Below, piece after piece: positions 1-64,000 of a stretch of DNA of 64,000 bases. The stretch spans positions 806,001 to 870,000 of the forward strand of contig JAUHWC010000001.1 of the NCBI GenBank assembly GCA_030424845.1, written 5' to 3'. The notes beneath the pieces were generated by a model that was not told the origin of the DNA, searched no databases, and saw nothing but the letters and a program-made list of their open reading frames with translations. A program made the position numbers and the translations under genes. Each line of letters begins with the position of its first letter. The first letter of the stretch is position 1. The DNA is from Alphaproteobacteria bacterium. Its GTDB lineage: Bacteria > Pseudomonadota > Alphaproteobacteria > Sphingomonadales > Sphingomonadaceae.

Positions 1-209
1 CCGCGCTGGCAGCCTATACGGCAGGCGGGGCCTATGCCGGTTTTGCCGAAGGGCGCTTCGGCACGCTGGCCGTGGGCGAACGGGCGGATTTCCTGGTTCT
101 GTACGGCGATCCGCTGATTTCCAGCCCGGAGAATATCCGCAGCATCACCCTGCTCGAAACATGGAGCGGCGGGCAGCGCGTATGGTCGGCCGCCGATGCG
201 GAAGACTAG
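1..209 (+). CDS. Amidohydrolase (YtcJ-like), C-terminal end only
   Basis: Only the last 68 residues are present, in the frame that begins at base 3 and ends at a TAG at 207-209; the start lies outside the window. The visible part has the typical C-terminal signature of metal-dependent amidohydrolases, an Ala-Tyr-Thr helix followed by FGTLAVGERADFLVL, where the small beta domain closes back onto the chain. This pattern fits the amidohydrolase 3 (YtcJ-like) group best, but the metal ligands and any signal peptide are not in view, so the substrate cannot be judged. The gene is convergent with tatC, with 3 bases between the two stop codons. Confidence 0.75.
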   Translation, partial: ALAAYTAGGAYAGFAEGRFGTLAVGERADFLVLYGDPLISSPENIRSITLLETWSGGQRVWSAADAED

Positions 210-212
210 CGC

Positions 213-1040
213 CTAGCCTTCGTTCGGGGCTTTGACGGCCTCGGCGCGATTTTCATCCTCGTCGTCTTCCGCCGCATCTTCCTTCGCGCGCTTGCGTTCA
301 CTGAGGTACATCAGGATCAAGGATCCTTCGAACAGCAGCAGCAACGGCGTGGCGAGCAGGATCTGCGAGATCACGTCAGGCGGGGTGATTATCGCCGCCA
401 CGGCGAACACCGCCACGATGATATAGCGGCGTGCAGCAGCCAGCTGCTTGCGGTCCACGATCCCCGCCCGGTTGAGCAGCATCAGCAGCACCGGCAGCAG
501 GAAGCTGATCCCGAAAGCGAGGATGAACTGCATCACCAGGTCAAGGTAATCGCCCATCGCGGGCAAGGCCTCGCTCTGCAGCCCGCCGGCAGACCCCTCG
601 AAACCCAGGAACCACTTGAAGGCCGTGGGCATGACGATGAAATAGGCCAGCGACGCGCCCATGATGAACAGCACCGGGGTTGCCAGCAGGAAGGGTAGGA
701 ACGCCTTCTTCTCCCGCGCATAGAGGCCCGGCGCGATGAACGCCCACAGCTGGTTGGCGATGATCGGGAAACTGAGGAAGAAGGCAGCGAACAATGCCAC
801 TTTCACCTCGACGAAGAAGGCTTCGTAAAGGCGGGTGAAGATCAGCCGTCCCTCGCCTTCGGGGAAAGCCATCGTCAGCGGGCGCACCAGCAGGCCGAAT
901 ATGTCTTCCGCGAAATAGAGGCAGACGCCAAAGGCGATTGCCAGTGCGATGACCGAGCGCACCAGCCGCTTGCGCAGTTCGATCAGGTGATCGAGCAGCG
1001 GGGCCTGGGTATCGTCAAGGTCCTTGAGCTTGAAGGCCAT
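213..1040 (-). CDS. tatC: Twin-arginine translocase subunit TatC
   Basis: TatC, 275 residues, is the polytopic inner-membrane receptor that binds twin-arginine signal peptides, together with TatB. The cytosolic N-terminus carries the conserved DHLIELRKRL block (residues 17-26), whose glutamate contributes to RR recognition. The second family signature, QLWAFIAPGLYAREK, lies at about 97-111, and six hydrophobic segments follow the TatC spacing. The C-terminus is an extended acidic tail (from about 254) rich in Asp and Glu, longer than in E. coli. It follows tatB by 3 bases, so tatA-tatB-tatC form an operon at the end of the leftward argS block. Confidence 0.97.
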   Translation of the reverse strand: MAFKLKDLDDTQAPLLDHLIELRKRLVRSVIALAIAFGVCLYFAEDIFGLLVRPLTMAFPEGEGRLIFTRLYEAFFVEVKVALFAAFFLSFPIIANQLWAFIAPGLYAREKKAFLPFLLATPVLFIMGASLAYFIVMPTAFKWFLGFEGSAGGLQSEALPAMGDYLDLVMQFILAFGISFLLPVLLMLLNRAGIVDRKQLAAARRYIIVAVFAVAAIITPPDVISQILLATPLLLLFEGSLILMYLSERKRAKEDAAEDDEDENRAEAVKAPNEG

Positions 1041-1043
1041 GCG

Positions 1044-1469
1044 TCAGTCCGCCTTCTTCGCATCGTCATCGGAAGCGGAAGCGGCGGGCGAGGACGCAGC
1101 ATCGGTTGCCGCGCTCTGCGCGCTTGCTGCCGGGGCCGCTGCGGGCGAAGCGGATTGCCCCTCGCCCTGCGTGTCGGCCAGCTTCCTGGGTGGCGGATAG
1201 GCTCCCGTCTGTTCCATTTCCGCAGGGCCGCCATTGGGATGCTGGCGCATGATCTTTTCGTTCTGCGCCTTCCACTTCTTCTCCATCTCCTCCATCTCGG
1301 CCTCGCGGATCATGGTATCCAGGCCGGTGCGGAAATGGGCGGACATGCGGCGCATCTTGCCGATCCAGCGCCCCGCGGCACGCAGGGCAGCAGGCATGTC
1401 CTTGGGGCCGATGACGACAATCGCCACGACGATAATCAACAGGATTTCGGGCGCACCGATATCGAACAT
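1044..1469 (-). CDS. tatB: Sec-independent translocase subunit TatB
   Basis: TatB, 141 residues, partners TatC in the Tat receptor complex. The N-terminus is a single membrane helix (about 5-20), followed by the Gly-Pro hinge in IGPKDMP and a long amphipathic helix rich in Arg, Glu and Met (about 27-75). The last 35 residues are low-complexity Ala/Ser sequence ending in an acidic patch, common in alphaproteobacterial TatB and probably disordered. The IGPKDMP hinge and the longer charged helix distinguish it from TatA. It sits 47 bases after tatA and 3 bases before tatC. Confidence 0.95.
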   Translation of the reverse strand: MFDIGAPEILLIIVVAIVVIGPKDMPAALRAAGRWIGKMRRMSAHFRTGLDTMIREAEMEEMEKKWKAQNEKIMRQHPNGGPAEMEQTGAYPPPRKLADTQGEGQSASPAAAPAASAQSAATDAASSPAASASDDDAKKAD

Positions 1470-1516
1470 CTGCGGTTTTCAGGGCCGACCGGCCCCGCCT
1501 GTTTGCGAGCAGCAGC

Positions 1517-1756
1517 TCAGCTGGAAGTGGTCGAGCTGTCTGTCTGTTTCGGTTCGGCGTTATCGCCGCTCTTGCCATTCTCGATCTGGCTGGGAGCGGG
1601 GGTGGATGACGAGGTGACATCCTCCTCGTTCAGGCCCTTCTTGAAGCTTTTGATGCCCTTGCCGAAATCGCCCATCATTTCGGAAATGCGGCCACGGCCG
1701 AACAGCACCAGGATCAGCAGGGCAATTACGAGGAGTTGGGGCCAACCAAGGCTCAT
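1517..1756 (-). CDS. tatA: Sec-independent translocase subunit TatA
   Basis: TatA, 79 residues, is the pore-forming subunit recruited to the TatBC-substrate complex. It has the classic short architecture: an N-terminal membrane helix (about 6-20), the FGRGRI hinge, then an amphipathic helix with the GDFGKGIKSFKKG pattern (about 30-45) and a polar Ser/Thr-rich tail. It is the first of the three tat genes. The 60-base gap from scpB is short, so it may be read from the argS-scp transcript, although a separate promoter is possible. Confidence 0.95.
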   Translation of the reverse strand: MSLGWPQLLVIALLILVLFGRGRISEMMGDFGKGIKSFKKGLNEEDVTSSSTPAPSQIENGKSGDNAEPKQTDSSTTSS

Positions 1757-1816
1757 GACATATCTCTCTACAAGCGTTGAGCAGCCGATATAGGCGCTTC
1801 ACCGGCAAAGGGAAAG

Positions 1817-2557
1817 TCAGGCGTGCGTCGAAGGTTCGTTATCGCCGTCCTCGGCAAGCTCGTCATGCCCTGTTTCAGGCTGGACATCATCGGCCCGGAA
1901 GAACTCGTCCTCGTCCTGTAGCCGCTGCTCTTCGTCTGCCGCCTCGGCAGCTTCTTCTGCCGCCTTTGCCTGAGCCTCGGCTTCCTTCTGCTCCATCAGG
2001 TCGTCAAAGGCATCCTCGACCGGATCAAGCAGGCCGGCGGCCTTCAATTCGTCCAGCCCCGGCAGGTCCTTGCGCGAGTCGAGCCCGAAATGGACGAGGA
2101 ATTCTGGCGTCGTGGCATAGATGACAGGGCGTCCGGGCACTTCGCGCCTGCCTGCTGCGCGCACCCAGCCCGCCTCCATCAACACATCCAGCGTGCCTGA
2201 TGACGTCTGCACGCCGCGGATCGATTCGATCTCCGCCCGGCTTACAGGTTCATGGTAGGCGACAATGGCCAGCACTTCGGTGGCCGCGCGCGACAGGCGG
2301 CGCAAATGCTCCTTCTCCCGGCGCAAGAGGTGGGCGAGGTCCGGCGCGGTCTGAAATTGCCAGCGCCGTCCGCGTTCGACCAGCCTGATCCCGCGATCGG
2401 CGTAATGGGCTTCCAGCTCGCGCAGCGCGTCGCGCACATCTGCCCCTTCGAGGTGGGCGGAAATCTGTTCCGCCGTCATCGCCTCCTCGGCGGCGAACAG
2501 CGTGGCTTCCACCGCGCGCACCAGGTCATCAGGGGTGTTGCTGCCTTCCTCGCTCAT
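1817..2557 (-). CDS. scpB: Segregation and condensation protein ScpB
   Basis: ScpB, 246 residues, forms paired winged-helix domains that bridge the SMC-ScpA complex in chromosome condensation and segregation. Family features are the N-terminal EATLFAAEEAMTAEQI helix and the central VLAIVAYHEPVSRAEIESIRG-type segment (about 92-112) of the second winged helix. After about residue 185 the protein becomes a long Glu/Asp/Ala-rich tail that is not part of the core fold. The start codon overlaps the scpA stop (ATGA), so the two are translationally coupled. Confidence 0.95.
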   Translation of the reverse strand: MSEEGSNTPDDLVRAVEATLFAAEEAMTAEQISAHLEGADVRDALRELEAHYADRGIRLVERGRRWQFQTAPDLAHLLRREKEHLRRLSRAATEVLAIVAYHEPVSRAEIESIRGVQTSSGTLDVLMEAGWVRAAGRREVPGRPVIYATTPEFLVHFGLDSRKDLPGLDELKAAGLLDPVEDAFDDLMEQKEAEAQAKAAEEAAEAADEEQRLQDEDEFFRADDVQPETGHDELAEDGDNEPSTHA

Positions 2558-3366
2558 GCCGTCACCTTCCTCAGATGCAGCGGGCCGTAGGTTTCCTCCT
2601 GCCGCAGCTCCGCCTTGCCCATGCGCGCCAGTTCCAGCGCGGCCACGAAGCTGGAGGCAAGTGCCGAACGCTTCAGGCGCGGATCGGCATTGGCCGGCAG
2701 GAAGCTGCGGATCTCCATCCAGTCCACCGACACGCCGAGCATCGCCGACACCCGGTTGATTGCGGATTCGAGCGTCATCACCGGGCGCTCTGCCACCATG
2801 TGCACGACCGGTTCGGTGCGCAGCTTGACCTGGCCATAGGCGCGCACGAGCTGGAACCAGTCACACTGCCACTGGTTCTTGCGCAGCACCTTCAGCCCCT
2901 CGGGGGCACCACGCACGAACACGTCGCGCCCCACCCTGTCGCGCGCCATCAGGCGGGCACCGGCATCGCGCATGGCTTTCAGCCGTTCGAGCCGCAGTTG
3001 CAGGCGCAGTGCCAGTTCTTCCGGGGAAGGATCCTCCTGCTCTTCCTTGGGCAGCAGCATGGCGGACTTGAGGTAGGCGAGCCATGCCGCCATCACCAGG
3101 TAATCCGCCGCGATCTCCAGCTTCAGCGCCTCCGCCCGCTCGATATAGGCGATGTATTGGTCAACCAGCGCAAGGATGGAAATGGACTTGAGGTCCACCT
3201 TCTGCCGCCGGGCCAGGTCGAGCAGCAGGTCCAGCGGGCCTTCCCATCCATCCAGCTCGAGATAGAGCGCGGCATCGTTGTCAGAAGGCGCGGCAGGGCC
3301 CGACCATTCCTCTTCCTGCTGCGATGCGGCCACTTCGCTGCCGAACATGATGCCGTCCTGCGTCAT
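2554..3366 (-). CDS. scpA: Segregation and condensation protein ScpA
   Basis: ScpA, 270 residues, is the kleisin subunit that links the heads of the SMC dimer. The kleisin N-terminus is clear: LELDGWEGPLDLLLDLARRQ (about 36-55) followed by the VDLKSISILALVDQYI helix. The C-terminal winged helix (about 195-262) ends in a short helix typical of the family. The first 30 residues are variable, and a second Met at position 7 is an alternative start. Its ATG overlaps the nagZ stop (ATGA) and its stop overlaps the scpB start. Confidence 0.95.
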   Translation of the reverse strand: MTQDGIMFGSEVAASQQEEEWSGPAAPSDNDAALYLELDGWEGPLDLLLDLARRQKVDLKSISILALVDQYIAYIERAEALKLEIAADYLVMAAWLAYLKSAMLLPKEEQEDPSPEELALRLQLRLERLKAMRDAGARLMARDRVGRDVFVRGAPEGLKVLRKNQWQCDWFQLVRAYGQVKLRTEPVVHMVAERPVMTLESAINRVSAMLGVSVDWMEIRSFLPANADPRLKRSALASSFVAALELARMGKAELRQEETYGPLHLRKVTA

Positions 3367-4379
3367 GCGGCCTCCACCAGCGCCAGCAGGCTGTCGCGCT
3401 TTGCCAGCAGTTCCTCTCGCGCGGCCGGAAGCCGCTGGGCTTCGGGATAGGCAAGTGCCGCATCGAGCCGCTTGGACACTTCTGCTGGCGTGGCGGGCAG
3501 GCGCGCCGCGATACCCTGCATGTCATCCATCTTCGCCCAGCAATTGAGCACCACGTCACAACCGGCAGCAATGGCCTTTTCCGAACGTTCGGGAATGGTG
3601 CCATCAAGCGCCTGCATGTCGATGTCATCGGTCAGCAGCAGGCCGGTAAAGCCGATTTCGCCGCGGATGATCTCGCTGATGATGCGCTTGGACTGGGTAG
3701 CGGGATTTTCAGCATCCCACGCCTTGTAGAGGACGTGCGCCGTCATCCCCATGGGCGCGTGCCAATGCATGCGGAAGGGGGCGAGATCGTGCTGCAATTC
3801 CTCCGCACTGGCAGTGACCACGGGCAGTTCCTTGTGGCTGTCGGCACAAGCGCGGCCATGGCCCGGAATATGCTTGATGCAACCGGTCACGCCCGCCCGC
3901 GCCAGCCCTTCCAGCACTGCGCGGCCAAGCGCGGAAACGCCCTTCGGCTCATTGCCAAGGGCGCGATCGCCGATCACGTCGTGGGCACCTTCGGCCCGCA
4001 CATCGAGCAGCGGGGCATAGTCCACCGAGATGCCGACTTCGGCCAGGTCCATGCCCAGCAGCTGCGCATTGGCGCGCGCCGCCTCGATTGCGCTGGCAGG
4101 GGCGCGGTTCCACAGTTCGGCGAAGGCCCAGCCGGGAGGATAGGCATCCCATTGCGGCGGCTTCATCCGGGCGACGCGGCCGCCTTCCTGGTCTATCGAC
4201 ACGAGCAGCCGCTCGCGCCCGTGGATCGCGCGCAAATCGTCTGTCAGCCGCAACAACTGCTCGCGGTTTTCGACATTGCGGCCGAACAGGATGTAGCCTG
4301 CCGGATCGGCCTCCTTGAAGAAGGCGCGCTCGGCATCGGTCAGGGCAAGTCCGGACAGTCCGAAAATGGCAGGCGTCAT
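3363..4379 (-). CDS. nagZ: Beta-N-acetylhexosaminidase NagZ
   Basis: NagZ, 338 residues, is a cytoplasmic GH3 glycosidase that removes N-acetylglucosamine from anhydromuropeptides during cell-wall recycling. Visible signatures are IDQEGGRVAR (about 62-71) and the catalytic loop KHIPGHG followed by DSH (169-182), whose histidine acts as the unusual GH3 acid/base; the nucleophile Asp is in the LLTDDIDM segment. I place the start at the ATG at 4379 because the protein then begins like its relatives (MTPAIFGLSG) and has normal length. An in-frame GTG at 4427 would add 16 residues without family support. The stop overlaps the scpA start. Confidence 0.93.
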   Translation of the reverse strand: MTPAIFGLSGLALTDAERAFFKEADPAGYILFGRNVENREQLLRLTDDLRAIHGRERLLVSIDQEGGRVARMKPPQWDAYPPGWAFAELWNRAPASAIEAARANAQLLGMDLAEVGISVDYAPLLDVRAEGAHDVIGDRALGNEPKGVSALGRAVLEGLARAGVTGCIKHIPGHGRACADSHKELPVVTASAEELQHDLAPFRMHWHAPMGMTAHVLYKAWDAENPATQSKRIISEIIRGEIGFTGLLLTDDIDMQALDGTIPERSEKAIAAGCDVVLNCWAKMDDMQGIAARLPATPAEVSKRLDAALAYPEAQRLPAAREELLAKRDSLLALVEAA

Positions 4380-4497
4380 GGGCAACAGACTCGCAGGAAA
4401 GCCCGCGTCCAGCAAGCGGGAAACCACTAGATGATGTGGACAGAACCCCTAAAATATCCCCGAAACCCACAAGAGAAGGGGTTTGACCCCGAACTCG

Positions 4498-5166
4498 TCA
4501 GGGTTTGACCTGGCAATCGCCGCCTCCGCTGCGAATGGAACGACACAGGGATTCGGCAGATGTCATGTCCGCTGCCACGGCCTGCAGGCGGAAGATCGTT
4601 CCGCTGTCCGCGGTACCTTCGACGATGCGATAGTCAAAGGATTGCAGCGCCGGGAAGCGTCCGCGCAAGGTGACCCAGGCGCTTTGCGCACTGGCACGCG
4701 TCTGGAACGCGCCCACCTGCACGCCGACACCGCGTGTCGATGCCCCCGCACCCGGAGCGGCATCGGCCTGGTCGATATCGATCGAAGGTGCGGGCGTATC
4801 ATCGGCAAGCCGCCCTTCGCGTACTTGCCCCTGGCCCACTTCAAAACTCACGTCGCCGGTACCCGCCACTTCGCTGCCGCCGGGATCATCGGGCCGCGTC
4901 TTGTAGGGCTCGTCAGGCGCCTCGATCGTGCTGCCATCGGCCACGACATCGCTGGTGACGGCGCGATCGCTGAGGAAGTAATTGACCGCAAACAGGATCG
5001 CGGCCAGCGCCGCCACGGCAAGAAGGGCGAAGATCACGATACGGTAATCGCTGCCTTCTTCCTCGTAATCGTCATCCGATTCGAGCCATGGCAAGGCATC
5101 GTCTTCGCGAGCCAGGTTCAGCTGCGCGCCGTTGTCATAATCCTCATCGTCACCCGGCAACGTCAT
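4498..5166 (-). CDS. SPOR domain membrane protein
   Basis: A 222-residue protein with an acidic cytoplasmic N-terminus (1-40), one membrane segment (about 43-66), a periplasmic Pro/Asp/Ala linker, and a C-terminal SPOR domain from about 147 to 222. The domain opens with GVGVQVGAFQTRASAQSAW and ends with two cysteines (SLCRSIRSGGGDC) that may pair. SPOR domains bind denuded glycan strands at the division septum, so a role at the divisome is likely; no specific gene name is justified. It lies 18 bases after argS and upstream of nagZ, an order common in sphingomonads. Confidence 0.9.
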   Translation of the reverse strand: MTLPGDDEDYDNGAQLNLAREDDALPWLESDDDYEEEGSDYRIVIFALLAVAALAAILFAVNYFLSDRAVTSDVVADGSTIEAPDEPYKTRPDDPGGSEVAGTGDVSFEVGQGQVREGRLADDTPAPSIDIDQADAAPGAGASTRGVGVQVGAFQTRASAQSAWVTLRGRFPALQSFDYRIVEGTADSGTIFRLQAVAADMTSAESLCRSIRSGGGDCQVKP

Positions 5167-5184
5167 CGACCCAAAGCCCCCAGC

Positions 5185-6930
5185 CTAAAGCTCTTCCACG
5201 GCCTCCACGCCCAGCAGGGCAAGACCGTTCTTCAGAACCTGCCCGATTTGCTGGACAAGGAAAAGCCTTGCTGACGACAGATCGGGCTGCTGTGCCACGA
5301 TGATCCGCTTCGCCGGATCGTCATTCCCGAGGTTGTAGTAGGAATGGAAGGCGCTCGCGAGGTCATAGAGGAAGAAGGCAATGCGATGGGGTTCGCGCGC
5401 CCTTGCGGCGGCCTCCACCTCACGCGGGAACTGTGCGGCCTGCTTGATCAGGGCCAGTTCGTCATCGCCCATTAAATCCATGTTGTCAGCCGTGGGCACA
5501 ATGCCTTCTGCGGCCGCCTTGCGCATGGTGGAACAGATGCGCGCATGGGCATATTGCACATAGAAAACAGGGTTTTCCTTGGAGGTTTCGACCACCTTGG
5601 CGAAGTCGAAATCCATCTGCGCATCGGGCTTGCGGGTAAGCATGGAGAAGCGCACCACGTCCTTGCCCACTTCCTCCACCATGTCGGCAATGGTCACGAA
5701 GTTGCCCGAACGCTTGGACATCTTGGCCGGTTCGCCGTTGCGCAGCAGCTGCACCATCTGCACCAGCTTCACGTCGAACGGGATCGGCTTGCCCTGCCCT
5801 TCGGACAGCGCGGCAACGGCTGCCTTGATCCGCTTCACGGTGCCGGCATGGTCCGCGCCCCAGATGTCGATCAGCTCGTCGGCCCCTTCCGCCTTCTGCA
5901 TGTGGTAGGCGAGGTCAGCGCCGAAATAGGTCCACTTGCCGTCCGACTTCCTGATCGGGCGATCCTGATCATCACCGAACTTCGTCGAACGGAACAGCGG
6001 CAGTTCCACCGGTTCCCAGTCATCCAGCACCTTGCCCTTGGGCTGCTCGAGGATGCCGTCATAGACAAGGTCATGCGCACGCAGCCATTTCTCGGCTTCC
6101 TCGGGCTTTCCGGCGGCCTGCAATTCGGCTTCGGAAGCGAACACGTCATGCTTGATGCCCAGCATGGCAAGGTCGGCGCGGATCTGGTCCATCATGGCGG
6201 CCACGGCTTCGGACTTGAACAGCGCGAGCCATTCAGCCTCGTCCTTGCCGACAAACTGATCGCCGAACTTGTCAGCCAGCAGCTTGCCCACCGGCACAAG
6301 GTAATCGCCGGGATACATGCCAGCGGGAATCTCGCCGATATCCTCGCCCAGCGCCTCGCGGTAACGCAGGTGGGCGGAGCGGGCGAGCGTATCGACCTGG
6401 CTGCCGGCATCGTTGACGTAATATTCGCGCACCACGTCATGCCCGGCATATTCGAGCAGGCTGGCCAAGGCATCACCGACCACCGCACCGCGGCAATGGC
6501 CCATGTGCATCGGGCCAGTCGGATTGGCGGAAACATATTCCACGTTCACCCGCTTGCCCGCGCCCATGGCCGACTTGCCGTAATCGGCGCCCTGACCGGC
6601 GATCTGGTCAAGCTCGATCTCCCACACGGCACGGTCGAGCCGCAGGTTGATAAAGCCAGGACCGGCGATCTCGGCGCTGGTGACGAAGGGATCAGCAGAC
6701 AGCTTCTCGACGATCAGTTCCGCCAGCGCACGCGGATTGGTCTTGGCCTGCTTGGCCAGCACCATGGCAGCGTTGGTTGCAAGGTCGCCATGCGAGGCAT
6801 CCCGCGGCGGCTCCACGCTGACATTGTTGCGCGGGCAACCGGCAGGCAGCACGCCTTCCGCTTCCAGCGCAGCCAGAACGGCATCGATCTTCGCCGAAAA
6901 GCCGGCGTACAGGGTGTTGTTCTCGGACAT
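5185..6930 (-). CDS. argS: Arginyl-tRNA synthetase
   Basis: ArgS, 581 residues, a class I synthetase that charges tRNA-Arg in the cytoplasm. The order is the Add-1 domain (about 1-110), the Rossmann catalytic domain with ANPTGPMHMGH (HIGH motif 142-145) and KMSKR (403-407), and the helical DALR anticodon-binding domain at the C-terminus. Length is normal for the family. It is the first gene of the leftward block argS-SPOR-nagZ-scpAB-tatABC. No strong ribosome binding site is seen before the ATG. Confidence 0.97.
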   Translation of the reverse strand: MSENNTLYAGFSAKIDAVLAALEAEGVLPAGCPRNNVSVEPPRDASHGDLATNAAMVLAKQAKTNPRALAELIVEKLSADPFVTSAEIAGPGFINLRLDRAVWEIELDQIAGQGADYGKSAMGAGKRVNVEYVSANPTGPMHMGHCRGAVVGDALASLLEYAGHDVVREYYVNDAGSQVDTLARSAHLRYREALGEDIGEIPAGMYPGDYLVPVGKLLADKFGDQFVGKDEAEWLALFKSEAVAAMMDQIRADLAMLGIKHDVFASEAELQAAGKPEEAEKWLRAHDLVYDGILEQPKGKVLDDWEPVELPLFRSTKFGDDQDRPIRKSDGKWTYFGADLAYHMQKAEGADELIDIWGADHAGTVKRIKAAVAALSEGQGKPIPFDVKLVQMVQLLRNGEPAKMSKRSGNFVTIADMVEEVGKDVVRFSMLTRKPDAQMDFDFAKVVETSKENPVFYVQYAHARICSTMRKAAAEGIVPTADNMDLMGDDELALIKQAAQFPREVEAAARAREPHRIAFFLYDLASAFHSYYNLGNDDPAKRIIVAQQPDLSSARLFLVQQIGQVLKNGLALLGVEAVEEL

Positions 6931-6957
6931 GACGGGGCCGTTAGCCTGTTTGCACCC

Positions 6958-6984
6958 GGCGGGAAAGACGCAAGCCTTCCCGCC
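6958..6984 (-). terminator. Hairpin after the lipoprotein gene
   Basis: GGCGGGAA (6958-6965) pairs perfectly with TTCCCGCC (6977-6984) across an 11-base loop, in the gap between the lipoprotein stop and the argS start. There is no clear U-run in either direction, so this is a weak terminator candidate. Confidence 0.4.
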
Positions 6985-6996
6985 GCGCGACTAGCC

Positions 6997-7647
6997 TTAT
7001 CGGGTGGCGTTGTAGGCCAGCTGGTCCTCGGTCAGCTGGAAACCGACCAGCAGCTCGAACGAGGCGCGCGCCAGCGCGGCACGCACTTCGGGGCGGGTCA
7101 GCGGATCGATCGCCGCATCCTCGTCACCCGCACGCCTGTTGCGGGTGATCAAGGCGCGGATATCCGCAGGCAGGGTTGCTTCTGCCCGGTCGACCACGGC
7201 ACCGGCCGTGCCGGTTGCCGATGCGCGCTCCTGCCCATCGGCAAAGCTGAGCGTGACGGAACCGAGGCGCTTGGCCACCACGGCGTTGCCGCCGCGCAGG
7301 ACGGTGCTGAAATAGGGCAGCTCGACCGTGCGCGCGCCGTTGGTGTCACGGCGCATCGCCCGCACTTCGAAAGTGGCGGTGGAATAGACCTCGTTGCCGG
7401 AATCATCGCAGGCTGAACGCACGTTGGTGATCACCGCCGTCACGTCGATTGCATCGGCCGTGGTGGCATCGGCGGGCGAGAAAAGAGTGATGTCGCCAGT
7501 GTGGTCGGGAATGCCCACGGCCGGGCAGACCGAACGCAGCGCAGTGATGCCCACGCCCTGCTCCACCACGATGTCGCCCTCGGACTTGCAGGCAGCAAGA
7601 CCCGCTGCGGTACATGCTGCGACAATAATTGCGTTACGAAGCTTCAT
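6997..7647 (-). CDS. Putative lipoprotein of unknown function
   Basis: A 216-residue protein with a bacterial lipoprotein signal: MKLRN, a hydrophobic core, and a lipobox GLAAC with the lipidated Cys at 20. The mature part (24-216) is mixed beta-rich sequence with two further cysteines near 40 and 80 and an Arg-rich C-terminal helix region; I recognise no domain. The start at 7647 is favoured over a longer reading because AAGGA lies 7 bases upstream and the signal peptide then sits at the N-terminus. It is divergent from ispH. Probably a periplasm-facing outer- or inner-membrane lipoprotein. Confidence 0.8.
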   Translation of the reverse strand: MKLRNAIIVAACTAAGLAACKSEGDIVVEQGVGITALRSVCPAVGIPDHTGDITLFSPADATTADAIDVTAVITNVRSACDDSGNEVYSTATFEVRAMRRDTNGARTVELPYFSTVLRGGNAVVAKRLGSVTLSFADGQERASATGTAGAVVDRAEATLPADIRALITRNRRAGDEDAAIDPLTRPEVRAALARASFELLVGFQLTEDQLAYNATR

Positions 7648-7724
7648 TCCCGGTCCTTGAATCCTTATCTTGAAAGGTGCCCTACCCCTTTCGCTTGTTG
7701 GCCACAACAGCTACGAGGCCCGAT

Positions 7725-8699
7725 ATGAACGCCCCCTTTCCCGAGACCGCAAGCGATGCCGACAAGGCACCGCTGACCGTATTGATCGCCGCACCGCGCG
7801 GATTCTGCGCCGGCGTGGACCGTGCCATCGAAATCGTCGAACGTGCGCTGGAGCGTTATGGCGCCCCGGTCTACGTCCGGCACGAGATCGTCCACAACCG
7901 CTATGTGGTGGACGGATTGCGCGCCAAGGGGGCGGTTTTCGTGGAAGAACTGGACGAGGTTCCCGAGGGTGTTCCGGTGGTGTTTTCCGCGCATGGCGTG
8001 CCCAAGTCCGTGCCCGCAGAGGCCGAACGCCGCCAGATGATCTATGTCGATGCCACCTGCCCGCTGGTATCCAAGGTGCACCGCCAGGCAGAACGCCAGA
8101 TCGAGGCGGGGCGGCACATCCTGTTCATCGGCCACAGGGGCCATCCCGAAGTGATCGGCACATTCGGCCAGGTCGATGAAGGCGACATGACGCTGGTGGA
8201 AACGGTGGAGGATGTGGCGACGCTGAGCGTGCCCGAGGGCAAGGAACTCGCCTACCTTACCCAGACGACGCTTTCGGTGGATGACACGGAAGAGATCATC
8301 AATGCCCTGACCGACCGCTTCCCGCATATCGTGGCCCCCAAGGCCGAGGATATCTGCTATGCCACGTCCAACCGCCAGGCGGCCGTCAAGGAAATCGCGC
8401 CCGAAGCGGACCTGACGCTGGTGATCGGCGCGCCCAATTCGTCCAACTCGCTGCGACTGGTGGAGGTATCGGAGCGGCTCGGCACGCCCGCACGGCTGAT
8501 CCAGCGCGGCAACGAGATCGATGAAAGCTGGCTGGAAGGGGTCACCACCATCGGCCTAACGGCGGGCGCTTCGGCTCCGGAAACGCTGGTGCGCGAAGTG
8601 ATCGCCAAGCTTGGTGAATTCCGCACGGTGACCGAGCGGACGCTGGTGACGGCAGAGGAAAAGATGGTCTTCAAACTCCCCCGCCAGCTTACCGAATAG
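7725..8699 (+). CDS. ispH: 4-hydroxy-3-methylbut-2-enyl diphosphate reductase IspH
   Basis: IspH, 324 residues, carries out the last step of the MEP isoprenoid pathway, reducing HMBPP to IPP and DMAPP with a [4Fe-4S] cluster. The three cluster cysteines are in place: [11 protein letters not shown] (Cys28), [12 protein letters not shown] (Cys112) and [10 protein letters not shown] (Cys211). The start MNAPF at 7725 has an ACGAGG-like site upstream and gives family length; an earlier in-frame GTG at 7677 would add 16 unsupported residues. It heads a tight rightward operon, with thrB 6 bases downstream. Confidence 0.97.
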
Positions 8700-8705
8700 G
8701 CCCGC

Positions 8706-9695
8706 ATGGCAGTCTACACCCAACTGACGGCAGAAGACCTTGCCAAGCTGATTTCCCATTATGACGTGGGCGAACTGGTTTCGGCCAAGGGCATTGCCGA
8801 GGGTGTTTCCAATTCCAACTGGCTGATCGAAACCACCGGCAATGCGGGCCAGGGCGGGCGCTACATCCTGACGATGTACGAATTCCGCATCGAGCTGGAA
8901 GACCTGCCCTTCTTCCTTGGCCTGCTGGACCTGCTGGCGGAAAAAGGCTGCCCGGTTCCCGCCACCATCCATGACCGGCAGGGTGCGACCCACCGCATGA
9001 TCACCAACGCGCAAGGCGAGCCCAAGGCGGTTGCGATGATCGAGTTCCTGCCCGGGGTTTCCATCGACCACCCGGAACCGGCGCAGGCCCGCGCCGTGGG
9101 CAAGGCGCTGGCCGAGATCCAGCTGGCCGCGCAGGATTATCGCGGGCGGCAGAACCAGATGGCCTATGCCTCGTGGAAACAGCTGACGGACGATTGCGGC
9201 GCTGACGGCCTTGCCCGGATCGATCCTGCCTTGCCCGCCATCGTGGCTGGCGAGCTGGAATTCCTCGCCGCGAACTGGCCTGAAGGCCTGGCCGAAGGCG
9301 TGTGCCACACGGACCTGTTCCCGGACAACGTGCTGATGCTGGGAGACGAGGTTTCCGGCCTGATCGACTTCTATTTCTCCTGCACCGAATTCTTCGCCTA
9401 TGACTTCGCCGTGACTCATGCGGCGTGGTGCTTTGCCGATCACGGCCGCATTTTCAGGCAGGATATCGCGGCGGCGCTGCTGGAAGGCTATGAAAGCGTG
9501 CGCAAGCTGACCGATGCCGAAAGGGCCGCACTGCCCGTGCTGGCACGCGGCGCGGCAATGCGTTTCGTTTCCACCCGCGCCTATGACTGGTTGAACACGC
9601 CGGCCGATGCGCTGGTCATGCGCAAGGACCCGATGGATTTCGTGCGCCGGATGCAGTTCTACGCTGACAAGGGCGCTGCCGCCTTCGGCCTATGA
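8706..9695 (+). CDS. thrB: Homoserine kinase (APH-like, ThrB type II)
   Basis: A 329-residue kinase of the choline/aminoglycoside-kinase fold, the alphaproteobacterial form of homoserine kinase that phosphorylates homoserine on the way to threonine. The Brenner-type catalytic loop [13 protein letters not shown] (199-211) and the metal-binding GLIDFYF (218-224) are intact, and the N-terminus SNSNWLIET matches the nucleotide-binding strand pair of this family. It is unrelated to the GHMP-type ThrB of E. coli. Its stop overlaps the rnhA start (ATGA), a pairing common in alphaproteobacteria. Confidence 0.93.
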
Positions 9696-10135
9696 AGCGG
9701 ATCGACATCTTCACGGACGGGGCCTGCAAGGGCAATCCCGGCCCGGGCGGCTGGGGCGCGATCCTGCGCATGGGTGCGCATGAGAAGGAAATGTCCGGCA
9801 GAGATCCGGAAACCACCAACAACCGCATGGAAATGACCGCCGTGATCAGGGCGCTCAACGCGCTGAAGGAGCCATGCGATGTCACCGTGCATACCGACAG
9901 CCGCTATGTCATCGACGGGATGACCAAGTGGCTGGCCGGATGGCTCAAGCGCGGGTGGAAGAATGCCGCCAAGCAACCGGTGAAGAATGACGACCTGTGG
10001 CGCGAAATGATGGAAGCCATCGCCCCGCACAAGGTCCGCTGGCAATGGGTCAAGGGCCATAATGGCCATCCCGAAAACGAAAGGGCCGACCGCCTAGCCA
10101 GCGATGCTGCTGACGAGGCTGGCCGGCCCGTTTGA
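9692..10135 (+). CDS. rnhA: Ribonuclease HI
   Basis: RNase HI, 147 residues, cuts RNA in RNA-DNA hybrids such as R-loops and Okazaki primers. The four metal-binding carboxylates are visible: Asp9 in [15 protein letters not shown], Glu47 in NNRMEM, Asp69 in HTDSRYV and Asp133 in ERADRLA, with the flexible His loop KGHNGH nearby. Full family length. It is coupled to thrB by a 4-base overlap and ends the ispH-thrB-rnhA operon. Confidence 0.97.
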
Positions 10136-10151
10136 CGCCTCATCGGCGCCA

Positions 10152-10171
10152 ACCTGATCGCAGGATCAGGT
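10152..10171. terminator. Hairpin between convergent rnhA and DUF1508 gene
   Basis: A perfect 8-base inverted repeat ACCTGATC / GATCAGGT with a 4-base loop lies at the convergent 3' ends and reaches into the last codons of the leftward gene. The T-rich TGTTGTCTT follows on the right. A plausible weak terminator. Confidence 0.45.
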
Positions 10172-10342
10172 GTTGTCTTCGATCGGCGCGTCCGGGCCGT
10201 TCTTCTTGATCGAAGCGATGGCGTTTTCCGCGCTTGCCTTGGAGGAATAGCCCTGGGTGGAGAACATCACTTCGGAATTGTAGCTGAAACGCACGCGGTA
10301 TTCGTCAGCCTTGTCCTTATAGATCTCAAACTTGTGTGCCAT
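10166..10342 (-). CDS. DUF1508 (YegP-like) small protein
   Basis: A 58-residue protein with one DUF1508 repeat: FEIYKDKADEYRVRFSYNSEVMFSTQGYSSKASAENAI is the usual strand-strand-helix pattern, here split between residues 4 and 43. The family comprises small cytosolic proteins of unsettled function, some up-regulated under stress. I use the MAHKFEI start at 10342; an in-frame Met four codons earlier is less likely. It is a single gene convergent with rnhA. Confidence 0.85.
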   Translation of the reverse strand: MAHKFEIYKDKADEYRVRFSYNSEVMFSTQGYSSKASAENAIASIKKNGPDAPIEDNT

Positions 10343-10398
10343 CGGGCTTCTCATTGATTTTGATTCGGTCCCGAACCTCTCATTGGTCCAAGCAATGG

Positions 10399-11496
10399 CT
10401 AGCCAAAGCGACGGGGCGAGTAAACAGCCGGATCAATAGCTTGGGTCATCGCATCGGGCGGCAGATCAAGCAGCAGCTGCGATGCAAGGCGGGCCGCAGC
10501 GGGTGCGGTCTGAATCCCGAAGCCGCCCTGGCCGGCAAACCAGAAGAAGGCCGGCTGGCGTGCATCGAGGCCGTAAACGGGCAGACGATCAGGCGCGAAA
10601 CTGCGCAATCCCGCCCATTTGCGCTCCACTGCCTCGATCTCGCAATCGACGACCTGCTCGAACCTCTCGATGGCGAGGGCGATGTCGATTTCCTCTGCCG
10701 CGGCATCGCACGGCGGGCTGGGCGTCTCGTCATGCGGGCTGAGCCAGATGCGGCCGTTCTCCGGCTTGAAATAGAATGATCCGTCGATGCCCAGCACCAG
10801 CGGCAAGTCCGGATCGACGGCGGGCGCGACACGCAGCTGCACCACCGTGCGGCGATAGGGGTTGATCCCGAGCGGACGGACCCCGGCCATCTGCGCAACC
10901 GTGTCTGCCCAGGCACCCGCGGCGTTGACCAGTGTGTCGCAAGTCACCGCATCCCCGTTCTCGAAGCCGAGCTGCCAGCGGCCATGCTGCCATTGCGCGC
11001 CGGCAAGGCGATGGCCGGTGCGCAAGGCAACGCCGTGCCTCCGGGCCTGCGCGAGGTAATGCTGGTGCACCGAACCGACATCGATATCCGCGCAATGCGG
11101 CTCGGCAATCGCCTGCACCCAGTCAGGCCTGAGGCCTGCAATCCGTGCCGCCATGGCATCGCGATGCAGCCGGTCGATCGAAACACCGGTGCCGGCAAAT
11201 TCCTCCTCGAAAGCGGCAATCTGGTCGACCTGTCCGGCGGTTGCGATATGGATGGCGCCGCGCGGGCGCAGGAAGCCGTTCTCGCGGAACCACGGACCCG
11301 ATGCCAGCGTCAACGGCACCACGCCCGGCCCGCCATAACATTCATCCCAGAACGCAGCGGAACGGCCCGTGGCATGATAGCCGGGCAATTGTTCGCCTTC
11401 TGCCAGCAGCACCCGCGCGGCCGGTGCCAGTTCGGCAGCGATGCTGGCCCCGGCCATGCCGGCACCGATCACGACAATATCGAAATGCTCAATCAA
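10399..11496 (-). CDS. FAD-dependent oxidoreductase (DAO/glycine oxidase type)
   Basis: A 365-residue flavoprotein of the D-amino-acid oxidase/dehydrogenase superfamily. The N-terminal Rossmann motif VVIGAGMAGASIA (8-20) is followed by HATGRSAAFWDECYGG, the second FAD contact typical of this family, and a C-terminal AGQGGFGIQTAPA segment closes the FAD site. The substrate is probably an amine or amino acid, but nothing in the sequence fixes which. No signal peptide, so cytoplasmic. Its ATG overlaps the stop of the upstream alpha/beta hydrolase, so the two genes are co-translated. Confidence 0.85.
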   Translation of the reverse strand: MIEHFDIVVIGAGMAGASIAAELAPAARVLLAEGEQLPGYHATGRSAAFWDECYGGPGVVPLTLASGPWFRENGFLRPRGAIHIATAGQVDQIAAFEEEFAGTGVSIDRLHRDAMAARIAGLRPDWVQAIAEPHCADIDVGSVHQHYLAQARRHGVALRTGHRLAGAQWQHGRWQLGFENGDAVTCDTLVNAAGAWADTVAQMAGVRPLGINPYRRTVVQLRVAPAVDPDLPLVLGIDGSFYFKPENGRIWLSPHDETPSPPCDAAAEEIDIALAIERFEQVVDCEIEAVERKWAGLRSFAPDRLPVYGLDARQPAFFWFAGQGGFGIQTAPAAARLASQLLLDLPPDAMTQAIDPAVYSPRRFG

Positions 11497-12473
11497 GAAT
11501 GGGCGATCCTGCCAAGGAATGTGTCTATGGCATCCAGCGCGCGATCCCTTACCGGATCGGCCTCGCGCAGGATTTCGTGCGCGGCCTCCTTGCCGAATTC
11601 GACAAATTCGACATCGGGCAGGTGGCGTGCCGTGTGCCTGTTGGCGGCGGGCGATACCAGCCTGTCAGCACTGGTGGAAAGTAGGAATACCGGCATGTCC
11701 ACATTGGCCAGCAGCGCCGGACTGCGCAGCAGGCGCATCGATTCCATCGCCGCCAGCACCCATCCCCAGCTACCCGGGCCCATAATGATCTCGGACCGCT
11801 TCTGGCGCCAGAACTCCTCGTCGGAATAGCGGGCATCGTCGTGGGTCAGCAGGGCCTGCCTGCCAACCGGCAATTGCCCGGGCTTCTCGCTCCACTTCCA
11901 GGCCGGACGGCGCGGGTCGCCGATACGGTTCATGATCACCGCCGATGCATGTTTCAGCCACAGCGGCACCAGCAAGGGATGCGTTCCCAGCATGGGAGCG
12001 GAGAGCACCAGCGCATCGGGCCGCGGCATCAGCACCTGTTCGGCGGCGGCCCGCAGCACCAGATGGCCACCCATCGAATGACCGGCCAGAACCCGCGGGC
12101 CTCGGTGGCTGGCGGCCCATTGGGACCAGAAGGCCGCGATATCGGCAATCCACAGCGCAAAATCATCTATGTGCCCGGTAACCAGATCATTACCCAACCG
12201 GCCCGATACTGCCTGCCCGCGCCAGTCGCCGGCCGTGACCTGCCAGCCCTGCCGCCGCCAATGTTCGAAGGTCTCGAGATATTTTTCATAGGCATCGCCG
12301 CGCCCCGGCATGAACAGGATGGAACCCTTCACCGGCTGTCCGGCATCAGGCGCAGCCCATTCGATCACGCGGATTTCGTGCCCGTCAGCCGCGGTCCAGC
12401 GGCTCTCCACCGCATCGGCGGGAATGGCCCTCCTGTCGAACGCGCTGCCTGCAGTTTCCTGCTCGTGATGAAT
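11493..12473 (-). CDS. Alpha/beta hydrolase (lysophospholipase-like), probable ATT start
   Basis: A serine hydrolase of the monoacylglycerol-lipase/PldB type. With the proposed start it has 326 residues: a lid-bearing alpha/beta fold with oxyanion segment FMPGRGDAYEKY (about 54-65), nucleophile elbow GHSMGGHLVL (Ser133), and likely Asp and His in the last third (STSADRLVSP and KEAAHEIL). No ATG, GTG or TTG lies near the expected N-terminus; the nearest GTG would delete a conserved-looking segment. An ATT at 12473-12471 is preceded by a perfect AGGAGG with 5 bases between, so I take it as the start. Longer reading would run antisense through cpaA and is not credible. Its stop overlaps the oxidoreductase start. 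Confidence 0.82.
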   Translation of the reverse strand: MHHEQETAGSAFDRRAIPADAVESRWTAADGHEIRVIEWAAPDAGQPVKGSILFMPGRGDAYEKYLETFEHWRRQGWQVTAGDWRGQAVSGRLGNDLVTGHIDDFALWIADIAAFWSQWAASHRGPRVLAGHSMGGHLVLRAAAEQVLMPRPDALVLSAPMLGTHPLLVPLWLKHASAVIMNRIGDPRRPAWKWSEKPGQLPVGRQALLTHDDARYSDEEFWRQKRSEIIMGPGSWGWVLAAMESMRLLRSPALLANVDMPVFLLSTSADRLVSPAANRHTARHLPDVEFVEFGKEAAHEILREADPVRDRALDAIDTFLGRIAHS

Positions 12474-12478
12474 ACCAG

Positions 12479-12484
12479 CCTCCT
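12479..12484 (-). promoter_or_regulatory. Ribosome binding site AGGAGG for the ATT-initiated hydrolase
   Basis: A perfect anti-Shine-Dalgarno match on the minus strand, 5 bases upstream of the ATT at 12471-12473 and in the right place for family-length protein. It is the main reason for choosing the non-canonical start. Confidence 0.6.
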
Positions 12485-12558
12485 GCCCTTGGTTACTTTT
12501 TGGTAAGTGATGGGCGCTAGCACTCGAAATCCAAGGGGAACCTTCGGGGAATTTTCGA

Positions 12559-13074
12559 ATGCTGGACGATCCAATCAAGTACGGACTGCTTGCCGCCTTG
12601 GCAATTGCGTTGCTTATCGCCGCGTTTAGCGATCTCAAGAGCCGCAAGATCGCCAACTGGCTGAACGCCTCGATCGCAATTGGCGCTCCGGTATTCTGGT
12701 GGGCCACCGGCATGGCGCTGTGGCTGGACGTGGCCATGCAGGTCGGCGTGGCACTCGCCACCTTTCTCGGCCTTTCCATTCTCTTTGCCTTGCGCACAAT
12801 GGGCGGCGCTGACGTCAAGCTGCTGACCGCCCTCGCCCTGTAGATCGCGCCGGCGCACTTCCTCAACCTGCTTATCATGATGGCGCTGCTGAGCGGCGTG
12901 GTGACCACCATGATCCAGACCGAACGCTACAGTACGCCGCTGGCATCCGCACTGCGCGTGCTGTCTGCCGAATTCCGCAACGAGCGCATGATGCGCGCCG
13001 AGGAAAAGGCAGCCCGCCTTCCGGCCGTCAGGACCGTGCCGCTGACCCTGTTAATCCGGTGCTGTTCGTGGTGA
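12559..13074 (+). pseudogene. cpaA: CpaA-type prepilin peptidase interrupted by TAG
   Basis: An A24-family (TadV/CpaA) prepilin peptidase gene. It starts at ATG 12559 after GGGGAA, and the first aspartate motif AAFSDLKSRKIANWLN and second motif GGADVKLLTALAL (GxGD-like, here GGAD) are intact. An in-frame TAG at 12841-12843 stops the chain after 94 residues, exactly where the family usually has Trp (ALALW). Reading continues in the same frame with a membrane helix (IAPAHFLNLLIMMALLSGVV) to a TGA at 13072-13074, total about 171 codons, normal for CpaA. The far C-terminus lacks the usual PYGVAIA segment, so it may carry further damage. No other pilus-assembly genes are present. Probably inactive, unless the TAG is a sequencing error or read through. 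Confidence 0.75.
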
Positions 13075-13161
13075 TCCTTGGCCCCGCCGCCTGTTCGATC
13101 GCCGACGCATTCGCGGACAATTAAGGTCGCGGCTGGTCAAGACAGCCAGCAACTGAAAACG

Positions 13162-13199
13162 AAAAGGCCCCGCCGGGCAGATGACCGGCGGGGCCTTTT
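13162..13199. terminator. Bidirectional terminator between cpaA and marR-type gene
   Basis: A 15-base perfect stem, AAAAGGCCCCGCCGG / CCGGCGGGGCCTTTT, with an 8-base loop. A- and T-runs at both ends allow termination of both convergent genes. Confidence 0.9.
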
Positions 13200-13221
13200 C
13201 CATGGCAAGTGGCAATGCCGC

Positions 13222-13701
13222 TCAGTCCACGCCGATATTGCCTGAGTCGATCCCGTCGCTGTCGATCTCATCCAGCTGGGCGCGCACGCGCTCGAGGATG
13301 GAGCGGAACTGGGAAAGCTCTTCCTCCGAGAAACCGTCAAACACGCGGCGTTCCATTTCGACCGCCAGCGGCATGATATGGCCGTGCATCTCGCGCCCGG
13401 ATTCGGTGAGGTCGAGATGGTGCGAACGCCCGTCCTGTTCGTTCGGGGTACGGGCGGCAAGTCCGCGTTCTTCCAACACCTTGCAGGCCCGGTTCACGGC
13501 GACCTTGTCCATCAGGGTCCGCTGCGTCAGCTCCCGTTGCGTCACTGCGCCGGAATCGCCGAGGACAGCCATCACGCGCCACTCGGGCACGCTGAGACCG
13601 AAACGCTGGCGATATTCCAGCGCAATCCTGCCGCTCACCGCATTGGAGGTGATCGACATCTGGTAAGGCAGGAATTTTGCGAGTGGTGTTGTAGGTTGCA
13701 T
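13222..13701 (-). CDS. MarR family transcriptional regulator
   Basis: A 159-residue MarR-type winged-helix regulator. The recognition region AVTQRELTQRTLMDKVAVNRACKVLEERGL (split over about 53-82) is the MarR helix-turn-helix, followed by the wing RTPNEQDGRSHHLDLTESGRE, whose Asp-x-Arg is the family signature. Flanking helices form the dimer. Members usually repress a nearby gene and respond to small phenolic or oxidative ligands. The next gene on the same strand upstream is an MTA phosphorylase 47 bases away, so a target cannot be named. The start ATG at 13701 is preferred over a TTG two codons earlier. Confidence 0.9.
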   Translation of the reverse strand: MQPTTPLAKFLPYQMSITSNAVSGRIALEYRQRFGLSVPEWRVMAVLGDSGAVTQRELTQRTLMDKVAVNRACKVLEERGLAARTPNEQDGRSHHLDLTESGREMHGHIMPLAVEMERRVFDGFSEEELSQFRSILERVRAQLDEIDSDGIDSGNIGVD

Positions 13702-13748
13702 AGGCAACTATCTTGTTCCTTCCGGTGACGATTTGCAACCCATTGGCA

Positions 13749-14660
13749 CTATTCGCCGCCCGTGCGCAATTTTGCAAGCACGCGTCTTGCCACCGCATCG
13801 AGCCGGGACACAGCTTGCGCATCCCAGGCATCAGGCGCGGTAATGATCGCATGGTCGAGGACAGTATCGATCGGGCTGGCCTCCCGCTTGGCAGGCAAGG
13901 CCCTGGCCAGTTCCACAAGCGTCGCGCGGGCCTTGTCCGCATTGGCCCGCATCACGGACAGGATATCGGTCACATCGACATCGGCCGTCTCGTCACGCCA
14001 GCAATCATAGTCCGTCACCATTCCCAGCAAGGCATAGGGCAGCTCGGCTTCCCGCGCGAGGCGCGCTTCGGGCATGGCCGTCATCCCGATCACCTGTGCG
14101 CCCCAGCTGCGATACATGTGGCTCTCCGCGCGCGTGGAGAACTGCGGCCCTTCGATGCATACATAGGTGCCGCCCTTGTGGACCTTCGCGCCTGCCTTCC
14201 CCGCCGCCTTGGCCGCATGGCCCGACAAGCGCGGACAGACGGGATCAGCAAGCGGGACATGGGCGACGATTCCATCGCCGAAGAACGACCTTTCGTGCCC
14301 GGTTGTCCGGTCGATCAGTTGATCGACCGCCACGAATTCGCCCGGTGCCAACTCTTCCTGCAGGGATCCGATGGCGGATATGGCCAGCACATCGGTGACA
14401 CCGCAGCGCTTCAACACATCGATATTGGCGCGAAAATTGACGTGGGAGGGGCCCCTTGCATGGCCCGCACCATGCCGGGCGATGAAGGTGAAGCGCACGC
14501 CTTCCAGCCAGCCGGTGACGACCGGCCCGGACGGTTCGCCAAAGGCGCTGGCAACCGGGATTTCCTGTGCATCCTCGAGCGCGCCGGGCTCATAGAGGCC
14601 GGAACCACCGATCACGCCGATATGCCATGGGGATGTCTTGCCCGCCTGTTTTCGTGCCAT
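13749..14660 (-). CDS. mtnP: S-methyl-5'-thioadenosine phosphorylase
   Basis: MTA phosphorylase, 303 residues, splits methylthioadenosine into adenine and methylthioribose-1-phosphate in methionine salvage. The phosphate loop HIGVIGGSGLYEPG (13-26 region), the RHGAGH site, and the purine-binding GMVTDYDCW (with the Asp that recognises 6-amino purines) mark it as an MTAP rather than a guanosine phosphorylase. It lies 30 bases downstream of the SDR gene and ahead of the MarR gene, all leftward. Confidence 0.93.
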   Translation of the reverse strand: MARKQAGKTSPWHIGVIGGSGLYEPGALEDAQEIPVASAFGEPSGPVVTGWLEGVRFTFIARHGAGHARGPSHVNFRANIDVLKRCGVTDVLAISAIGSLQEELAPGEFVAVDQLIDRTTGHERSFFGDGIVAHVPLADPVCPRLSGHAAKAAGKAGAKVHKGGTYVCIEGPQFSTRAESHMYRSWGAQVIGMTAMPEARLAREAELPYALLGMVTDYDCWRDETADVDVTDILSVMRANADKARATLVELARALPAKREASPIDTVLDHAIITAPDAWDAQAVSRLDAVARRVLAKLRTGGE

Positions 14661-14690
14661 GCTGCGCGCTCCTGCTTGCCGCGGCTGCGA

Positions 14691-15473
14691 TCAGCGCGGA
14701 CCCATGCGGATGCCGCCATCCAGCCGTACGCATTCGGCATTGAAATAGCCGTTCTCGACCATTGTCATCACCAGGTCGGCATATTCTTCCGGCTTGCCGA
14801 GGCGCTTGGGGAACGGGACGGAAGCGGAGAGCGCCTGCTGCACATTGTCCGGCAGGCCCGCCAGCAGCGGCGTGTTGAAGATGCCGGGCAGGATCGTGTT
14901 GATGCGGATGCCTTCGGACATGAAGTCGCGCGCGATGGGCAAGGTCATGCCCACCACCCCGCCTTTCGAGGCGGAATAGGCGACCTGGCCGATCTGCCCG
15001 TCCACCGCGGCCACGCTGGCGGTGCAGACCATGGCGCCGCGCTCGCCATCTTCCAGACCGTCGAGCGTCATCATGCCCGCTGCGGATTTCGCGACACACT
15101 GGAAGGTGCCCACCAGGTTCACCTTGAGCGTCTTGGTGAACAAGGCGACCGGAAGGTGGCTGATCTCGCCGGTTTCCTTATCCCGGCGCACCGCCTTGCC
15201 GATGGTGCCGATTCCCGCACAGCAGACCAGCACGCGTTCCTGCCCGTGGGCTTCGCGCGCCTTGGCGAAACCGGCATCGACCGATTCTTCATCGGAGACA
15301 TCGACCTTGCAGAATGTGCCACCGATCTGGGCCGCGACTTGTTGCCCGCGCTCCTTATTCAGGTCGAACAAAGCGACCCTGGCGCCCTTCGCCGCGAGAG
15401 CGCGTGCACTTGCCTCACCCAAGCCCGAAGCACCGCCGGTAACCACGGCAGCGACTGAGGAATCTACCTTCAT
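14691..15473 (-). CDS. SDR family 3-hydroxyacyl-CoA dehydrogenase-like protein
   Basis: A 260-residue short-chain dehydrogenase. The NAD(P)-binding TGGASGLGEASARAL (12-26), Asp37 at the end of beta-2 (favouring NAD), CCAGIG, Asn119, Ser153 and the catalytic YSASK (Tyr166, Lys170) are all present. The overall pattern, including the insertion around 95-115, resembles type II 3-hydroxyacyl-CoA dehydrogenases (HSD10-like) used in fatty-acid or branched-chain degradation. The MKVDSS start at 15473 gives normal length; an earlier in-frame start would add 10 residues. Confidence 0.88.
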   Translation of the reverse strand: MKVDSSVAAVVTGGASGLGEASARALAAKGARVALFDLNKERGQQVAAQIGGTFCKVDVSDEESVDAGFAKAREAHGQERVLVCCAGIGTIGKAVRRDKETGEISHLPVALFTKTLKVNLVGTFQCVAKSAAGMMTLDGLEDGERGAMVCTASVAAVDGQIGQVAYSASKGGVVGMTLPIARDFMSEGIRINTILPGIFNTPLLAGLPDNVQQALSASVPFPKRLGKPEEYADLVMTMVENGYFNAECVRLDGGIRMGPR

Positions 15474-15752
15474 CTTATCCAAATCTCCACGTTTTTCGGC
15501 CACGACCCGCCGTCGGCAGTTCCGGTCCTAACGGACTACCGTAAGGGGTCAAGAAAAGCTGCCGGAGGTGCTGAAACCTATCTGTGGTGAAACTGCAACA
15601 GCACTGCAACAATCTCGGCAGGAAGGATAATTGGAATTGAAACCAGTTCTACCTTCAAGCACATAGCGGCACTGAGCTATCCCTGTCTGGTCGCTGAGAG
15701 TCATAAAGCGATCAGTTGGTATCACCACTTTCTCGGGCTGGATTACCGGCCT

Positions 15753-15758
15753 TATAAT
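15753..15758 (+). promoter_or_regulatory. TATAAT -10 element just before the TonB receptor
   Basis: A consensus TATAAT lies only 12 bases before the GTG start of the receptor, so a transcript made from it would have a very short leader. No good -35 is seen 16-18 bases upstream. The rest of the 297-base gap 15474-15770 is more AT-rich than its surroundings and holds no convincing gene. Confidence 0.35.
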
Positions 15759-15770
15759 GGGGACTGACCT

Positions 15771-18700
15771 GTGAAGTTTCGATCCGCTTTAAAGGGTGCC
15801 AGCGCACCCATTGCCCTCTCCGTGGCACTCGTGGCCAACCCTGTATTCGCACAGGACGCCGAAGACGTCATGATCACCGACGCCGATAGTGAAGAAGGTT
15901 CGGGTCCCGTTTCTGCCGATGGCAGCAGCGGCGACGTGATCTTCGTTACCGGTTCGCGCATCCGCCGTGACGACTTCTCGGCACCGGCCCCGCTGACCGT
16001 GGTCGATCCGCAGATCGCTGCACGTCAGGGTCTAAACAGCACCGCTGACATGGTTCAGGGTTCGCCGATCGCGGCGGGTTCAAGCCAGATCACCGACGCT
16101 ATCTCCTCGAACTTCCTCACTAACGGCGGTGTCGGCGCGCAGACGATTTCGCTTCGCGGTCTCGGCGCCGAACGTACCCTGGTGCTGCTGAACGGCCGTC
16201 GCGCCGGTCCGGCCGGTACCCGCGGCGCTGTTTCTTCCTTCGACCTCAACGTCCTGCCGCAGTCGATCGTGCAGCAAGTCGACATCCTGAAGGATGGTGC
16301 GTCCTCGATCTACGGTTCCGACGCCGTGGCCGGCGTGGTCAACCTGATCACCAAGCGCGACACCGACGGCATCGAACTCGACCTGTTCGGCTCGGTTCCC
16401 TTCGAGACCGGTGGCGAACAGTGGTCCGCTTCGGCAACCTGGGGCAAGACCTTCGATCGTGGCCACATCATGATTTCGGGCAGCTACTCACGCCGCAACG
16501 AACTGGCTCGCGGTGACCGTGACTACCTCGGTTGTACCCAGCTCTACGGCTTCACGGACGAAACCTATTCGACCCGTGCCGACCTGATCGACCCGCGAAG
16601 TGGTGACTATGCCTGTACCAGCGAGTCGAACTCCACCTGGGGACACGTCTGGACCTACGACTACACCTATTTCTACGGCTTCAGCAGCAACATGCCCGAA
16701 GCTTCGCCCGGCAACCCGACGGGTGATGGTGACGTTTACCTGATCCAGTACGACTACAACGATCCGCTGCTGAGCATCAGCCAGCACCTGGATCCGATCC
16801 CGGCTGCTACCGAAGCCGGCCACATCAGCGTTCCGGAAGGCTGGTACATCGTCGGCATCGACTCCCGGAGCGAAGCGGTGCAGAACTCGTTCCATCCGTT
16901 CCGCTACAACGATACACTGATCCCGGAAACGAACCTCTACACCATCTATGCCGATGGTGCCTACGAGCTGACCGATGGCATCGAAGTCTACTTCGAAGGC
17001 CTCTACAACAAGCGTGAAACCAAGGTGAACGCGTCCGCTCAGGTGTACATGTTCGGCTTCGGCGAATCGACCAACTCGGGCTTCGATCCGTTCTTCCCGC
17101 TCGATCCGCTCGCTGAAGGCTGGACCGGCATGGCGCTGTTCAGCCCGACCGGCTACCACCAGTTCGCCGGCAGTGAGGTCGAACTCGATTACTACCGCGG
17201 CGTCTTCGGCTTCCGTGGCGACATCTTCGCCAACTGGTCCTATGACGTTTACGGCCAGTACTCGAAGTCCGAGGGCATCTATCGCAACCAGACGCCTCTG
17301 AACGATGCACTGGATGTCGCCACCTTCCGTACCGAATCCTGCGCAGGTTCGATCATCAGCCAGGGCACTCCGCTCGAGCGTCCGTGTGTCGATATCGACT
17401 GGTACAGCCCGCGCGTGATGTTCGGCAACTACACCGAAGAAGAATACGACTTCCTCTTCGCCTGGGACGAAGGCCGCACAGACTTCACCCAGAAGTATGC
17501 CGAAGCCATCTTCACCGGTGACCTGATCGAACTGCCGTGGAGCGGCCCGGTTGGCCTCGCCATCGGTGGCACGATCCGTGAAGACGAGATCAACGACACC
17601 CCCGGCTATCTCCAGCAGAACGACCTTGGCTTCAACCTGGCGACCGCCGGCATCACCGCCGGTAAGTCGCTGACCAAAGAAGCCTTCGGCGAAATCAGTA
17701 TTCCGCTGCTCGAAGGCCTGCCGCTGATTGAAATGCTGACCTTTACCGGCGCTGCTCGCGTCACCAACGTGAAGGCAACCCGTGCTTCGGACGGCTTCAG
17801 CGACACGACCAACGGCAACTGGACCTACAAGCTGGGCCTGGATTGGGAAGTGACCGACTTCCTCCGCCTGCGCGGCACCTATGGTACCTCCTACCGTGCT
17901 CCGGCACTGTTCGAGCAGTTCCTGGCTGACCAGGTTGCCGGCCTGCGCGGTTTCCGCGATCCTTGCTCCAACCTCGATGCGAACCTGCAAACGGGTGACA
18001 TCACGCAGCTGCGTTATGACAACTGCGTCGCTGACGGCATCCCGACGGTCGGCTTCACCGGCGGCGGCATCCAGCCGGCAACGGTGACCGGTGGCGGTAT
18101 CGGCGTTCTCGAACCCGAAACCTCGACCGCATGGACCGCTTCCGCTGTCCTGACGCCGAGCTTCGCCTTCCTGCCGAACACGCAGATCAGCATTGCAGTC
18201 GATTACTTCGACATCGAAGTGAAGGGTGAAATCGCCCAGCTTGGTGCCGCGTCGATCGTCTACAGCTGCTACGATTCGGAATTCGGCCTTGCCGACCCGA
18301 TCTGCGACAGCTTCGACCGTGTGAAGGACCTCGATCCGAGTGACCAGTTCTACAATGACGGCAACCCGAACAACGTCGCCGTCATCCGGAACAGCTTCCT
18401 CAACATCAACAGCCAGCGCAACCGCGGTATCGACGTGGCCACCCGCATTGTCCACGATTTCGCCGGCGATACGACGCTGACGATCCAGGGCCAGATGACC
18501 TGGCAGCTGGAAGACGAGGTTGCCCTGTTTGAAGGTACGAGCCAGGATCTCAACGGCCTGTCCGGCGAGCCGATCTGGGTTGGCGACTTCAACGTGCAGG
18601 TCGACAGCGGCCCGTGGAACCTGTTCTATGGCCTGGATGTGATCGGCGCCACCGACAACTCTGACTACTACATCGAACGTCAGGGCAGCCTGTGCCGCAA

Positions 18701-18956
18701 CTTCAGCACCTATGATACACCGGTTTGTGCGCAGCTGCGGGCTTCTGCGAAGTTCTATCATAGCTTCGCCGTCACCCGTGACATTGGCGAAAACTATCGC
18801 GTCACGGTGGGCATGTCGAACATCACCAACACCAAGCAGCCGCGTATGACCGATCTGTCGGGCACCGGTGTCAACATGCTGGGTCAGGGCGTCCTGAACT
18901 CGCAGTATGACATCCGCGGTCGCCGTGCGTTCGTGAACCTGAACGTCCAGTACTGA
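15771..18956 (+). CDS. Large TonB-dependent outer-membrane receptor
   Basis: A 1061-residue TonB-dependent receptor. It starts at a GTG (15771) with a clear signal peptide ending near AFAQ-like VFAQ (about 28). The plug domain runs from VIFVTGSRIRRDDFSAPAPL (about 60-80) through LVLLNGRRAG and VDILKDGASSIYGSDA to AGVVNLITK (about 190). A long barrel follows and the chain ends in an aromatic residue (VNLNVQY) as outer-membrane barrels do. The size and the paired cysteines in extracellular-loop regions suit the group that imports oligosaccharides, peptides or other large compounds, but the ligand is unknown. Codon use is notably clean and biased, suggesting high expression. A sulfotransferase-like gene follows. 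Confidence 0.95.
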   Translation: MKFRSALKGASAPIALSVALVANPVFAQDAEDVMITDADSEEGSGPVSADGSSGDVIFVTGSRIRRDDFSAPAPLTVVDPQIAARQGLNSTADMVQGSPIAAGSSQITDAISSNFLTNGGVGAQTISLRGLGAERTLVLLNGRRAGPAGTRGAVSSFDLNVLPQSIVQQVDILKDGASSIYGSDAVAGVVNLITKRDTDGIELDLFGSVPFETGGEQWSASATWGKTFDRGHIMISGSYSRRNELARGDRDYLGCTQLYGFTDETYSTRADLIDPRSGDYACTSESNSTWGHVWTYDYTYFYGFSSNMPEASPGNPTGDGDVYLIQYDYNDPLLSISQHLDPIPAATEAGHISVPEGWYIVGIDSRSEAVQNSFHPFRYNDTLIPETNLYTIYADGAYELTDGIEVYFEGLYNKRETKVNASAQVYMFGFGESTNSGFDPFFPLDPLAEGWTGMALFSPTGYHQFAGSEVELDYYRGVFGFRGDIFANWSYDVYGQYSKSEGIYRNQTPLNDALDVATFRTESCAGSIISQGTPLERPCVDIDWYSPRVMFGNYTEEEYDFLFAWDEGRTDFTQKYAEAIFTGDLIELPWSGPVGLAIGGTIREDEINDTPGYLQQNDLGFNLATAGITAGKSLTKEAFGEISIPLLEGLPLIEMLTFTGAARVTNVKATRASDGFSDTTNGNWTYKLGLDWEVTDFLRLRGTYGTSYRAPALFEQFLADQVAGLRGFRDPCSNLDANLQTGDITQLRYDNCVADGIPTVGFTGGGIQPATVTGGGIGVLEPETSTAWTASAVLTPSFAFLPNTQISIAVDYFDIEVKGEIAQLGAASIVYSCYDSEFGLADPICDSFDRVKDLDPSDQFYNDGNPNNVAVIRNSFLNINSQRNRGIDVATRIVHDFAGDTTLTIQGQMTWQLEDEVALFEGTSQDLNGLSGEPIWVGDFNVQVDSGPWNLFYGLDVIGATDNSDYYIERQGSLCRNFSTYDTPVCAQLRASAKFYHSFAVTRDIGENYRVTVGMSNITNTKQPRMTDLSGTGVNMLGQGVLNSQYDIRGRRAFVNLNVQY

Positions 18957-18987
18957 TCCCAAGGATCACACTGACCTAAAACACGCT

Positions 18988-19024
18988 GGGCGGCGGGTGA
19001 CAAACCCGCCGCCCTTCGTTTATC
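18988..19024 (+). terminator. Terminator after the TonB receptor
   Basis: GGGCGGCGGG (18988-18997) and CCCGCCGCCC (19005-19014) form a perfect 10-base stem with a 7-base loop, followed by TTCGTTTAT. It lies between the receptor and the sulfotransferase, so the latter may depend on read-through or its own promoter. Confidence 0.75.
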
Positions 19025-19060
19025 TCAGCCAAGTCGACCCACTCAGAACAGGACAATCGG

Positions 19061-19849
19061 ATGACCCAGATCCGCCTCAAGCCGGATACGCTCGACGAGG
19101 AAAACGCAAAGTTCGAACAGGTCCGCCTACCGCAGCCGCTGTTCCTGAATTCCGTGCCCAAGTCGGGTTCCCACCTGCTGCGCAACATCATGCGGATGTT
19201 CGTTCCGGTGGAAGACCACTTCAAGGAGCAGTTCATCCAGTGGGGCAACCTGCAGCAATACAAGCACGCCTTCCGCCCCGAAGCGAAGATGCTTAGCTGG
19301 GGACACCTGCTGTTTTCCGATGCCTCTGCCGTCGAGGCAGGCCCGGCGCGCAAGATCATCCTCGTGCGCGATCCCTACACATGGGTCCTAGCCCGGGCGC
19401 GCTTCTTTCTGTCCGACGAGTTCGGCGACAATTCGCTGCTGGTGAAGAACGGCGAACTGACGGTGGATTCCCTGATCAACCTCATGATCTTCGGCATCCA
19501 TGGCAAGGCCATGAGCCTGCGCGACTTGTTCTCCTACAATGCCATTGCCTGGCTCGGCAGCGATGCAACCATGGTCCGTTACGAAGACATCCTCGCCGCC
19601 CTCAAGGACCTCGAGAGCGACGAGGCGGAGGCCTTCTTCATCAAACTGTTCGAGGATTGCGGCCTGGCCCGGATTCCCGATGACTGGCGCGAGCGTGTGC
19701 GCATCGGTTCCGACCGCAAGCAAAGCGGCACCGCGCGCGAGAATCTGACCGCACAAGAAGTTAGTATTCCCAGGGAACTGACGGATGCGCAGAAGGCAAT
19801 CGTCGACTACACGGCGCCCGGCCTGCGCAAGCTGCTGGGATACGAATAA
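19061..19849 (+). CDS. Sulfotransferase-like protein
   Basis: A 262-residue cytoplasmic protein with sulfotransferase features. The 5'-phosphosulfate loop PKSGSHLL (33-40) matches the PKSGTH motif of PAPS-dependent enzymes, and the 3'-phosphate-binding strand is seen in KIILVRDPYTWVLARARF (about 92-109), where RDP is the core. Acceptor-side residues cannot be recognised. It sits 104 bases after a large TonB-dependent receptor, which recalls receptor/tailoring-enzyme pairs that handle imported compounds, though this is inference. Its end shares a terminator hairpin with clpB. Confidence 0.8.
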   Translation: MTQIRLKPDTLDEENAKFEQVRLPQPLFLNSVPKSGSHLLRNIMRMFVPVEDHFKEQFIQWGNLQQYKHAFRPEAKMLSWGHLLFSDASAVEAGPARKIILVRDPYTWVLARARFFLSDEFGDNSLLVKNGELTVDSLINLMIFGIHGKAMSLRDLFSYNAIAWLGSDATMVRYEDILAALKDLESDEAEAFFIKLFEDCGLARIPDDWRERVRIGSDRKQSGTARENLTAQEVSIPRELTDAQKAIVDYTAPGLRKLLGYE

Positions 19850-19859
19850 CAGACAAGAA

Positions 19860-19890
19860 AAGGGCCGGGAGCGATACACTCCCGGCCCTT
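19860..19890. terminator. Bidirectional terminator between sulfotransferase gene and clpB
   Basis: A perfect 12-base stem AAGGGCCGGGAG / CTCCCGGCCCTT with a 7-base loop separates the two convergent genes; an A-rich stretch on the left and TTCTCCT on the right. Confidence 0.85.
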
Positions 19891-19896
19891 CTCCTA

Positions 19897-22476
19897 TCAG
19901 CTTACCGTCATCTGCAGGGCACCGTCGCCCTCGTCGATATGGACGGTCGATCCGTCCGGCACCTGGCCTGACAGGATCATCTCGGCCAGCGTGTCCTGCA
20001 GGTAACGCTGCACCGCGCGCTTCAACGGCCTTGCGCCGTAGACGGGATCGTATCCGACACGGCCCAGCCACAGCAGCGCGCCTTCGGTCAGGTCAAGCGT
20101 GACCTTGCGATCCTTCAGCAGCTTCTGCACGCGGCCAACCTGGATCGTGACGATCGGGGCCATATGTTCCTGTGCGAGGCGATGGAACATGATGATCTCG
20201 TCCAGGCGGTTGAGGAATTCGGGCCGGAAATGTCCGCGCACCACATCCATCACCTGGTCCTCCACATCGGAGGCCTTCTGCCCGTCCTCGAGGTTCGACA
20301 GGTACTGGCTGCCGAGGTTGGATGTCAGGATGATCAGCGTGTTCGAGAAATCGACCACCCTGCCCTGCCCGTCCGTCAGGCGGCCATCGTCGAGCACTTG
20401 CAGCAGCACGTTGAACACGTCGCCATGCGCCTTCTCGACCTCGTCGAACAGCACCACCTGATAGGGGCGGCGGCGGACGGCTTCGGTCAGCACGCCGCCT
20501 TCGTCATAACCGACATAGCCCGGAGGCGCGCCGATCAAGCGGGCAACGGAGTGCTTCTCCATGAACTCGCTCATGTCGATGCGGACCATCGCCTGGTCGT
20601 CATCGAACAGGAATGCGGCAAGCGCCTTGGTCAGTTCGGTCTTGCCAACGCCGGTGGGGCCCAGGAACAGGGAGCTGCCCAGCGGACGGTTCGGGTCCTG
20701 CAGGCCGGCACGCGCGCGGCGCACGGCCTTGGACACGGCCTTGACCGCATCCTCCTGCCCGATCACGCGCTGGCCGAGGACTTCCTCCATCTTCAGCAGC
20801 TTCTCACGCTCGCCTTCCAGCATCTTGTCCATCGGGATGCCGGTCCAGCGCGAAACGACATTGGCGATATCGTCCTCTGTCACCTCTTCCTTAAGCAGCG
20901 CGTTCTCCGTCTGCCCTTCGGCTTCGGCGAGCTGTTTTTCGAGCGTGGGAATGCGGCCATATTGCAGCTCACCCGCCTTGGCGAGATCACCGCTGCGCTG
21001 GGCCTGTTCCAGTTCGATGCGGGCAGCGTCGAGTTCTTCCTTGATCCGCGCTTCGGCATGGATCTTGTCGCGCTCGTTCTGCCAGCGCGCCGTGAGTTCG
21101 GAGCTCTGCTGTTCAAGGTTGGCCAGTTCCTCGCGCAGCGTGGCGAGGCGATCCTTGGAGGCATCGTCGCTTTCCTTGGCGAGGGCCGATTCCTCGATCT
21201 TGAGCTGGATGATACGGCGGTCGAGCGCTTCGATTTCCTCGGGCTTGCTTTCCACTTCCATGCGGATGCGCGAAGCCGCCTCGTCCATCAGGTCGATCGC
21301 CTTGTCGGGCAGGAAACGGTCCGCGATGTAGCGTTCGGAAAGCTGCGCCGCGGCCACGATGGCGGCATCGGTGATGCGCACGCCGTGATGCAGCTCGTAC
21401 TTTTCCTTGATGCCGCGCAGGATGGAGATGGTGTCCTCAACGCTCGGTTCGTCCACGAAGACGGGCTGGAAACGGCGCTGAAGGGCGGCGTCCTTCTCGA
21501 CATACTTCTGGTATTCATCGAGCGTGGTCGCGCCGATACAGTGCAGCTCACCACGAGCCAGCGCGGGCTTCAGCAAGTTGCCGGCATCCATGCTGCCTTC
21601 GGACGCGCCGGCGCCGATCAGCGTGTGCATCTCGTCAATGAACAGGATGATCTGCCCTTCGGCACCCTTCACCTCGTCGAGCACGGCCTTCAGGCGTTCC
21701 TCGAACTCGCCGCGATACTTCGCGCCCGCGATCATGGAGCCCAGATCGAGGCTCATCAGCGTGCGGTCCTTCAGGCTGTCGGGCACGTCACCATTGGCGA
21801 TGCGCAGCGCAAGGCCTTCGGCAATCGCGGTCTTGCCGGTGCCGGGTTCACCGATTAGCACGGGGTTGTTCTTGGTACGACGGGCAAGGATCTGCACCGT
21901 GCGGCGGATCTCCTCGTCGCGGCCGATCACGGGGTCGAGCTTGCCGTCCTTCGCCGCCTGCGTCAGGTCACGCGCATATTTCTTCATCGCGTCATAGCTG
22001 GCTTCGGCATTGGCACTGTCAGCCGTCTTGCCCTTGCGCAGTTCCTCGATGGCGGAATTGAGCGTCTGTGCAGTAAGACCCGCCGCAGCCAGCGCCTTGC
22101 CCGCACTTGTGCTGGTCGAAAGCGTCAGCGCCAGCAACAGGCGTTCGACGGTGACGTAACTGTCGCCTGCCTTGTCCGCCACTTGCTCTGCCTGGTCGAG
22201 GACGCGCACGGCATCGTTGTCCAGCCCCGGCGTCTGCTGTGCGCCCGAGCCGGAGACAGCTGGCACCTTGGCCAGCGCCTGGTCCACCTGTTGCACGGCA
22301 ACGGCAGGATTGCCGCCAGCGCGCTGGATCAGGCCAGCCGCCATGCCTTCCTCATCCTCCAGCAAGGCTTTCAGGATGTGATCGGGCGATATCCGCTGGT
22401 GCGAGTTGCGGATCGCCACGGTTTGCGCGCTCTGCAGGAAACCCTTCGCGCGGTCAGTGAATTTTTCCAGGTTCAT
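19897..22476 (-). CDS. clpB: ATP-dependent chaperone ClpB
   Basis: ClpB, 859 residues, is the hexameric AAA+ disaggregase that works with DnaK to rescue aggregated proteins. Order: N-terminal double Clp repeat (1-145), first AAA+ domain with Walker A GEPGTGKT (209-216) and Walker [11 protein letters not shown], the coiled-coil M-domain (about 405-525) that distinguishes ClpB from ClpA, and a second AAA+ domain with GPTGVGKT (about 606) and [10 protein letters not shown], ending in a D2-small domain with [14 protein letters not shown]. There is no ClpP-binding loop. A heat-shock-type promoter lies directly upstream. Confidence 0.98.
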
Positions 22477-22505
22477 ACTTGGCCCCTCAGTTCCTTTCCG
22501 TCCCT

Positions 22506-22533
22506 AGATAGTGTTGCAATTATGCAACACAAG
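22506..22533 (-). promoter_or_regulatory. RpoH-type promoter of clpB with palindromic spacer
   Basis: On the minus strand, CTTGTG (22533-22528) and CTATCT (22511-22506) are 16 bases apart and resemble the alphaproteobacterial sigma-32 pattern CTTG...CYTATNT. Transcription would begin about 25 bases before the clpB ATG. An inverted repeat, GTGTTGCA-4-TGCAACAC at 22511-22530, fills the spacer and overlaps both elements, as an operator would. No CIRCE element is seen. Confidence 0.6.
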
Positions 22534-22723
22534 ACCCGATCGATCCTCCACCCCAATTATGGGGAGTGGTTTGCGCGATGGAAGCGGGGATGTGCAAATT
22601 TTCGCAGGCAGCTTCCGCTTGGCAGCAAGCGCCGGACAGAGATGCTGACGAACAGCAGATTCCCCTCGATGAACGCCCATCAAAACGCTGGCCTTGCCCG
22701 CCTGACGTGATAGGTATTTGCGG

Positions 22724-25585
22724 ATGAAACCGCTTCACCTGCTTTCCGCGCTCGCGCCTGCGATCTTCCTGGCATCCTGCTCCACCGCTCCGGCTCCCGA
22801 ACTGGCCACTCCGGTCACCGAAGCCGCGCCGCAGGCAGGGCTGGAACAACTCGTCGACCAGGTGGAGATCCCCTACGAGACCTTCACGCTCGACAACGGC
22901 CTCACGACCATCGTCCACACGGACCGCAAGGCACCCATCGTGGGCGTGACAGTCTATTACCGGGTCGGCTCAAAGCATGAGCCGCGCGGCCGCACCGGCT
23001 TTGCCCACCTGTTCGAACACATCATGTTCAACGGCAGCGAGAACGTCGACAATTTCGACATTCCGCTGGAAAGCGCCGGCTCCACGCCGACCAACGGTTC
23101 CACCTGGTTCGACCGCACCAATTACGTCGAAACCGTGCCAACCGGCGCGCTGGACCGTGCGTTGATGATGGAAGCGGACCGCATGGGATACCTGCTGGGC
23201 GCGGTGACGCAGGAAGACCTCGATCGCCAGCGCGGCGTGGTGCAGAACGAAAAGCGCCAGGGTGACAACCAGCCCGGCGGCCTTGCCGGTTACCGCATAA
23301 CCGAAGTGCTGCTGCCGGTGGGCCACCCCTATCGCCACGCCACCATCGGATCGATGGCAGACCTGTCCGCCGCTTCGCTGGAAGATGTGCGCAGCTGGTT
23401 CCGCGACAATTACGGGCCGAACAACGTGGTCCTCGCCCTTGCAGGCGATATCGACGTCGACACCGCGCGGGAGAAGGTGGAGCGCTGGTTCGGCGATATC
23501 CCCCGCGGCCCCGAAGTGATGCAGCCTGAAGCTGAGCCCGTCACGCTTGCCGAACCTGTCTATGAGGAAATGACGGACCAGGTCAGCCAGGTTCAACTCA
23601 GCCGCAACTGGACCGGCCCCGGCATCAACCACCCCGATGCCATGCCGCTGGAACTTGGCCTCAACGTGCTCGGCGGCCTTGCCTCCTCGCGCCTCGACAT
23701 GGCGATGGTCTATGGCGAGGAAGTGGCCACGCGCGTTTCCGCCTATGCCGAAGTTCACGAGCAATTGAGCTTTGTCTCCATCGAATACGATCTTGTCCCG
23801 AGTGCTGACCGGGCCACGGCGGACGCGATCTTCGATACCGAAATCGCCCGCATCATCGCCGAGGGCCCCACCGAGGACGAATTGCAGCGCGCCGCCACGC
23901 AGATGATCTCGGGCCAGATCCGCTCGCTTGAGCGCGTCGGCGGATTTGGCGGCAAGGGCATGGAGCTGGCCGAGGGGCTGCTCTACACCGGCGATGCGGA
24001 ACATTATCGCAAACGCCTGGAACGCATTGCCAGCCTGACCCCGGCCGAAGTGCAGCAAGCGATGGAACGCTGGCTGACGCGTCCTGCCTATACGCTGGCA
24101 GTGGTTCCGGGCGAGCGCACGCTTGACGGCGCGCTGATGGGAGGCTGGGGCGATGAGGATACCGTACCCCCGCCGGAACCCGATGCGGGTGGCGGGATAA
24201 CGGCTGATCGCACCGGCCCGGAACGCGCCATTCCCGATGTCGGCGATGTTCCCGCGCTCTACTTCCCCGATGCCCAGCGCGCCACTTTGTCCAACGGCAT
24301 CGAAGTGACGCTGGTGGAACGCGACAGCGTGCCTGCCGTCACCGTCGCGCTCAGCATCGATGCCGGTTCGGTCGTCGATCCGGTGGACCAGGCCGGTCGG
24401 CACCAGCTCATGCTGGACATGCTTTCCGAAGGCACGACCAGCCGCAACCAGTTCGAGATCATGGTGGAGGAAGAGCAGCTGGGCGCATCGGTCACCGTGG
24501 CACCGGGGGTGGATGCCAGCCGCATCTACCTCTCGTCGCTCAACAGCAATCTGCCGCAATCGCTGGACCTGATGGCCGATATCGCGCTCAATCCGGCTTT
24601 CGAGGAAGAAGCCTTCGCGCGCACCAAGGCCTTGCGCCTCGCAGGAATTGCGGAGGAGCTGACAAGTCCGGGCAACATCGCCGGGCGCGCCTTGGCCCGC
24701 ACGCTGTTTGGCGAGGACAACCCTTATGCGATGGCCTCCAATTCGGGCGATGCCGATGCCATCGCGGCGCTGGCGGTGGCAGACATGCGCGCCGAACACG
24801 CCCGCTGGTTCCGCCCTGACCTCGCCAGCATCACAGTGGTCGGCGATGTCGGGATGGGTACGCTGCTGCCGCTGCTGGAAGAGGCTTTCGGCAGCTGGCA
24901 GGCGCCTGCGAGTGCGGCGCCGGCCAAGGTTGTCGACCTGCCGACACCTGCACCCCAGCGCCGCCTTGTGGTGATCGACCGGCCCAATTCGCCCTCCTCC
25001 GTGCTCCTGCTGGGCAAGCTGCTTCCGCTGACCGGCATGGACAGCGGCACCGAACCGCTGGAACTGGCGAACGAGGTCTTGGGCAACGGCTTCCTGTCGC
25101 GCCTGATGGGTGACCTGCGCGAAACCCGCGGCTGGACCTACTCGATCCAGTCAACTTTGCCTGGCCGTGTCGGCCCGCAGGCCTTTGTCATCGGCACGGC
25201 GGTACAAGCCGACCGGACCGGCGACTCGATCCAGGTCATCCTCGATCACATGCGCGCCTTCCCGGCAGAGCAGCCGGTTACCGAAATGGAGCTGCAACGC
25301 GTGACGGACGGCAACATCCGCGGCCTGCCCAATCGCTTCGAAACCAACGGCCAGCTGCTTGGCGCGCTGCTCGACAACGCGATGTTCAACCGTCCCGACG
25401 ATTACCAGGAACGCCTGCCGGATATTTATCGCGCCATCGATGGCGACGCGATCAACGCCGCAGCGGCGCAATACCTGCGCCCGGATGACCTTGCCATCGT
25501 GGTGGTGGGCGATCGCGAAGTGATCGACGCCCAGATCGAGGCGCTGGGCATGGACGTGGAATATTGGGAAGCGGAGCAATTGTAA
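22724..25585 (+). CDS. M16 family zinc metallopeptidase, lipoprotein, two units
   Basis: A 953-residue M16 (pitrilysin/insulinase-type) peptidase made of two M16 halves in one chain. A lipoprotein signal (LASC, Cys19) places it on the periplasmic face of a membrane. The first half holds the inverted zinc motif HLFEH (95-99) in FAHLFEHIMFNGSEN and the downstream Glu ligand region; the second half (about 515-953) is the inactive partner with the usual GFLSRLMGDLRETRGWTY segment. A Pro-rich linker at about 475-490 separates them. Such proteins degrade peptides in the envelope. The ATG at 22724 is preferred over a TTG two codons upstream. It is divergent from clpB. Confidence 0.93.
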   Translation: MKPLHLLSALAPAIFLASCSTAPAPELATPVTEAAPQAGLEQLVDQVEIPYETFTLDNGLTTIVHTDRKAPIVGVTVYYRVGSKHEPRGRTGFAHLFEHIMFNGSENVDNFDIPLESAGSTPTNGSTWFDRTNYVETVPTGALDRALMMEADRMGYLLGAVTQEDLDRQRGVVQNEKRQGDNQPGGLAGYRITEVLLPVGHPYRHATIGSMADLSAASLEDVRSWFRDNYGPNNVVLALAGDIDVDTAREKVERWFGDIPRGPEVMQPEAEPVTLAEPVYEEMTDQVSQVQLSRNWTGPGINHPDAMPLELGLNVLGGLASSRLDMAMVYGEEVATRVSAYAEVHEQLSFVSIEYDLVPSADRATADAIFDTEIARIIAEGPTEDELQRAATQMISGQIRSLERVGGFGGKGMELAEGLLYTGDAEHYRKRLERIASLTPAEVQQAMERWLTRPAYTLAVVPGERTLDGALMGGWGDEDTVPPPEPDAGGGITADRTGPERAIPDVGDVPALYFPDAQRATLSNGIEVTLVERDSVPAVTVALSIDAGSVVDPVDQAGRHQLMLDMLSEGTTSRNQFEIMVEEEQLGASVTVAPGVDASRIYLSSLNSNLPQSLDLMADIALNPAFEEEAFARTKALRLAGIAEELTSPGNIAGRALARTLFGEDNPYAMASNSGDADAIAALAVADMRAEHARWFRPDLASITVVGDVGMGTLLPLLEEAFGSWQAPASAAPAKVVDLPTPAPQRRLVVIDRPNSPSSVLLLGKLLPLTGMDSGTEPLELANEVLGNGFLSRLMGDLRETRGWTYSIQSTLPGRVGPQAFVIGTAVQADRTGDSIQVILDHMRAFPAEQPVTEMELQRVTDGNIRGLPNRFETNGQLLGALLDNAMFNRPDDYQERLPDIYRAIDGDAINAAAAQYLRPDDLAIVVVGDREVIDAQIEALGMDVEYWEAEQL

Positions 25586-25655
25586 TCTTTCCTCGTTCAC
25601 TGGCGTGAACGCATGCACATCCCATCAAGGACAAGAACACGCTAGAGCGCGCTGA

Positions 25656-26204
25656 ATGTCCCGCCTAATCGCCTTCAACAAGCCCATGGGCGTGCTGTCG
25701 CAATTCACCGACGCACGCTCTCCCACGCAGCGGCCCACGCTGTCCGCCTATATCGACGTGCCGCGCGTCTATCCCGCTGGCCGGCTTGACCGCGACAGCG
25801 AAGGGCTGCTGTTGCTGACCGATGACGGCAGGTTGCAGGCGCGCATTGCCGATCCGAAGTTCAAGCTGCCCAAGACCTATCTCGTCCAGGTGGAGGGAAT
25901 CCCCGATGCAGCGGCGCTCGAGGCCCTGCGCAAGGGCGTGCTGCTGAAGGACGGGATGACCCGCCCTGCCCGGGTGGTCATGATCGATCCGCCGGACCTG
26001 TGGGAACGCGATCCGCCCGTCCGTTTCCGCAAGAGCGTGCCCGATTGCTGGCTCAGGCTCACCATCTCCGAAGGGCGCAACCGCCAGGTGCGGCGGATGA
26101 CGGCCGCCGTGGGGCATCCCACCTTGCGGCTGGTGCGCTGGAGCATCGGCGACTGGTCGCTAGACGGGCTGCTGCCGGGCCAGTGGCGAGATATCAGCTT
26201 GTGA
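25656..26204 (+). CDS. 23S rRNA pseudouridine synthase, RluE-like
   Basis: A 182-residue RsuA/RluE-family pseudouridine synthase without an S4 domain. The catalytic loop is [18 protein letters not shown] with the nucleophile Asp45, and the C-terminal [12 protein letters not shown] is the second family motif. Small size and lack of S4 point to RluE (U2457 of 23S rRNA) rather than RluB or RsuA. Its last 11 bases overlap the end of the convergent trmL gene. Confidence 0.88.
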
Positions 26205-26655
26205 AGCGACCACGCAGCGCCTGGTAGGCCGCCGCCGTCACGGTGTTGGAAAGGTTGAGCGAGCGCACCTTGTCCGAAAGCATTGGCAGGTGGAACAGGC
26301 GCTCGCGCTGCGCTTCCGTGATTTCCGGGGGAAGGCCTTTCGTTTCCGAGCCGAACACCAGAAAGGCATCATCGGGATAATCCGCTTCGTAGAAACTCCG
26401 CTCGCCGAATTCCTCGAACAGGAACAGCTGGTCGCTGCGCGGCGCACGTAATGACAGGAACGCCTCCCAGCTGGCGAATTCCGCCAGCCGCACATGCTGC
26501 CAGTAATCAAGGCCGGCGCGTTTCAGCTGCTTGTCGGACAGGCTGAAGCCATAGGGCCGGATCAGCACCAGTTCCATGTCCAGCGCCACGCACGTGCGCC
26601 CCACGGCACCGGTATTGTGCGGGATTTCGGGATGGACGAGGACCACGGCAGTCAT
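26194..26655 (-). CDS. trmL: tRNA (cytidine(34)-2'-O)-methyltransferase TrmL
   Basis: TrmL, 153 residues, a minimal SPOUT methyltransferase that 2'-O-methylates the wobble base of leucine tRNAs. The trefoil-knot SAM site is clear: [16 protein letters not shown] near the N-terminus, [10 protein letters not shown] (about 100-110) and [14 protein letters not shown] at the C-terminus. It lacks any extra RNA-binding domain, as expected for TrmL. Tail-to-tail 11-base overlap with the RluE-like gene. Confidence 0.92.
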
Positions 26656-26709
26656 ACCCGATGCCTTAGCGGCACAGGTCAGGCAGGACCAGTTGTCGCT
26701 GGAAGGATC

Positions 26710-27279
26710 TCAGCTCTTGTAGCCGTATTTCGATTCCCATTCGGCGATATGGCCGAGCGCCAGCAGCTTGGCCTGCTGCACCCATTGGTCACGCTCGATC
26801 CGGCCCTTGAAGCCGCCGAGATAGGCATCGACTTCGGCGATATCGTCTGCCTTCCACTTCGCGATCTGGTCAAACCTGCGAATGCCCAGCGCATTGCACA
26901 AGGCGTGCAGCTTGGGCCCGATGCCGTTGATGCGGGTCAGGTCATCGCTTTCGCCCACGGCCGCCGCGATGTTGGGCCGCGCATCCTCTTCAGGATCGGC
27001 AGTAGCGTGTGCGGTGGCGGCCAGCGCCGTTGCCAGCGGATAGGGATCGTCATCCGGGTCGCCATCGGGATCGATGGCGATTTCCGCTTCCTCTCCCACT
27101 TCCAGCACGTCCTCGCCGCCCTCATCAGGCAGGGGCGTGGTGCGGTGCTGTTCGCCCTCCTCATAATCGTATTCTTCGCTTGCCGGTTCGCGGCGCGCCC
27201 AGATCCACCAGGCGGTGGCGATGCCGATGGCCAGCGCCAGCAGGAAACGGACGGGACCGGCTGCAATCAGTTCGAACAT
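26710..27279 (-). CDS. Membrane-anchored helix-hairpin-helix protein
   Basis: A 189-residue protein of unsettled role. It has one N-terminal membrane segment (about 8-28), a very acidic linker (30-108) rich in Glu, Asp and Ala, and a C-terminal helix-hairpin-helix region (about 110-175) with DDLTRINGIGPKLHALCNAL and a Trp-rich end. This HHH block is often annotated as predicted flap-endonuclease-like 5' DNA nuclease, but no catalytic residues are visible, so nuclease activity is not supported. Its ATG sits immediately next to the TAG of the 34-residue membrane protein upstream, with the OmpA gene before that, so the three form one leftward operon. Confidence 0.8.
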   Translation of the reverse strand: MFELIAAGPVRFLLALAIGIATAWWIWARREPASEEYDYEEGEQHRTTPLPDEGGEDVLEVGEEAEIAIDPDGDPDDDPYPLATALAATAHATADPEEDARPNIAAAVGESDDLTRINGIGPKLHALCNALGIRRFDQIAKWKADDIAEVDAYLGGFKGRIERDQWVQQAKLLALGHIAEWESKYGYKS

Positions 27280-27384
27280 CTAGCCCTCCCCCCTGTGGTT
27301 GCGGCCCCAGATCAGCCAGCCAATGCCAAGGCCGATCGCGAAGGTGATGAGCAGGTAGATCCAGCTTTCCAACAGCAGCGGCAT
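27280..27384 (-). CDS. 34-residue single-pass membrane microprotein
   Basis: A short gene in the gap between the OmpA-family gene and the HHH protein. ATG at 27384, TAG at 27282-27280. The product begins MPLLLESWIYLLITF, continues with a Gly-rich helix GLGIGWLIWG and ends in a basic RNHRGEG tail, so a single membrane helix with the C-terminus inside is likely. The OmpA stop is 6 bases upstream of its start and its stop touches the HHH start. Operon position, the tight junctions and the clean membrane profile support a real gene; no function is known to me. Confidence 0.7.
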   Translation of the reverse strand: MPLLLESWIYLLITFAIGLGIGWLIWGRNHRGEG

Positions 27385-27390
27385 GGCCCG

Positions 27391-28158
27391 TTACTCGCCT
27401 TGCCCGGCCGGGGCATCTGCATCCCCCAGCGTGAACACGATGCGGCGGTTCGCCTCGTTGGCTTCGGCAGAGGTGCCTTCCATCACGGGCTGGCTGGCAC
27501 CCAGGCCCACCGCACTGACAGGGCCTTGGGCGACGCCGCGTTCGACCAGGGCGGCCGCCACGCGGTCCGCACGCTCCTGGCTCATGGTGCGATTGATCGC
27601 CTCGCTTCCGCGGGCATCGGTGTGGCCTTCGACCGTAACGCTGACATCGCCGCATTCGCCCAGCACAGCTGCCACGGAATCGGTGATCGCAAGACTGTCT
27701 AGCGAGAGGTAGGCGCTGCCGCTGCGGAACCGGATGGACTTGCCGTCCAGCGCTGCATCGAGGCGTTCCTGGCAGCCGGCGACTTGCGGTGACCGGGCTG
27801 CGGCATCCCCCGCAGCATCGCCCGCCTCACCGGCATCACCTGCCGCCGCGGCCCGGGCCTGTGCAATCTCGTCCGCATCGGCCCAGCGCACGGAGGATAT
27901 GCCGGGCACGGCCATCAGCGCCTGCTCCGCCGCGCCCCGGGCATCGGCATCATCGGGACCATCCACCAGCGCCACGCGCGACAGCGGATCGCGCTGCATG
28001 GCGAATGTGAAGCCATCACCTGCCGCGCTTTGTGCAAGTGCAGCCTGCCCGTCCGCCTCAAGGCCGGCGACATAGCCTTCACCAGTGATGGAATGTGAAA
28101 CGAGTGCGACCAGCGATGCCGCCGCCGCCCCGATCAATCCCTTGCCCCAATCGGTCAT
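27391..28158 (-). CDS. OmpA family protein
   Basis: A 255-residue envelope protein. The N-terminus (MTDWGKGLIGAAAASLVALVS) is a membrane anchor or signal, followed by a region with a BON-like look (VPGISSVRWADADEI near 90), an Ala/Gly/Asp-rich low-complexity linker (about 110-130), and the OmpA-like peptidoglycan-binding domain (about 135-250) with VTVEGHTDARGSEAINRTMSQ and the downstream Arg-Val segment RADRVAAALV. The start at 28158 is set by GGAGGG seven bases upstream. It is the first gene of an operon with the 34-residue microprotein and the HHH protein. Confidence 0.85.
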   Translation of the reverse strand: MTDWGKGLIGAAAASLVALVSHSITGEGYVAGLEADGQAALAQSAAGDGFTFAMQRDPLSRVALVDGPDDADARGAAEQALMAVPGISSVRWADADEIAQARAAAAGDAGEAGDAAGDAAARSPQVAGCQERLDAALDGKSIRFRSGSAYLSLDSLAITDSVAAVLGECGDVSVTVEGHTDARGSEAINRTMSQERADRVAAALVERGVAQGPVSAVGLGASQPVMEGTSAEANEANRRIVFTLGDADAPAGQGE

Positions 28159-28330
28159 CTTCGGACCCTCCGGCATCTTCTCCGGCAGGAAGGTTAACCA
28201 TAAAGCCGGCAGGCGGCAAATGGCCGCCCGGCAAGGTGTTCACATCTGGGGCAGTTTACCCTTGGCAGGGAGGCGGGTGTGCAGGGGTATCCAGCCACCC
28301 CCACGCGCCACGCAATCAGGCAGCAGGTGC

Positions 28331-28927
28331 TCAGTCGAGCGTGGCGCTGGCGATGATCCGTTCCACCTTGGGCAGGTCACGGTCGAAATAGAACAGCTCC
28401 GGCGCAGTGAAGCTGATCAGGTGCAGTTCTTCATCGAAGATCGATGCCACGGCCAAACCCTTGCGGCGCAGCGGCGAGCCTTCGACAGCATATTCGAAAG
28501 TGAAACGCACTGCATTATGCCCTGCCAACGAGGAGGCTTCGATGCCGGTGATCTCGAACACCGAGGTGTTGAGCGCAAGGCGCGAGGAGCTCTCGTAGAA
28601 GTCCGGGATATCGGTGAGCAGCATGGAGGCGCTGAACGTGGGCAGCGGCCGTTCCTTGCGATTGGCGTCGGTGAAGATGGTCTTGCCGTCCTGCAGGCGG
28701 GAGACGAAATAAAGCTCGTTCAGCGAGACACCGTCCAGCGTCCAGACTTCGCTGCGACCGACCGGGCGATAGGTCCATCGGTTCCATTCCTCGCCCGGCG
28801 TGACCTCGATCTTGCCCTTGGCGACGCTGACCGCTTCGTTGTCATCGATCAGGCGCCAGCCCGCATGGGCAGGTGCTGCCGACAAGCTGGCCAGTGCCAA
28901 GGTGGCTGCTGCGATAAAGACCCTCAT
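28331..28927 (-). CDS. Secreted protein of unknown function
   Basis: A 198-residue protein with a clean Sec signal peptide ending at AHA (about 22). The mature part has alternating beta strands and no cysteines, reading like a small periplasmic beta-sandwich (WRLIDDNEAVSVAKGKIEV, then WNRWTYRPVGRSEVWTLDG). I recognise no named family. Its ATG overlaps by one base with the stop of the M48 peptidase gene upstream, so the two are coupled and may act on the same envelope process. Confidence 0.75.
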   Translation of the reverse strand: MRVFIAAATLALASLSAAPAHAGWRLIDDNEAVSVAKGKIEVTPGEEWNRWTYRPVGRSEVWTLDGVSLNELYFVSRLQDGKTIFTDANRKERPLPTFSASMLLTDIPDFYESSSRLALNTSVFEITGIEASSLAGHNAVRFTFEYAVEGSPLRRKGLAVASIFDEELHLISFTAPELFYFDRDLPKVERIIASATLD

Positions 28928-30264
28928 TAGTTCCCTCCCGAAATCATCGAAATCATTCCCCGGTCCGGCGCATCGGGCGCACGTGCCAGATATTCAGCAA
29001 GATCGGCCCGCCCTTCCTCCGTGCGCCCGAGGCGCATCAGGGACAGGCCGCGGCCGCGCCAGATCTGTGGCAGGGTGCCACCCTTGGCCAGAGCCGCATC
29101 GTAGTGTTCAACCGCCTTGGCGAAATTGTCCTCGTCCCCCTGGCGGCGGAAATTTTCGCCCCAGGCATAATCGAGCCAGGCCGAGGACACGCCGCCGGCC
29201 GCGATGCTCTCCAGCAGGAAGGCATTCCCGCCGTAGTCGTTCATCTTCAGCTGGTCGTCGAGGAAGACGGGTAGCCAGTCGGCCATCGCCTGCTGGTAGG
29301 AATCATAGCCGGTCACTTCGGGTACGCCGGGCGCGTCCTGCGCTGCCTGTGTCAAATACTCCACCCGATCCGCGGTTGGCGGATGGGTGGCGAACAGGCC
29401 GCCGTTCTTGTCCTTGCGCGATTCCTCGCCGCGGGCTTCAGCCGTGGCATCCATCTCGGCCCGCAGCTGTTCCCAGATGGCCGCCGCTTCCCGGGTGTCA
29501 TATCCCGCCGCGTCGAGCATGGCCAAGGCATCGAGATCGGCCTCGGTTTCCATGTCGCGAGAGTAACTGAAAATCGAATCGATCAGCATGATGGAGCCGA
29601 TCAGGCCAATCCCGGTGAATGCCAGCCAGCTTGCCGCGTTCGAGCGGTTACGGGCGCGGCGGAAAAGCTGCACCGAATGGCGGCGTTTGAAATGGGCATA
29701 TTCATGCGCCAGCACGGTCGCCAGTTGCGCCTCGTTCTGCGTGCGCAGCAGCAGGCCAGACCACACCTGCATCGCCCCGTTGGGTGCCATCGTGGCGTTG
29801 AAGTTGGGGTTGTGCATTATGTAGAGGCGGATGTTGGCGCATTCCGCTTCTCCCGCCAGCTTGCACAACAGCCCCCGCATATAGGCATTGAGCGCCTCGT
29901 CACGGATGACCAGCTGGCTCTCCTGCAAGTCCCGCTCGGCCTCGCCCACGCGCAACCACAGGCCGCGTTCAAGCTCGTCCTGCGGTTCATAGAGCGCATA
30001 TTGCGGGGCCTCGCCTGCCTCCTGAGCGGCAAGCGGCTCCCCCTCTTCCTCTGTCGCCGCCGCAAGATCAATGTCCGCCTCAGGCGATGCTGCTTCCGGT
30101 TCGGCAGGAACAGCAACCGCTTCTTCGCCGGCAACTTCCTCCACATCCACGCCTTCTGCCGGCGGCTCGCCCTCGGGCGAGGCCGGCTGCATGGCAGCCA
30201 TGCCCGCACAAGGCACCGCCAGCATCACGGCACCGGCAAGCAGGAAGGATCTGGCGCGAACCAT
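28927..30264 (-). CDS. M48 family zinc metalloprotease with TPR-like C-terminus
   Basis: A 445-residue secreted peptidase of the BepA/Oma87-associated type. A signal peptide (about 1-24) leads into a long acidic Glu/Ala/Pro-rich linker (30-90). The catalytic core has HEYAH (187-191) and the third ligand Glu in METEADLDAL (about 238-246). The C-terminal part (about 330-445) is alpha-helical with TPR-like spacing, as in BepA, which supports outer-membrane barrel assembly and lipopolysaccharide transport. It is coupled by overlap with a downstream secreted protein and follows another secreted unknown by 20 bases. Confidence 0.9.
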   Translation of the reverse strand: MVRARSFLLAGAVMLAVPCAGMAAMQPASPEGEPPAEGVDVEEVAGEEAVAVPAEPEAASPEADIDLAAATEEEGEPLAAQEAGEAPQYALYEPQDELERGLWLRVGEAERDLQESQLVIRDEALNAYMRGLLCKLAGEAECANIRLYIMHNPNFNATMAPNGAMQVWSGLLLRTQNEAQLATVLAHEYAHFKRRHSVQLFRRARNRSNAASWLAFTGIGLIGSIMLIDSIFSYSRDMETEADLDALAMLDAAGYDTREAAAIWEQLRAEMDATAEARGEESRKDKNGGLFATHPPTADRVEYLTQAAQDAPGVPEVTGYDSYQQAMADWLPVFLDDQLKMNDYGGNAFLLESIAAGGVSSAWLDYAWGENFRRQGDEDNFAKAVEHYDAALAKGGTLPQIWRGRGLSLMRLGRTEEGRADLAEYLARAPDAPDRGMISMISGGN

Positions 30265-30284
30265 CTTGTCGCAGCGCGAGGCGC

Positions 30285-31100
30285 TTATTGCGCCAGGGCC
30301 AGTTCGGTGGCCGGAACCGGCTGGGGGAAGTCTTCCAGCAGCTTCTGCACGCGCTCCACCGCGCCTTCCGGATCGCGCGGGTCACCGCCGATCGAAGGAT
30401 CGGTGTTGAACCACACGATATTGCCCGTGCGCAGGTCCACCAGGCCGGCATAGCCGACGTGGACACCGGCCTGGATGATCACGCAGGCACCGATGATGCA
30501 GCCCAGCATGCCGGCAACCTGCGCCGCCTTGCGGCCATCATCGCCATAGGAATCATGCGTGAAGATCATCATCGCGTAATCGGCCCCGGTCGCATCGCGC
30601 AGCTGCGAGGCACCTTCGCCAAGCGTCCAGTCAAGCTGCACACCGCTGCGACGTGCAGACCGCCCCGGGCCTGCCTCGCGCTCCTCGCCCTTGGACGGGA
30701 GGCGTTCCGCGCTCTGGCTGTGAACGGCAATGGACTGCACTACCGCTTCGAAGAGGGCGCGATAGGCATTGAGCGTCTCGGCATTCTCGCCTTCGAGCTC
30801 ATCAAGGAATTCCACCTCGGCATTCTGCTGGTTCATCGCATCAACGAGGGCAGCCTGGATATTGGCGCGCGCGGCCTCGGTCCATTCGGCGTTCGGCTGG
30901 TCGAGCCCGCCAGCGCTCATGGAGCCGACATGCACATCGGGACGGAACACCACGATCTTGGCATCCGCAACTTCCACGAAGGCGAAGCCATCACGCACCA
31001 GCGCGGTGGCGGATGCCGGAACGGAAACCGCCAAGGCAGCAGCAGACGCTGCCGCAAGCGCGGCAGTACGAAACAGTTTTGTAGGGATTTTGACCCCCAA
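30285..31100 (-). CDS. Secreted protein of unknown function
   Basis: A 271-residue protein with a Sec signal peptide (about 1-32, ending PASATA). The mature chain has a helical Glu/Gln/Ala-rich part (70-130), then GADYAMMIFTHDSY and a hydrophobic Gly-rich stretch MLGCIIGACVIIQAGVHVGYAG (split near 200-220), followed by VDLRTGNIVWFNTD. This last pattern is seen in envelope proteins that build beta-rich surfaces, but no family is recognised. It lies 20 bases upstream of the M48 peptidase gene on the same strand. Confidence 0.7.
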   Translation of the reverse strand: MGVKIPTKLFRTAALAAASAAALAVSVPASATALVRDGFAFVEVADAKIVVFRPDVHVGSMSAGGLDQPNAEWTEAARANIQAALVDAMNQQNAEVEFLDELEGENAETLNAYRALFEAVVQSIAVHSQSAERLPSKGEEREAGPGRSARRSGVQLDWTLGEGASQLRDATGADYAMMIFTHDSYGDDGRKAAQVAGMLGCIIGACVIIQAGVHVGYAGLVDLRTGNIVWFNTDPSIGGDPRDPEGAVERVQKLLEDFPQPVPATELALAQ

Positions 31101-31207
31101 ACAGACCCCTCAAGCGGCTGAGGTATCACTGTTTTTTAGCGGTCAAACAGGAAAATCTCGCGCATCCAGATTGGCGTGGAAAAGTCCGCCGGGAATCGCC
31201 TTTGCCC

Positions 31208-32707
31208 CTACCCCAACTTGTCCTTGAGGATCTGGTTCACCACCGCCGGGTTGGCCTTGCCCTGCATCGCCTTCATCGTCTGGCCGACGAAAAAGCCGAA
31301 CAGCTTGTCCTTGCCGCTGCGGTATTCTTCGACCTTGTCGGCATTGTTGGCGATGATGGTATCGATCGCTTCCTCGATCGCGCCGGTATCGCTGACCTGC
31401 TTCAGGCCCTCCGTATCGGCGATCTCTTCCGGCTCGCGGCCTTCCTTCAGGACGATCTCGAAGATTTCCTTGGCCTGGCCACCGGAAATCTCGCCGGCAT
31501 CCTGCATCTTGAGGATCGCGGCCTGGCGCGTGGCGGTGGCGTTGCCGGCATCGCCTTCATCGCCCAGCGCCTTGATCACGCCCGGCGCGACGGAAAGCGA
31601 CCAGTTGGCCACCTGCGTTGCTACCTTGGCTTCCGGCTTGCCCAGCGCAGCGGCGGTTTCGGCCAGCAGCGTTTCGAAGCGGGCAAAGGTTTCCACCTCC
31701 GCCGTCAGTTCGCGGGCGTTGTATTCGGAAAGCCCCAGCTCGCCGGTGTAGCGCGCACGCTTGGCATCTGGCAGTTCCGGCAGGCTGGCACGGCATTCTT
31801 CGAGGAAGGCATCGTCCAGTTCCAGCGGCAGCAGGTCCGGATCGGGGAAATAGCGGTAATCATGCGCATCCTCCTTGGACCGCATGGACCGCGTGGTGCC
31901 CGTGTTCGGATCGAACAGGCGGGTTTCCTGCACAACCGTGCCGCCATCCTCGATCACGTCGATCTGGCGCTGCACCTCGTGCTCGATGGCCTGCATCACG
32001 AAACGCACGGAGTTGACGTTCTTCGTCTCGGTCCGCGTGCCAAGTTCGGTATCGCCCACCTTGCGGACGGACACGTTCACGTCTGCACGCATGGAGCCTT
32101 CTTCCATGTTGCCGTCGCACGATCCGACATAGCGCAGGATGGAGCGCAGCTTGCGGATATAGGCGCCAGCCTCTGCGGGCGAGGTCATGTCCGGGCGGCT
32201 GACGATTTCCATCAGCGCCACGCCGGTGCGGTTGAGGTCGACATAGGACATGGTGGGATGCTGGTCATGCATCAGCTTGCCCGCGTCCTGCTCCACATGG
32301 ATGCGCTCGATGCGGATCACCTTGTCTTCCGGGATACCGGCCTTCTCGTCCGCCTCGATCACCAGCTGCCCCTCGCCCACCAGCGGGTGGTAGAGCTGGC
32401 TGATCTGGTAGCCCTGCGGCAAGTCGGCATAGAAGTAGTTCTTGCGGTCGAAGCGCGACCACTTGTTGATCTGCGCCTCGATCGCCATGCCGGTGCGCAC
32501 CGCCTGGCGGATGCATTCGACATTGGGCACGGGCAGCATGCCGGGCATGGCCGCATCGATCAGGCTGACCTGCGCGTTGGGCTCTGCACCAAACTCGGTG
32601 GAAGCGCCGGAAAACAGCTTGGCCTTCGATGTGACTTGCGCATGGACCTCAAGGCCGATTACGACCTCCCACTCACCCGTTGCGCCCTGAACTCTGTAGT
32701 TACTCAT
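31208..32707 (-). CDS. gatB: Aspartyl/glutamyl-tRNA amidotransferase subunit B
   Basis: GatB, 499 residues, is the subunit of GatCAB that activates the misacylated Glu on tRNA-Gln (and Asp on tRNA-Asn) by phosphorylation. The N-terminal cradle domain has [12 protein letters not shown] and the phosphorylation site region [23 protein letters not shown]; the C-terminal Yqey-like domain ends the chain at [16 protein letters not shown]. Its ATG overlaps the TAA of the 46-residue protein, so translation is coupled to gatA through that small gene. Confidence 0.96.
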
Positions 32708-32840
32708 CGTCGATCAGCTTTCCGTCTTTATCGAAACGCGCTTCACCGTGTTTGATCCGTTTGGCCAGATAGGCTGGAATGACCATCGCAACGACGATCA
32801 TCGCTGCGTAGGCAATCTTTTCCAGCGCTTCGACACTCAC
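32700..32840 (-). CDS. 46-residue membrane microprotein between gatA and gatB
   Basis: A small gene locked into the gat operon. GTG at 32840 overlaps the gatA stop (GTGA) and its TAA at 32702-32700 overlaps the gatB start (ATGAGTAA). The product begins [17 protein letters not shown], has one membrane helix (about 9-25) and a charged C-terminal tail with [17 protein letters not shown]. The double overlap makes it likely that it is translated and that it relays ribosomes from gatA to gatB. I know of no assigned function; a purely coupling role is also possible. Confidence 0.75.
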
Positions 32841-34318
32841 CACCACTTCTCCGGCTTCGCGGTAAACCCGGCGCGTTGCTCGATGGCGAGGCCGGCGTTG
32901 AGTACGGCCTGTTCGTCAAACGCGGGGCCGATCAGTTGCAGGCCCAGCGGCAAGCCATCCTTGTTGAGGCCAGCGGGAACGCTCATCGCGGGCAAGCCAG
33001 CGAGGCTTGCGGGCACGGCGAACACGTCATTGAGATACATCGCCAGCGGATCGTCGACATTCTCGCCCAGCGCGAAGGCCGCGGTGGGGGTGGTCGGCGC
33101 GAGGATCACGTCGCACTGCTCGAAAGCGGCTTCGAAGTCCTTCTGGATCAGCGTGCGCACCTTCATCGCCTGCGTGTAATAGGCGTCATAGAACCCGGCG
33201 GAGAGCACATAGGTGCCGATCAGGATGCGGCGCTTCACCTCGTCTCCGAAACCGGCAGCGCGGGTTGCGGCATACATGTCCTGCAAGCCTGCGCCATCGG
33301 GCAGGTCGCGCAGGCCGTAGCGCACGCCATCGTAACGCGCGAGGTTTGACGAGGCTTCTGCCGGGGCGACGATGTAATAAGCGGGCAGCGCATACTTGGT
33401 ATGCGGAAGGGATACTTCCACCACGTCCGCGCCCGCATCCTTCAGCCAGGCAATGCCATCGTCCCAGCTCTTGAGGATTTCCTCGTCAGTGCCGTCCATC
33501 CGGTATTCCTTCGGGATACCGACTGTCTTGCCCTTGAGGTTGGCATCGAGACTGGCCGCCCATGCGGGAACATCCATGTCGAGGCTGGTCGAATCCTTCG
33601 GGTCGAAACCCGACATCGCCTCAAGCATGATCGCGCAGTCTTCGACAGAACGGGCCATCGGGCCGGCCTGGTCAAGGCTGGATGCGAAGGCGACGATGCC
33701 CCAGCGGCTGCAACGGCCATAGGTCGGCTTGATCCCGGTAATGCCGGTGAAGGCGGCAGGCTGGCGGATCGAACCACCGGTGTCCGTGCCGGTGGCGGCA
33801 GGAGCGATACGCGCGGCAACCGCAGCCGACGAACCGCCGGAAGAACCACCCGGCGCCAGCGTGGCATTGCTGCCCCGTGCCTTCCACGGGTTTGCAACAT
33901 TGCCGAAATAGCTCGTCTCGTTGGAGGAGCCCATGGCGAACTGGTCAAGGTTCAGCTTGCCCAGCATGCCCGCGCCAGCATCCCACAGCTTCTGGGACAC
34001 GGTGCTTTCATACTCGGGCTTGAAGCCTTCGAGGATGTGGCTGGCAGCAGAAGTCTGCACTCCCCGGGTGGCGAACAGGTCCTTCATGCCGATGGGCACG
34101 CCGGCCATGGAGCCAAGCTGCTTGCCCGCGGCACGGTCTGCATCGACCTTCTTGGCAGCTTCCAGCGCATAATCGGGCGTGGTGACGATGAAAGCGTTCA
34201 ATTCCGCCGCGTCCGCCACGGCAGCGTTGAAGGCTTCGGCCACTTCCACGGCGGTGAAATCGCCATTGGCCACGCCATCGCGGATCGCCTTGATCCCGAG
34301 TTGGGTAAAGTCAGTCAC
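32837..34318 (-). CDS. gatA: Aspartyl/glutamyl-tRNA amidotransferase subunit A
   Basis: GatA, 493 residues, is the glutaminase/amidase subunit that releases ammonia for GatB. The amidase-signature triad is visible: Lys79 in PIGMKDLF, Ser159 in [12 protein letters not shown] and Ser183 in [10 protein letters not shown]. It begins at GTG 34318, sharing one base with the gatC TAG (TAGTG). Normal length for the family. Confidence 0.96.
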
Positions 34319-34620
34319 TATTCGATCACCTTCGGCACACCAAAGAAGCCATGTTCGGCAACGGGCGCATTGGCCAGGATGGCATCGCGCTTGCCACCGC
34401 CGGTCAGCGGGTCGGCATCGACCACGTCATCGCGCAGGCGCAGCTTTTGCGGGATCACCGCCGTCATGGGTTCGACCGAGGAGGTATCCACCTCTCCCAG
34501 CTGTTCCACCCAGGCCAGGATATTGTTGAACTCAGGCACCATGTGGTCGAGGTCACCCTCGTCCAGGTTGATGCGAGCGAGCGAGGCGATTTTCGCCACT
34601 TGTTCACGGGTTACGGACAT
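34318..34620 (-). CDS. gatC: Aspartyl/glutamyl-tRNA amidotransferase subunit C
   Basis: GatC, 100 residues, wraps around GatA and GatB and stabilises the complex. It has the N-terminal helix [19 protein letters not shown], the [17 protein letters not shown] segment and a C-terminal end with FFGVPKVIE, all family marks. The start at 34620 is taken from homologous length; a much longer reading upstream has no support. First gene of gatC-gatA-microprotein-gatB. Confidence 0.94.
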
Positions 34621-34712
34621 GGCCGGAGCGTTAGCCGCACCCGCGCGGCGCTTCAAGCGGTCAGATGGCGGCGGCGAGGCAATTTCTGCCCCGCCGGCAT
34701 TTCCCCGCGCAA

Positions 34713-35285
34713 CTATTCGGCAGCAGCAGCCTCTTGCGATTGGGCGGCGATCACCTGTTCCATGATGGTGTTGATTTCCAGGCCGCGCTGCATCAGCTGC
34801 TCCTGGTTCATGAACTCGTGCAGGGTGACTTCGAAGGTCAGGTCGGCATTGGGCGGGATCGGCGATCCGGGCTGCGGATTGGGGCCATAGGCAAGGTCGG
34901 AGGGGATCCACACCTTGTAGGTGCCGCCCTTCTGCATCTGCATCAGCGCCTCGCGGAAACCGGGCACCACACCATCAAGTTCCATGAAGCTGCCTTCAGG
35001 GATCAGGTGGGCGATTTCCGGCGGGATGCTGGGATCGCGCGGCTGCGAACGATCGAACTCGGTGCCGTCCTCCAGCGTGCCGACATATTCGACGAACACG
35101 GCATCGCCTTCCTGCGGCGACGGGCCTTCGCCGGCCACGATCTCGTCCACCGAAACGGTGGCCGGACGGGTGGTGAACCAGGCCAGGCCGAAGCCCAGCA
35201 GGACACCGAGCGCCATGCCAAGCCAGAACTTCCACAGGGAGCCCTTGGCGATGGGCTGCAGCGGTACGCGGGTTACTTCGGCCAT
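34713..35285 (-). CDS. FKBP-type peptidyl-prolyl isomerase, membrane-anchored
   Basis: A 190-residue FKBP. An N-terminal membrane anchor (about 17-35) places the domain in the periplasm. The isomerase core (about 55-155) has [17 protein letters not shown], the active-site [15 protein letters not shown] and [19 protein letters not shown] Gln/Glu/Ala-rich helix ends the protein. The MAEVTR start at 35285 is chosen because an upstream in-frame start would add a non-conserved hydrophobic piece. It lies between rpsU and gatC on the same strand. Confidence 0.9.
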
Positions 35286-35408
35286 GAAGACAATGATCCT
35301 GAAAATAAAAAGGGCGCGGTGAGTTTCCTCATCCACGCCCCATTTGGCTTAGCTTGGCCAAAGGTGCAAGCATCGGCTTGCGGCCCTGCGGCCATTTGGC
35401 AGTTGCGA

Positions 35409-35615
35409 TCAGCGAATGCCGTCGCGTTCCATGCGCTTGCGCTCCAGCTTGCGGGCGCGGCGCACGGCAGCGGCCTTTTCACGGGCGCGCTTTTCGCTGG
35501 GCTTTTCGTAGTGGCGACGCAGCTTCATCTCGCGATACACCCCCTCACGCTGCAGCTTCTTCTTCAGCGCACGGAGAGCCTGTTCGACGTTGTTATCGCG
35601 GACGATGATCTGCAT
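35409..35615 (-). CDS. rpsU: 30S ribosomal protein S21
   Basis: S21, 68 residues, binds late to the small subunit near the anti-Shine-Dalgarno region and helps initiation. It starts [21 protein letters not shown] and continues with the basic [26 protein letters not shown] and an Arg-rich tail, all typical. Only short non-coding sequence separates it from the downstream FKBP gene. Confidence 0.97.
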
Positions 35616-35876
35616 AAACCTAAGCCACCTTTTCTAATCTCGATAATGGTCAGAGCCCGCGAGCGATCGGCGCGGGTTGGCACCATGTGTAAAACCAATG
35701 AATAACGGGCCGAATCCGTTCCGGATCGGCGATCTGGCGGGGCCACTAAGCGAAAAAGTTGGAAAAGGCAAGCGCTAGCGGGCGAATGCCTTGGCGGCAC
35801 TTGCGGCCCCTTCTCCTTCGCAGCGAAGCGGCAAATGGCTTTCGCTGGCGAGCCCATCGGGCTAATGGGGCCTGCT

Positions 35877-36284
35877 ATGGGCAATATCTCACCATTTCTC
35901 GCCACGATCTATGTCGCCATCGGCGGCGCGGCCGGTTCCGCCGCACGCTACCAGATGGGCCGCTTGATGACGGCCTGGCTCGGCCCCCAGCCGATGATGC
36001 TCTTTCCCTGGGCAACGCTGGCGGTGAACACCATCGGCAGCCTGGCGATGGGCCTGCTCGCCGGGTTCCTGATGCGCATGGGCGGCGATACCGATGGCTG
36101 GCGCCTGCTGGTCGGCGTGGGCCTGCTGGGCGGTTTCACCACCTTTTCCGCCTTCAGCCTTGAAATGGCGATGCTGATCCAGCGCGGCCAGGTCGGGCTG
36201 GCCGGGATCTACGCCCTACTCTCGCTCGGCCTTGGCGCGACCGGCCTGATCTTCGGCCTGACCGTGGCCCGGATCGGCGCGTGA
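35877..36284 (+). CDS. crcB: Fluoride efflux channel CrcB
   Basis: CrcB/Fluc, 135 residues, forms a dimeric fluoride channel that keeps cytoplasmic fluoride low. Four membrane helices are visible, with GGAAGSAARYQMGRL near the N-terminus, the pore-lining NTIGSLAMGL and the central GLLGGFTTFSAFSLE. ATG 35877 gives family length; starts at 35835 or 35865 would add 10-14 residues. No fluoride riboswitch is apparent upstream. The stop overlaps the start of the pseudouridine synthase (GTGA). Confidence 0.92.
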   Translation: MGNISPFLATIYVAIGGAAGSAARYQMGRLMTAWLGPQPMMLFPWATLAVNTIGSLAMGLLAGFLMRMGGDTDGWRLLVGVGLLGGFTTFSAFSLEMAMLIQRGQVGLAGIYALLSLGLGATGLIFGLTVARIGA

Positions 36285-37486
36285 GCAAGCCTGCTTCCTC
36301 CCAATCCGGCGAAGTCAGGCAGTTCACCGTCGCTGCCGATGATGACGGCATCCGCGTGGATCGCTGGTTCAAACGGCACCTGCCGCAGGTCGGTTTCGGC
36401 ACAGTCTCGCGCTGGGCGCGTACCGGCCAGCTGCGGGTGGACGGCAAGCGCGTGAAGGTGGAGGACAGGCTGGAACAGGGCCAGCAATTGCGCGTCCCTC
36501 CCGGGGGCGAGGACACGGGGCGCAAGCCCCGCCAGCGCCGCGAACTGACAGCGGAAGAGGAAGCGCAGGCCGAAGCCATGCTGATCACCCGCACCAGGTC
36601 TGCGCTGGTGCTCAACAAGCCACCGGGACTTGCGACGCAGGGTGGCACCAACACCACCCGCCATGTCGATGGCCTGCTCGATGCCTATGCCGGCGAGGAC
36701 GAGCCGCGCCCGCGCCTGGTTCACCGGTTGGACAAGGATACCAGCGGCGTGCTGCTGGTGGCACGCACTCCCGGCAGCGCGGCGAGCTATTCCAAGCGGT
36801 TCTCCAGCCGTGCCGCCAAGAAGATCTACTGGGCGCTGGTCGTCGGCGTGCCGGACGTGAAGGAAGGCACGATCGACGCGGCCATCGCCAAGCAACCCGG
36901 TTCGGGCGGCGAGAAGATGCATGTCGACATGGAAGGCGGCCAGCCGGCAAAGACCTTGTATCGCGTGGTGGATCGCGCCGGTGATCGCGCTGCATGGGTG
37001 GAACTGCAACCGCTGACGGGACGCACCCACCAGCTGCGCGTGCACATGGCGGCGATCGGCCATCCCATCGTGGGTGACGGCAAATACGGTGGGCCGGCAG
37101 CCTTCCTGACCGGTACGATCAGCCGCAAGATGCACCTGCACGCCCGCCGCCTGATCATTGACGAACCCGGCGGCGGCAAGCTGGATGTAAGCGCCGAACT
37201 GCCCGAACATTTCGCCGCCAGCATGGAAAGCCTGGGCTTTGACGAGAACGCCAGCGCGGCAGAACCGGACACCGGCCCGCCGGAACTGACGCCGGTCGAG
37301 AAGAAGAAGGTCGCCCGCCAGCACGCCAAGCAGTATCGCAAGGCCCGCCGGGGCGAGCGCAAGACCCGCACGCTCGGTCGTTCGCGCGATGACAAGCCCA
37401 AGAAGCGCGGCCCGACCAAGGGCAAGGGCAGCAGCACCGCAGCCAGGCGACAAGCGGCAAAGCGCGGCAGCCCCGGTCGCAAGTGA
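36281..37486 (+). CDS. RluA family pseudouridine synthase with basic C-terminal tail
   Basis: A 401-residue RluA-family rRNA/tRNA pseudouridine synthase. An N-terminal S4 RNA-binding domain (about 22-75) is followed by the catalytic domain with HRLDKDTSGVLLVAR (nucleophile Asp151), GRTHQLRVHMA and the C-terminal IVGDGKYGG. After about residue 320 there is a tail of some 80 residues extremely rich in Lys, Arg and Gly, absent from typical RluC or RluD. It likely helps hold RNA. The exact target uridines cannot be told. GTG start overlaps the crcB stop. Confidence 0.88.
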   Translation: MSKPASSQSGEVRQFTVAADDDGIRVDRWFKRHLPQVGFGTVSRWARTGQLRVDGKRVKVEDRLEQGQQLRVPPGGEDTGRKPRQRRELTAEEEAQAEAMLITRTRSALVLNKPPGLATQGGTNTTRHVDGLLDAYAGEDEPRPRLVHRLDKDTSGVLLVARTPGSAASYSKRFSSRAAKKIYWALVVGVPDVKEGTIDAAIAKQPGSGGEKMHVDMEGGQPAKTLYRVVDRAGDRAAWVELQPLTGRTHQLRVHMAAIGHPIVGDGKYGGPAAFLTGTISRKMHLHARRLIIDEPGGGKLDVSAELPEHFAASMESLGFDENASAAEPDTGPPELTPVEKKKVARQHAKQYRKARRGERKTRTLGRSRDDKPKKRGPTKGKGSSTAARRQAAKRGSPGRK

Positions 37487-37496
37487 TCGGGCAGCG

Positions 37497-38156
37497 ATGA
37501 GCATCAGGCTGGCGATTTTCGACTGTGACGGAACCCTCTCGGACGGACAGGCCGCTGTCTGCCTGTCGATGGAGCGTGCCTTTGCCGCAGCGGATTTGCC
37601 TGCGCCGGACCCCGGCCAGGTGCGCCGCATCGTCGGCCTCAGCCTGCCGCAAGCCGTGCGCCGGCTGGCACCGGAAGCGGGCGAGCAGGCACAAGCGCTT
37701 GTTGTCGACGCCTACAAGGCCGCGTTTCGCGAAATGCGGCAGGACGGCAGCCTGCGCGAACCGCTTTACCCGGGAATGGCCGCGCTGGTGCGCACGCTGC
37801 ACTCCAAGGGCTGGTTCCTTGGCGTGGCGACCGGAAAGAGCGATCGCGGCCTCAAGTCCACGCTGGCTGCCAACGGCTTGCTCGATTGCTTTGCCACGCT
37901 GCAGACGGCGGACCGGCATCCCTCCAAGCCCCACCCGTCGATGCTGCTCACCGCTATGGAGGACGTGTTTGCACAGCCTTCTGCATCGGTGATGATCGGC
38001 GATACCGCCTATGACATGGAAGCCGCCCGCGCCGCCGGGACCGATGCCATCGGCGTTGCCTGGGGCTATCACGAGGCGCAGGAGTTGCTGGAGGCAGGTG
38101 CGCGCGCCGTGGCGCAGACCGCCACCGAACTGGAGGAACTGATCGATGGCCGATGA
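37497..38156 (+). CDS. HAD family phosphatase
   Basis: A 219-residue HAD hydrolase of the phosphoglycolate-phosphatase type. Motif I FDCDGTLSDG (Asp9 and Asp11), a helical cap (about 18-85), motif II in VATGKSDRG, motif III Lys in KPHPSM and motif IV GDTAYDMEAARAAG are all in place. Substrate is not determined; related proteins dephosphorylate phosphoglycolate or pyrophosphate. The start at 37497 leaves a 10-base gap after the synthase gene; an earlier in-frame start would overlap it. Its end overlaps the small membrane gene by 11 bases. Confidence 0.85.
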   Translation: MSIRLAIFDCDGTLSDGQAAVCLSMERAFAAADLPAPDPGQVRRIVGLSLPQAVRRLAPEAGEQAQALVVDAYKAAFREMRQDGSLREPLYPGMAALVRTLHSKGWFLGVATGKSDRGLKSTLAANGLLDCFATLQTADRHPSKPHPSMLLTAMEDVFAQPSASVMIGDTAYDMEAARAAGTDAIGVAWGYHEAQELLEAGARAVAQTATELEELIDGR

Positions 38157-38391
38157 AACCCGCGAGGAAATCGAGGCGAAGGCGAAGAGCCGCTTCATCA
38201 TGATCAGCATGATGCAGCTGGGCGGCGCGCTGATGGTGGTCGCCGGGCTTGCCGTTCTGCAAGGCGTGCTCCCGCTGCCGATGTGGACGGCATACCTGCT
38301 GCTGGTAATGGGCCTTTTCGAACTGTTCGTGATCCCCCAGATGCTGGCGAAGATCTGGAACACGAATGACAGGAACCCGCCCACCGCATGA
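38146..38391 (+). CDS. Small two-helix membrane protein
   Basis: An 81-residue protein with a charged N-terminus (MADETREEIEAKAKSR) and two membrane helices (about 18-40 and 46-66) joined by a short Pro-rich turn. No motif allows a function. It overlaps the HAD gene by 11 bases and its stop overlaps the ATP12 start (ATGA), so it is firmly inside the crcB-rluA-HAD-ATP12 operon. Position next to an F1-ATPase assembly factor is suggestive but not proof of a link. Confidence 0.8.
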   Translation: MADETREEIEAKAKSRFIMISMMQLGGALMVVAGLAVLQGVLPLPMWTAYLLLVMGLFELFVIPQMLAKIWNTNDRNPPTA

Positions 38392-39086
38392 AACGCTTCT
38401 ACAAGGATGTGACCATCGCCGAAGCCGGTGACGGCGGCTGGCAGGTGCAGCTGGACGGGCGCGGCATCCGTTCGCAAGGCGGCGGCCAGCAGATTGTGCC
38501 GACCAAGGCGCTGGCCCGGATGCTGGCCGGGGAATGGCAGGACCAGGGCGAGGACATCGATCCCAGGAGATTCGTCTTCCGCGACATGGCCGATTTCGCC
38601 ATCGACGTGGTCCGCGCCGACCGCGCAGACGCCATCGGCAACCTCATCAAGTTCTCGCAAACCGATACGCTGTGCTATCGCGGCGATCCCACCGATGCGC
38701 TGTTCAAGCGGCAGGAGGAAATGTGGGAGCCGCTGGTCACCGCTTGCGAGAAGCGCCATGCGATCGCCTTCTCGCGCGTCAGCGGCATCATGCACGATCC
38801 CCAGCCGTCCGAAACGGTTGACCGGCTGCGCACGATCCTTGCCGGCCTGGACGATTTCACCCTTGCCGGCTTGCAGACTCTTACCGCGCTGGCAGCTTCG
38901 CTGATCGTGGGTCTGGAAGCGCTGGAAGAGGGTGCGGATGCCGATGCCCTGTTTGCCATCGCCAATGTCGAGGAGGACTGGCAGGCAGAGCTGTGGGGCT
39001 GGGACGGCGAGGCGGAACAGCGCCGCGCAATGCGGCTGGATGCCTTCAGGCTGGCGCTGGAATTCGTGCAGGCCGCGCGGGCCTAG
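38388..39086 (+). CDS. ATP12 family F1-ATPase assembly chaperone
   Basis: A 232-residue ATP12 family protein, the alphaproteobacterial relative of the mitochondrial chaperone that binds F1 alpha subunits before hexamer assembly. Marks include FYKDVTIAEAGDGGWQVQLDG at the N-terminus, the acidic DTLCYR...LFKRQEEMW block and the C-terminal SLIVGLEALEEGADADALF helix with the WQAELWGWDGEAE signature. Soluble and cytoplasmic. Last gene of its operon, convergent with the mla operon. Confidence 0.92.
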   Translation: MKRFYKDVTIAEAGDGGWQVQLDGRGIRSQGGGQQIVPTKALARMLAGEWQDQGEDIDPRRFVFRDMADFAIDVVRADRADAIGNLIKFSQTDTLCYRGDPTDALFKRQEEMWEPLVTACEKRHAIAFSRVSGIMHDPQPSETVDRLRTILAGLDDFTLAGLQTLTALAASLIVGLEALEEGADADALFAIANVEEDWQAELWGWDGEAEQRRAMRLDAFRLALEFVQAARA

Positions 39087-39093
39087 CCAGCCT

Positions 39094-39693
39094 TCATTCC
39101 ACCCACGCCGCGACCTCGGCCGCAACGTCATTGGCCGCGCGGTTGATCGCCGGCGCGACGCTCATCGGATCGGCAAAGACACCGGTTTCCTCGGCCTCGA
39201 AACGCTGCGTGCGCACCGTGCCATCGGGCAGGCGCAGGACCGCGTCATAACGCACGATCACGGCCGAACGCGCCGGATCGAATTCCATCGCCACCAGTTC
39301 GCCGCCGAGCTGGGTCTGTGCGGCATATTCCAGCTCTCCCCCGCCAACCACCAGGCGATTGCCGCCCGCACGGATGGTTTCGGAAAGCACGCGCTGGAAC
39401 AGGCGGGCAGGCTTTTCCACCCAGACGGCATCCTGCAGATAGGCGATCGAGCTGCCGGTCACGCGAACAGGCACGCGCACCACGTCGAGGTGCTGGGGCA
39501 CGGCGGGTTCGTTCACGGCAAGCGCGCTTGCCATGTCCCCGCTGGCGGAAGCCCCGGAAGGCGCAGTGGAGGTTGCCGTCAGCGTCAGCAACTGGTCGGG
39601 TGCCTCACCCCCGCCGCCGATGGATACGCAGCCTGCCAGCAGCGCGGCGGCAGCAGCAAGGCCCGCAGGCCCGAGCACTCTGGGGAAAGTCAT
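39094..39693 (-). CDS. ABC-type transport auxiliary lipoprotein
   Basis: A 199-residue lipoprotein of the ABC transport auxiliary family (PqiC/MlaB-associated type) at the end of the MCE operon. Lipobox LLAGC puts the lipidated Cys near residue 22. The mature domain (about 50-199) has VRVPVRVTGSSIAYLQDAVWVE and ends in an amphipathic helix, as in family members that link the inner-membrane MCE complex to the outer membrane. I prefer the ATG at 39693 (AAAGGA upstream) over a GTG at 39717 that overlaps the mlaD stop; either is possible. Confidence 0.82.
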   Translation of the reverse strand: MTFPRVLGPAGLAAAAALLAGCVSIGGGGEAPDQLLTLTATSTAPSGASASGDMASALAVNEPAVPQHLDVVRVPVRVTGSSIAYLQDAVWVEKPARLFQRVLSETIRAGGNRLVVGGGELEYAAQTQLGGELVAMEFDPARSAVIVRYDAVLRLPDGTVRTQRFEAEETGVFADPMSVAPAINRAANDVAAEVAAWVE

Positions 39694-39713
39694 CGATAGG
39701 CGTCCTTTCGTGC

Positions 39714-40661
39714 TCACGGTTCATACTCCGGCAGCGGCCTGCCACCCAGCAACGAGCCGGCACCTTCGTTCTCGATCGTCTCGGTGAGGTCGCGCAGCGT
39801 CTCGCTGGTCCGGCGAAGGTCGCGCAAGGTGGCCTGCGCCGCCGGCAGCGTATCCTCGTTGAGTTGCCGCGTCATTGGCTGCACTTCCTGCAAGGTCGCT
39901 TCCAGCGAATCCGCTGCCGTGCGCGCCGATTGCAGCGTGCCGCGCAGTTCGGCGGCAAGCGAGCTTCCTTCATTCTCCAGCAGGGCATCGGCGCTTTCCA
40001 GCGTGTCCTCGAACGCCGCCAGCGTCTGGGTGGACTGGTCCAGCGTCTCCTGCAGTTCGATCAGCGTGGTGCGAATTTCGGGAGATGCCGCGGCCAGTTC
40101 GGCGCTCATCCTGTCGGTATTGCGCAGGATGCCTGCGATCGATTGCTGGTTCTCGTCATCGAGCACGCGGGTCAGCCTGTCGGTCAGCGTGGCAAGGCGT
40201 TCCAGCAGCAGCGGCGCGCTGGACAGGATCTCGTCAATCGGGCCACCGGCAGGCGGGATCACCGGCACGCCTTCCGGGCACGCGGTGGTTTCGCAGGTGA
40301 TGGGCGGCTGGCCCTGCCGCGCTCCATCAAGGTTGAGCGTGGATACCCCGGTGAAGCTGAAGCTGATCGAGGCGGTGGTGCCGATCAGGATCGGCACATC
40401 GTTTTCCACCCGGATGCGCACGCGGACATATTCAGGGTCCGCATCCCACAATTCGATTTCGGAAACCTGCCCCACCGGCACGCCGGCAAAGGACACCGAA
40501 GAGCCATTGGCCAGCCCGCCCACCGATTGCTGGAAGAAGATGTCATATTCCTTGCGGTCGGCATTATTCAGGCCCGCCAGCCAGACAAAGAACCATGCCA
40601 GTGCCCCCAGCAAAGCGAGGGTGACAAGCCCTACCCAGACGTGGTTTGCGCGTGTTTCCAT
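39714..40661 (-). CDS. mlaD: MlaD/MCE family substrate-binding protein
   Basis: An MCE protein of 315 residues. One N-terminal membrane helix (about 8-30) anchors a single MCE domain (about 38-118, with FFQQSVGGLANGSSVSFAG and VPVGQVSEIEL), which forms the hexameric ring that carries phospholipids across the periplasm. The rest (about 145-300) is long coiled-coil-like helix rich in Leu, Glu and Ala, probably a tube or stalk, longer than in E. coli MlaD. Fits in the order permease-ATPase-MCE-lipoprotein. Confidence 0.9.
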   Translation of the reverse strand: METRANHVWVGLVTLALLGALAWFFVWLAGLNNADRKEYDIFFQQSVGGLANGSSVSFAGVPVGQVSEIELWDADPEYVRVRIRVENDVPILIGTTASISFSFTGVSTLNLDGARQGQPPITCETTACPEGVPVIPPAGGPIDEILSSAPLLLERLATLTDRLTRVLDDENQQSIAGILRNTDRMSAELAAASPEIRTTLIELQETLDQSTQTLAAFEDTLESADALLENEGSSLAAELRGTLQSARTAADSLEATLQEVQPMTRQLNEDTLPAAQATLRDLRRTSETLRDLTETIENEGAGSLLGGRPLPEYEP

Positions 40662-40670
40662 TGCCTCTCG

Positions 40671-41504
40671 CTATGCCCCCGTATCGGCTTGCTTGTCCAT
40701 GCTCTTGCTGCGTTCCTTGGTATCCAGGGCCGCCCGGGCGCGTGGCCCGTTGAAATATTCCTGGATCCACGGGTGGTCGCTTTCGAGCAATTCCGGGATC
40801 GACCCGCAGGCGATCACCTTCTTGTCTGCCAGCACGGCCACGCGGTCGCATATGGCATAGAGCGTATCGAGGTCATGGGTGATCAGGAACACCGTCAGCC
40901 CCAACGTGTCGGTCAGTTCGCGCAGCAACTCGTCGAACTTGGCGGCACCGATCGGGTCGAGGCCAGCCGTCGGCTCGTCCAGGAACAGCAGCTCCGGGTC
41001 CAGCGCCAGCGCACGGGCAAGGCCGGCACGCTTCTTCATCCCGCCGGAAAGCTCGGAGGGAAACTTGCTTGCCGCTTCGGGCGGCAGGCCGGTCATCACC
41101 ACCTTGTAGCGGGAAATCTCGTCCAGCAGCTCGTTTTCGAGTTCCGGATGGAACTGCTTGAGCGGCACCTGCACGTTTTCCGCCACGGTCAGCGTGGAAA
41201 ACAGCGCACCGCCCTGGAACAGCACGCCCCAACGCTCGCGCACGCCGATCACCTCGTCGGGTTCGGCAGCCACGATATCGCGGCCGAAGACCTCGATCGA
41301 GCCTTCGCGCGGGAATTGCAGCCCGATGATGGAGCGCATCAGCACGGACTTGCCGCTGCCCGAGCCGCCGACCACGCCGAGGATTTCCCCGCGGCGAACC
41401 TTCAGGTCGAGGTCTTCGTGCACCACGTAGTCACCGAAGGCATTGGTCAGCCCTTCGATGACGATCGGGTATTCACCCTCGTAATGCAGGTCGTCGCTGC
41501 TCAT
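40671..41504 (-). CDS. mlaF: MCE/Mla ABC transporter ATP-binding protein
   Basis: A 277-residue ABC ATPase driving lipid transport. Walker A GGSGSGKS (46-53), signature LSGGMKKR, Walker B LLFLDEPTAGLDP and the switch histidine region ITHDLD are intact. It matches MlaF (retention of outer-membrane lipid asymmetry) in the operon context. The ATG at 41504 overlaps the mlaE stop (ATGA); a GTG two codons earlier is an alternative. Confidence 0.93.
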   Translation of the reverse strand: MSSDDLHYEGEYPIVIEGLTNAFGDYVVHEDLDLKVRRGEILGVVGGSGSGKSVLMRSIIGLQFPREGSIEVFGRDIVAAEPDEVIGVRERWGVLFQGGALFSTLTVAENVQVPLKQFHPELENELLDEISRYKVVMTGLPPEAASKFPSELSGGMKKRAGLARALALDPELLFLDEPTAGLDPIGAAKFDELLRELTDTLGLTVFLITHDLDTLYAICDRVAVLADKKVIACGSIPELLESDHPWIQEYFNGPRARAALDTKERSKSMDKQADTGA

Positions 41505-42610
41505 CCCCACCCGATCTCCGTGAAGAACACGGCAAAGAAGGCATCGAGCACGATGACCATGAAGATCGCCTGCACCACGGCCTTGGTGGTGCGCAGGCCC
41601 ACTTCCTCGGCGTTACCCTTGACCTGCATGCCCTGGTAGCAGCCCGACAGGGCGATGATCAGGCCGAACACCGGCGCCTTCACCAGCCCCACGTAGAGGT
41701 CATAGGTCGGCACCACTTCCTGGATCCGCGAAAGGAAGGTGAGGAAGGGAATGCCAAGCTGCAATTGCGAGATCGTGGCACCGCCGATGATGGCCATGCA
41801 GGCGGCATAGAAACCCAGCAGCGGCAACATCAGCATGGATGCCAGCACGCGCGGCAGGACCAGCGCTTCCACCGGGGACACGCCGATCGTGCGCATGGCA
41901 TCGATTTCCTCGGTCAGCTTCATGGTGCCAATCTGCGCGGCAAAGGCAGAACCGGACCGGCCGGCAACCATGATCGCCGTCATCAGGATACCCAGCTCGC
42001 GCAAGGCGATCCGGCCGGTAAGGTTGATGGTGTAGATTTCCGCGCCGAATTCGCGCAGCTGGATCGCGCCCTGCTGTGCGATCACGATGCCGACCAGGAA
42101 GCTCATCAGGCCGATGATCGGCAGGCTGGTGATGCCCACCAGCTCCATCTGCCGGACAAGCGCCCTTCCGCGCAGGCGCGACGGGTGGATGATGGTGGTC
42201 AGGAAGGCAACGATCAGCGCCCCCATGAAGCCCAGGTTGCGCCGCACGCCGCCCAGCAGCTCGAAAACCGTCGCGCCCACGCTTTCGGGCACCCGCATGT
42301 ACAACGGCAGGCGATCCGGTTCGATATCGGCTTCGCTGGCGCTTTCCTCCACCGCCTCCAGCAGGACTTCGGCCTGCTCGCTAGCGCCCAGGACCTCGGC
42401 GGAATGGGCCTTGGCAAAGCGGTAGATGACCCACGCGCCCACCGTATCGACGGGACTGGCGCCGGAAATGTCCACGAATTGCACGGGATCTTCGATGTCG
42501 CGCAGGCCGGCATCGAGATTGGCGATGGTCGATACCAGCAGGGGACCGGTCACCACCACCGTGGTGCGTCCGCCTTCTTCCTGCATGCTGAAATCAGCCC
42601 ATTCGCGCAT
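41501..42610 (-). CDS. mlaE: MCE/Mla ABC transporter permease
   Basis: A 369-residue MlaE-family permease. An N-terminal STAS-like segment (about 8-95, VVVTGPLLVSTIANLDAGL and VDISGASPVDTVG) precedes the membrane permease domain (about 120-369) with LVGITSLPIIGLMSFLVGIV, ELGILMTAIMVAGRSGSAFAAQIGTM and GLIIALSGCYQGMQVKG. In E. coli the STAS part is a separate MlaB; here it is fused. The start at 42610 (MREWADF) is taken because the longer upstream reading is not conserved-looking. First gene of mlaE-mlaF-mlaD-lipoprotein. Confidence 0.9.
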   Translation of the reverse strand: MREWADFSMQEEGGRTTVVVTGPLLVSTIANLDAGLRDIEDPVQFVDISGASPVDTVGAWVIYRFAKAHSAEVLGASEQAEVLLEAVEESASEADIEPDRLPLYMRVPESVGATVFELLGGVRRNLGFMGALIVAFLTTIIHPSRLRGRALVRQMELVGITSLPIIGLMSFLVGIVIAQQGAIQLREFGAEIYTINLTGRIALRELGILMTAIMVAGRSGSAFAAQIGTMKLTEEIDAMRTIGVSPVEALVLPRVLASMLMLPLLGFYAACMAIIGGATISQLQLGIPFLTFLSRIQEVVPTYDLYVGLVKAPVFGLIIALSGCYQGMQVKGNAEEVGLRTTKAVVQAIFMVIVLDAFFAVFFTEIGWG

Positions 42611-42812
42611 GATTGGCAGGCTATGCGGGCAAAACTGCCTGCCCGCAAGGCAATCCGGCCATTGCCCTTGGGGATTAGCGCTGGCAAAGGCCTCCCTTGT
42701 TGACGTCCACGGCTCCGGCCCTCTCCCCCACCCTTCCCCCCGGACATTTTGTCGAGGCGGAAGCGTGAGGAAGACGGCCGAGGCCAACCCAGAGCAAAAG
42801 ACACACGATTAG

Positions 42813-45542
42813 ATGACCCGCGAACTTGCCAAGACTTTCGATCCCGCCGCTATCGAGGCGAAGTGGTACGAACACTGGGAAAAGGGCGGCCTGTTCCGGC
42901 CCGAACGCCCGAACGCGGAACCCTTTACCATCGTCAACCCGCCGCCGAACGTCACCGGCAGCCTGCACATCGGCCACGCGCTGGACAACACGCTGCAGGA
43001 CATCGTGATCCGCTACGAGCGGATGCGCGGCAAGGATGCGCTGTGGGTTGTGGGCACCGACCACGCCGGCATCGCCACGCAGATGGTGGTCGAGCGCCAG
43101 ATGGAGGAGCGGCAGGACAAGCGCACCAACTACACCCGCGAACAGTTCGTCGAGAAGGTGTGGGAGTGGAAGGAGGAATCAGGCGGCACGATCACCCGCC
43201 AGCTGCGCCGCCTGGGCTGTTCGATGGACTGGTCCAGGGAACAGTTCACGATGGACGAGCACTTCACCCGCGCCGTGCTCAAGGTGTTCGTGGACCTCTA
43301 CAACGAAGGCCTGATCTACCGCGACAAGCGGCTGGTGAACTGGGACCCGAAGCTGCGCACGGCGATCTCCGACCTGGAAGTGGAGACCGAGAACGTTCAG
43401 GGCGGCTTCTGGCACTTCAAGTACCCGCTCGCCGATGGCGTGACGCTGGATAACGGGCAGGACTACATCGAAGTCGCCACCACGCGACCTGAAACGATGC
43501 TGGCGGACATGGCCGTGGCCGTGCACCCGACGGACGAGCGCTACAAGTCCGTGATCGGCAAGCACGTTGTCCTGCCCATCACCGGCCGCCGCGTGCCTAT
43601 CGTGGCAGACGAGCATGCCGATCCCGAACTGGGTTCGGGCGCGGTGAAGATCACGCCGGGGCATGACTTCAACGACTTCGAGGTGGGCAAGCGCGCCGGG
43701 ATTGCTCCCGCTGATATGCTCAACATGCTCGATGCCGATGCCAATGTCTGCCAGACGGCGGACGGGCTGGTTCCGGCAGAATACATCGGCCTGCACCGCT
43801 TCAGGCGGGATGGCGAGGATGGCGCGCGCGAACTGGTGGTCGCCCGCCTGAAGGAACAGGGCTTGCTGATCCCGCATGTCTCCAAGAACAAGAAGGGCGA
43901 GGAAGTCGAGCTTGATGCCGAGCCGCGCACCATCGCCACGCCCTTCGGCGATCGCGGCGGGGTGGTGATCGAGCCATGGCTGACGGACCAGTGGTATGTG
44001 AATGCCGAAAAGCTGGCCGCCGCGCCCATCGCAGCAGTGAAGAACGGCGATATCGAGATTGTCCCCAAGACCTGGGAAAAGACCTTCTTCAACTGGATGG
44101 AAAACATCCAGCCGTGGTGCGTTTCGCGCCAGCTATGGTGGGGCCACCGGATTCCGGCCTGGTATGCCGAGGATGGCTCCGACTATGTCGCCGAGACCGA
44201 AGAGGAGGCGCAGGCCCAGGCCGGTGCAGGCGTGGCCCTGACCCGCGACCCCGACGTGCTCGACACGTGGTTCTCTTCCGCCCTGTGGCCCTTCGCCACG
44301 CTGGGCTGGCCGGACGAGACGGACCTCTTCAAGAAATACTACCCCAACGACCTGCTGGTTTCCGGCTTCGACATCCTGTTCTTCTGGGATGCGCGCATGA
44401 TGATGCAGGGCATGAAGATGACCGGACAGGTGCCGTGGCCGCGGCTCTACCTGCACGGCCTCGTACGGGCGGCAGACGGCTCCAAGATGTCCAAGTCCAA
44501 GGGCAATGTGGTCGATCCGCTGATCCTGATCGACAAATATGGCGCCGATGCGCTGCGCTTCTTCATGGCGGCGATGGAAAGCCAGGGCCGCGACATCAAG
44601 ATGGATGAGAAGCGCGTCGAAGGCTATCGCAACTTCGCCACCAAGCTGTGGAACGCCACCCGCTTCTGCGCCGCCAACGGCATCGGCGGTTCCTCCACCA
44701 TCACCGCGCCCGCAGCCAGGCTGGCGGTGAACCAGTGGATCATCGGCGAAGTGCAGCAGACCGTGGAGGCGCTCGACAAGGCGATGGCGGAGCTGCGCTT
44801 CGATGCGGCGGCGAACTGTATCTACCACTTCACGTGGGACCGCTTCTGCGACTGGTACGTCGAACTGATCAAGCCCGTGCTGCAAGGCGAGGAAGAGGGC
44901 GAGGCCGCTGCCGAAACCCGCGAAGTGGCCGGCTGGGCGCTCGACCAGATCCTGGTGATGCTACACCCCTTCATGCCCTTCGTGACGGAAGAGCTGTGGA
45001 ACGCACAAGGCGACCGGGACTACGAACTGATCCTCGCGAAATGGCCTGAGCCCAAGGCGAGCGTGAGCAAGCAGGCCACCGATGCCATCGACTGGGTCAT
45101 CGCGCTGACCACCGCCACACGCGGTGCGCGCAACGAGCTGGGCATTTCTCCCGGCGAGAAGCTGGCGGCTTACTGCCCCGCCCCGTCCGATCTTGCCAAG
45201 AGCGTGGTCGAGCGCAGCGCGGCCGCTATCGAACGGCTTGCCCGCCTCACCCCGGTCGAGTTCGCCGAACCGCCGGCAGGCGCGGCCATGCAGGTTACCG
45301 CCGGGTCTGACGTGTTCATCGTGCCATTGGAAGGCGTGATCGACATCGAGGCCGAACGCGCCCGCCTCGAAAAGGCGCTCGCCGCCTCGCAGAAGGAAGC
45401 CGGCTCGCTCGAAGGCCGGCTGGGCAATGCCAACTTCGTCGAACGCGCCAAGCCCGAAGCGGTGGAGAAGGCCCGCGAGGACCTTGCCCACCACAAGGCC
45501 GAGATCGAGCGGCTGTCGGGAGCGCTGGAACGGCTAGGCTAG
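42813..45542 (+). CDS. valS: Valyl-tRNA synthetase
   Basis: ValS, 909 residues, a class Ia synthetase that charges tRNA-Val and edits misactivated Thr. HIGH motif in [12 protein letters not shown] (52-55), KMSKS at 558-562 in [12 protein letters not shown]1 editing domain between them with the [11 protein letters not shown] block, an anticodon-binding domain, and the C-terminal coiled coil (about 840-909) typical of ValS. Divergent from mlaE with about 200 bases between. Confidence 0.98.
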
Positions 45543-45730
45543 GGAAACCTTGTGCAATCGACTTTTCCTACAGCCGCAAAACTGTGGCATGGGGCAAGAA
45601 TGACAAAGTCAAATACCCTGCGATCGGCTGGTTTCCGCTGCTTTGCGGAGCCTGTTCGCATGGGGAGTGTTTTGCTGCGCAGGACCGTGTTCCATGCGTT
45701 CCATCCGTCCAGCATTTGCGGTGAAACCTC

Positions 45731-46465
45731 GTGAGCCTGACCCTTGCGACACAAGCTCCCGGCGAGCCGGAAATCTTCGCCTCGGTGCAAGGCGAAGGGC
45801 CGAGCGCGGGGCGGCCCGTTGCTTTCCTGCGCCTGTCGCGCTGCAACCTGGCCTGCACCTGGTGCGACACACCCTACACCTGGCATTTCGAAGGCGACAA
45901 TCGCCCTCATCGCGGCAGCGAAACCTATGACCGCACGGCCAACCAGGTCAGCCTTGACGTGCATGACGTGGCGCAGCGCATCAAGGCGCTGGGGCAGGAC
46001 AGGCTGGTGATCACCGGCGGCGAACCCTTGTTGCAGGCGGCCAAGCTGGCGGACATGCTGGCGCACCTGCCGGGCATCAGCGTGGAGATCGAAACCAACG
46101 GCACCGTGCGCCCCATCGCCCGGCTGGACGTGCTGGTGGACCAGTACAATGTCAGCCCCAAGCTTTCCCACTCCGGCAATCCGGCAGACCTCGCCCTCAT
46201 CCCCGAGATGCTCGATTTCTGGGCCAGCGAGCCGCGTGCCTTCCTGAAGTTCGTGATCGCCGGCGAAGAGGATGTGGACGAGGTGCTCAGCCTCCAGCGC
46301 AAGCACCATATCCCGCCCTCGCGTATCTTCCTGATGCCGGAAGGCACCGACAGCGAAACGATCCGCGCAAGGGAGAAATGGCTTTCTGCGCTATGCATCG
46401 AGCATGGCCTTCGTCTAAGCGACCGCCTCCATATCCACCTGTACGGGGACACGCGCGGGACATGA
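45731..46465 (+). CDS. queE: 7-carboxy-7-deazaguanine synthase QueE
   Basis: QueE, 244 residues, a radical-SAM enzyme that makes the 7-deazaguanine ring for queuosine. The cluster motif RCNLACTWCDTPYT (Cys38, Cys42, Cys45) and the N-terminal IFASVQGEGPSAGRP are diagnostic, and GGEPLL is the SAM contact. Start is GTG 45731. No queC, queD or queF and no preQ1 riboswitch is seen nearby. The stop overlaps the MATE start (ATGA). Confidence 0.94.
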   Translation: MSLTLATQAPGEPEIFASVQGEGPSAGRPVAFLRLSRCNLACTWCDTPYTWHFEGDNRPHRGSETYDRTANQVSLDVHDVAQRIKALGQDRLVITGGEPLLQAAKLADMLAHLPGISVEIETNGTVRPIARLDVLVDQYNVSPKLSHSGNPADLALIPEMLDFWASEPRAFLKFVIAGEEDVDEVLSLQRKHHIPPSRIFLMPEGTDSETIRAREKWLSALCIEHGLRLSDRLHIHLYGDTRGT

Positions 46466-47943
46466 GCAGCACGCCTGCCAGCAATGACGAGACAGCAGCC
46501 GCGCCGAAGGGCCGGATGAAGGGCGACCTGACGCAAGGCCCGATCATGCCCACGCTGCTGATGTTCAGCGTGCCCACGCTGCTGTCGAGCGCGCTGCAAT
46601 CTTTGAACGGCACGATCAATTCGATCTGGGTCGGACGGTTGATCGGCGAGGAGGCGCTGGCCGCCACCGCCAATGCCAACATCATCATGTTCCTGATGTC
46701 GGCCGCCGCATTCGGCCTGGGCATGGCGGGCACGGTGAAGATCGGCCAGCGTTTCGGCGCACGCAATATTGACGGTGCGCGGCGCACCTTCGGCACCGCC
46801 GTGGGTTTCTCCTTCATCGTGATGACGGTGATCGCTGCCATCGGCTTTGTCTTTACCGCGCCCTTGCTGGACCTGCTCGGCACGCCCGGACCGGCCTGGC
46901 AACTGGCCTTCGACTACCTGCGCATGCTGTTCGTTTCCATGCCCGTGGTGATGGCATCGATCATCCTGCAGATGGGCCTGCGCGGATCAGGCGATGCCCG
47001 CACGCCGCTGATCTTCATGGGGCTGACCGTGGTGCTGGACGTGATCTTCAACCCGATCCTGATCACCGGCTGGGGGCCGTTCCCCGAACTCGGCATCACC
47101 GGCTCTGCCCTGTCGATGGTGATCGCGGCGGTGACCAGCTTCGTCGCGATGGTTCTCTATCTCTACGCGAAAGACCTGCCACTGCGCCTGCGCGGACCGG
47201 AACTTGCCTATCTGAAGCCCGATAGCCAGGAGCTGACCTACATCATCGCCAAGGGCGTGCCGATGGGTGCGCAGATGCTGGTGGTGAGCGCGGCCGGCAT
47301 CATCATGGTCGGCCTTGTCAACCAGGAAGGACTGATGACGGCAGCGGCCTATGGCGCGGTGATGCAGTTGTTCACCTATATCCAGATGCCGGCGATGGCG
47401 ATTGGCGGGGCGATCAGCGCGATTGCCGCGCAATATATCGGCGCCGGCAAGTGGGATGGCCTGGGAGGGCTCACCAGGGCCGGCCTGATCGTCCAGTTCG
47501 TGATGACCGGAACGGTCACCGTCCTGCTGCTGCTGTTTGACCGGCCCGCGCTCGTGCTGTTCCTCGGTTCGGGCAGCCCGGCGGTGCCGCTTGCCCAGCA
47601 CATGCAGCTGCTCTCCAGCTGGAACTTCGTCATCTTCGGGGTGACGATGGTGCTCACTTCGGTGATGCGCGCAGGCGGTGCGGTATGGGTGCCGCTGGCG
47701 ATTCTCGCGATATCCCTCTACCCGGTGCGCCTCGGCTTCTACTACCTCACCTATGATGCGCTGGCCGCCGATGCGATCTGGTGGTCCTATCCGGTCAGCG
47801 CCTTTGCGGCCCTGCTGATGGCATGGTGGGCCTATGCCAGCCCCGGCTGGCGCGCGCGGGCCGAAGCGGAAAGCGCCGAAGAAGCGATGGAACAGGCGCA
47901 TGCCGACGGCCAGCCCGCCGGGCGGATGACTCCCGATTTGTGA
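46462..47943 (+). CDS. MATE family multidrug efflux transporter
   Basis: A 493-residue MATE transporter with about 12 membrane helices arranged as two six-helix halves. The first helix region carries TLLMFSVPTLLSSALQSLNG and SIWVGRLIGEEALAATANAN, the usual first-half signature; the second half repeats the pattern from about residue 260. A soluble 25-residue N-terminus and an Ala/Glu-rich C-terminal tail lie outside the membrane. It exchanges Na+ or H+ for drugs or metabolites; substrate unknown. The ATG at 46462 is coupled to queE by overlap; longer reading is rejected. Confidence 0.93.
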   Translation: MSSTPASNDETAAAPKGRMKGDLTQGPIMPTLLMFSVPTLLSSALQSLNGTINSIWVGRLIGEEALAATANANIIMFLMSAAAFGLGMAGTVKIGQRFGARNIDGARRTFGTAVGFSFIVMTVIAAIGFVFTAPLLDLLGTPGPAWQLAFDYLRMLFVSMPVVMASIILQMGLRGSGDARTPLIFMGLTVVLDVIFNPILITGWGPFPELGITGSALSMVIAAVTSFVAMVLYLYAKDLPLRLRGPELAYLKPDSQELTYIIAKGVPMGAQMLVVSAAGIIMVGLVNQEGLMTAAAYGAVMQLFTYIQMPAMAIGGAISAIAAQYIGAGKWDGLGGLTRAGLIVQFVMTGTVTVLLLLFDRPALVLFLGSGSPAVPLAQHMQLLSSWNFVIFGVTMVLTSVMRAGGAVWVPLAILAISLYPVRLGFYYLTYDALAADAIWWSYPVSAFAALLMAWWAYASPGWRARAEAESAEEAMEQAHADGQPAGRMTPDL

Positions 47944-47953
47944 GTTCGGGTTG

Positions 47954-47975
47954 CGAAGGCGCATCCGCGCCTTCG
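47954..47975. terminator. Hairpin after the MATE gene
   Basis: CGAAGGCGC / GCGCCTTCG, a perfect 9-base stem with a 4-base loop, starts 11 bases after the stop. No U-run follows. The rest of the gap to the HerA-like gene (47976-48101) shows nothing else. Confidence 0.5.
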
Positions 47976-48101
47976 TCCTCGCAATCCCTCGCGTGGCCGA
48001 ATTGCGCTTTCCTACCCGGTTGGCGGGAGTTCGAGCCAGCCAAGCCGGACGGATGCCCCGCGCCCGGCGTCCGGGTGGCCAGGAATACCCGCTAGGCAAC
48101 G

Positions 48102-49802
48102 TCAGTTGCCTTGCGTTCTCCAGCGCTGGACCACGCGTTCGACCTGCTCTTCCTCGCCGCCTTCCTCGCTCCACAGTTCCACGAAGCTCGGGTCTTCGGA
48201 AGCGGGCCGCTTGCTTTCCTCGAGGTTGTCGAAGTTCACGTGGATCGGGATCGACACGCCCTCGCCGCAGATGATGCATTCGCGATTGCGCAGCGCCGGG
48301 ATGGAATCGAGGAAACCGCGCGCGCCTTCGGGCATGGCGGATTTGACGAAGGCCTGGTCGCGATCGTTGTTGAGGCGCATGGAAATGATCGTGCCGCATT
48401 GCGACAGCACGCCTTCGGCGAGGTCGGACGGACGCTGGGTGATGAGGCCCAGCGAGATGCCGTATTTACGGCCTTCCTTGGCGATGCGGGACAGGATCTG
48501 CCCGACCGAGGAACCATCGGCGTTCTTCTCGTTGGGCACGTAGCGGTGGGCTTCCTCGCACACCAGCAGGATCGGCCGAGTCTTTTCGTGCCGGCCCCAG
48601 ATCGCGAAGTCGAACACCATGCGTGACAGCACGGCGACAACGGTGCTGGTGATGTCCGAGGGGACACCGGACACATCGATGATGGAGATCGGCTTGCCCT
48701 CGCCGGGCATGCGGAAGACCTTGGAGATGAACTCCGCCATCGTGTCGCCCACCAGCATGCCGGAGAACATGAACTGGTAGCGCGGATCGGCCTTCAGTTC
48801 CTCGATCTTGGTCTTGATGCGCATGTAGGGGGCGGACGTGGTGGACTTGTCCAGCTTGCCCATCTCGTCCTGCAGCATGTTGGTCAGGTCGCTGAGCAGG
48901 TAGGGGATCGGCGAGTCGACGGTGATCTTGCCCATCTCCTTGGCCATGCGGTTCTTCGAACGCGCAGCCAGCAGGCACTTTGCCAGGATGTCCTTGTCTT
49001 CCTGCAACTCGTTGCCACTGGAACGCAACAGGACTTCGCAGTGCTCCTCGAAGTTTAGCAGCCAGTAGGGCATCTGCAGGTTGGAAACGTCGTAGATCTG
49101 CCCGGTGTTGCGGAAGGCGGCGGAATATTCGCCGTGCGGGTCGATCATCACGATATGCCCCTGCGGCGCCGCCTGGCAGATGCGGTGCAGGATCAGCGCG
49201 GCGCTGGTGGACTTACCGGTACCGGTGGAGCCCAGCAGCGCGAAGTGCTTGCCCAGCATGGCATCGATATAGATGCCGGCGCGGATGTCCTTGGTGGGAT
49301 AGACGGTGCCGATCTGGATCGCGCTGCGTCCGTCACTGGCATAGATCTGGCGCAGGTCGTCGGTGGTGGCCGGGAAGATCAGCGCGCCGGGAATCGGATA
49401 GCGGGTCACACCGCGGCGGAAACCGTGGATCTTGCCGGTCAGCTTTTCTTCCACGCCTTCGCCCATGAAGTCGATGTTGGCGACAATGGAGTTGCCTTCG
49501 GAACGGCGATCCTGGCGCTGGTTGCGCACACTGGCGAGCAGCCAGCCGTCGTTGGTGCGGATCTTGATCTGGCTGCCCACCTGACCGGCAAGGGCGATGG
49601 AGGGATCAGGATCTTCGCTGCACTGGTTGAGGCGCTGCATGTCGAGCGCGATCTGGGAGCCGGAACCAGCGATTTCGAGCACCACGCCGATGGGCTGGGT
49701 CGCATTGTCGATCGAAACATCATGAGCCGCAGCACCTGCAGGTGCCCCGGTGGGAGAAGGTTGGCGGGCCTGTTGGACCGGCGGCCGCGACATATCACTC
49801 AT
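48102..49802 (-). CDS. HerA-like (DUF87) ATP-binding protein
   Basis: A 566-residue FtsK/HerA-superfamily ATPase. A HAS-barrel-like N-terminal region (about 35-135) precedes the motor domain with Walker A GSTGTGKS (191-198), IVMIDPHGEYS (Walker-B-like), and LLVCEEAHRYVP further on, where the catalytic Glu sits; ITQRPSDLAEGVLSQCGTII is the sensor region shared by HerA and related DNA pumps. HerA proteins usually act with the nuclease NurA in end resection or in defence systems, but no nuclease gene is adjacent. The first 30 residues are low complexity and start choice is between Met1 and Met4. Confidence 0.88.
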   Translation of the reverse strand: MSDMSRPPVQQARQPSPTGAPAGAAAHDVSIDNATQPIGVVLEIAGSGSQIALDMQRLNQCSEDPDPSIALAGQVGSQIKIRTNDGWLLASVRNQRQDRRSEGNSIVANIDFMGEGVEEKLTGKIHGFRRGVTRYPIPGALIFPATTDDLRQIYASDGRSAIQIGTVYPTKDIRAGIYIDAMLGKHFALLGSTGTGKSTSAALILHRICQAAPQGHIVMIDPHGEYSAAFRNTGQIYDVSNLQMPYWLLNFEEHCEVLLRSSGNELQEDKDILAKCLLAARSKNRMAKEMGKITVDSPIPYLLSDLTNMLQDEMGKLDKSTTSAPYMRIKTKIEELKADPRYQFMFSGMLVGDTMAEFISKVFRMPGEGKPISIIDVSGVPSDITSTVVAVLSRMVFDFAIWGRHEKTRPILLVCEEAHRYVPNEKNADGSSVGQILSRIAKEGRKYGISLGLITQRPSDLAEGVLSQCGTIISMRLNNDRDQAFVKSAMPEGARGFLDSIPALRNRECIICGEGVSIPIHVNFDNLEESKRPASEDPSFVELWSEEGGEEEQVERVVQRWRTQGN

Positions 49803-49938
49803 GCTTTGCGCTCACATCATTGCACCAAACGTCATGCGTGGAGCTAGCGGCTCGAGGTTAAGATCGCGTCAATCGTGGAAGAAAACCAATTGCGCACAGC
49901 ATCTTGGGCCGACAGGTCCGGTTGGTATCCGGCTTTCG

Positions 49939-50712
49939 TCAGACCAGGGCGAACAGCCGCCCGGCCGCCCAGCCCATGAACAGCGAAAGCGCCACCGCAA
50001 GCAGGCCATAGGCGAAGGAATTCTCCTCCGCCTGCTCGGCCACGTCGCGATCGAAGCCTTCCTTTCGCACGAATACTTCCGAGCTGGCCGCCGCGATCAC
50101 GCGGCCATCGCGAACGGCAAAGGTTTCAGCGATATAGCGGCCAACCACCACGTTTGACGGCAAGTAGATGCGCGACTGGTACAGGACACCCTCGCTGATC
50201 GAGACTCCATTCTCGTTCTGCTGGAAGAGCTCGCTGTCCCGCCTCAAGTCGACCAAGCCGCTGGTGAAGCGGGCGTGCTGTTCGGGATCAATCGTGCCGG
50301 TGGGTGACAACTGCAGGTAATCGAGGCCGAATTCGTAGATCGCGGCGGTGCTTTCATCGACGATCTCGTCAATCGGCGCGGAACTGGCGAGGCCGAAGAA
50401 GGAAGGCACGGAGCGCAACGACATCGCTTCCGCGTTGATCCAGATACCGGCAAAGCGCTGCTTCTCGCGGATCTGGACCGGCTCGGACGGACCGCGCAGG
50501 ATCACCACGATATCGAAGTCATCGCCCGCCCTGCTGCCATCGGGATCAAGCAGCGCGCCATAGAGCAGCAAGGTCTGGCCGGTGAAGCCCTGCTGCACCA
50601 GCACCTCGTGCTGGCTGACTTCGGACACGAGGATGGGATCCCTCGCCTGGCCCAGCGCAGCACCGGGCAAGGCAACAAGTGCAAGAAGCAAGATGGCGAA
50701 CCAGCGCCTCAT
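49939..50712 (-). CDS. TIGR02186 family membrane protein
   Basis: A 257-residue protein: signal peptide (about 1-21), a periplasmic beta-rich domain (25-225), and one C-terminal membrane helix (about 232-252). It fits the alphaproteobacterial TIGR02186 family, which has no established activity but is commonly found beside a TauE/SafE exporter, as here. Key segments are VSQHEVLVQQGFTGQTLLLYGA and DFDIVVILRGPSEPVQIREK. The ATG at 50712 overlaps the TauE stop (ATGA). A longer reading upstream runs through tauE in another frame and is rejected. Confidence 0.85.
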   Translation of the reverse strand: MRRWFAILLLALVALPGAALGQARDPILVSEVSQHEVLVQQGFTGQTLLLYGALLDPDGSRAGDDFDIVVILRGPSEPVQIREKQRFAGIWINAEAMSLRSVPSFFGLASSAPIDEIVDESTAAIYEFGLDYLQLSPTGTIDPEQHARFTSGLVDLRRDSELFQQNENGVSISEGVLYQSRIYLPSNVVVGRYIAETFAVRDGRVIAAASSEVFVRKEGFDRDVAEQAEENSFAYGLLAVALSLFMGWAAGRLFALV

Positions 50713-51620
50713 AACGGCGTTACCGTGTAGAAGGCATCGGGGATGACAAACAGGCCGAACAGCATCACCGCCGCCACGATCAGCACGATCACGGCCAGGC
50801 ACAGGCGCAGCAGTTCCGGCTTGGCCGACAGTGCGATGCGCGTGCCGATCTGCGCGCCCGAGACGGAGCCGATCAGCAAGAGGCCTGCCAGCACGATGTC
50901 GACAGCCTGCGTGGTCAGCGCATGGACCATGGTGGTCATCATCGTCACGAACAGGATGTTGAACAGCGATGTGCCGACGACGACATTGGCGCTCATGCCC
51001 AGGATGTAGAGCATCACCGGCACCATGATGAATCCGCCACCCACGCCCATCAGCATCGTCAGGATGCCCACAACGATCCCCATGATGAACGGCCCCAGCG
51101 GCGAGATGTAGAGGCCGGACCGATAGAACCGCCAGCGCATCGGCAGGGCGGCGATCAGCGGGTGGTGGCGGCGCTTGGCCGCACGGCGCTTTTCCTGCGG
51201 CTTGCGGTTGAGGGCCTGGATACTCTCGTGCCCCATCAGCGTGCCGATGGTGCCAAGCAGGATCACGTAGAGCAGGTTGATGACCACATCGATCTGGCCG
51301 AATGCTGTCAGCAGGTTGAAGATGCCTGCACCAAGCAAGGCACCGATCAGGCCGCCGGCAACCACCACGCCGCCCATCTGGTAATCCACGCCGCCCCTCT
51401 TGGACTGCGCAATCACACCCGAAACGCTGGCCCCCGTCACCTGCGTCGCGGCCGATGCCGCGGCTACCGTGGGCGGAATTCCGGAAAAGATCAGCAAGGG
51501 CGTGGTCAGGAACCCGCCGCCGACACCGAAGATGCCGGAAAGGATGCCCGTAAGCCCGCCAAGCACCACGATCCACAGGCCATTGATGGCAAGGTTCGCA
51601 ATGGGGAGGTAGACATCCAT
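50709..51620 (-). CDS. TauE/SafE family sulfite exporter-like permease
   Basis: A 303-residue membrane protein of the TauE/SafE family with eight predicted helices. The repeated GLTGILSGIFGVGGGFLTTP near the N-terminus and VGILTMLMGVGGGFIMVP in the second half are the hallmark GVGGG motifs. Members export sulfite, sulfoacetate or other organosulfonates. Coupled by overlap to the TIGR02186 gene downstream, so the two probably work as one transport unit. Confidence 0.9.
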   Translation of the reverse strand: MDVYLPIANLAINGLWIVVLGGLTGILSGIFGVGGGFLTTPLLIFSGIPPTVAAASAATQVTGASVSGVIAQSKRGGVDYQMGGVVVAGGLIGALLGAGIFNLLTAFGQIDVVINLLYVILLGTIGTLMGHESIQALNRKPQEKRRAAKRRHHPLIAALPMRWRFYRSGLYISPLGPFIMGIVVGILTMLMGVGGGFIMVPVMLYILGMSANVVVGTSLFNILFVTMMTTMVHALTTQAVDIVLAGLLLIGSVSGAQIGTRIALSAKPELLRLCLAVIVLIVAAVMLFGLFVIPDAFYTVTPL

Positions 51621-51675
51621 GAATCGCGCCTAACGCATAGACGCGATTGATTGAAGGTGAATGGTGCCCTCCGAC

Positions 51676-52914
51676 CTAAAATCCGGCGGATAGTGTGAGC
51701 GCAGGGCCACTAGCCGGCTCGGCATCACCGGCCACGCGGAAGCGGTAATCAGCGGCCACCCGTCCGCGCGTATCGCCCAGGCGGAAGGTGACAGAGGCAC
51801 TTGGGCCCACGTCCAGCCTTTCGCCATCCTCCTGTGCACCGCCCCAGGCGGCAGCCCCGGCCCTGAGGTCGAAATCTCCAGCCGAAGCGAGGCTGCGATC
51901 GACGCGCAGCTGCCCGTCCACGAAGCCCGTGGCGAAATCACCCCCGACGTATCCGGCCTGGAGATAGGCCTCGGCCTGCAATCCGCCGGGCAACTTTTGC
52001 GGTGCCAAATCGGTGACAGCGTAGGCCGCCGGACGCACCTCGCTTCCCTGCGCCCTCTCGCTGATGCGCATTTCTGCAGCGATACGGATCGGCATGCGGG
52101 CGAGCGGTCGTGCAGAAAGCCCGGCGGCCACTTTTTGCTCGCTGGCTCCCTGAAGGACAGCGGTCCCCCGCAGATAGGCCTGCGGGCGCATCCCGCTCTT
52201 GGGAGCAAGCTCATAGCGGACCACGGCCCCCATCTGGCTGCGGCCATAGGAAGGCCTGCCGGATGTAAACGGCGTGGTCGTGTCATCCCGCCACAAGAGC
52301 TAGCCATCGGCGGACCAGCGGCTGCGCGCGTCTCCGGAGCGACCAGCCATCGCGAGCGGCGCTGGCGCCGCATCAGGCAGTCTGGCTGCAGTGACGAGGG
52401 AATCTGGCGCAGCCGGTTCTGGCGTGGAAGCATCGCCAAGGGCCCGGCGGTAGAACGCAGCCAGTTCCGGGGGGATCTCCATATGCGCGAAGCCGGCAGC
52501 GGCGAGCAGCGTATGCCCCGCCGCCATACGCATCGGCGGATAGGGAGCACCGTTCGCGGCCACCGGCCTGGCCGAAGGCTCGCCCTGCCCTGCTTCGAGC
52601 TTGCCCAGGTTTGCCGGATCGTTCCAGCCGCCATCAGGCAGGGGAAGCACCGGCTGGATTGTCGGCGCGCGCGGTTCGGCAGGCCGACCGGCAGGTGCGG
52701 AAGGCACAGCAGGATTGTGCTGCCGGCCAGCGGACGGGGCCAACTCCTCGCTGGCGACACCATTCGCCAAGGGAAGGACATCCCCGTATCCTTCAGGCAG
52801 GGGCGATGCCCAGGTGACGACGCGAAACGCGCCCCAGGCCATGAACAACAGGCCTAACACGAGTATCGGTTGGCCGCGCAGGCCCTTGCCTGATCCTGAC
52901 CGGCGTTTGCTCAC
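51676..52914 (-). pseudogene. Envelope (barrel-like) protein gene interrupted by TAG
   Basis: One gene read in a single frame from GTG 52914 to 51676 (412 sense codons expected), broken by a TAG at 52302-52300 (codon 205). The N-terminal part has a membrane/signal segment (LRGQPILVLGLLFMAWGAF), a Pro-rich region, and ends RWSADG; after the TAG it resumes LLWRDDTTTPFTSGR and continues as a beta-strand-rich tail (AYLQAGYVGGDFATGFVDG, ADYRFRVAGD) ending in Phe, as outer-membrane barrels do. The TAG is one base away from TGG (Trp), giving DGWLL. The GTG overlaps the GT2 stop (GTGA), so this is the partner of the glycosyltransferase, reminiscent of NfrA beside NfrB. Likely inactive unless the TAG is an error or read through. 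Confidence 0.75.
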
Positions 52915-54332
52915 AGGACGGCCCTCGCCATGCCGGGTCGAGACCTGTCGCTTCGTGCAGTGGCCGCAGGATGGCTGTCGTGCCGGGTTTTCTCCCACTG
53001 CGGTGAGCCGCCACGCAAGGTGCGAAGATATGCCATCAGCGCACGCCGCCCGGCCATGATGGCAATCACGTTCGTCACCGGAATGCGCAGCACCGCCATG
53101 ATGCCTTCCTTCGCGCCATGCTCCCTGGCGGTAAAGGCAAAGCGCATGATCGCCCGCCAGGCAAAGCTGGCAAGATTGGCGGTCACGAGGACGCTCAGCA
53201 GAGGGTCAGCCTGCCAGGGCCGATCCACCCCCAGTTCGCCCAGCAGGAAGAACAGGCTTGCCAGCAGGAAGAAGGCATAGCCGCAGGCGAGCACCAGTGC
53301 GGCGAATGGGCCACGACGATCGCGCAGGCGCATCCAGTTTTCTGCAAGCCCGGCCTCCCAGCCGAGCCGGTCCCAGCCTTGCAAGCCGATACCGCGGACC
53401 CAGCGTGCCTTCTGCCGCACCGCTTCATCGAGGCGGGCAGGGAAATAGGCCCGCGTTGCCACGAGAGAGCCATCCTCTCCGCGCACCCGCAGGAAGCGCG
53501 ATCGGCCACCGACAGCCTGCACGCGCATGCCGAGTTCATAATCTTCCGTCAGCGATTCGACTGAGAACGGTCCGTTGCCGCCATCCATTCGCTCCATTGC
53601 CTGAAGCATGCGGCGGTCAAGCGCGCAGCCGACGCCCGCGGCAGGCAGGCACGTTCCCAACAAGTCGCGCACGACCATGTTCTTGCCATGCGCTTCGGCA
53701 AACTCCTCGCAGTAATGACTCCCGACCCAGCGCGAGTTCTCCTGCGGCAGGGGCACGACCGGAATCTGCACGAACTGCGCCCGGTCCAGGGCACTGTCCA
53801 TCAGCCCCAACTCTGCCGGATCGACCATGTCCTCGGCATCATGCAGCAGGACCATCCGGAATGACACGCCGGTGCGGTCCTCATCGACCTCCATCGCGCG
53901 ATAGAGGCGGTTGAGACAATCCGCCTTGGTCGAGGGACCATTGCAATCGTGCACCACCAGGCGCACGCGGCGATCCGCCCCCGCAGCCCGCATGGCAGCC
54001 TCCATGGTCGCCATGTCGTTGCGATAGACACCGACGTAAATGACATAGTCCTGGTGCGTCCAGGCTTGCAGCGCATGGGCGATGGTGTGCTCGATCACCT
54101 TTTCTTCATGCCAGGCCGGAATGAACACCGCGGCGTTCCCCGAAAGCCTGCGAGACCGCACATCCTCGCGGCGCAATGTCAGGCGCGGGACCTTGCGGGT
54201 CAGTCGCATCCAGCCCCAGATTCCGTCGACCAGCAATTCGTCGATTGCACCGAGCAGAAAGAAGAAGCCCGCAAACAGCAGAAGCTCGCGTTCGATGAGC
54301 CCCAGCAATGCCAGGAAAGACCAGTCCCCCAT
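52911..54332 (-). CDS. Family 2 glycosyltransferase, NfrB-like
   Basis: A 473-residue membrane glycosyltransferase of the GT2 type related to NfrB (phage N4 adsorption protein B). An N-terminal membrane segment (about 12-32), the GT-A core with FIPAWHEEKVIEHT, the DXD-like HDAEDMVD, the catalytic-base TEDYELG and QxxRW-like RQKARWVRG, then C-terminal membrane helices (about 335-440). Such synthases make or secrete surface polysaccharide with an outer-membrane partner. The partner gene follows with a GTGA overlap but carries a TAG, so the system may be non-functional in this strain. No c-di-GMP-binding region is visible. Confidence 0.87.
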   Translation of the reverse strand: MGDWSFLALLGLIERELLLFAGFFFLLGAIDELLVDGIWGWMRLTRKVPRLTLRREDVRSRRLSGNAAVFIPAWHEEKVIEHTIAHALQAWTHQDYVIYVGVYRNDMATMEAAMRAAGADRRVRLVVHDCNGPSTKADCLNRLYRAMEVDEDRTGVSFRMVLLHDAEDMVDPAELGLMDSALDRAQFVQIPVVPLPQENSRWVGSHYCEEFAEAHGKNMVVRDLLGTCLPAAGVGCALDRRMLQAMERMDGGNGPFSVESLTEDYELGMRVQAVGGRSRFLRVRGEDGSLVATRAYFPARLDEAVRQKARWVRGIGLQGWDRLGWEAGLAENWMRLRDRRGPFAALVLACGYAFFLLASLFFLLGELGVDRPWQADPLLSVLVTANLASFAWRAIMRFAFTAREHGAKEGIMAVLRIPVTNVIAIMAGRRALMAYLRTLRGGSPQWEKTRHDSHPAATARSDRSRPGMARAVL

Positions 54333-54454
54333 AAGCCCCCGACCGTACCCCTTTGAAACTATTGATGTGCAGGACTATCGAAATCGGAAAAAAAGGCAAT
54401 GCTGCGGCCGGAACGCTTGCATGTTTGGTGCATTTGCGAAATGTGACCCTGCAT

Positions 54455-55669
54455 ATGGCCAGCAAACCAATCATCAAAGCCGTCCAGCGCCAGTTCAAGG
54501 CGCTGTTTGTGTCCGACGCTTTCGAAGGCGTGCTCCTGATCGCCGTCGCGGCAGCCGCCATGTTCGTGGCGAACTCAGCCGTCTCGGACAGCTACCATCA
54601 GCTGTTCCACGGGGAATTGTTCCCCAGTGAGACCTTCAAGCTCAACACGCTGCATCTGTGGATCAACGATGCGCTGATGGTGATCTTCTTCTTCGTCGTC
54701 GGTCTCGAGGTGAAGCGGGAGCTGATATCGGGCAACCTGGCTGATCCCAAGCAACGCACCCTGCCGGTGCTGGCCGCGATTGCCGGCATGGGCGCGCCGG
54801 CGCTGGTTTATGTCCTGATCGCCGGCGGCAACCCGGAACTGACGCGCGGCTGGGCCATTCCGGCCGCCACGGACATCGCCTTTGCCATGGGCGTCGTCGG
54901 CCTCCTCGGCTCGCGCGTTCCGGCCGTGCTGCGACTGTTCCTGCTCACCGTGGCCATCGTCGATGACATTGGCGCGGTGATGATCATCGCCATATTCTAC
55001 ACCGCGAACCTGAAGCTGGCATGGTTGATCGGCTCGCTGGTGGTGGTGGGCTTGATGGTCGCCATGAACCGGATGCGGGTGGACAAGGTCTCGCTCTACA
55101 TCCTTGCCGCCGTGGTGCTGTGGTACTGCGTGCTCAACTCCGGCGTGCATGCGACCATCGCCGGCGTGATGGCTGCATTGACCATCCCGATGCACAAGAA
55201 GGACGGCAATTCCATGCTGGAGAACCTCGAGCATGGCCTCGTCGGCTGGAACGCCTACCTCGTGGTGCCGGTATTCGGCTTCGCCAATGCCGGCGTGGAC
55301 ATCTCCGACCTTGGCCTTGAAGCCCTGCTCGATCCGCTTCCCCTGGCTGTTGCGGCCGGCCTTGTGGTGGGCAAGCAGCTGGGCATTTTCTCCTGCGTGT
55401 TTGCAGCGGACAAGCTGGGTATCGCCAAGAAACCGCCCGGGTGCAGTTGGGCCGAAGTCTGGGGCGTGACCGTGCTGTGCGGCATCGGTTTCACCATGTC
55501 GCTGTTCATCGGCGAACTGGCATTCCCGGGCTATCGCTTGCTGATCGACGAGGCAAAGATCGGCATCCTGACCGGCTCGCTGATCTCGGCGATCATGGGC
55601 TACATCATCCTGCGCATGACCACCAGCCATCCGGAAGAAAAGGACGATCCCTACGATCCGGTGGTGTGA
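54455..55669 (+). CDS. nhaA: Na+/H+ antiporter NhaA
   Basis: NhaA, 404 residues, exchanges one Na+ (or Li+) for two H+ and protects against salt and alkaline stress. Twelve membrane helices; the ion site aspartates are seen in VAIVDDIGAVM (Asp170, Asp171) with the partner Asp140 in PAATDIAFAMG. FFFVVGLEVKREL carries the usual Lys near the cytoplasmic funnel. The start at 54455 (MASKPI) gives family length; upstream in-frame starts add a non-conserved stretch. No strong ribosome site is seen. Confidence 0.93.
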   Translation: MASKPIIKAVQRQFKALFVSDAFEGVLLIAVAAAAMFVANSAVSDSYHQLFHGELFPSETFKLNTLHLWINDALMVIFFFVVGLEVKRELISGNLADPKQRTLPVLAAIAGMGAPALVYVLIAGGNPELTRGWAIPAATDIAFAMGVVGLLGSRVPAVLRLFLLTVAIVDDIGAVMIIAIFYTANLKLAWLIGSLVVVGLMVAMNRMRVDKVSLYILAAVVLWYCVLNSGVHATIAGVMAALTIPMHKKDGNSMLENLEHGLVGWNAYLVVPVFGFANAGVDISDLGLEALLDPLPLAVAAGLVVGKQLGIFSCVFAADKLGIAKKPPGCSWAEVWGVTVLCGIGFTMSLFIGELAFPGYRLLIDEAKIGILTGSLISAIMGYIILRMTTSHPEEKDDPYDPVV

Positions 55670-55697
55670 TCCTAGACCCGCCTGACGGCAGGCACGA

Positions 55698-55731
55698 AAA
55701 AAGGCGGCAGGTCACCACCTGCCGCCTTTTT
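55698..55731. terminator. Bidirectional terminator between nhaA and DUF3297 gene
   Basis: A perfect 15-base stem AAAAAGGCGGCAGGT / ACCTGCCGCCTTTTT with a 4-base loop, with A- and T-runs at the ends, serving both convergent genes. Confidence 0.92.
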
Positions 55732-55759
55732 CATGTCCGGCGATCAATTGCGCCGCGGA

Positions 55760-56041
55760 TCAGGCCTTGGCCACCGGCGGGTTCTCGCCCAGGTCCTCGT
55801 ACCAGGCTTCCACCGGCCCGTTGAGCTTGATCGTCAGCGGGCGGCCCTTGCGATCCACGGTCTTGCCGGCCTGCACGCGCACCCAGCCTTCGGAAATGCA
55901 ATATTCCTCGATATCGGTGCGCACGCGATCCTTGAACCTGATACCGATGCCGCGTTGCAGCTTTTCGGCATCGAAAAAGGCGCTGTTCGGATCGATCGCG
56001 ATGCGATCGGGCGGGATGTCGTTTGCAGTTTCTTCGCTCAT
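55760..56041 (-). CDS. DUF3297 family protein
   Basis: A 93-residue soluble protein of the DUF3297 family, found mainly in alpha- and gammaproteobacteria, with no known function. Family marks are PPDRIAIDPNSAFFD near the start, LQRGIGIRFKDRVRTDIEEY, and the C-terminal GRPLTIKLNGPVEAWYED. The MSEETAND start at 56041 is preferred; an in-frame Met six codons earlier is possible. Single gene, convergent with nhaA. Confidence 0.88.
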   Translation of the reverse strand: MSEETANDIPPDRIAIDPNSAFFDAEKLQRGIGIRFKDRVRTDIEEYCISEGWVRVQAGKTVDRKGRPLTIKLNGPVEAWYEDLGENPPVAKA

Positions 56042-56205
56042 GGATGCGCGCTTAGCCACGCCGCGGAGCCAAAATCAATCTCCCATCGGCACACCCATGC
56101 CGATTTTCCTGCCAAACCCCCATGATCGGCTTGCCCTTTTCGCCTTGGCCTTTTAAGGGCGGCTCCCTGTTTGTCAGGCGTTTGCCTGAAGGAATTCGTC
56201 GGGCC

Positions 56206-56290
56206 GCGGGCGTGGCGGAACTGGTAGACGCGCTGGTTTTAGGTACCAGTATCGAAAGATGTGGGGGTTCGATTCCCTCCGCCCGCACCA
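56206..56290 (+). tRNA. tRNA-Leu (anticodon UAG)
   Basis: An 85-base tRNA including an encoded CCA. Acceptor GCGGGCG pairs with CGCCCGC, the anticodon arm CTGGT-TTTAGGT-ACCAG gives anticodon UAG (reads CUA/CUN leucine codons), a long variable arm marks it as a class II Leu tRNA, and the T-arm GGGGGTTCGATTCCCTC is standard. It lies 47 bases upstream of the trigger factor gene. Confidence 0.97.
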
Positions 56291-56337
56291 GTTCCCCTGT
56301 GTACTGGGCTCGAAAAGCTGTTGAGAAGGCACGGTAA

Positions 56338-57789
56338 ATGCAGATTGTCGAAACCACCAATGAAGGCCTGAAGCGCGCCTATACGCTGACCATTGCGGCA
56401 GCCGATATCGAAGCGCGTATCGATTCTGAGGTGAAGAAGATCGCCCCCCAGGTACGCATGCCTGGTTTCCGCCCGGGCAAGGTGCCCGCCAACCTCATCC
56501 GCAAGATGCACGGCGATGCGCTGCATTCCGATGCGCTGAACGCCACGCTGCGCGAATCGGTTGAAGGCCTGATCAGTGAAAAGAAACTGCGCCCGGCGCT
56601 GCAGCCCAAGGTCGACATGGCCGATGGCTATGAGCAGGGCAAGGACGCGGAACTGTCGGTTGAAATCGAAGTGCTGCCCGATATCGAGGCTCCCTCGATC
56701 GAAGGCCTCAAGCTGGAAAAGCTGAACGTGCCGGTTTCCGATGAAGCCCTGGACGAAGCACTGGGCCGCCTCGCATCCAGCCAGAAGAGCTACAAGGATG
56801 CGGCCAAGAGCAAGAAGGCTGCCGACGGTGACCAGGTCATCATCGATTTCGTGGGCCGCGTGGACGGCGTGGAATTCGAAGGCGGCAAGGCCGAAAACAC
56901 CCCGCTGGTGCTCGGTTCCGGCCAGTTCATTCCCGGCTTCGAAGACCAGCTGAAGGGCGTGAAGACCGGTGACACCAAGACCATCACCGTCACCTTCCCC
57001 GAAGATTATCCGGCTGAACACCTCGCCGGAAAGGATGCCGAATTCGACGTGACGGTCCAGGCCGTGAAGGTCGAAACCGAAACCAAGATCGATGACGAGT
57101 TCGCCAAGGGGCTGGGCCTCGAAGGCCTCGACAAGCTGAAGGAGCTGATGAAGGGCCAGCTGGAGCAGGAAACTGCCGGCCTCACCCGCACGCAGATGAA
57201 GCGCCAGCTGCTCGACAAGCTGGCTGCCGATCATGACTTCGAAGTGCCGCCGACCATGGTCGAGGCCGAGTTCCAGCAGATCTGGAACCAGCTGCAGCAG
57301 GAAGCCGCCCGCGAGGAGGATCCCGAAGCAGCGCAGAAGGAAATCGAGAACGACAAGGAAGACTACAAGCGCATCGCCGAGCGTCGCGTGCGCCTGGGCC
57401 TGCTGCTGTCCGAAATCGGCCAGGCCAACGGCGTGGAAGTCAGCAGCCAGGAAATGTCCATGCTGATCCAGCAGGCTGCCCAGCAGTACAGCCCCAATGA
57501 TCGCGAACGCTTCATCGAATACGTCCGCAACGAGCCGATGGCACAGGCCCAGCTGCGCGCACCGCTGTATGAAGACAAGGTCGTGGATTTCCTGTTCGAC
57601 AAGGCCGAAGTGACCGAGCGCGATGTGACGCGCGAGGAGCTTGAAGCTGCCATCGAAGCGGAAGAAGCGCCGGCTGAAACCGCAAAGAAGCCCGCCGCGA
57701 AGAAGAAGGCCGCCGCAAAGAAGCCCGCCGCGAAGAAGAAGGCCGCCGCGAAGAAGCCGGCTGCCAAGAAGGCTGCTGCGAAGAAGTAA
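56338..57789 (+). CDS. tig: Trigger factor with Lys/Ala-rich C-terminal tail
   Basis: Trigger factor, 483 residues, is the ribosome-docked chaperone that meets nascent chains. The N-terminal ribosome-binding domain has the signature MPGFRPGKVP (41-50); the FKBP-type isomerase domain lies at about 155-245 (VIIDFVGRVDGVEFEGG, FIPGFEDQLKGVKTGD); the helical C-domain spans 250-435. After that comes a tail of tandem AAKKPAAKK-type repeats (about 449-483), made only of Ala, Lys and Pro, like histone H1-type bacterial tails. Standard trigger factors lack it, so it may add nucleic-acid or ribosome affinity. Confidence 0.97.
   Translation: MQIVETTNEGLKRAYTLTIAAADIEARIDSEVKKIAPQVRMPGFRPGKVPANLIRKMHGDALHSDALNATLRESVEGLISEKKLRPALQPKVDMADGYEQGKDAELSVEIEVLPDIEAPSIEGLKLEKLNVPVSDEALDEALGRLASSQKSYKDAAKSKKAADGDQVIIDFVGRVDGVEFEGGKAENTPLVLGSGQFIPGFEDQLKGVKTGDTKTITVTFPEDYPAEHLAGKDAEFDVTVQAVKVETETKIDDEFAKGLGLEGLDKLKELMKGQLEQETAGLTRTQMKRQLLDKLAADHDFEVPPTMVEAEFQQIWNQLQQEAAREEDPEAAQKEIENDKEDYKRIAERRVRLGLLLSEIGQANGVEVSSQEMSMLIQQAAQQYSPNDRERFIEYVRNEPMAQAQLRAPLYEDKVVDFLFDKAEVTERDVTREELEAAIEAEEAPAETAKKPAAKKKAAAKKPAAKKKAAAKKPAAKKAAAKK
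57688..57786 (+). repeat. Tandem Lys/Ala codon repeats in the trigger factor 3' end
   Basis: Imperfect tandem copies of a roughly 30-base unit coding for KKPAAKKKAA, about three copies, at the very end of tig. Copies are close but not identical at the third codon position, consistent with slippage expansion kept in frame. Confidence 0.75.
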
Positions 57790-57825
57790 GTTTCCGGCTG
57801 GCACCTTGCCAACCAACACACGAAG

Positions 57826-57858
57826 AAGGGCGGCCCCGCGATTTGCAGGGCCGCCCTT
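57826..57858. terminator. Bidirectional terminator between tig and TonB receptor
   Basis: An 11-base perfect stem AAGGGCGGCCC / GGGCCGCCCTT with an 11-base loop, followed by TTCTT, between two convergent genes. Confidence 0.85.
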
Positions 57859-57887
57859 TTCTTATGCGGCAGCGACCAGCTCGCGGA

Positions 57888-60044
57888 TCAGAAGGTACCG
57901 GAGACGGTCAGGTTCAGGACCGTGCCGATCTTGAGGCGGCGATCCTCGGTGAACAGCACCGGCGAGACATCGCGCGGCCCATCGTAGATCACGCGCTGGA
58001 GCACGTTCCCGCCGTTGAAGACATTGCCGACGCGGAAACGCACCGTCAGCCCCATGACGTCCTTGTGCTCCACATAGACCGCGCCGAAAGTGGACACATT
58101 GTAGTCGAGGGTTTCCTCGGCCACCCGGTATCGCCGCGCATTCTGCGTGTCGCGGAATTCCAGTCCCCAGGCGATGTCGGTTTGTGGAATGTCATGCCGG
58201 AAATCGAAGCGGATCTCGAACGGCGAATTGCCGTCGAAGCGGCGATTGACGAAAGTAACGGGATCGATCAGCGAACTGTCCTCGGCAGTCATGCGCACGT
58301 CCAGTTGCGCGCCGTTCCAGCCAAGCGGGGCCAGCTCGAGCCTGCCGTTGAAGCGCAAGCCATAACGATGCGCGCTGGAGATATTGCCGCGTGCCTCGCC
58401 GCCGTCGGCAGTCGGGATGATGATGAGGAAATCCTCGATCCGATGATCGAACAGCGCCAGCGTGGCCGAACCCCAGCGCCCGAAATTCTTGGAAATCTCC
58501 AGCTCGCTCTCCCAGCTCTGCTGCGGGCGCAGCTGGTTGTTGCCGGCACTCTCGTTCTCGTCGGTCAGGTTCACGCTGGCGAGAAAGTCGCTGAAGTTGA
58601 GCTGGCCGACGCGGCGTGCCACTTCCAGGCTGATGTCGAAACCTCCGCCGGGCGCCCAGGCAAATGAGATGCTGCCCTTGGGCCGCTGGAATGTGCGCGA
58701 CAGGGCGTTGATGCCCGTCTGCGAGATCTGCGAATACTCTGCGCCGGCAGCGACCTGGACCGACAGGTTGTCGGTGATCGAGGTGCCGAAACTCAGGATC
58801 GATTCATACCGCTCCTCGCGCACCCCGCCGACACCGGCAGGGAACGGAATTTCGACAAAGCTTTCCTGCGCCGGATCGAACAGGAACAGGCTGCCGACAT
58901 TGTCCAGCCGGTTGAACGCCGCTTCTGCCGACAGCTGCCAGTCACCGCCCAGCATTCCCCAGCTGTATTCGCCGCGCGCAATCCGCTCGCCCTGGTCGCT
59001 CACGCGCTGGAACCGGCTGCCGCTGGTCGGCAAGGTATCGAGATCGAGCAGCGACTGGGTGCGGAAGTTGCCATGCTCGAAGCTTTCCAGCCCGATCAGC
59101 TTCAGCCGCCCGGGGCCAAGCGGGAATTCGATATCCGCGCCGATCTCGTAGAAATGCTCGTTGTTCTGCGAGCGGAAGCGCTCGAGGAAGGATGGCAGCG
59201 GATTTCCCGGAACACGCTCTTCCTGTTCCTTGCTGCGGAAGATTGTCAGCCCGCCCGAAAGGTTGATGTTCATCGCCAAGTCGGGGGCAACATCGAAGGC
59301 GAAATTGCCGGTCAGTGTAGGTCGCTGGAAAGGTGCGGACTGGATGTTGAAGCGTTCGTCCACACCCAGCGAATCGGTGAAGATCGCCGGCCCGCGCGAG
59401 CCGCGGATGAAGCTGCCGACATCGAGCCCGATGGAATAATCCACCCAGGCCGCGGAACCGCGAACAGAGATATTGCCTTCCGACCAACCGATCGGGGCGG
59501 GACCGGTGGAATACTGCGGGCGCCATGAGAACTGGCCCGACATGCCGCCTGATTCGACGATGACATTGGCGACCTGTCCTGAAAGACCCGGGATCTCCAG
59601 CGTCGCACCGTCGACGATTTCCACCCGGATCACGTTGGAAACGGGGATGCGGGACAGTTCGTCGCGGACGCTGGTGGACTTGCTGGAAATGCGATCGCCG
59701 TTGATCAGCAGGTTACCCGAAGCCTCGCCAAAGCCGCGTCCGCCACCTCCACCGCCACCGCCGGGGCCGCCCCCCTCGATGTTGAAGCCGGGAATCTGTT
59801 CGACCACGTCTAGCGCCGTGCGCGGCGCGATGGAGGCGAAATCGGCCGGGTAATAGGTGCGCGGGGCGCTGGTGAGGGCAAAATCGGTTTGCGGCGCCGT
59901 ATCCTGCCGGGGTGTGGTACCGGCGATGTCCTCCACCGGATTGCCGCTGTCCTGCTCCTCCGCATGCGCGCAAAGGGGCAGGACCGCGCCCGAAATGGCT
60001 ACGGCCAAAGCAAACCGCCCCGATCCTGTCAGGAAGCGCCTCAA
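57888..60044 (-). CDS. TonB-dependent receptor plug-domain protein, probable TTG start
   Basis: A TonB-dependent-receptor-like outer-membrane protein, 718 residues from the TTG at 60044. That start follows GGGGA with a 7-base spacer and gives a normal signal peptide (RRFLTGSGRFALAVAIS...AHA). An ATG at 60110 would add 22 residues in front of the signal and has no ribosome site. The plug region (about 65-180) contains ALDVVEQIPGFNIEGGG followed by a run of eight glycines, then LLINGDRISSKSTSV; the barrel fills the rest and ends in Phe (LTVSGTF). It resembles the plug/barrel proteins without an obvious substrate group. It is leftward, divergent from no gene of matching function, next to a secreted amidase. 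Confidence 0.85.
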   Translation of the reverse strand: MRRFLTGSGRFALAVAISGAVLPLCAHAEEQDSGNPVEDIAGTTPRQDTAPQTDFALTSAPRTYYPADFASIAPRTALDVVEQIPGFNIEGGGPGGGGGGGGRGFGEASGNLLINGDRISSKSTSVRDELSRIPVSNVIRVEIVDGATLEIPGLSGQVANVIVESGGMSGQFSWRPQYSTGPAPIGWSEGNISVRGSAAWVDYSIGLDVGSFIRGSRGPAIFTDSLGVDERFNIQSAPFQRPTLTGNFAFDVAPDLAMNINLSGGLTIFRSKEQEERVPGNPLPSFLERFRSQNNEHFYEIGADIEFPLGPGRLKLIGLESFEHGNFRTQSLLDLDTLPTSGSRFQRVSDQGERIARGEYSWGMLGGDWQLSAEAAFNRLDNVGSLFLFDPAQESFVEIPFPAGVGGVREERYESILSFGTSITDNLSVQVAAGAEYSQISQTGINALSRTFQRPKGSISFAWAPGGGFDISLEVARRVGQLNFSDFLASVNLTDENESAGNNQLRPQQSWESELEISKNFGRWGSATLALFDHRIEDFLIIIPTADGGEARGNISSAHRYGLRFNGRLELAPLGWNGAQLDVRMTAEDSSLIDPVTFVNRRFDGNSPFEIRFDFRHDIPQTDIAWGLEFRDTQNARRYRVAEETLDYNVSTFGAVYVEHKDVMGLTVRFRVGNVFNGGNVLQRVIYDGPRDVSPVLFTEDRRLKIGTVLNLTVSGTF

Positions 60045-60128
60045 GCCAAAATCCCCATCCTGTTGATTTTGTCCACTCCCGCTAGACCTGATCAACTTAA
60101 GGAACAACATAGCAAATGTAATAAACTG

Positions 60129-61736
60129 TCAGTCTGAGCTTGGTGACCAGGGCAAGAGCCCCGGTTCGCGCAGGGTTGCGCTGCGTACCCTTTCATAGGC
60201 TGCGCCTGCCAACAGCACCTGCGCATCAGCGCCCGCGCCGGCGATGAACGAGATACCGACGGGCAAGCCTTCTACATCACCCATCGGCACGGTCAGGTGC
60301 GGATATCCGGCGATTGCAGCCAGCGAACCGGCGCCGATTCCGGGCGTGAAATGATCGCCGAGCACCAGGTCGATGGGCCAGGCGGGCCCTTCGGTGGGCG
60401 CGACCAGCATGTCAAGGTCATGTTCGGCCAGAAGGCGGTCGATGCCTTGTTCCCCGGCAAGCCGCCTGGCGTTTGCGCGGGCGCGCAGGTATTCCGCCTC
60501 GTCGGTTGTCCGCAGCGACAATTCGAACACGTCCTGCCCGAACCAGCGCAACTCGGTCTCCGCATTGGCGATGTTGAAGGCGATCACATCGGCCAGCGAA
60601 CGAACCGGTATATCGGCGGGCGAGCCTTGCAGGTAGGCATCCAGACCTTCGCGCAGCTCGTAGAGCAGGACGGTATATTCGTCGTTCCACATTTCCTCAG
60701 GCGGCTCGAATTCGACATCGACCAGAACTGCACCGGCGGACACCATGTCCGTCAGCGCCTGGCTGAAGGCGTCCCTGACCTGTCCGTTATCGCCAATCTG
60801 CTTGCCAAGCACACCGATGCGCAGCCCCTCGAGCGAGGAAGTGTGGAGCCCTTCGGTGAAGTCGCGCTGCGTCCCGCCTTCGGGCTCGGCGATGGCGGTA
60901 AGCAGCAAGGCCGCGCTCCAGACATTGCGGGCCATCGGGCCGGCGGTGTCCTGCGAAGCGCTGATCGGCACGATCAGTTCCTGGCTCACCAGCCCTACCG
61001 TGGGCTTGAAGCCGACGATGCCGTTGACGCTGGCCGGACACGTGATCGATCCGTCCGTTTCGGTGCCGATGGCCGCCCATGCAAGGTTTGCGGCAACCGC
61101 TGCCCCGCTTCCGGACGAGGACCCGCAAGGGCTGCGGTCAGTGGCATGGGGGTTGCGCGCCTGCCCTTCCACCGCGCTCCAACCGCTGGAGCTTTCGGAC
61201 GAGCGGATGTTCGCCCATTCGGAAAGGTTGGTCTTGCCCAGAACCACGCCGCCCGCCGCGCGCAGGCGGGCAACCAGCGGCGCATCGCGGCCGGTGTCAT
61301 TCGCCGTCAGCGCCAGCGAGCCCGCCGTGGTGGGGAATTCGCGCGTTTCGATATTGTCCTTCACCAGCACGGTGCGCCCGGCAAGCGGCAAGCCCGACTC
61401 CCCCGCAGCGCGGGCATCGTCAGGGGCATCAGGGTTGGTAACGATCACCGCATTGAGCATCGGCCCGGCATCGTCGATCTCGGCGATACGGCGCAGGTAG
61501 AGCGATGCCATGAATTCGGGCGTGATGCCGGGATCGTCCAGGGGCATGCTCTCGGCCGTGACCGGATCCAGCATCGAGGGATCGATCCGGATCGGATCGG
61601 CATCGCCGGCGAGCAGCCTTGGCGGGCTGTGCGGGATGAATATCTCGGCATCAGGGTCTATTCCGTCCTGCGCCAGCAGGGGCGAAGAGACAACGAGAGC
61701 GGCAGCGCCCAGCAGGGCGGAACGGATCATCTTCAT
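60129..61736 (-). CDS. Secreted amidase-signature enzyme
   Basis: A 535-residue amidase-signature hydrolase with a Sec signal peptide (about 1-22, ending LLAQ). The Ser-cisSer-Lys triad is intact: Lys126 in VLVKDNIE, Ser206 in CGSSSGSGAAVA and Ser230 in GTETDGSITCPA. It is thus a periplasmic relative of GatA-type enzymes that may hydrolyse amides, peptides or nitrogenous compounds; the substrate is not evident. The start at 61736 (MKMIRS) is fixed by the signal peptide; longer reading would be antisense to clpP. Confidence 0.9.
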   Translation of the reverse strand: MKMIRSALLGAAALVVSSPLLAQDGIDPDAEIFIPHSPPRLLAGDADPIRIDPSMLDPVTAESMPLDDPGITPEFMASLYLRRIAEIDDAGPMLNAVIVTNPDAPDDARAAGESGLPLAGRTVLVKDNIETREFPTTAGSLALTANDTGRDAPLVARLRAAGGVVLGKTNLSEWANIRSSESSSGWSAVEGQARNPHATDRSPCGSSSGSGAAVAANLAWAAIGTETDGSITCPASVNGIVGFKPTVGLVSQELIVPISASQDTAGPMARNVWSAALLLTAIAEPEGGTQRDFTEGLHTSSLEGLRIGVLGKQIGDNGQVRDAFSQALTDMVSAGAVLVDVEFEPPEEMWNDEYTVLLYELREGLDAYLQGSPADIPVRSLADVIAFNIANAETELRWFGQDVFELSLRTTDEAEYLRARANARRLAGEQGIDRLLAEHDLDMLVAPTEGPAWPIDLVLGDHFTPGIGAGSLAAIAGYPHLTVPMGDVEGLPVGISFIAGAGADAQVLLAGAAYERVRSATLREPGLLPWSPSSD

Positions 61737-61851
61737 GCCCGCGATCCTGCGCCCATCCACAGTGTTGCGCAAGCTTGCAGGGCTTTGCTCTTGAACATCA
61801 GGCATCCACGCGCGACATAGACAGGCGAATACCAATCCAAGAGGAATTTCC

Positions 61852-62535
61852 ATGTTCGACGTTTTCGGCGATGCCAAGGACCGCTTCACCACCGATCCCC
61901 TGACCGGCGCCCTGGTGCCGGTGGTGGTCGAATCCACCAGCCGCGGCGAACGCAGCTTCGACATCTTCAGCCGCCTGCTGCGTGAACGCATCGTCTTCGT
62001 CACCGGGCAGGTGGAAGACAACATGGCTTCGCTGATCGTGGCGCAGCTGCTGTTCCTGGAAAGCGAGAACTCGTCCGATATTTCCATGTACATCAACTCC
62101 CCCGGCGGCGTGGTGACGGCCGGCATGGCGATCCATGACACCATGCAGTACATCAAGCCCAAGGTGCGCACCGTCTGCATCGGCCAGGCCGCATCGATGG
62201 GCAGCTTCCTGCTGGCCGCCGGCGAGCCCGGCATGCGCGTGGCCCTGCCCAATGCCCGCATCATGATCCACCAGCCTTCCGGCGGCGCACGCGGCATGGC
62301 TTCGGACATCGAGATCCAGGCCAAGGAAATCCTGCGCATCAAGGCGCGCATGAATGACCTTTACGTGAAATACACCGGCCAGAGCCTGGAAGACATCGAG
62401 CGCGCGATGGACCGCGACACCTTCCTGGAAGCGGACGAAGCCAAGAAGTTCGGCCTGGTCGACCAGGTCTTCGCCCACCGCCCCAAGGGTTCTGCCGAGG
62501 ATACCGAAGAAGGTTCCGGCGGCGCTCCGGAATAA
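61852..62535 (+). CDS. clpP: ATP-dependent Clp protease proteolytic subunit
   Basis: ClpP, 227 residues, forms the double heptameric barrel that degrades unfolded proteins fed by ClpX or ClpA. The triad is Ser115 in [11 protein letters not shown], His140 in [11 protein letters not shown] and Asp189 in [11 protein letters not shown]. An AGAGGA site lies just before the ATG. An N-terminal extension of about 20 residues precedes the mature core, as is common in alphaproteobacteria. It is followed by clpX, though 318 bases away. Confidence 0.97.
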
Positions 62536-62560
62536 TCGCGCATTTCTGCAAATTTGACGG

Positions 62561-62596
62561 TGGCGGGTGCTGGTCGCAGTGCCCGCCATTGTTGTT
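62561..62596 (+). terminator. Probable terminator after clpP
   Basis: TGGCGGG (62561-62567) pairs with CCCGCCA (62582-62588), followed by the T-rich TTGTTGTT. It would separate clpP and clpX transcripts. Confidence 0.5.
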
Positions 62597-62853
62597 CCGG
62601 TGCCATCGGGATCACGAAATCCGCCTGAAATCAGCATGAAAGCCGAACGAACGGCACGGATTTGGCCAGCAACCTGCCGGTCATATCCCGGGCAGATTCT
62701 GTAGCATTTTGGCAACCTTGAACCTTCAGGCTGGATCAAGCCGTGGGATTTAGGCTCCATGCAATTGATTATGTTCCAGCCCGCTATACATTAGGCAGGC
62801 TGAATCATGCGCCCGCGGAATCTCCCGCATGAGTGGCGTGGCAGGCAAGGATT
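62597..62853 (+). other. Leader/promoter region upstream of clpX
   Basis: About 257 bases without a gene. It is more AT-rich toward its end and includes CCTTGAACC around 62716 and CCGCTATACATTA around 62780, possible promoter parts, but I cannot assign a spaced -35/-10 pair with confidence. An AAGGA site lies before the clpX ATG. Confidence 0.4.
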
Positions 62854-64000
62854 ATGACCAAATTGAGCGGTTCCGACAGCAAGAGCACCCTCTACTGCAG
62901 CTTCTGCGGCAAGTCCCAGCATGAGGTGCGCAAGCTGATTGCAGGCCCTACGGTATTCATATGCGATGAATGCGTGGAGCTGTGCAACGACATCATCCGC
63001 GAGGAAGCCAAGGGCGGCATCGCGGGCAAGAAGGATGGCCAGATCGCCACCCCGCACGAGATTTGCGACACCCTCAATGATTACGTGATCGGCCAGGACC
63101 GCGCCAAGCGCGTGCTCGCCGTGGCCGTGCACAACCACTACAAGCGCCTGCAACACTCCGGCAAGCAGGGCGATGTCGAACTGGCGAAGTCCAACATCCT
63201 GCTTGTCGGCCCCACCGGTTCAGGCAAGACGCTGCTGGCCCAGACGCTGGCGCGCACCTTCGACGTGCCCTTCACCATGGCGGATGCCACCACGCTGACC
63301 GAAGCCGGTTACGTGGGCGAGGACGTGGAGAACATCATCCTCAAGCTGCTGCAGGCTTCCGACTACAATGTCGAGAAGGCCCAGCACGGCATCGTCTACA
63401 TTGACGAGATCGACAAGATCACCCGCAAGGCGGAAAACCCCTCCATCACGCGTGACGTGTCAGGCGAAGGCGTGCAGCAGGCCCTGCTGAAGCTGATGGA
63501 AGGCACAACGGCTTCCGTGCCGCCGCAGGGTGGCCGCAAGCATCCGCAGCAGGAATTCCTGCAGGTGGATACCACCAACATCCTGTTCATCTGCGGCGGT
63601 GCTTTCGCCGGGCTTGAAAAGGTGATCGGTGACCGCTTGCAGAAGCGCTCCATCGGCTTCGGCGCCAATGTGTCGGACCCGAGCAAGGCGCGCATCGGTG
63701 AAATGCTGGAAAAGTGCGAGCCGGAAGACCTGCTGAAATTCGGCCTGATCCCCGAATTCGTCGGCCGCCTGCCGGTGATCGCGACGCTGCACGACCTTGA
63801 CGAGGATGCGCTGGTCACGATCCTGAAGGAGCCGAAGAACGCGCTGGTCAAGCAGTACGCCAAGCTGTTCGAGCTGGAAGACGTGGACCTCACCTTCACG
63901 GACGAGGCGCTGTCCGAAATCGCCAAGAAGGCCATCAAGCGCAAGACCGGCGCGCGCGGCCTGCGCTCGATCGTGGAAGGCCTGCTGCTCGACACGATGT
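62854..64000 (+). CDS. clpX: ATP-dependent Clp protease ATPase subunit ClpX, N-terminal part
   Basis: ClpX begins at ATG 62854 and runs off the window end after 382 codons, so about 40 residues of the C-terminus are missing. The N-terminal zinc-binding domain has Cys15, Cys18, Cys37 and Cys40 (LYCSFCGK and ICDECVELC). Walker A GPTGSGKT is at 119-126, the pore loop GYVGEDVE and Walker [11 protein letters not shown] follow, and the IGF-type ClpP-docking loop is seen in [10 protein letters not shown]. It unfolds and threads substrates into ClpP. Confidence 0.97.

Follow-up and report, generated by a model that had tools for sequence, protein, structure and literature searches.

Why should a gene for a membrane microprotein stand between gatA and gatB, two genes of one amidotransferase? 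The question arises in a window of 64,000 nucleotides (the whole stretch of DNA that was analysed; positions 806,001 to 870,000 of contig JAUHWC010000001.1, assembly GCA_030424845.1) from an alphaproteobacterium of the family Sphingomonadaceae, in which gatC, gatA, a small frame and gatB follow one another without gaps on the minus strand, the strand of every feature located below. The longest gatC frame (34318-34911) matches PF02686 (9.1e-21, residues 116-192) and TIGR00135 (residues 100-197), and since this homology begins near residue 100, the true gatC start is probably internal. Next come gatA at 32837-34318 (PF01425, 9.4e-146; TIGR00132, 5e-168) and, beyond the small frame, gatB at 31208-32707 (PF02934, 2.3e-118; NF004015, 3e-234). 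The 3' end of gatA reads TGG TGG TGA, with its stop codon at 32839-32837, and the small frame opens GTG GTG GTG AGT GTC, with in-frame GTG codons at 32846, 32843 and 32840, the third of which shares the letters GTGA with the gatA stop. Because of this overlap, and because a GGAG that may act as a Shine-Dalgarno-like signal (32849-32852, within the gatA 3' end) lies 8 nt 5' of the third GTG, a product of 46 residues is the likeliest reading, encoded with its stop at 32700-32840; at its longest it would have 48.

At its other end the frame closes with TAA at 32702-32700, within the gatB start ATGAGTAA, gatB itself beginning as ATGAGTAAC at 32707, and a GGAAAG inside the frame (32718-32723), 10 nt 5' of the gatB ATG, is a possible weak Shine-Dalgarno sequence of gatB. 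An earlier note on this DNA had described both overlaps and the 46-residue length, and the sequence bears it out on each. It had also proposed that the frame might keep ribosomes coupled, and in its strict form this would make the peptide incidental, the frame serving only to carry ribosomes from gatA to gatB; the GTGA overlap with gatA, the ATGAGTAA overlap with gatB and the possible gatB ribosome site within the frame are the arrangement that such a coupler would have.

The first point to settle is whether the frame encodes a protein at all. In a search of 61 genomes, it was found at E <= 5.4e-6 in the genome of the window and in seven others of the genus (78, 65, 68, 64, 54, 53 and 38% identity), free of internal stops and in every case adjoining gatA and/or gatB. 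Across 11 members picked from 48, and over 30 codons (the motif described below and the 24 codons before it), pN was lower than pS in 55 of 55 pairs, which are not independent of one another, are unadjusted for one-residue gaps and include many saturated dS values; between the window and the closest member of this set (G016), dN was 0.16 and dS 1.12. At the motif codons of the 48 distinct members, differences per site reached 0.49 at third positions, compared with 0.04 at first and 0.07 at second positions, a constancy that is partly built in, as these members were picked by the motif. Judged by this comparison of sequences, the frame is a genuine protein-coding gene, conserved and under coding constraint. 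The search for a conserved frame in relatives and the dN/dS comparison that had been proposed beforehand thus found sequence and frame conserved and silent change in excess. A chance open reading frame is rejected on account of the stop-free relatives in seven genomes and of pN < pS, and a signal at the DNA level is rejected because the motif changes at its third codon positions.

Known families offered no identity for the product. The window's microprotein matched 0 Pfam or NCBIfam families; 24 members searched against the same collections gave scattered weak matches (best 0.0047 and 0.012), none above a curated cut-off, and the microprotein profile had no match among solved structures. The idea of a phage or plasmid gene was dropped, searches of phages, plasmids and viral contigs having given no match; PHROGs matches were weak, the best (0.042) linking one of the 24 members with a holin family. 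Likewise, a role in anti-phage defence was rejected, with 0 PADLOC families for the 24 members at E <= 0.1; among neighbouring open reading frames between gatA and gatB in related genomes, PADLOC recognised only mad2 (4 of 64, best 4.9e-9).

The plan of the protein is simple: one hydrophobic helix, predicted at about residues 9-26 (32763-32816) from the sequence and from AlphaFold2, followed by a charged tail that carries the juxtamembrane motif GEARFD (32730-32747), nearly invariant in the alignment and in the codon spectra. With 24 relatives as alignment, AlphaFold2 returned a mean pLDDT of 86.8 and a pTM of 0.47, placing the helix at residues 4-29 of a 47-aa row and short strands at 36-37 and 43-44, so that the tail is modelled, at lower pLDDT, as a small hairpin formed from GEARFD and the following KDGKLI. 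In the 24-row alignment, drawn from junction loci and named loci, GEARF is present in 24 of 24 rows and H32, D38 and G41 in at least 90%, while the helix is very variable; members found later include the exceptions GEMRF, GETRF, GEARI and GEARY. The model and the alignment agree with the single-helix protein of the earlier note, and with 46 residues and one modelled hydrophobic helix the product falls among bitopic microproteins (<100 aa, one hydrophobic helix). The positive residues C-terminal to the helix suggest an N-out/C-in topology with a cytosolic tail, and from the invariance of the motif we read the GEARF(D) tail as most probably the site at which a soluble partner docks.

The distribution of the family was followed by profile searches. 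Within the GTDB family, matches at E <= 0.01 were found in at least 40 of 397 genomes (41 rows); in a sample of the order the profile matched at least 26 of 246 genomes, all within this GTDB family, and in a sample of the class at least 2 of 289, namely the window's own genome and one of the same GTDB family; all counts from the profile searches are lower bounds. Among the 397 family genomes, all 33 rows at E <= 1e-7 sit at gatA-gatB (30 read directly, together with G317, G393 and G162, the last as L143; in four of the 30, only gatB lies within 1.5 kb and gatA further up). The eight weaker rows comprise two at gatA-gatB (a second match of G240, and G126), three two-helix proteins elsewhere (G346, G214, G429), and G289, G074 and G446 (E 0.007-0.008), which were dropped as chance upon reading. 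A degenerate pattern for GEARFD, in which arginine was allowed only as CGN, found 28 sites in 40 genomes of the genus, compared with 5 for the reversed control pattern; 8 of these sites are microproteins, 1 is a membrane protein elsewhere (G036) and 19 are frames of other architecture. In a Sphingomonas locus (L055, around 2734), a GEARFD tail directly follows gatA and no clear transmembrane helix is seen.

So constant a position lends itself to the functional reading that the earlier note had offered, a membrane tether for the transamidosome; the cytosolic GEARFD tail would then bind GatA or GatB and place the complex at the inner membrane. Besides the 33 of 33 strong matches at gatA-gatB, this idea can draw on an unrelated one-helix family, A4, which turned up in seven of 249 genomes and lies at gatA-gatB in six of them, and on the report of yeast GatF from the inner membrane (PMC4027206, as far as its accessible text goes). 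A protein that positions GatCAB might be expected wherever GatCAB is. The junctions themselves were surveyed in a sample of 80 (L106-L185). Of the 37 genomes of the genus that have a GatB match, 35 entered it, all but G004 and G001, whose GatB is partial; from the rest of the family sample came 45 of the 47 genomes that scored best, all but G080 and G247. Both genes are seen at 79 of the junctions, L139 having been dropped as gatA was not within 3.5 kb. The gatA stop and the gatB start lie between -4 and 3089 bp apart, at most 15 bp in 14 of the 79 and more than 60 bp in 65, the values for L152, L157, L159, L165, L166, L168, L174 and L183 being a few bases off, as their gatB start aligned to a non-ATG codon. 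The microprotein is present at 22 of the 79 junctions, 21 recognised by the pattern GE[AMT]R[FI] (8 of the 34 genus junctions and 13 of the other 45) and one, L143, by GEARY, a count that is slightly low since the omitted G080 and G247 both carry it. No weight was given to the AGT or ACT that carriers use as the second codon of gatB, because its T is required by a stop at +8 and the observation is circular; nor were overlaps between gatB and other cargo counted, as ATGA gives a stop in that frame anyway.

These junctions bear on both functional readings of the position. A pure coupler is at odds with the 55 of 55 pairs under constraint and with an almost fixed amino-acid motif whose third positions are free, and also with the survey: 14 junctions manage with 15 bp or less, others hold different genes, and in six carriers (L123, L128, L152, L166, L174, L179) the microprotein lies 170 to 1039 bp ahead of gatB. 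Ribosome coupling may hold for the overlaps in the window and leaves the motif unexplained, and that the peptide is merely incidental strikes us as very improbable. As for the transamidosome, the microprotein is not found wherever GatCAB is, being absent from 57 of the 79 junctions, with other genes standing in its place, and its profile matches at least 40 of the 397 family genomes. Relatives that pair this tail with two helices occur outside the gat genes, and four genomes have one between nuoD and nuoE. When GatA and some 95 residues of GatB were tested, no residue clearly tracked the carriers (best p 0.0003, uncorrected for kinship and matched by 23 of 500 shuffles). A tether is thus not supported by the patchy distribution (22 of 79; 8 of 34 in the genus), the other genes in the slot, the relatives outside the gat genes and the marginal residue association; the fixed position itself can also be accounted for by recombination through the flanks, as set out below, and we regard the tether as unlikely.

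How the carriers are related was followed on a quick tree of 74 rows, built from GatA and the start of GatB, flanking genes that may themselves recombine; five of the 79 junctions, with fewer than 400 residues of GatA, were left out. The carrier label changes 14 times on this tree (the mean after shuffling being 17.7, with 13 of 500 shuffles reaching so low a value), and at least eight of the changes are forced by starred branches. The label is mildly clustered and mostly patchy, and its clustering means that part of the pattern is vertical descent.

What fills the junctions is variable. Among 25 of the 34 Pfam families listed for the 64 gap open reading frames of at least 110 aa, which were called mechanically on both strands and include some that are not genes, there are nine Acyl_transf_3 proteins, five FkbM methyltransferases, glycosyltransferases and two sulfotransferases, and no integrase. 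We take these acyl-, FkbM methyl-, glycosyl- and sulfotransferases to be the kind of enzymes that decorate surface glycans. The 95 gap frames of at least 55 aa form 12 shared clusters and 55 singletons, and a cassette encoding a 122-aa protein recurs both alone and stacked with others. Another small protein with one helix (MRGCLN...IGW) is shared by the gaps of L150, L151 and L143. The microprotein behaves as a cassette in the same sense, patchy in close relatives and with other cargo in its slot. The gatA-gatB junction is an accessory-gene hotspot in this alphaproteobacterial family, and this is probably why the microprotein is found there.

Possible traces of how the cargo moves remain in some of the gaps. 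Fragments of the 5' end of the genome's own gatB occur inside six of the 65 longer gaps (L116, L123, L125, L158, L166, L174; E 4e-20 to 4e-8), five of which (L123, L125, L158, L166, L174) also hold the microprotein; the remaining 59, the window's own included, show no scar at that strength, and 46 gaps from 80 named loci yielded only two, both repeats of L116 and L166. In L125 (gap 1226-1333) there is a chimera, in which a gatB fragment (58 bp, 91%) is joined to a gatA 3' fragment (57 bp, 96.5%, E 1e-23) through seven shared positions (a 7-nt overlap), giving the order gatA, acyltransferase, gatB start/gatA end, 122-aa family, microprotein, gatB. In L123, L143 and L166 the gatB remnant comes directly after the microprotein (in L143 as a weak match, clear by eye), which is the order expected if the microprotein once abutted gatB and a later cassette entered behind it. 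In L123 (gap 139-260) the gatB 5' fragment is accompanied by a gatA 3' part seen by eye only. A KWW-like tail after the L123 gatB remnant, likewise seen by eye and below the BLAST limit, was discarded, and short gatB-like hits in L136 (1e-4) and L143 (2e-4) stand outside the six counted scars.

The gatB fragments and the chimera have the appearance of scars left by cassettes that stacked up through the gatA and gatB flanks. DNA of the form gatA end, cassette, gatB start would recombine by way of the conserved flanks, usually with the incoming cassette replacing the old one; occasionally, illegitimate joining at one end would leave a second cassette stacked on the first, together with a gatB 5' scar. 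This route, read from the six scars, is the simplest account we can give, and if cassettes do travel in this way, the 33 of 33 strong matches at gatA-gatB would be explained with no appeal to a function in GatCAB. We consider it likely, taking these lines together, that the gene encodes a single-pass inner-membrane microprotein with a docking tail, carried as optional cargo of a gatA-gatB hotspot and exchanged through the flanks. A resident gene would presumably use the gat transcript and the ribosomes arriving from gatA.

If the position is a place of storage only, the protein could be a small accessory to some other membrane machine, respiratory or concerned with envelope glycans. The two-helix proteins with the tail GEARFDTRNK between nuoD and nuoE (L229, L230, L238 and L243, in G214, G429, G302 and G089) point in the first direction, and the surface-glycan-modifying kind of part of the junction cargo in the second; against this, the other two-helix relatives read outside the gat genes (L228, L244, L253, L260) have no nuoD or nuoE match, and solved structures contain no match that would name a machine. 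On balance, we think such an assignment rather unlikely. The A4 family leads back towards GatCAB: about 122 aa long, with one helix and PEYR and TG motifs, unrelated to the microprotein and with no Pfam match above cut-off, it is found in seven sampled junctions (L127 at 3136-3501, L124, L125, L129, L130, L116, L179) and also in L287-L292, and it lies beside the GEARFD protein in L125 and L179. Its recurrence keeps a link between membrane and GatCAB alive as a minority reading. In the version that makes most of it, which we think distinctly unlikely, gatA-gatB would be a dedicated slot for swapping membrane-anchored amidotransferase adaptors, and the GEARFD and A4 families would each bring GatCAB, or its tRNA, to a different membrane partner.

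With optional cargo of a hotspot as the preferred reading, the locus adds a membrane-microprotein family with a nearly fixed tail motif, no earlier description of which, nor of a gatA-gatB hotspot in this group, was found in the open-licence literature. In it, accessory genes settle within an essential operon whose genes are closely packed, and the 25 cargo families listed, out of 34, include no integrase; from the apparent scars, some orders of cassette arrival can be read. More generally, a perfectly conserved gene position need not imply shared function, as recombination through the flanks can hold a gene in place.

Several known systems resemble parts of this picture. CydX and MgtS are small membrane proteins of similar size and with a simple helix plan; to our knowledge neither family has a GEARFD tail, and for two members with two helices a Pfam model resembling MgtS scored no better than 0.055, with no family above cut-off. 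Accessory-gene hotspots between core genes, with variable cargo at one fixed core-gene junction, are a known kind. The gatA-gatB junction shares this variable cargo at a fixed place and differs in lying inside a tightly packed operon, in bearing gatB-gatA scars that suggest stacking and in the lack of an integrase among those listed families. Yeast mitochondrial GatF, in GatFAB, is a precedent for an amidotransferase linked to the inner membrane; in the accessible part of its description it is a subunit that resembles GatC and has no specific domain for anchoring in the membrane, which sets it apart from the microprotein (PMC4027206). Closest in genomic terms are Caulobacter, Brevundimonas and Phenylobacterium, in which genes X, Y and Z interrupt gatA-gatB; the accessible text does not describe them as membrane microproteins and reports no scars, stacking or motif, and as in the family studied here, different genes split gatA from gatB in close relatives, a pattern from which the authors infer independent loss (PMC4221894).
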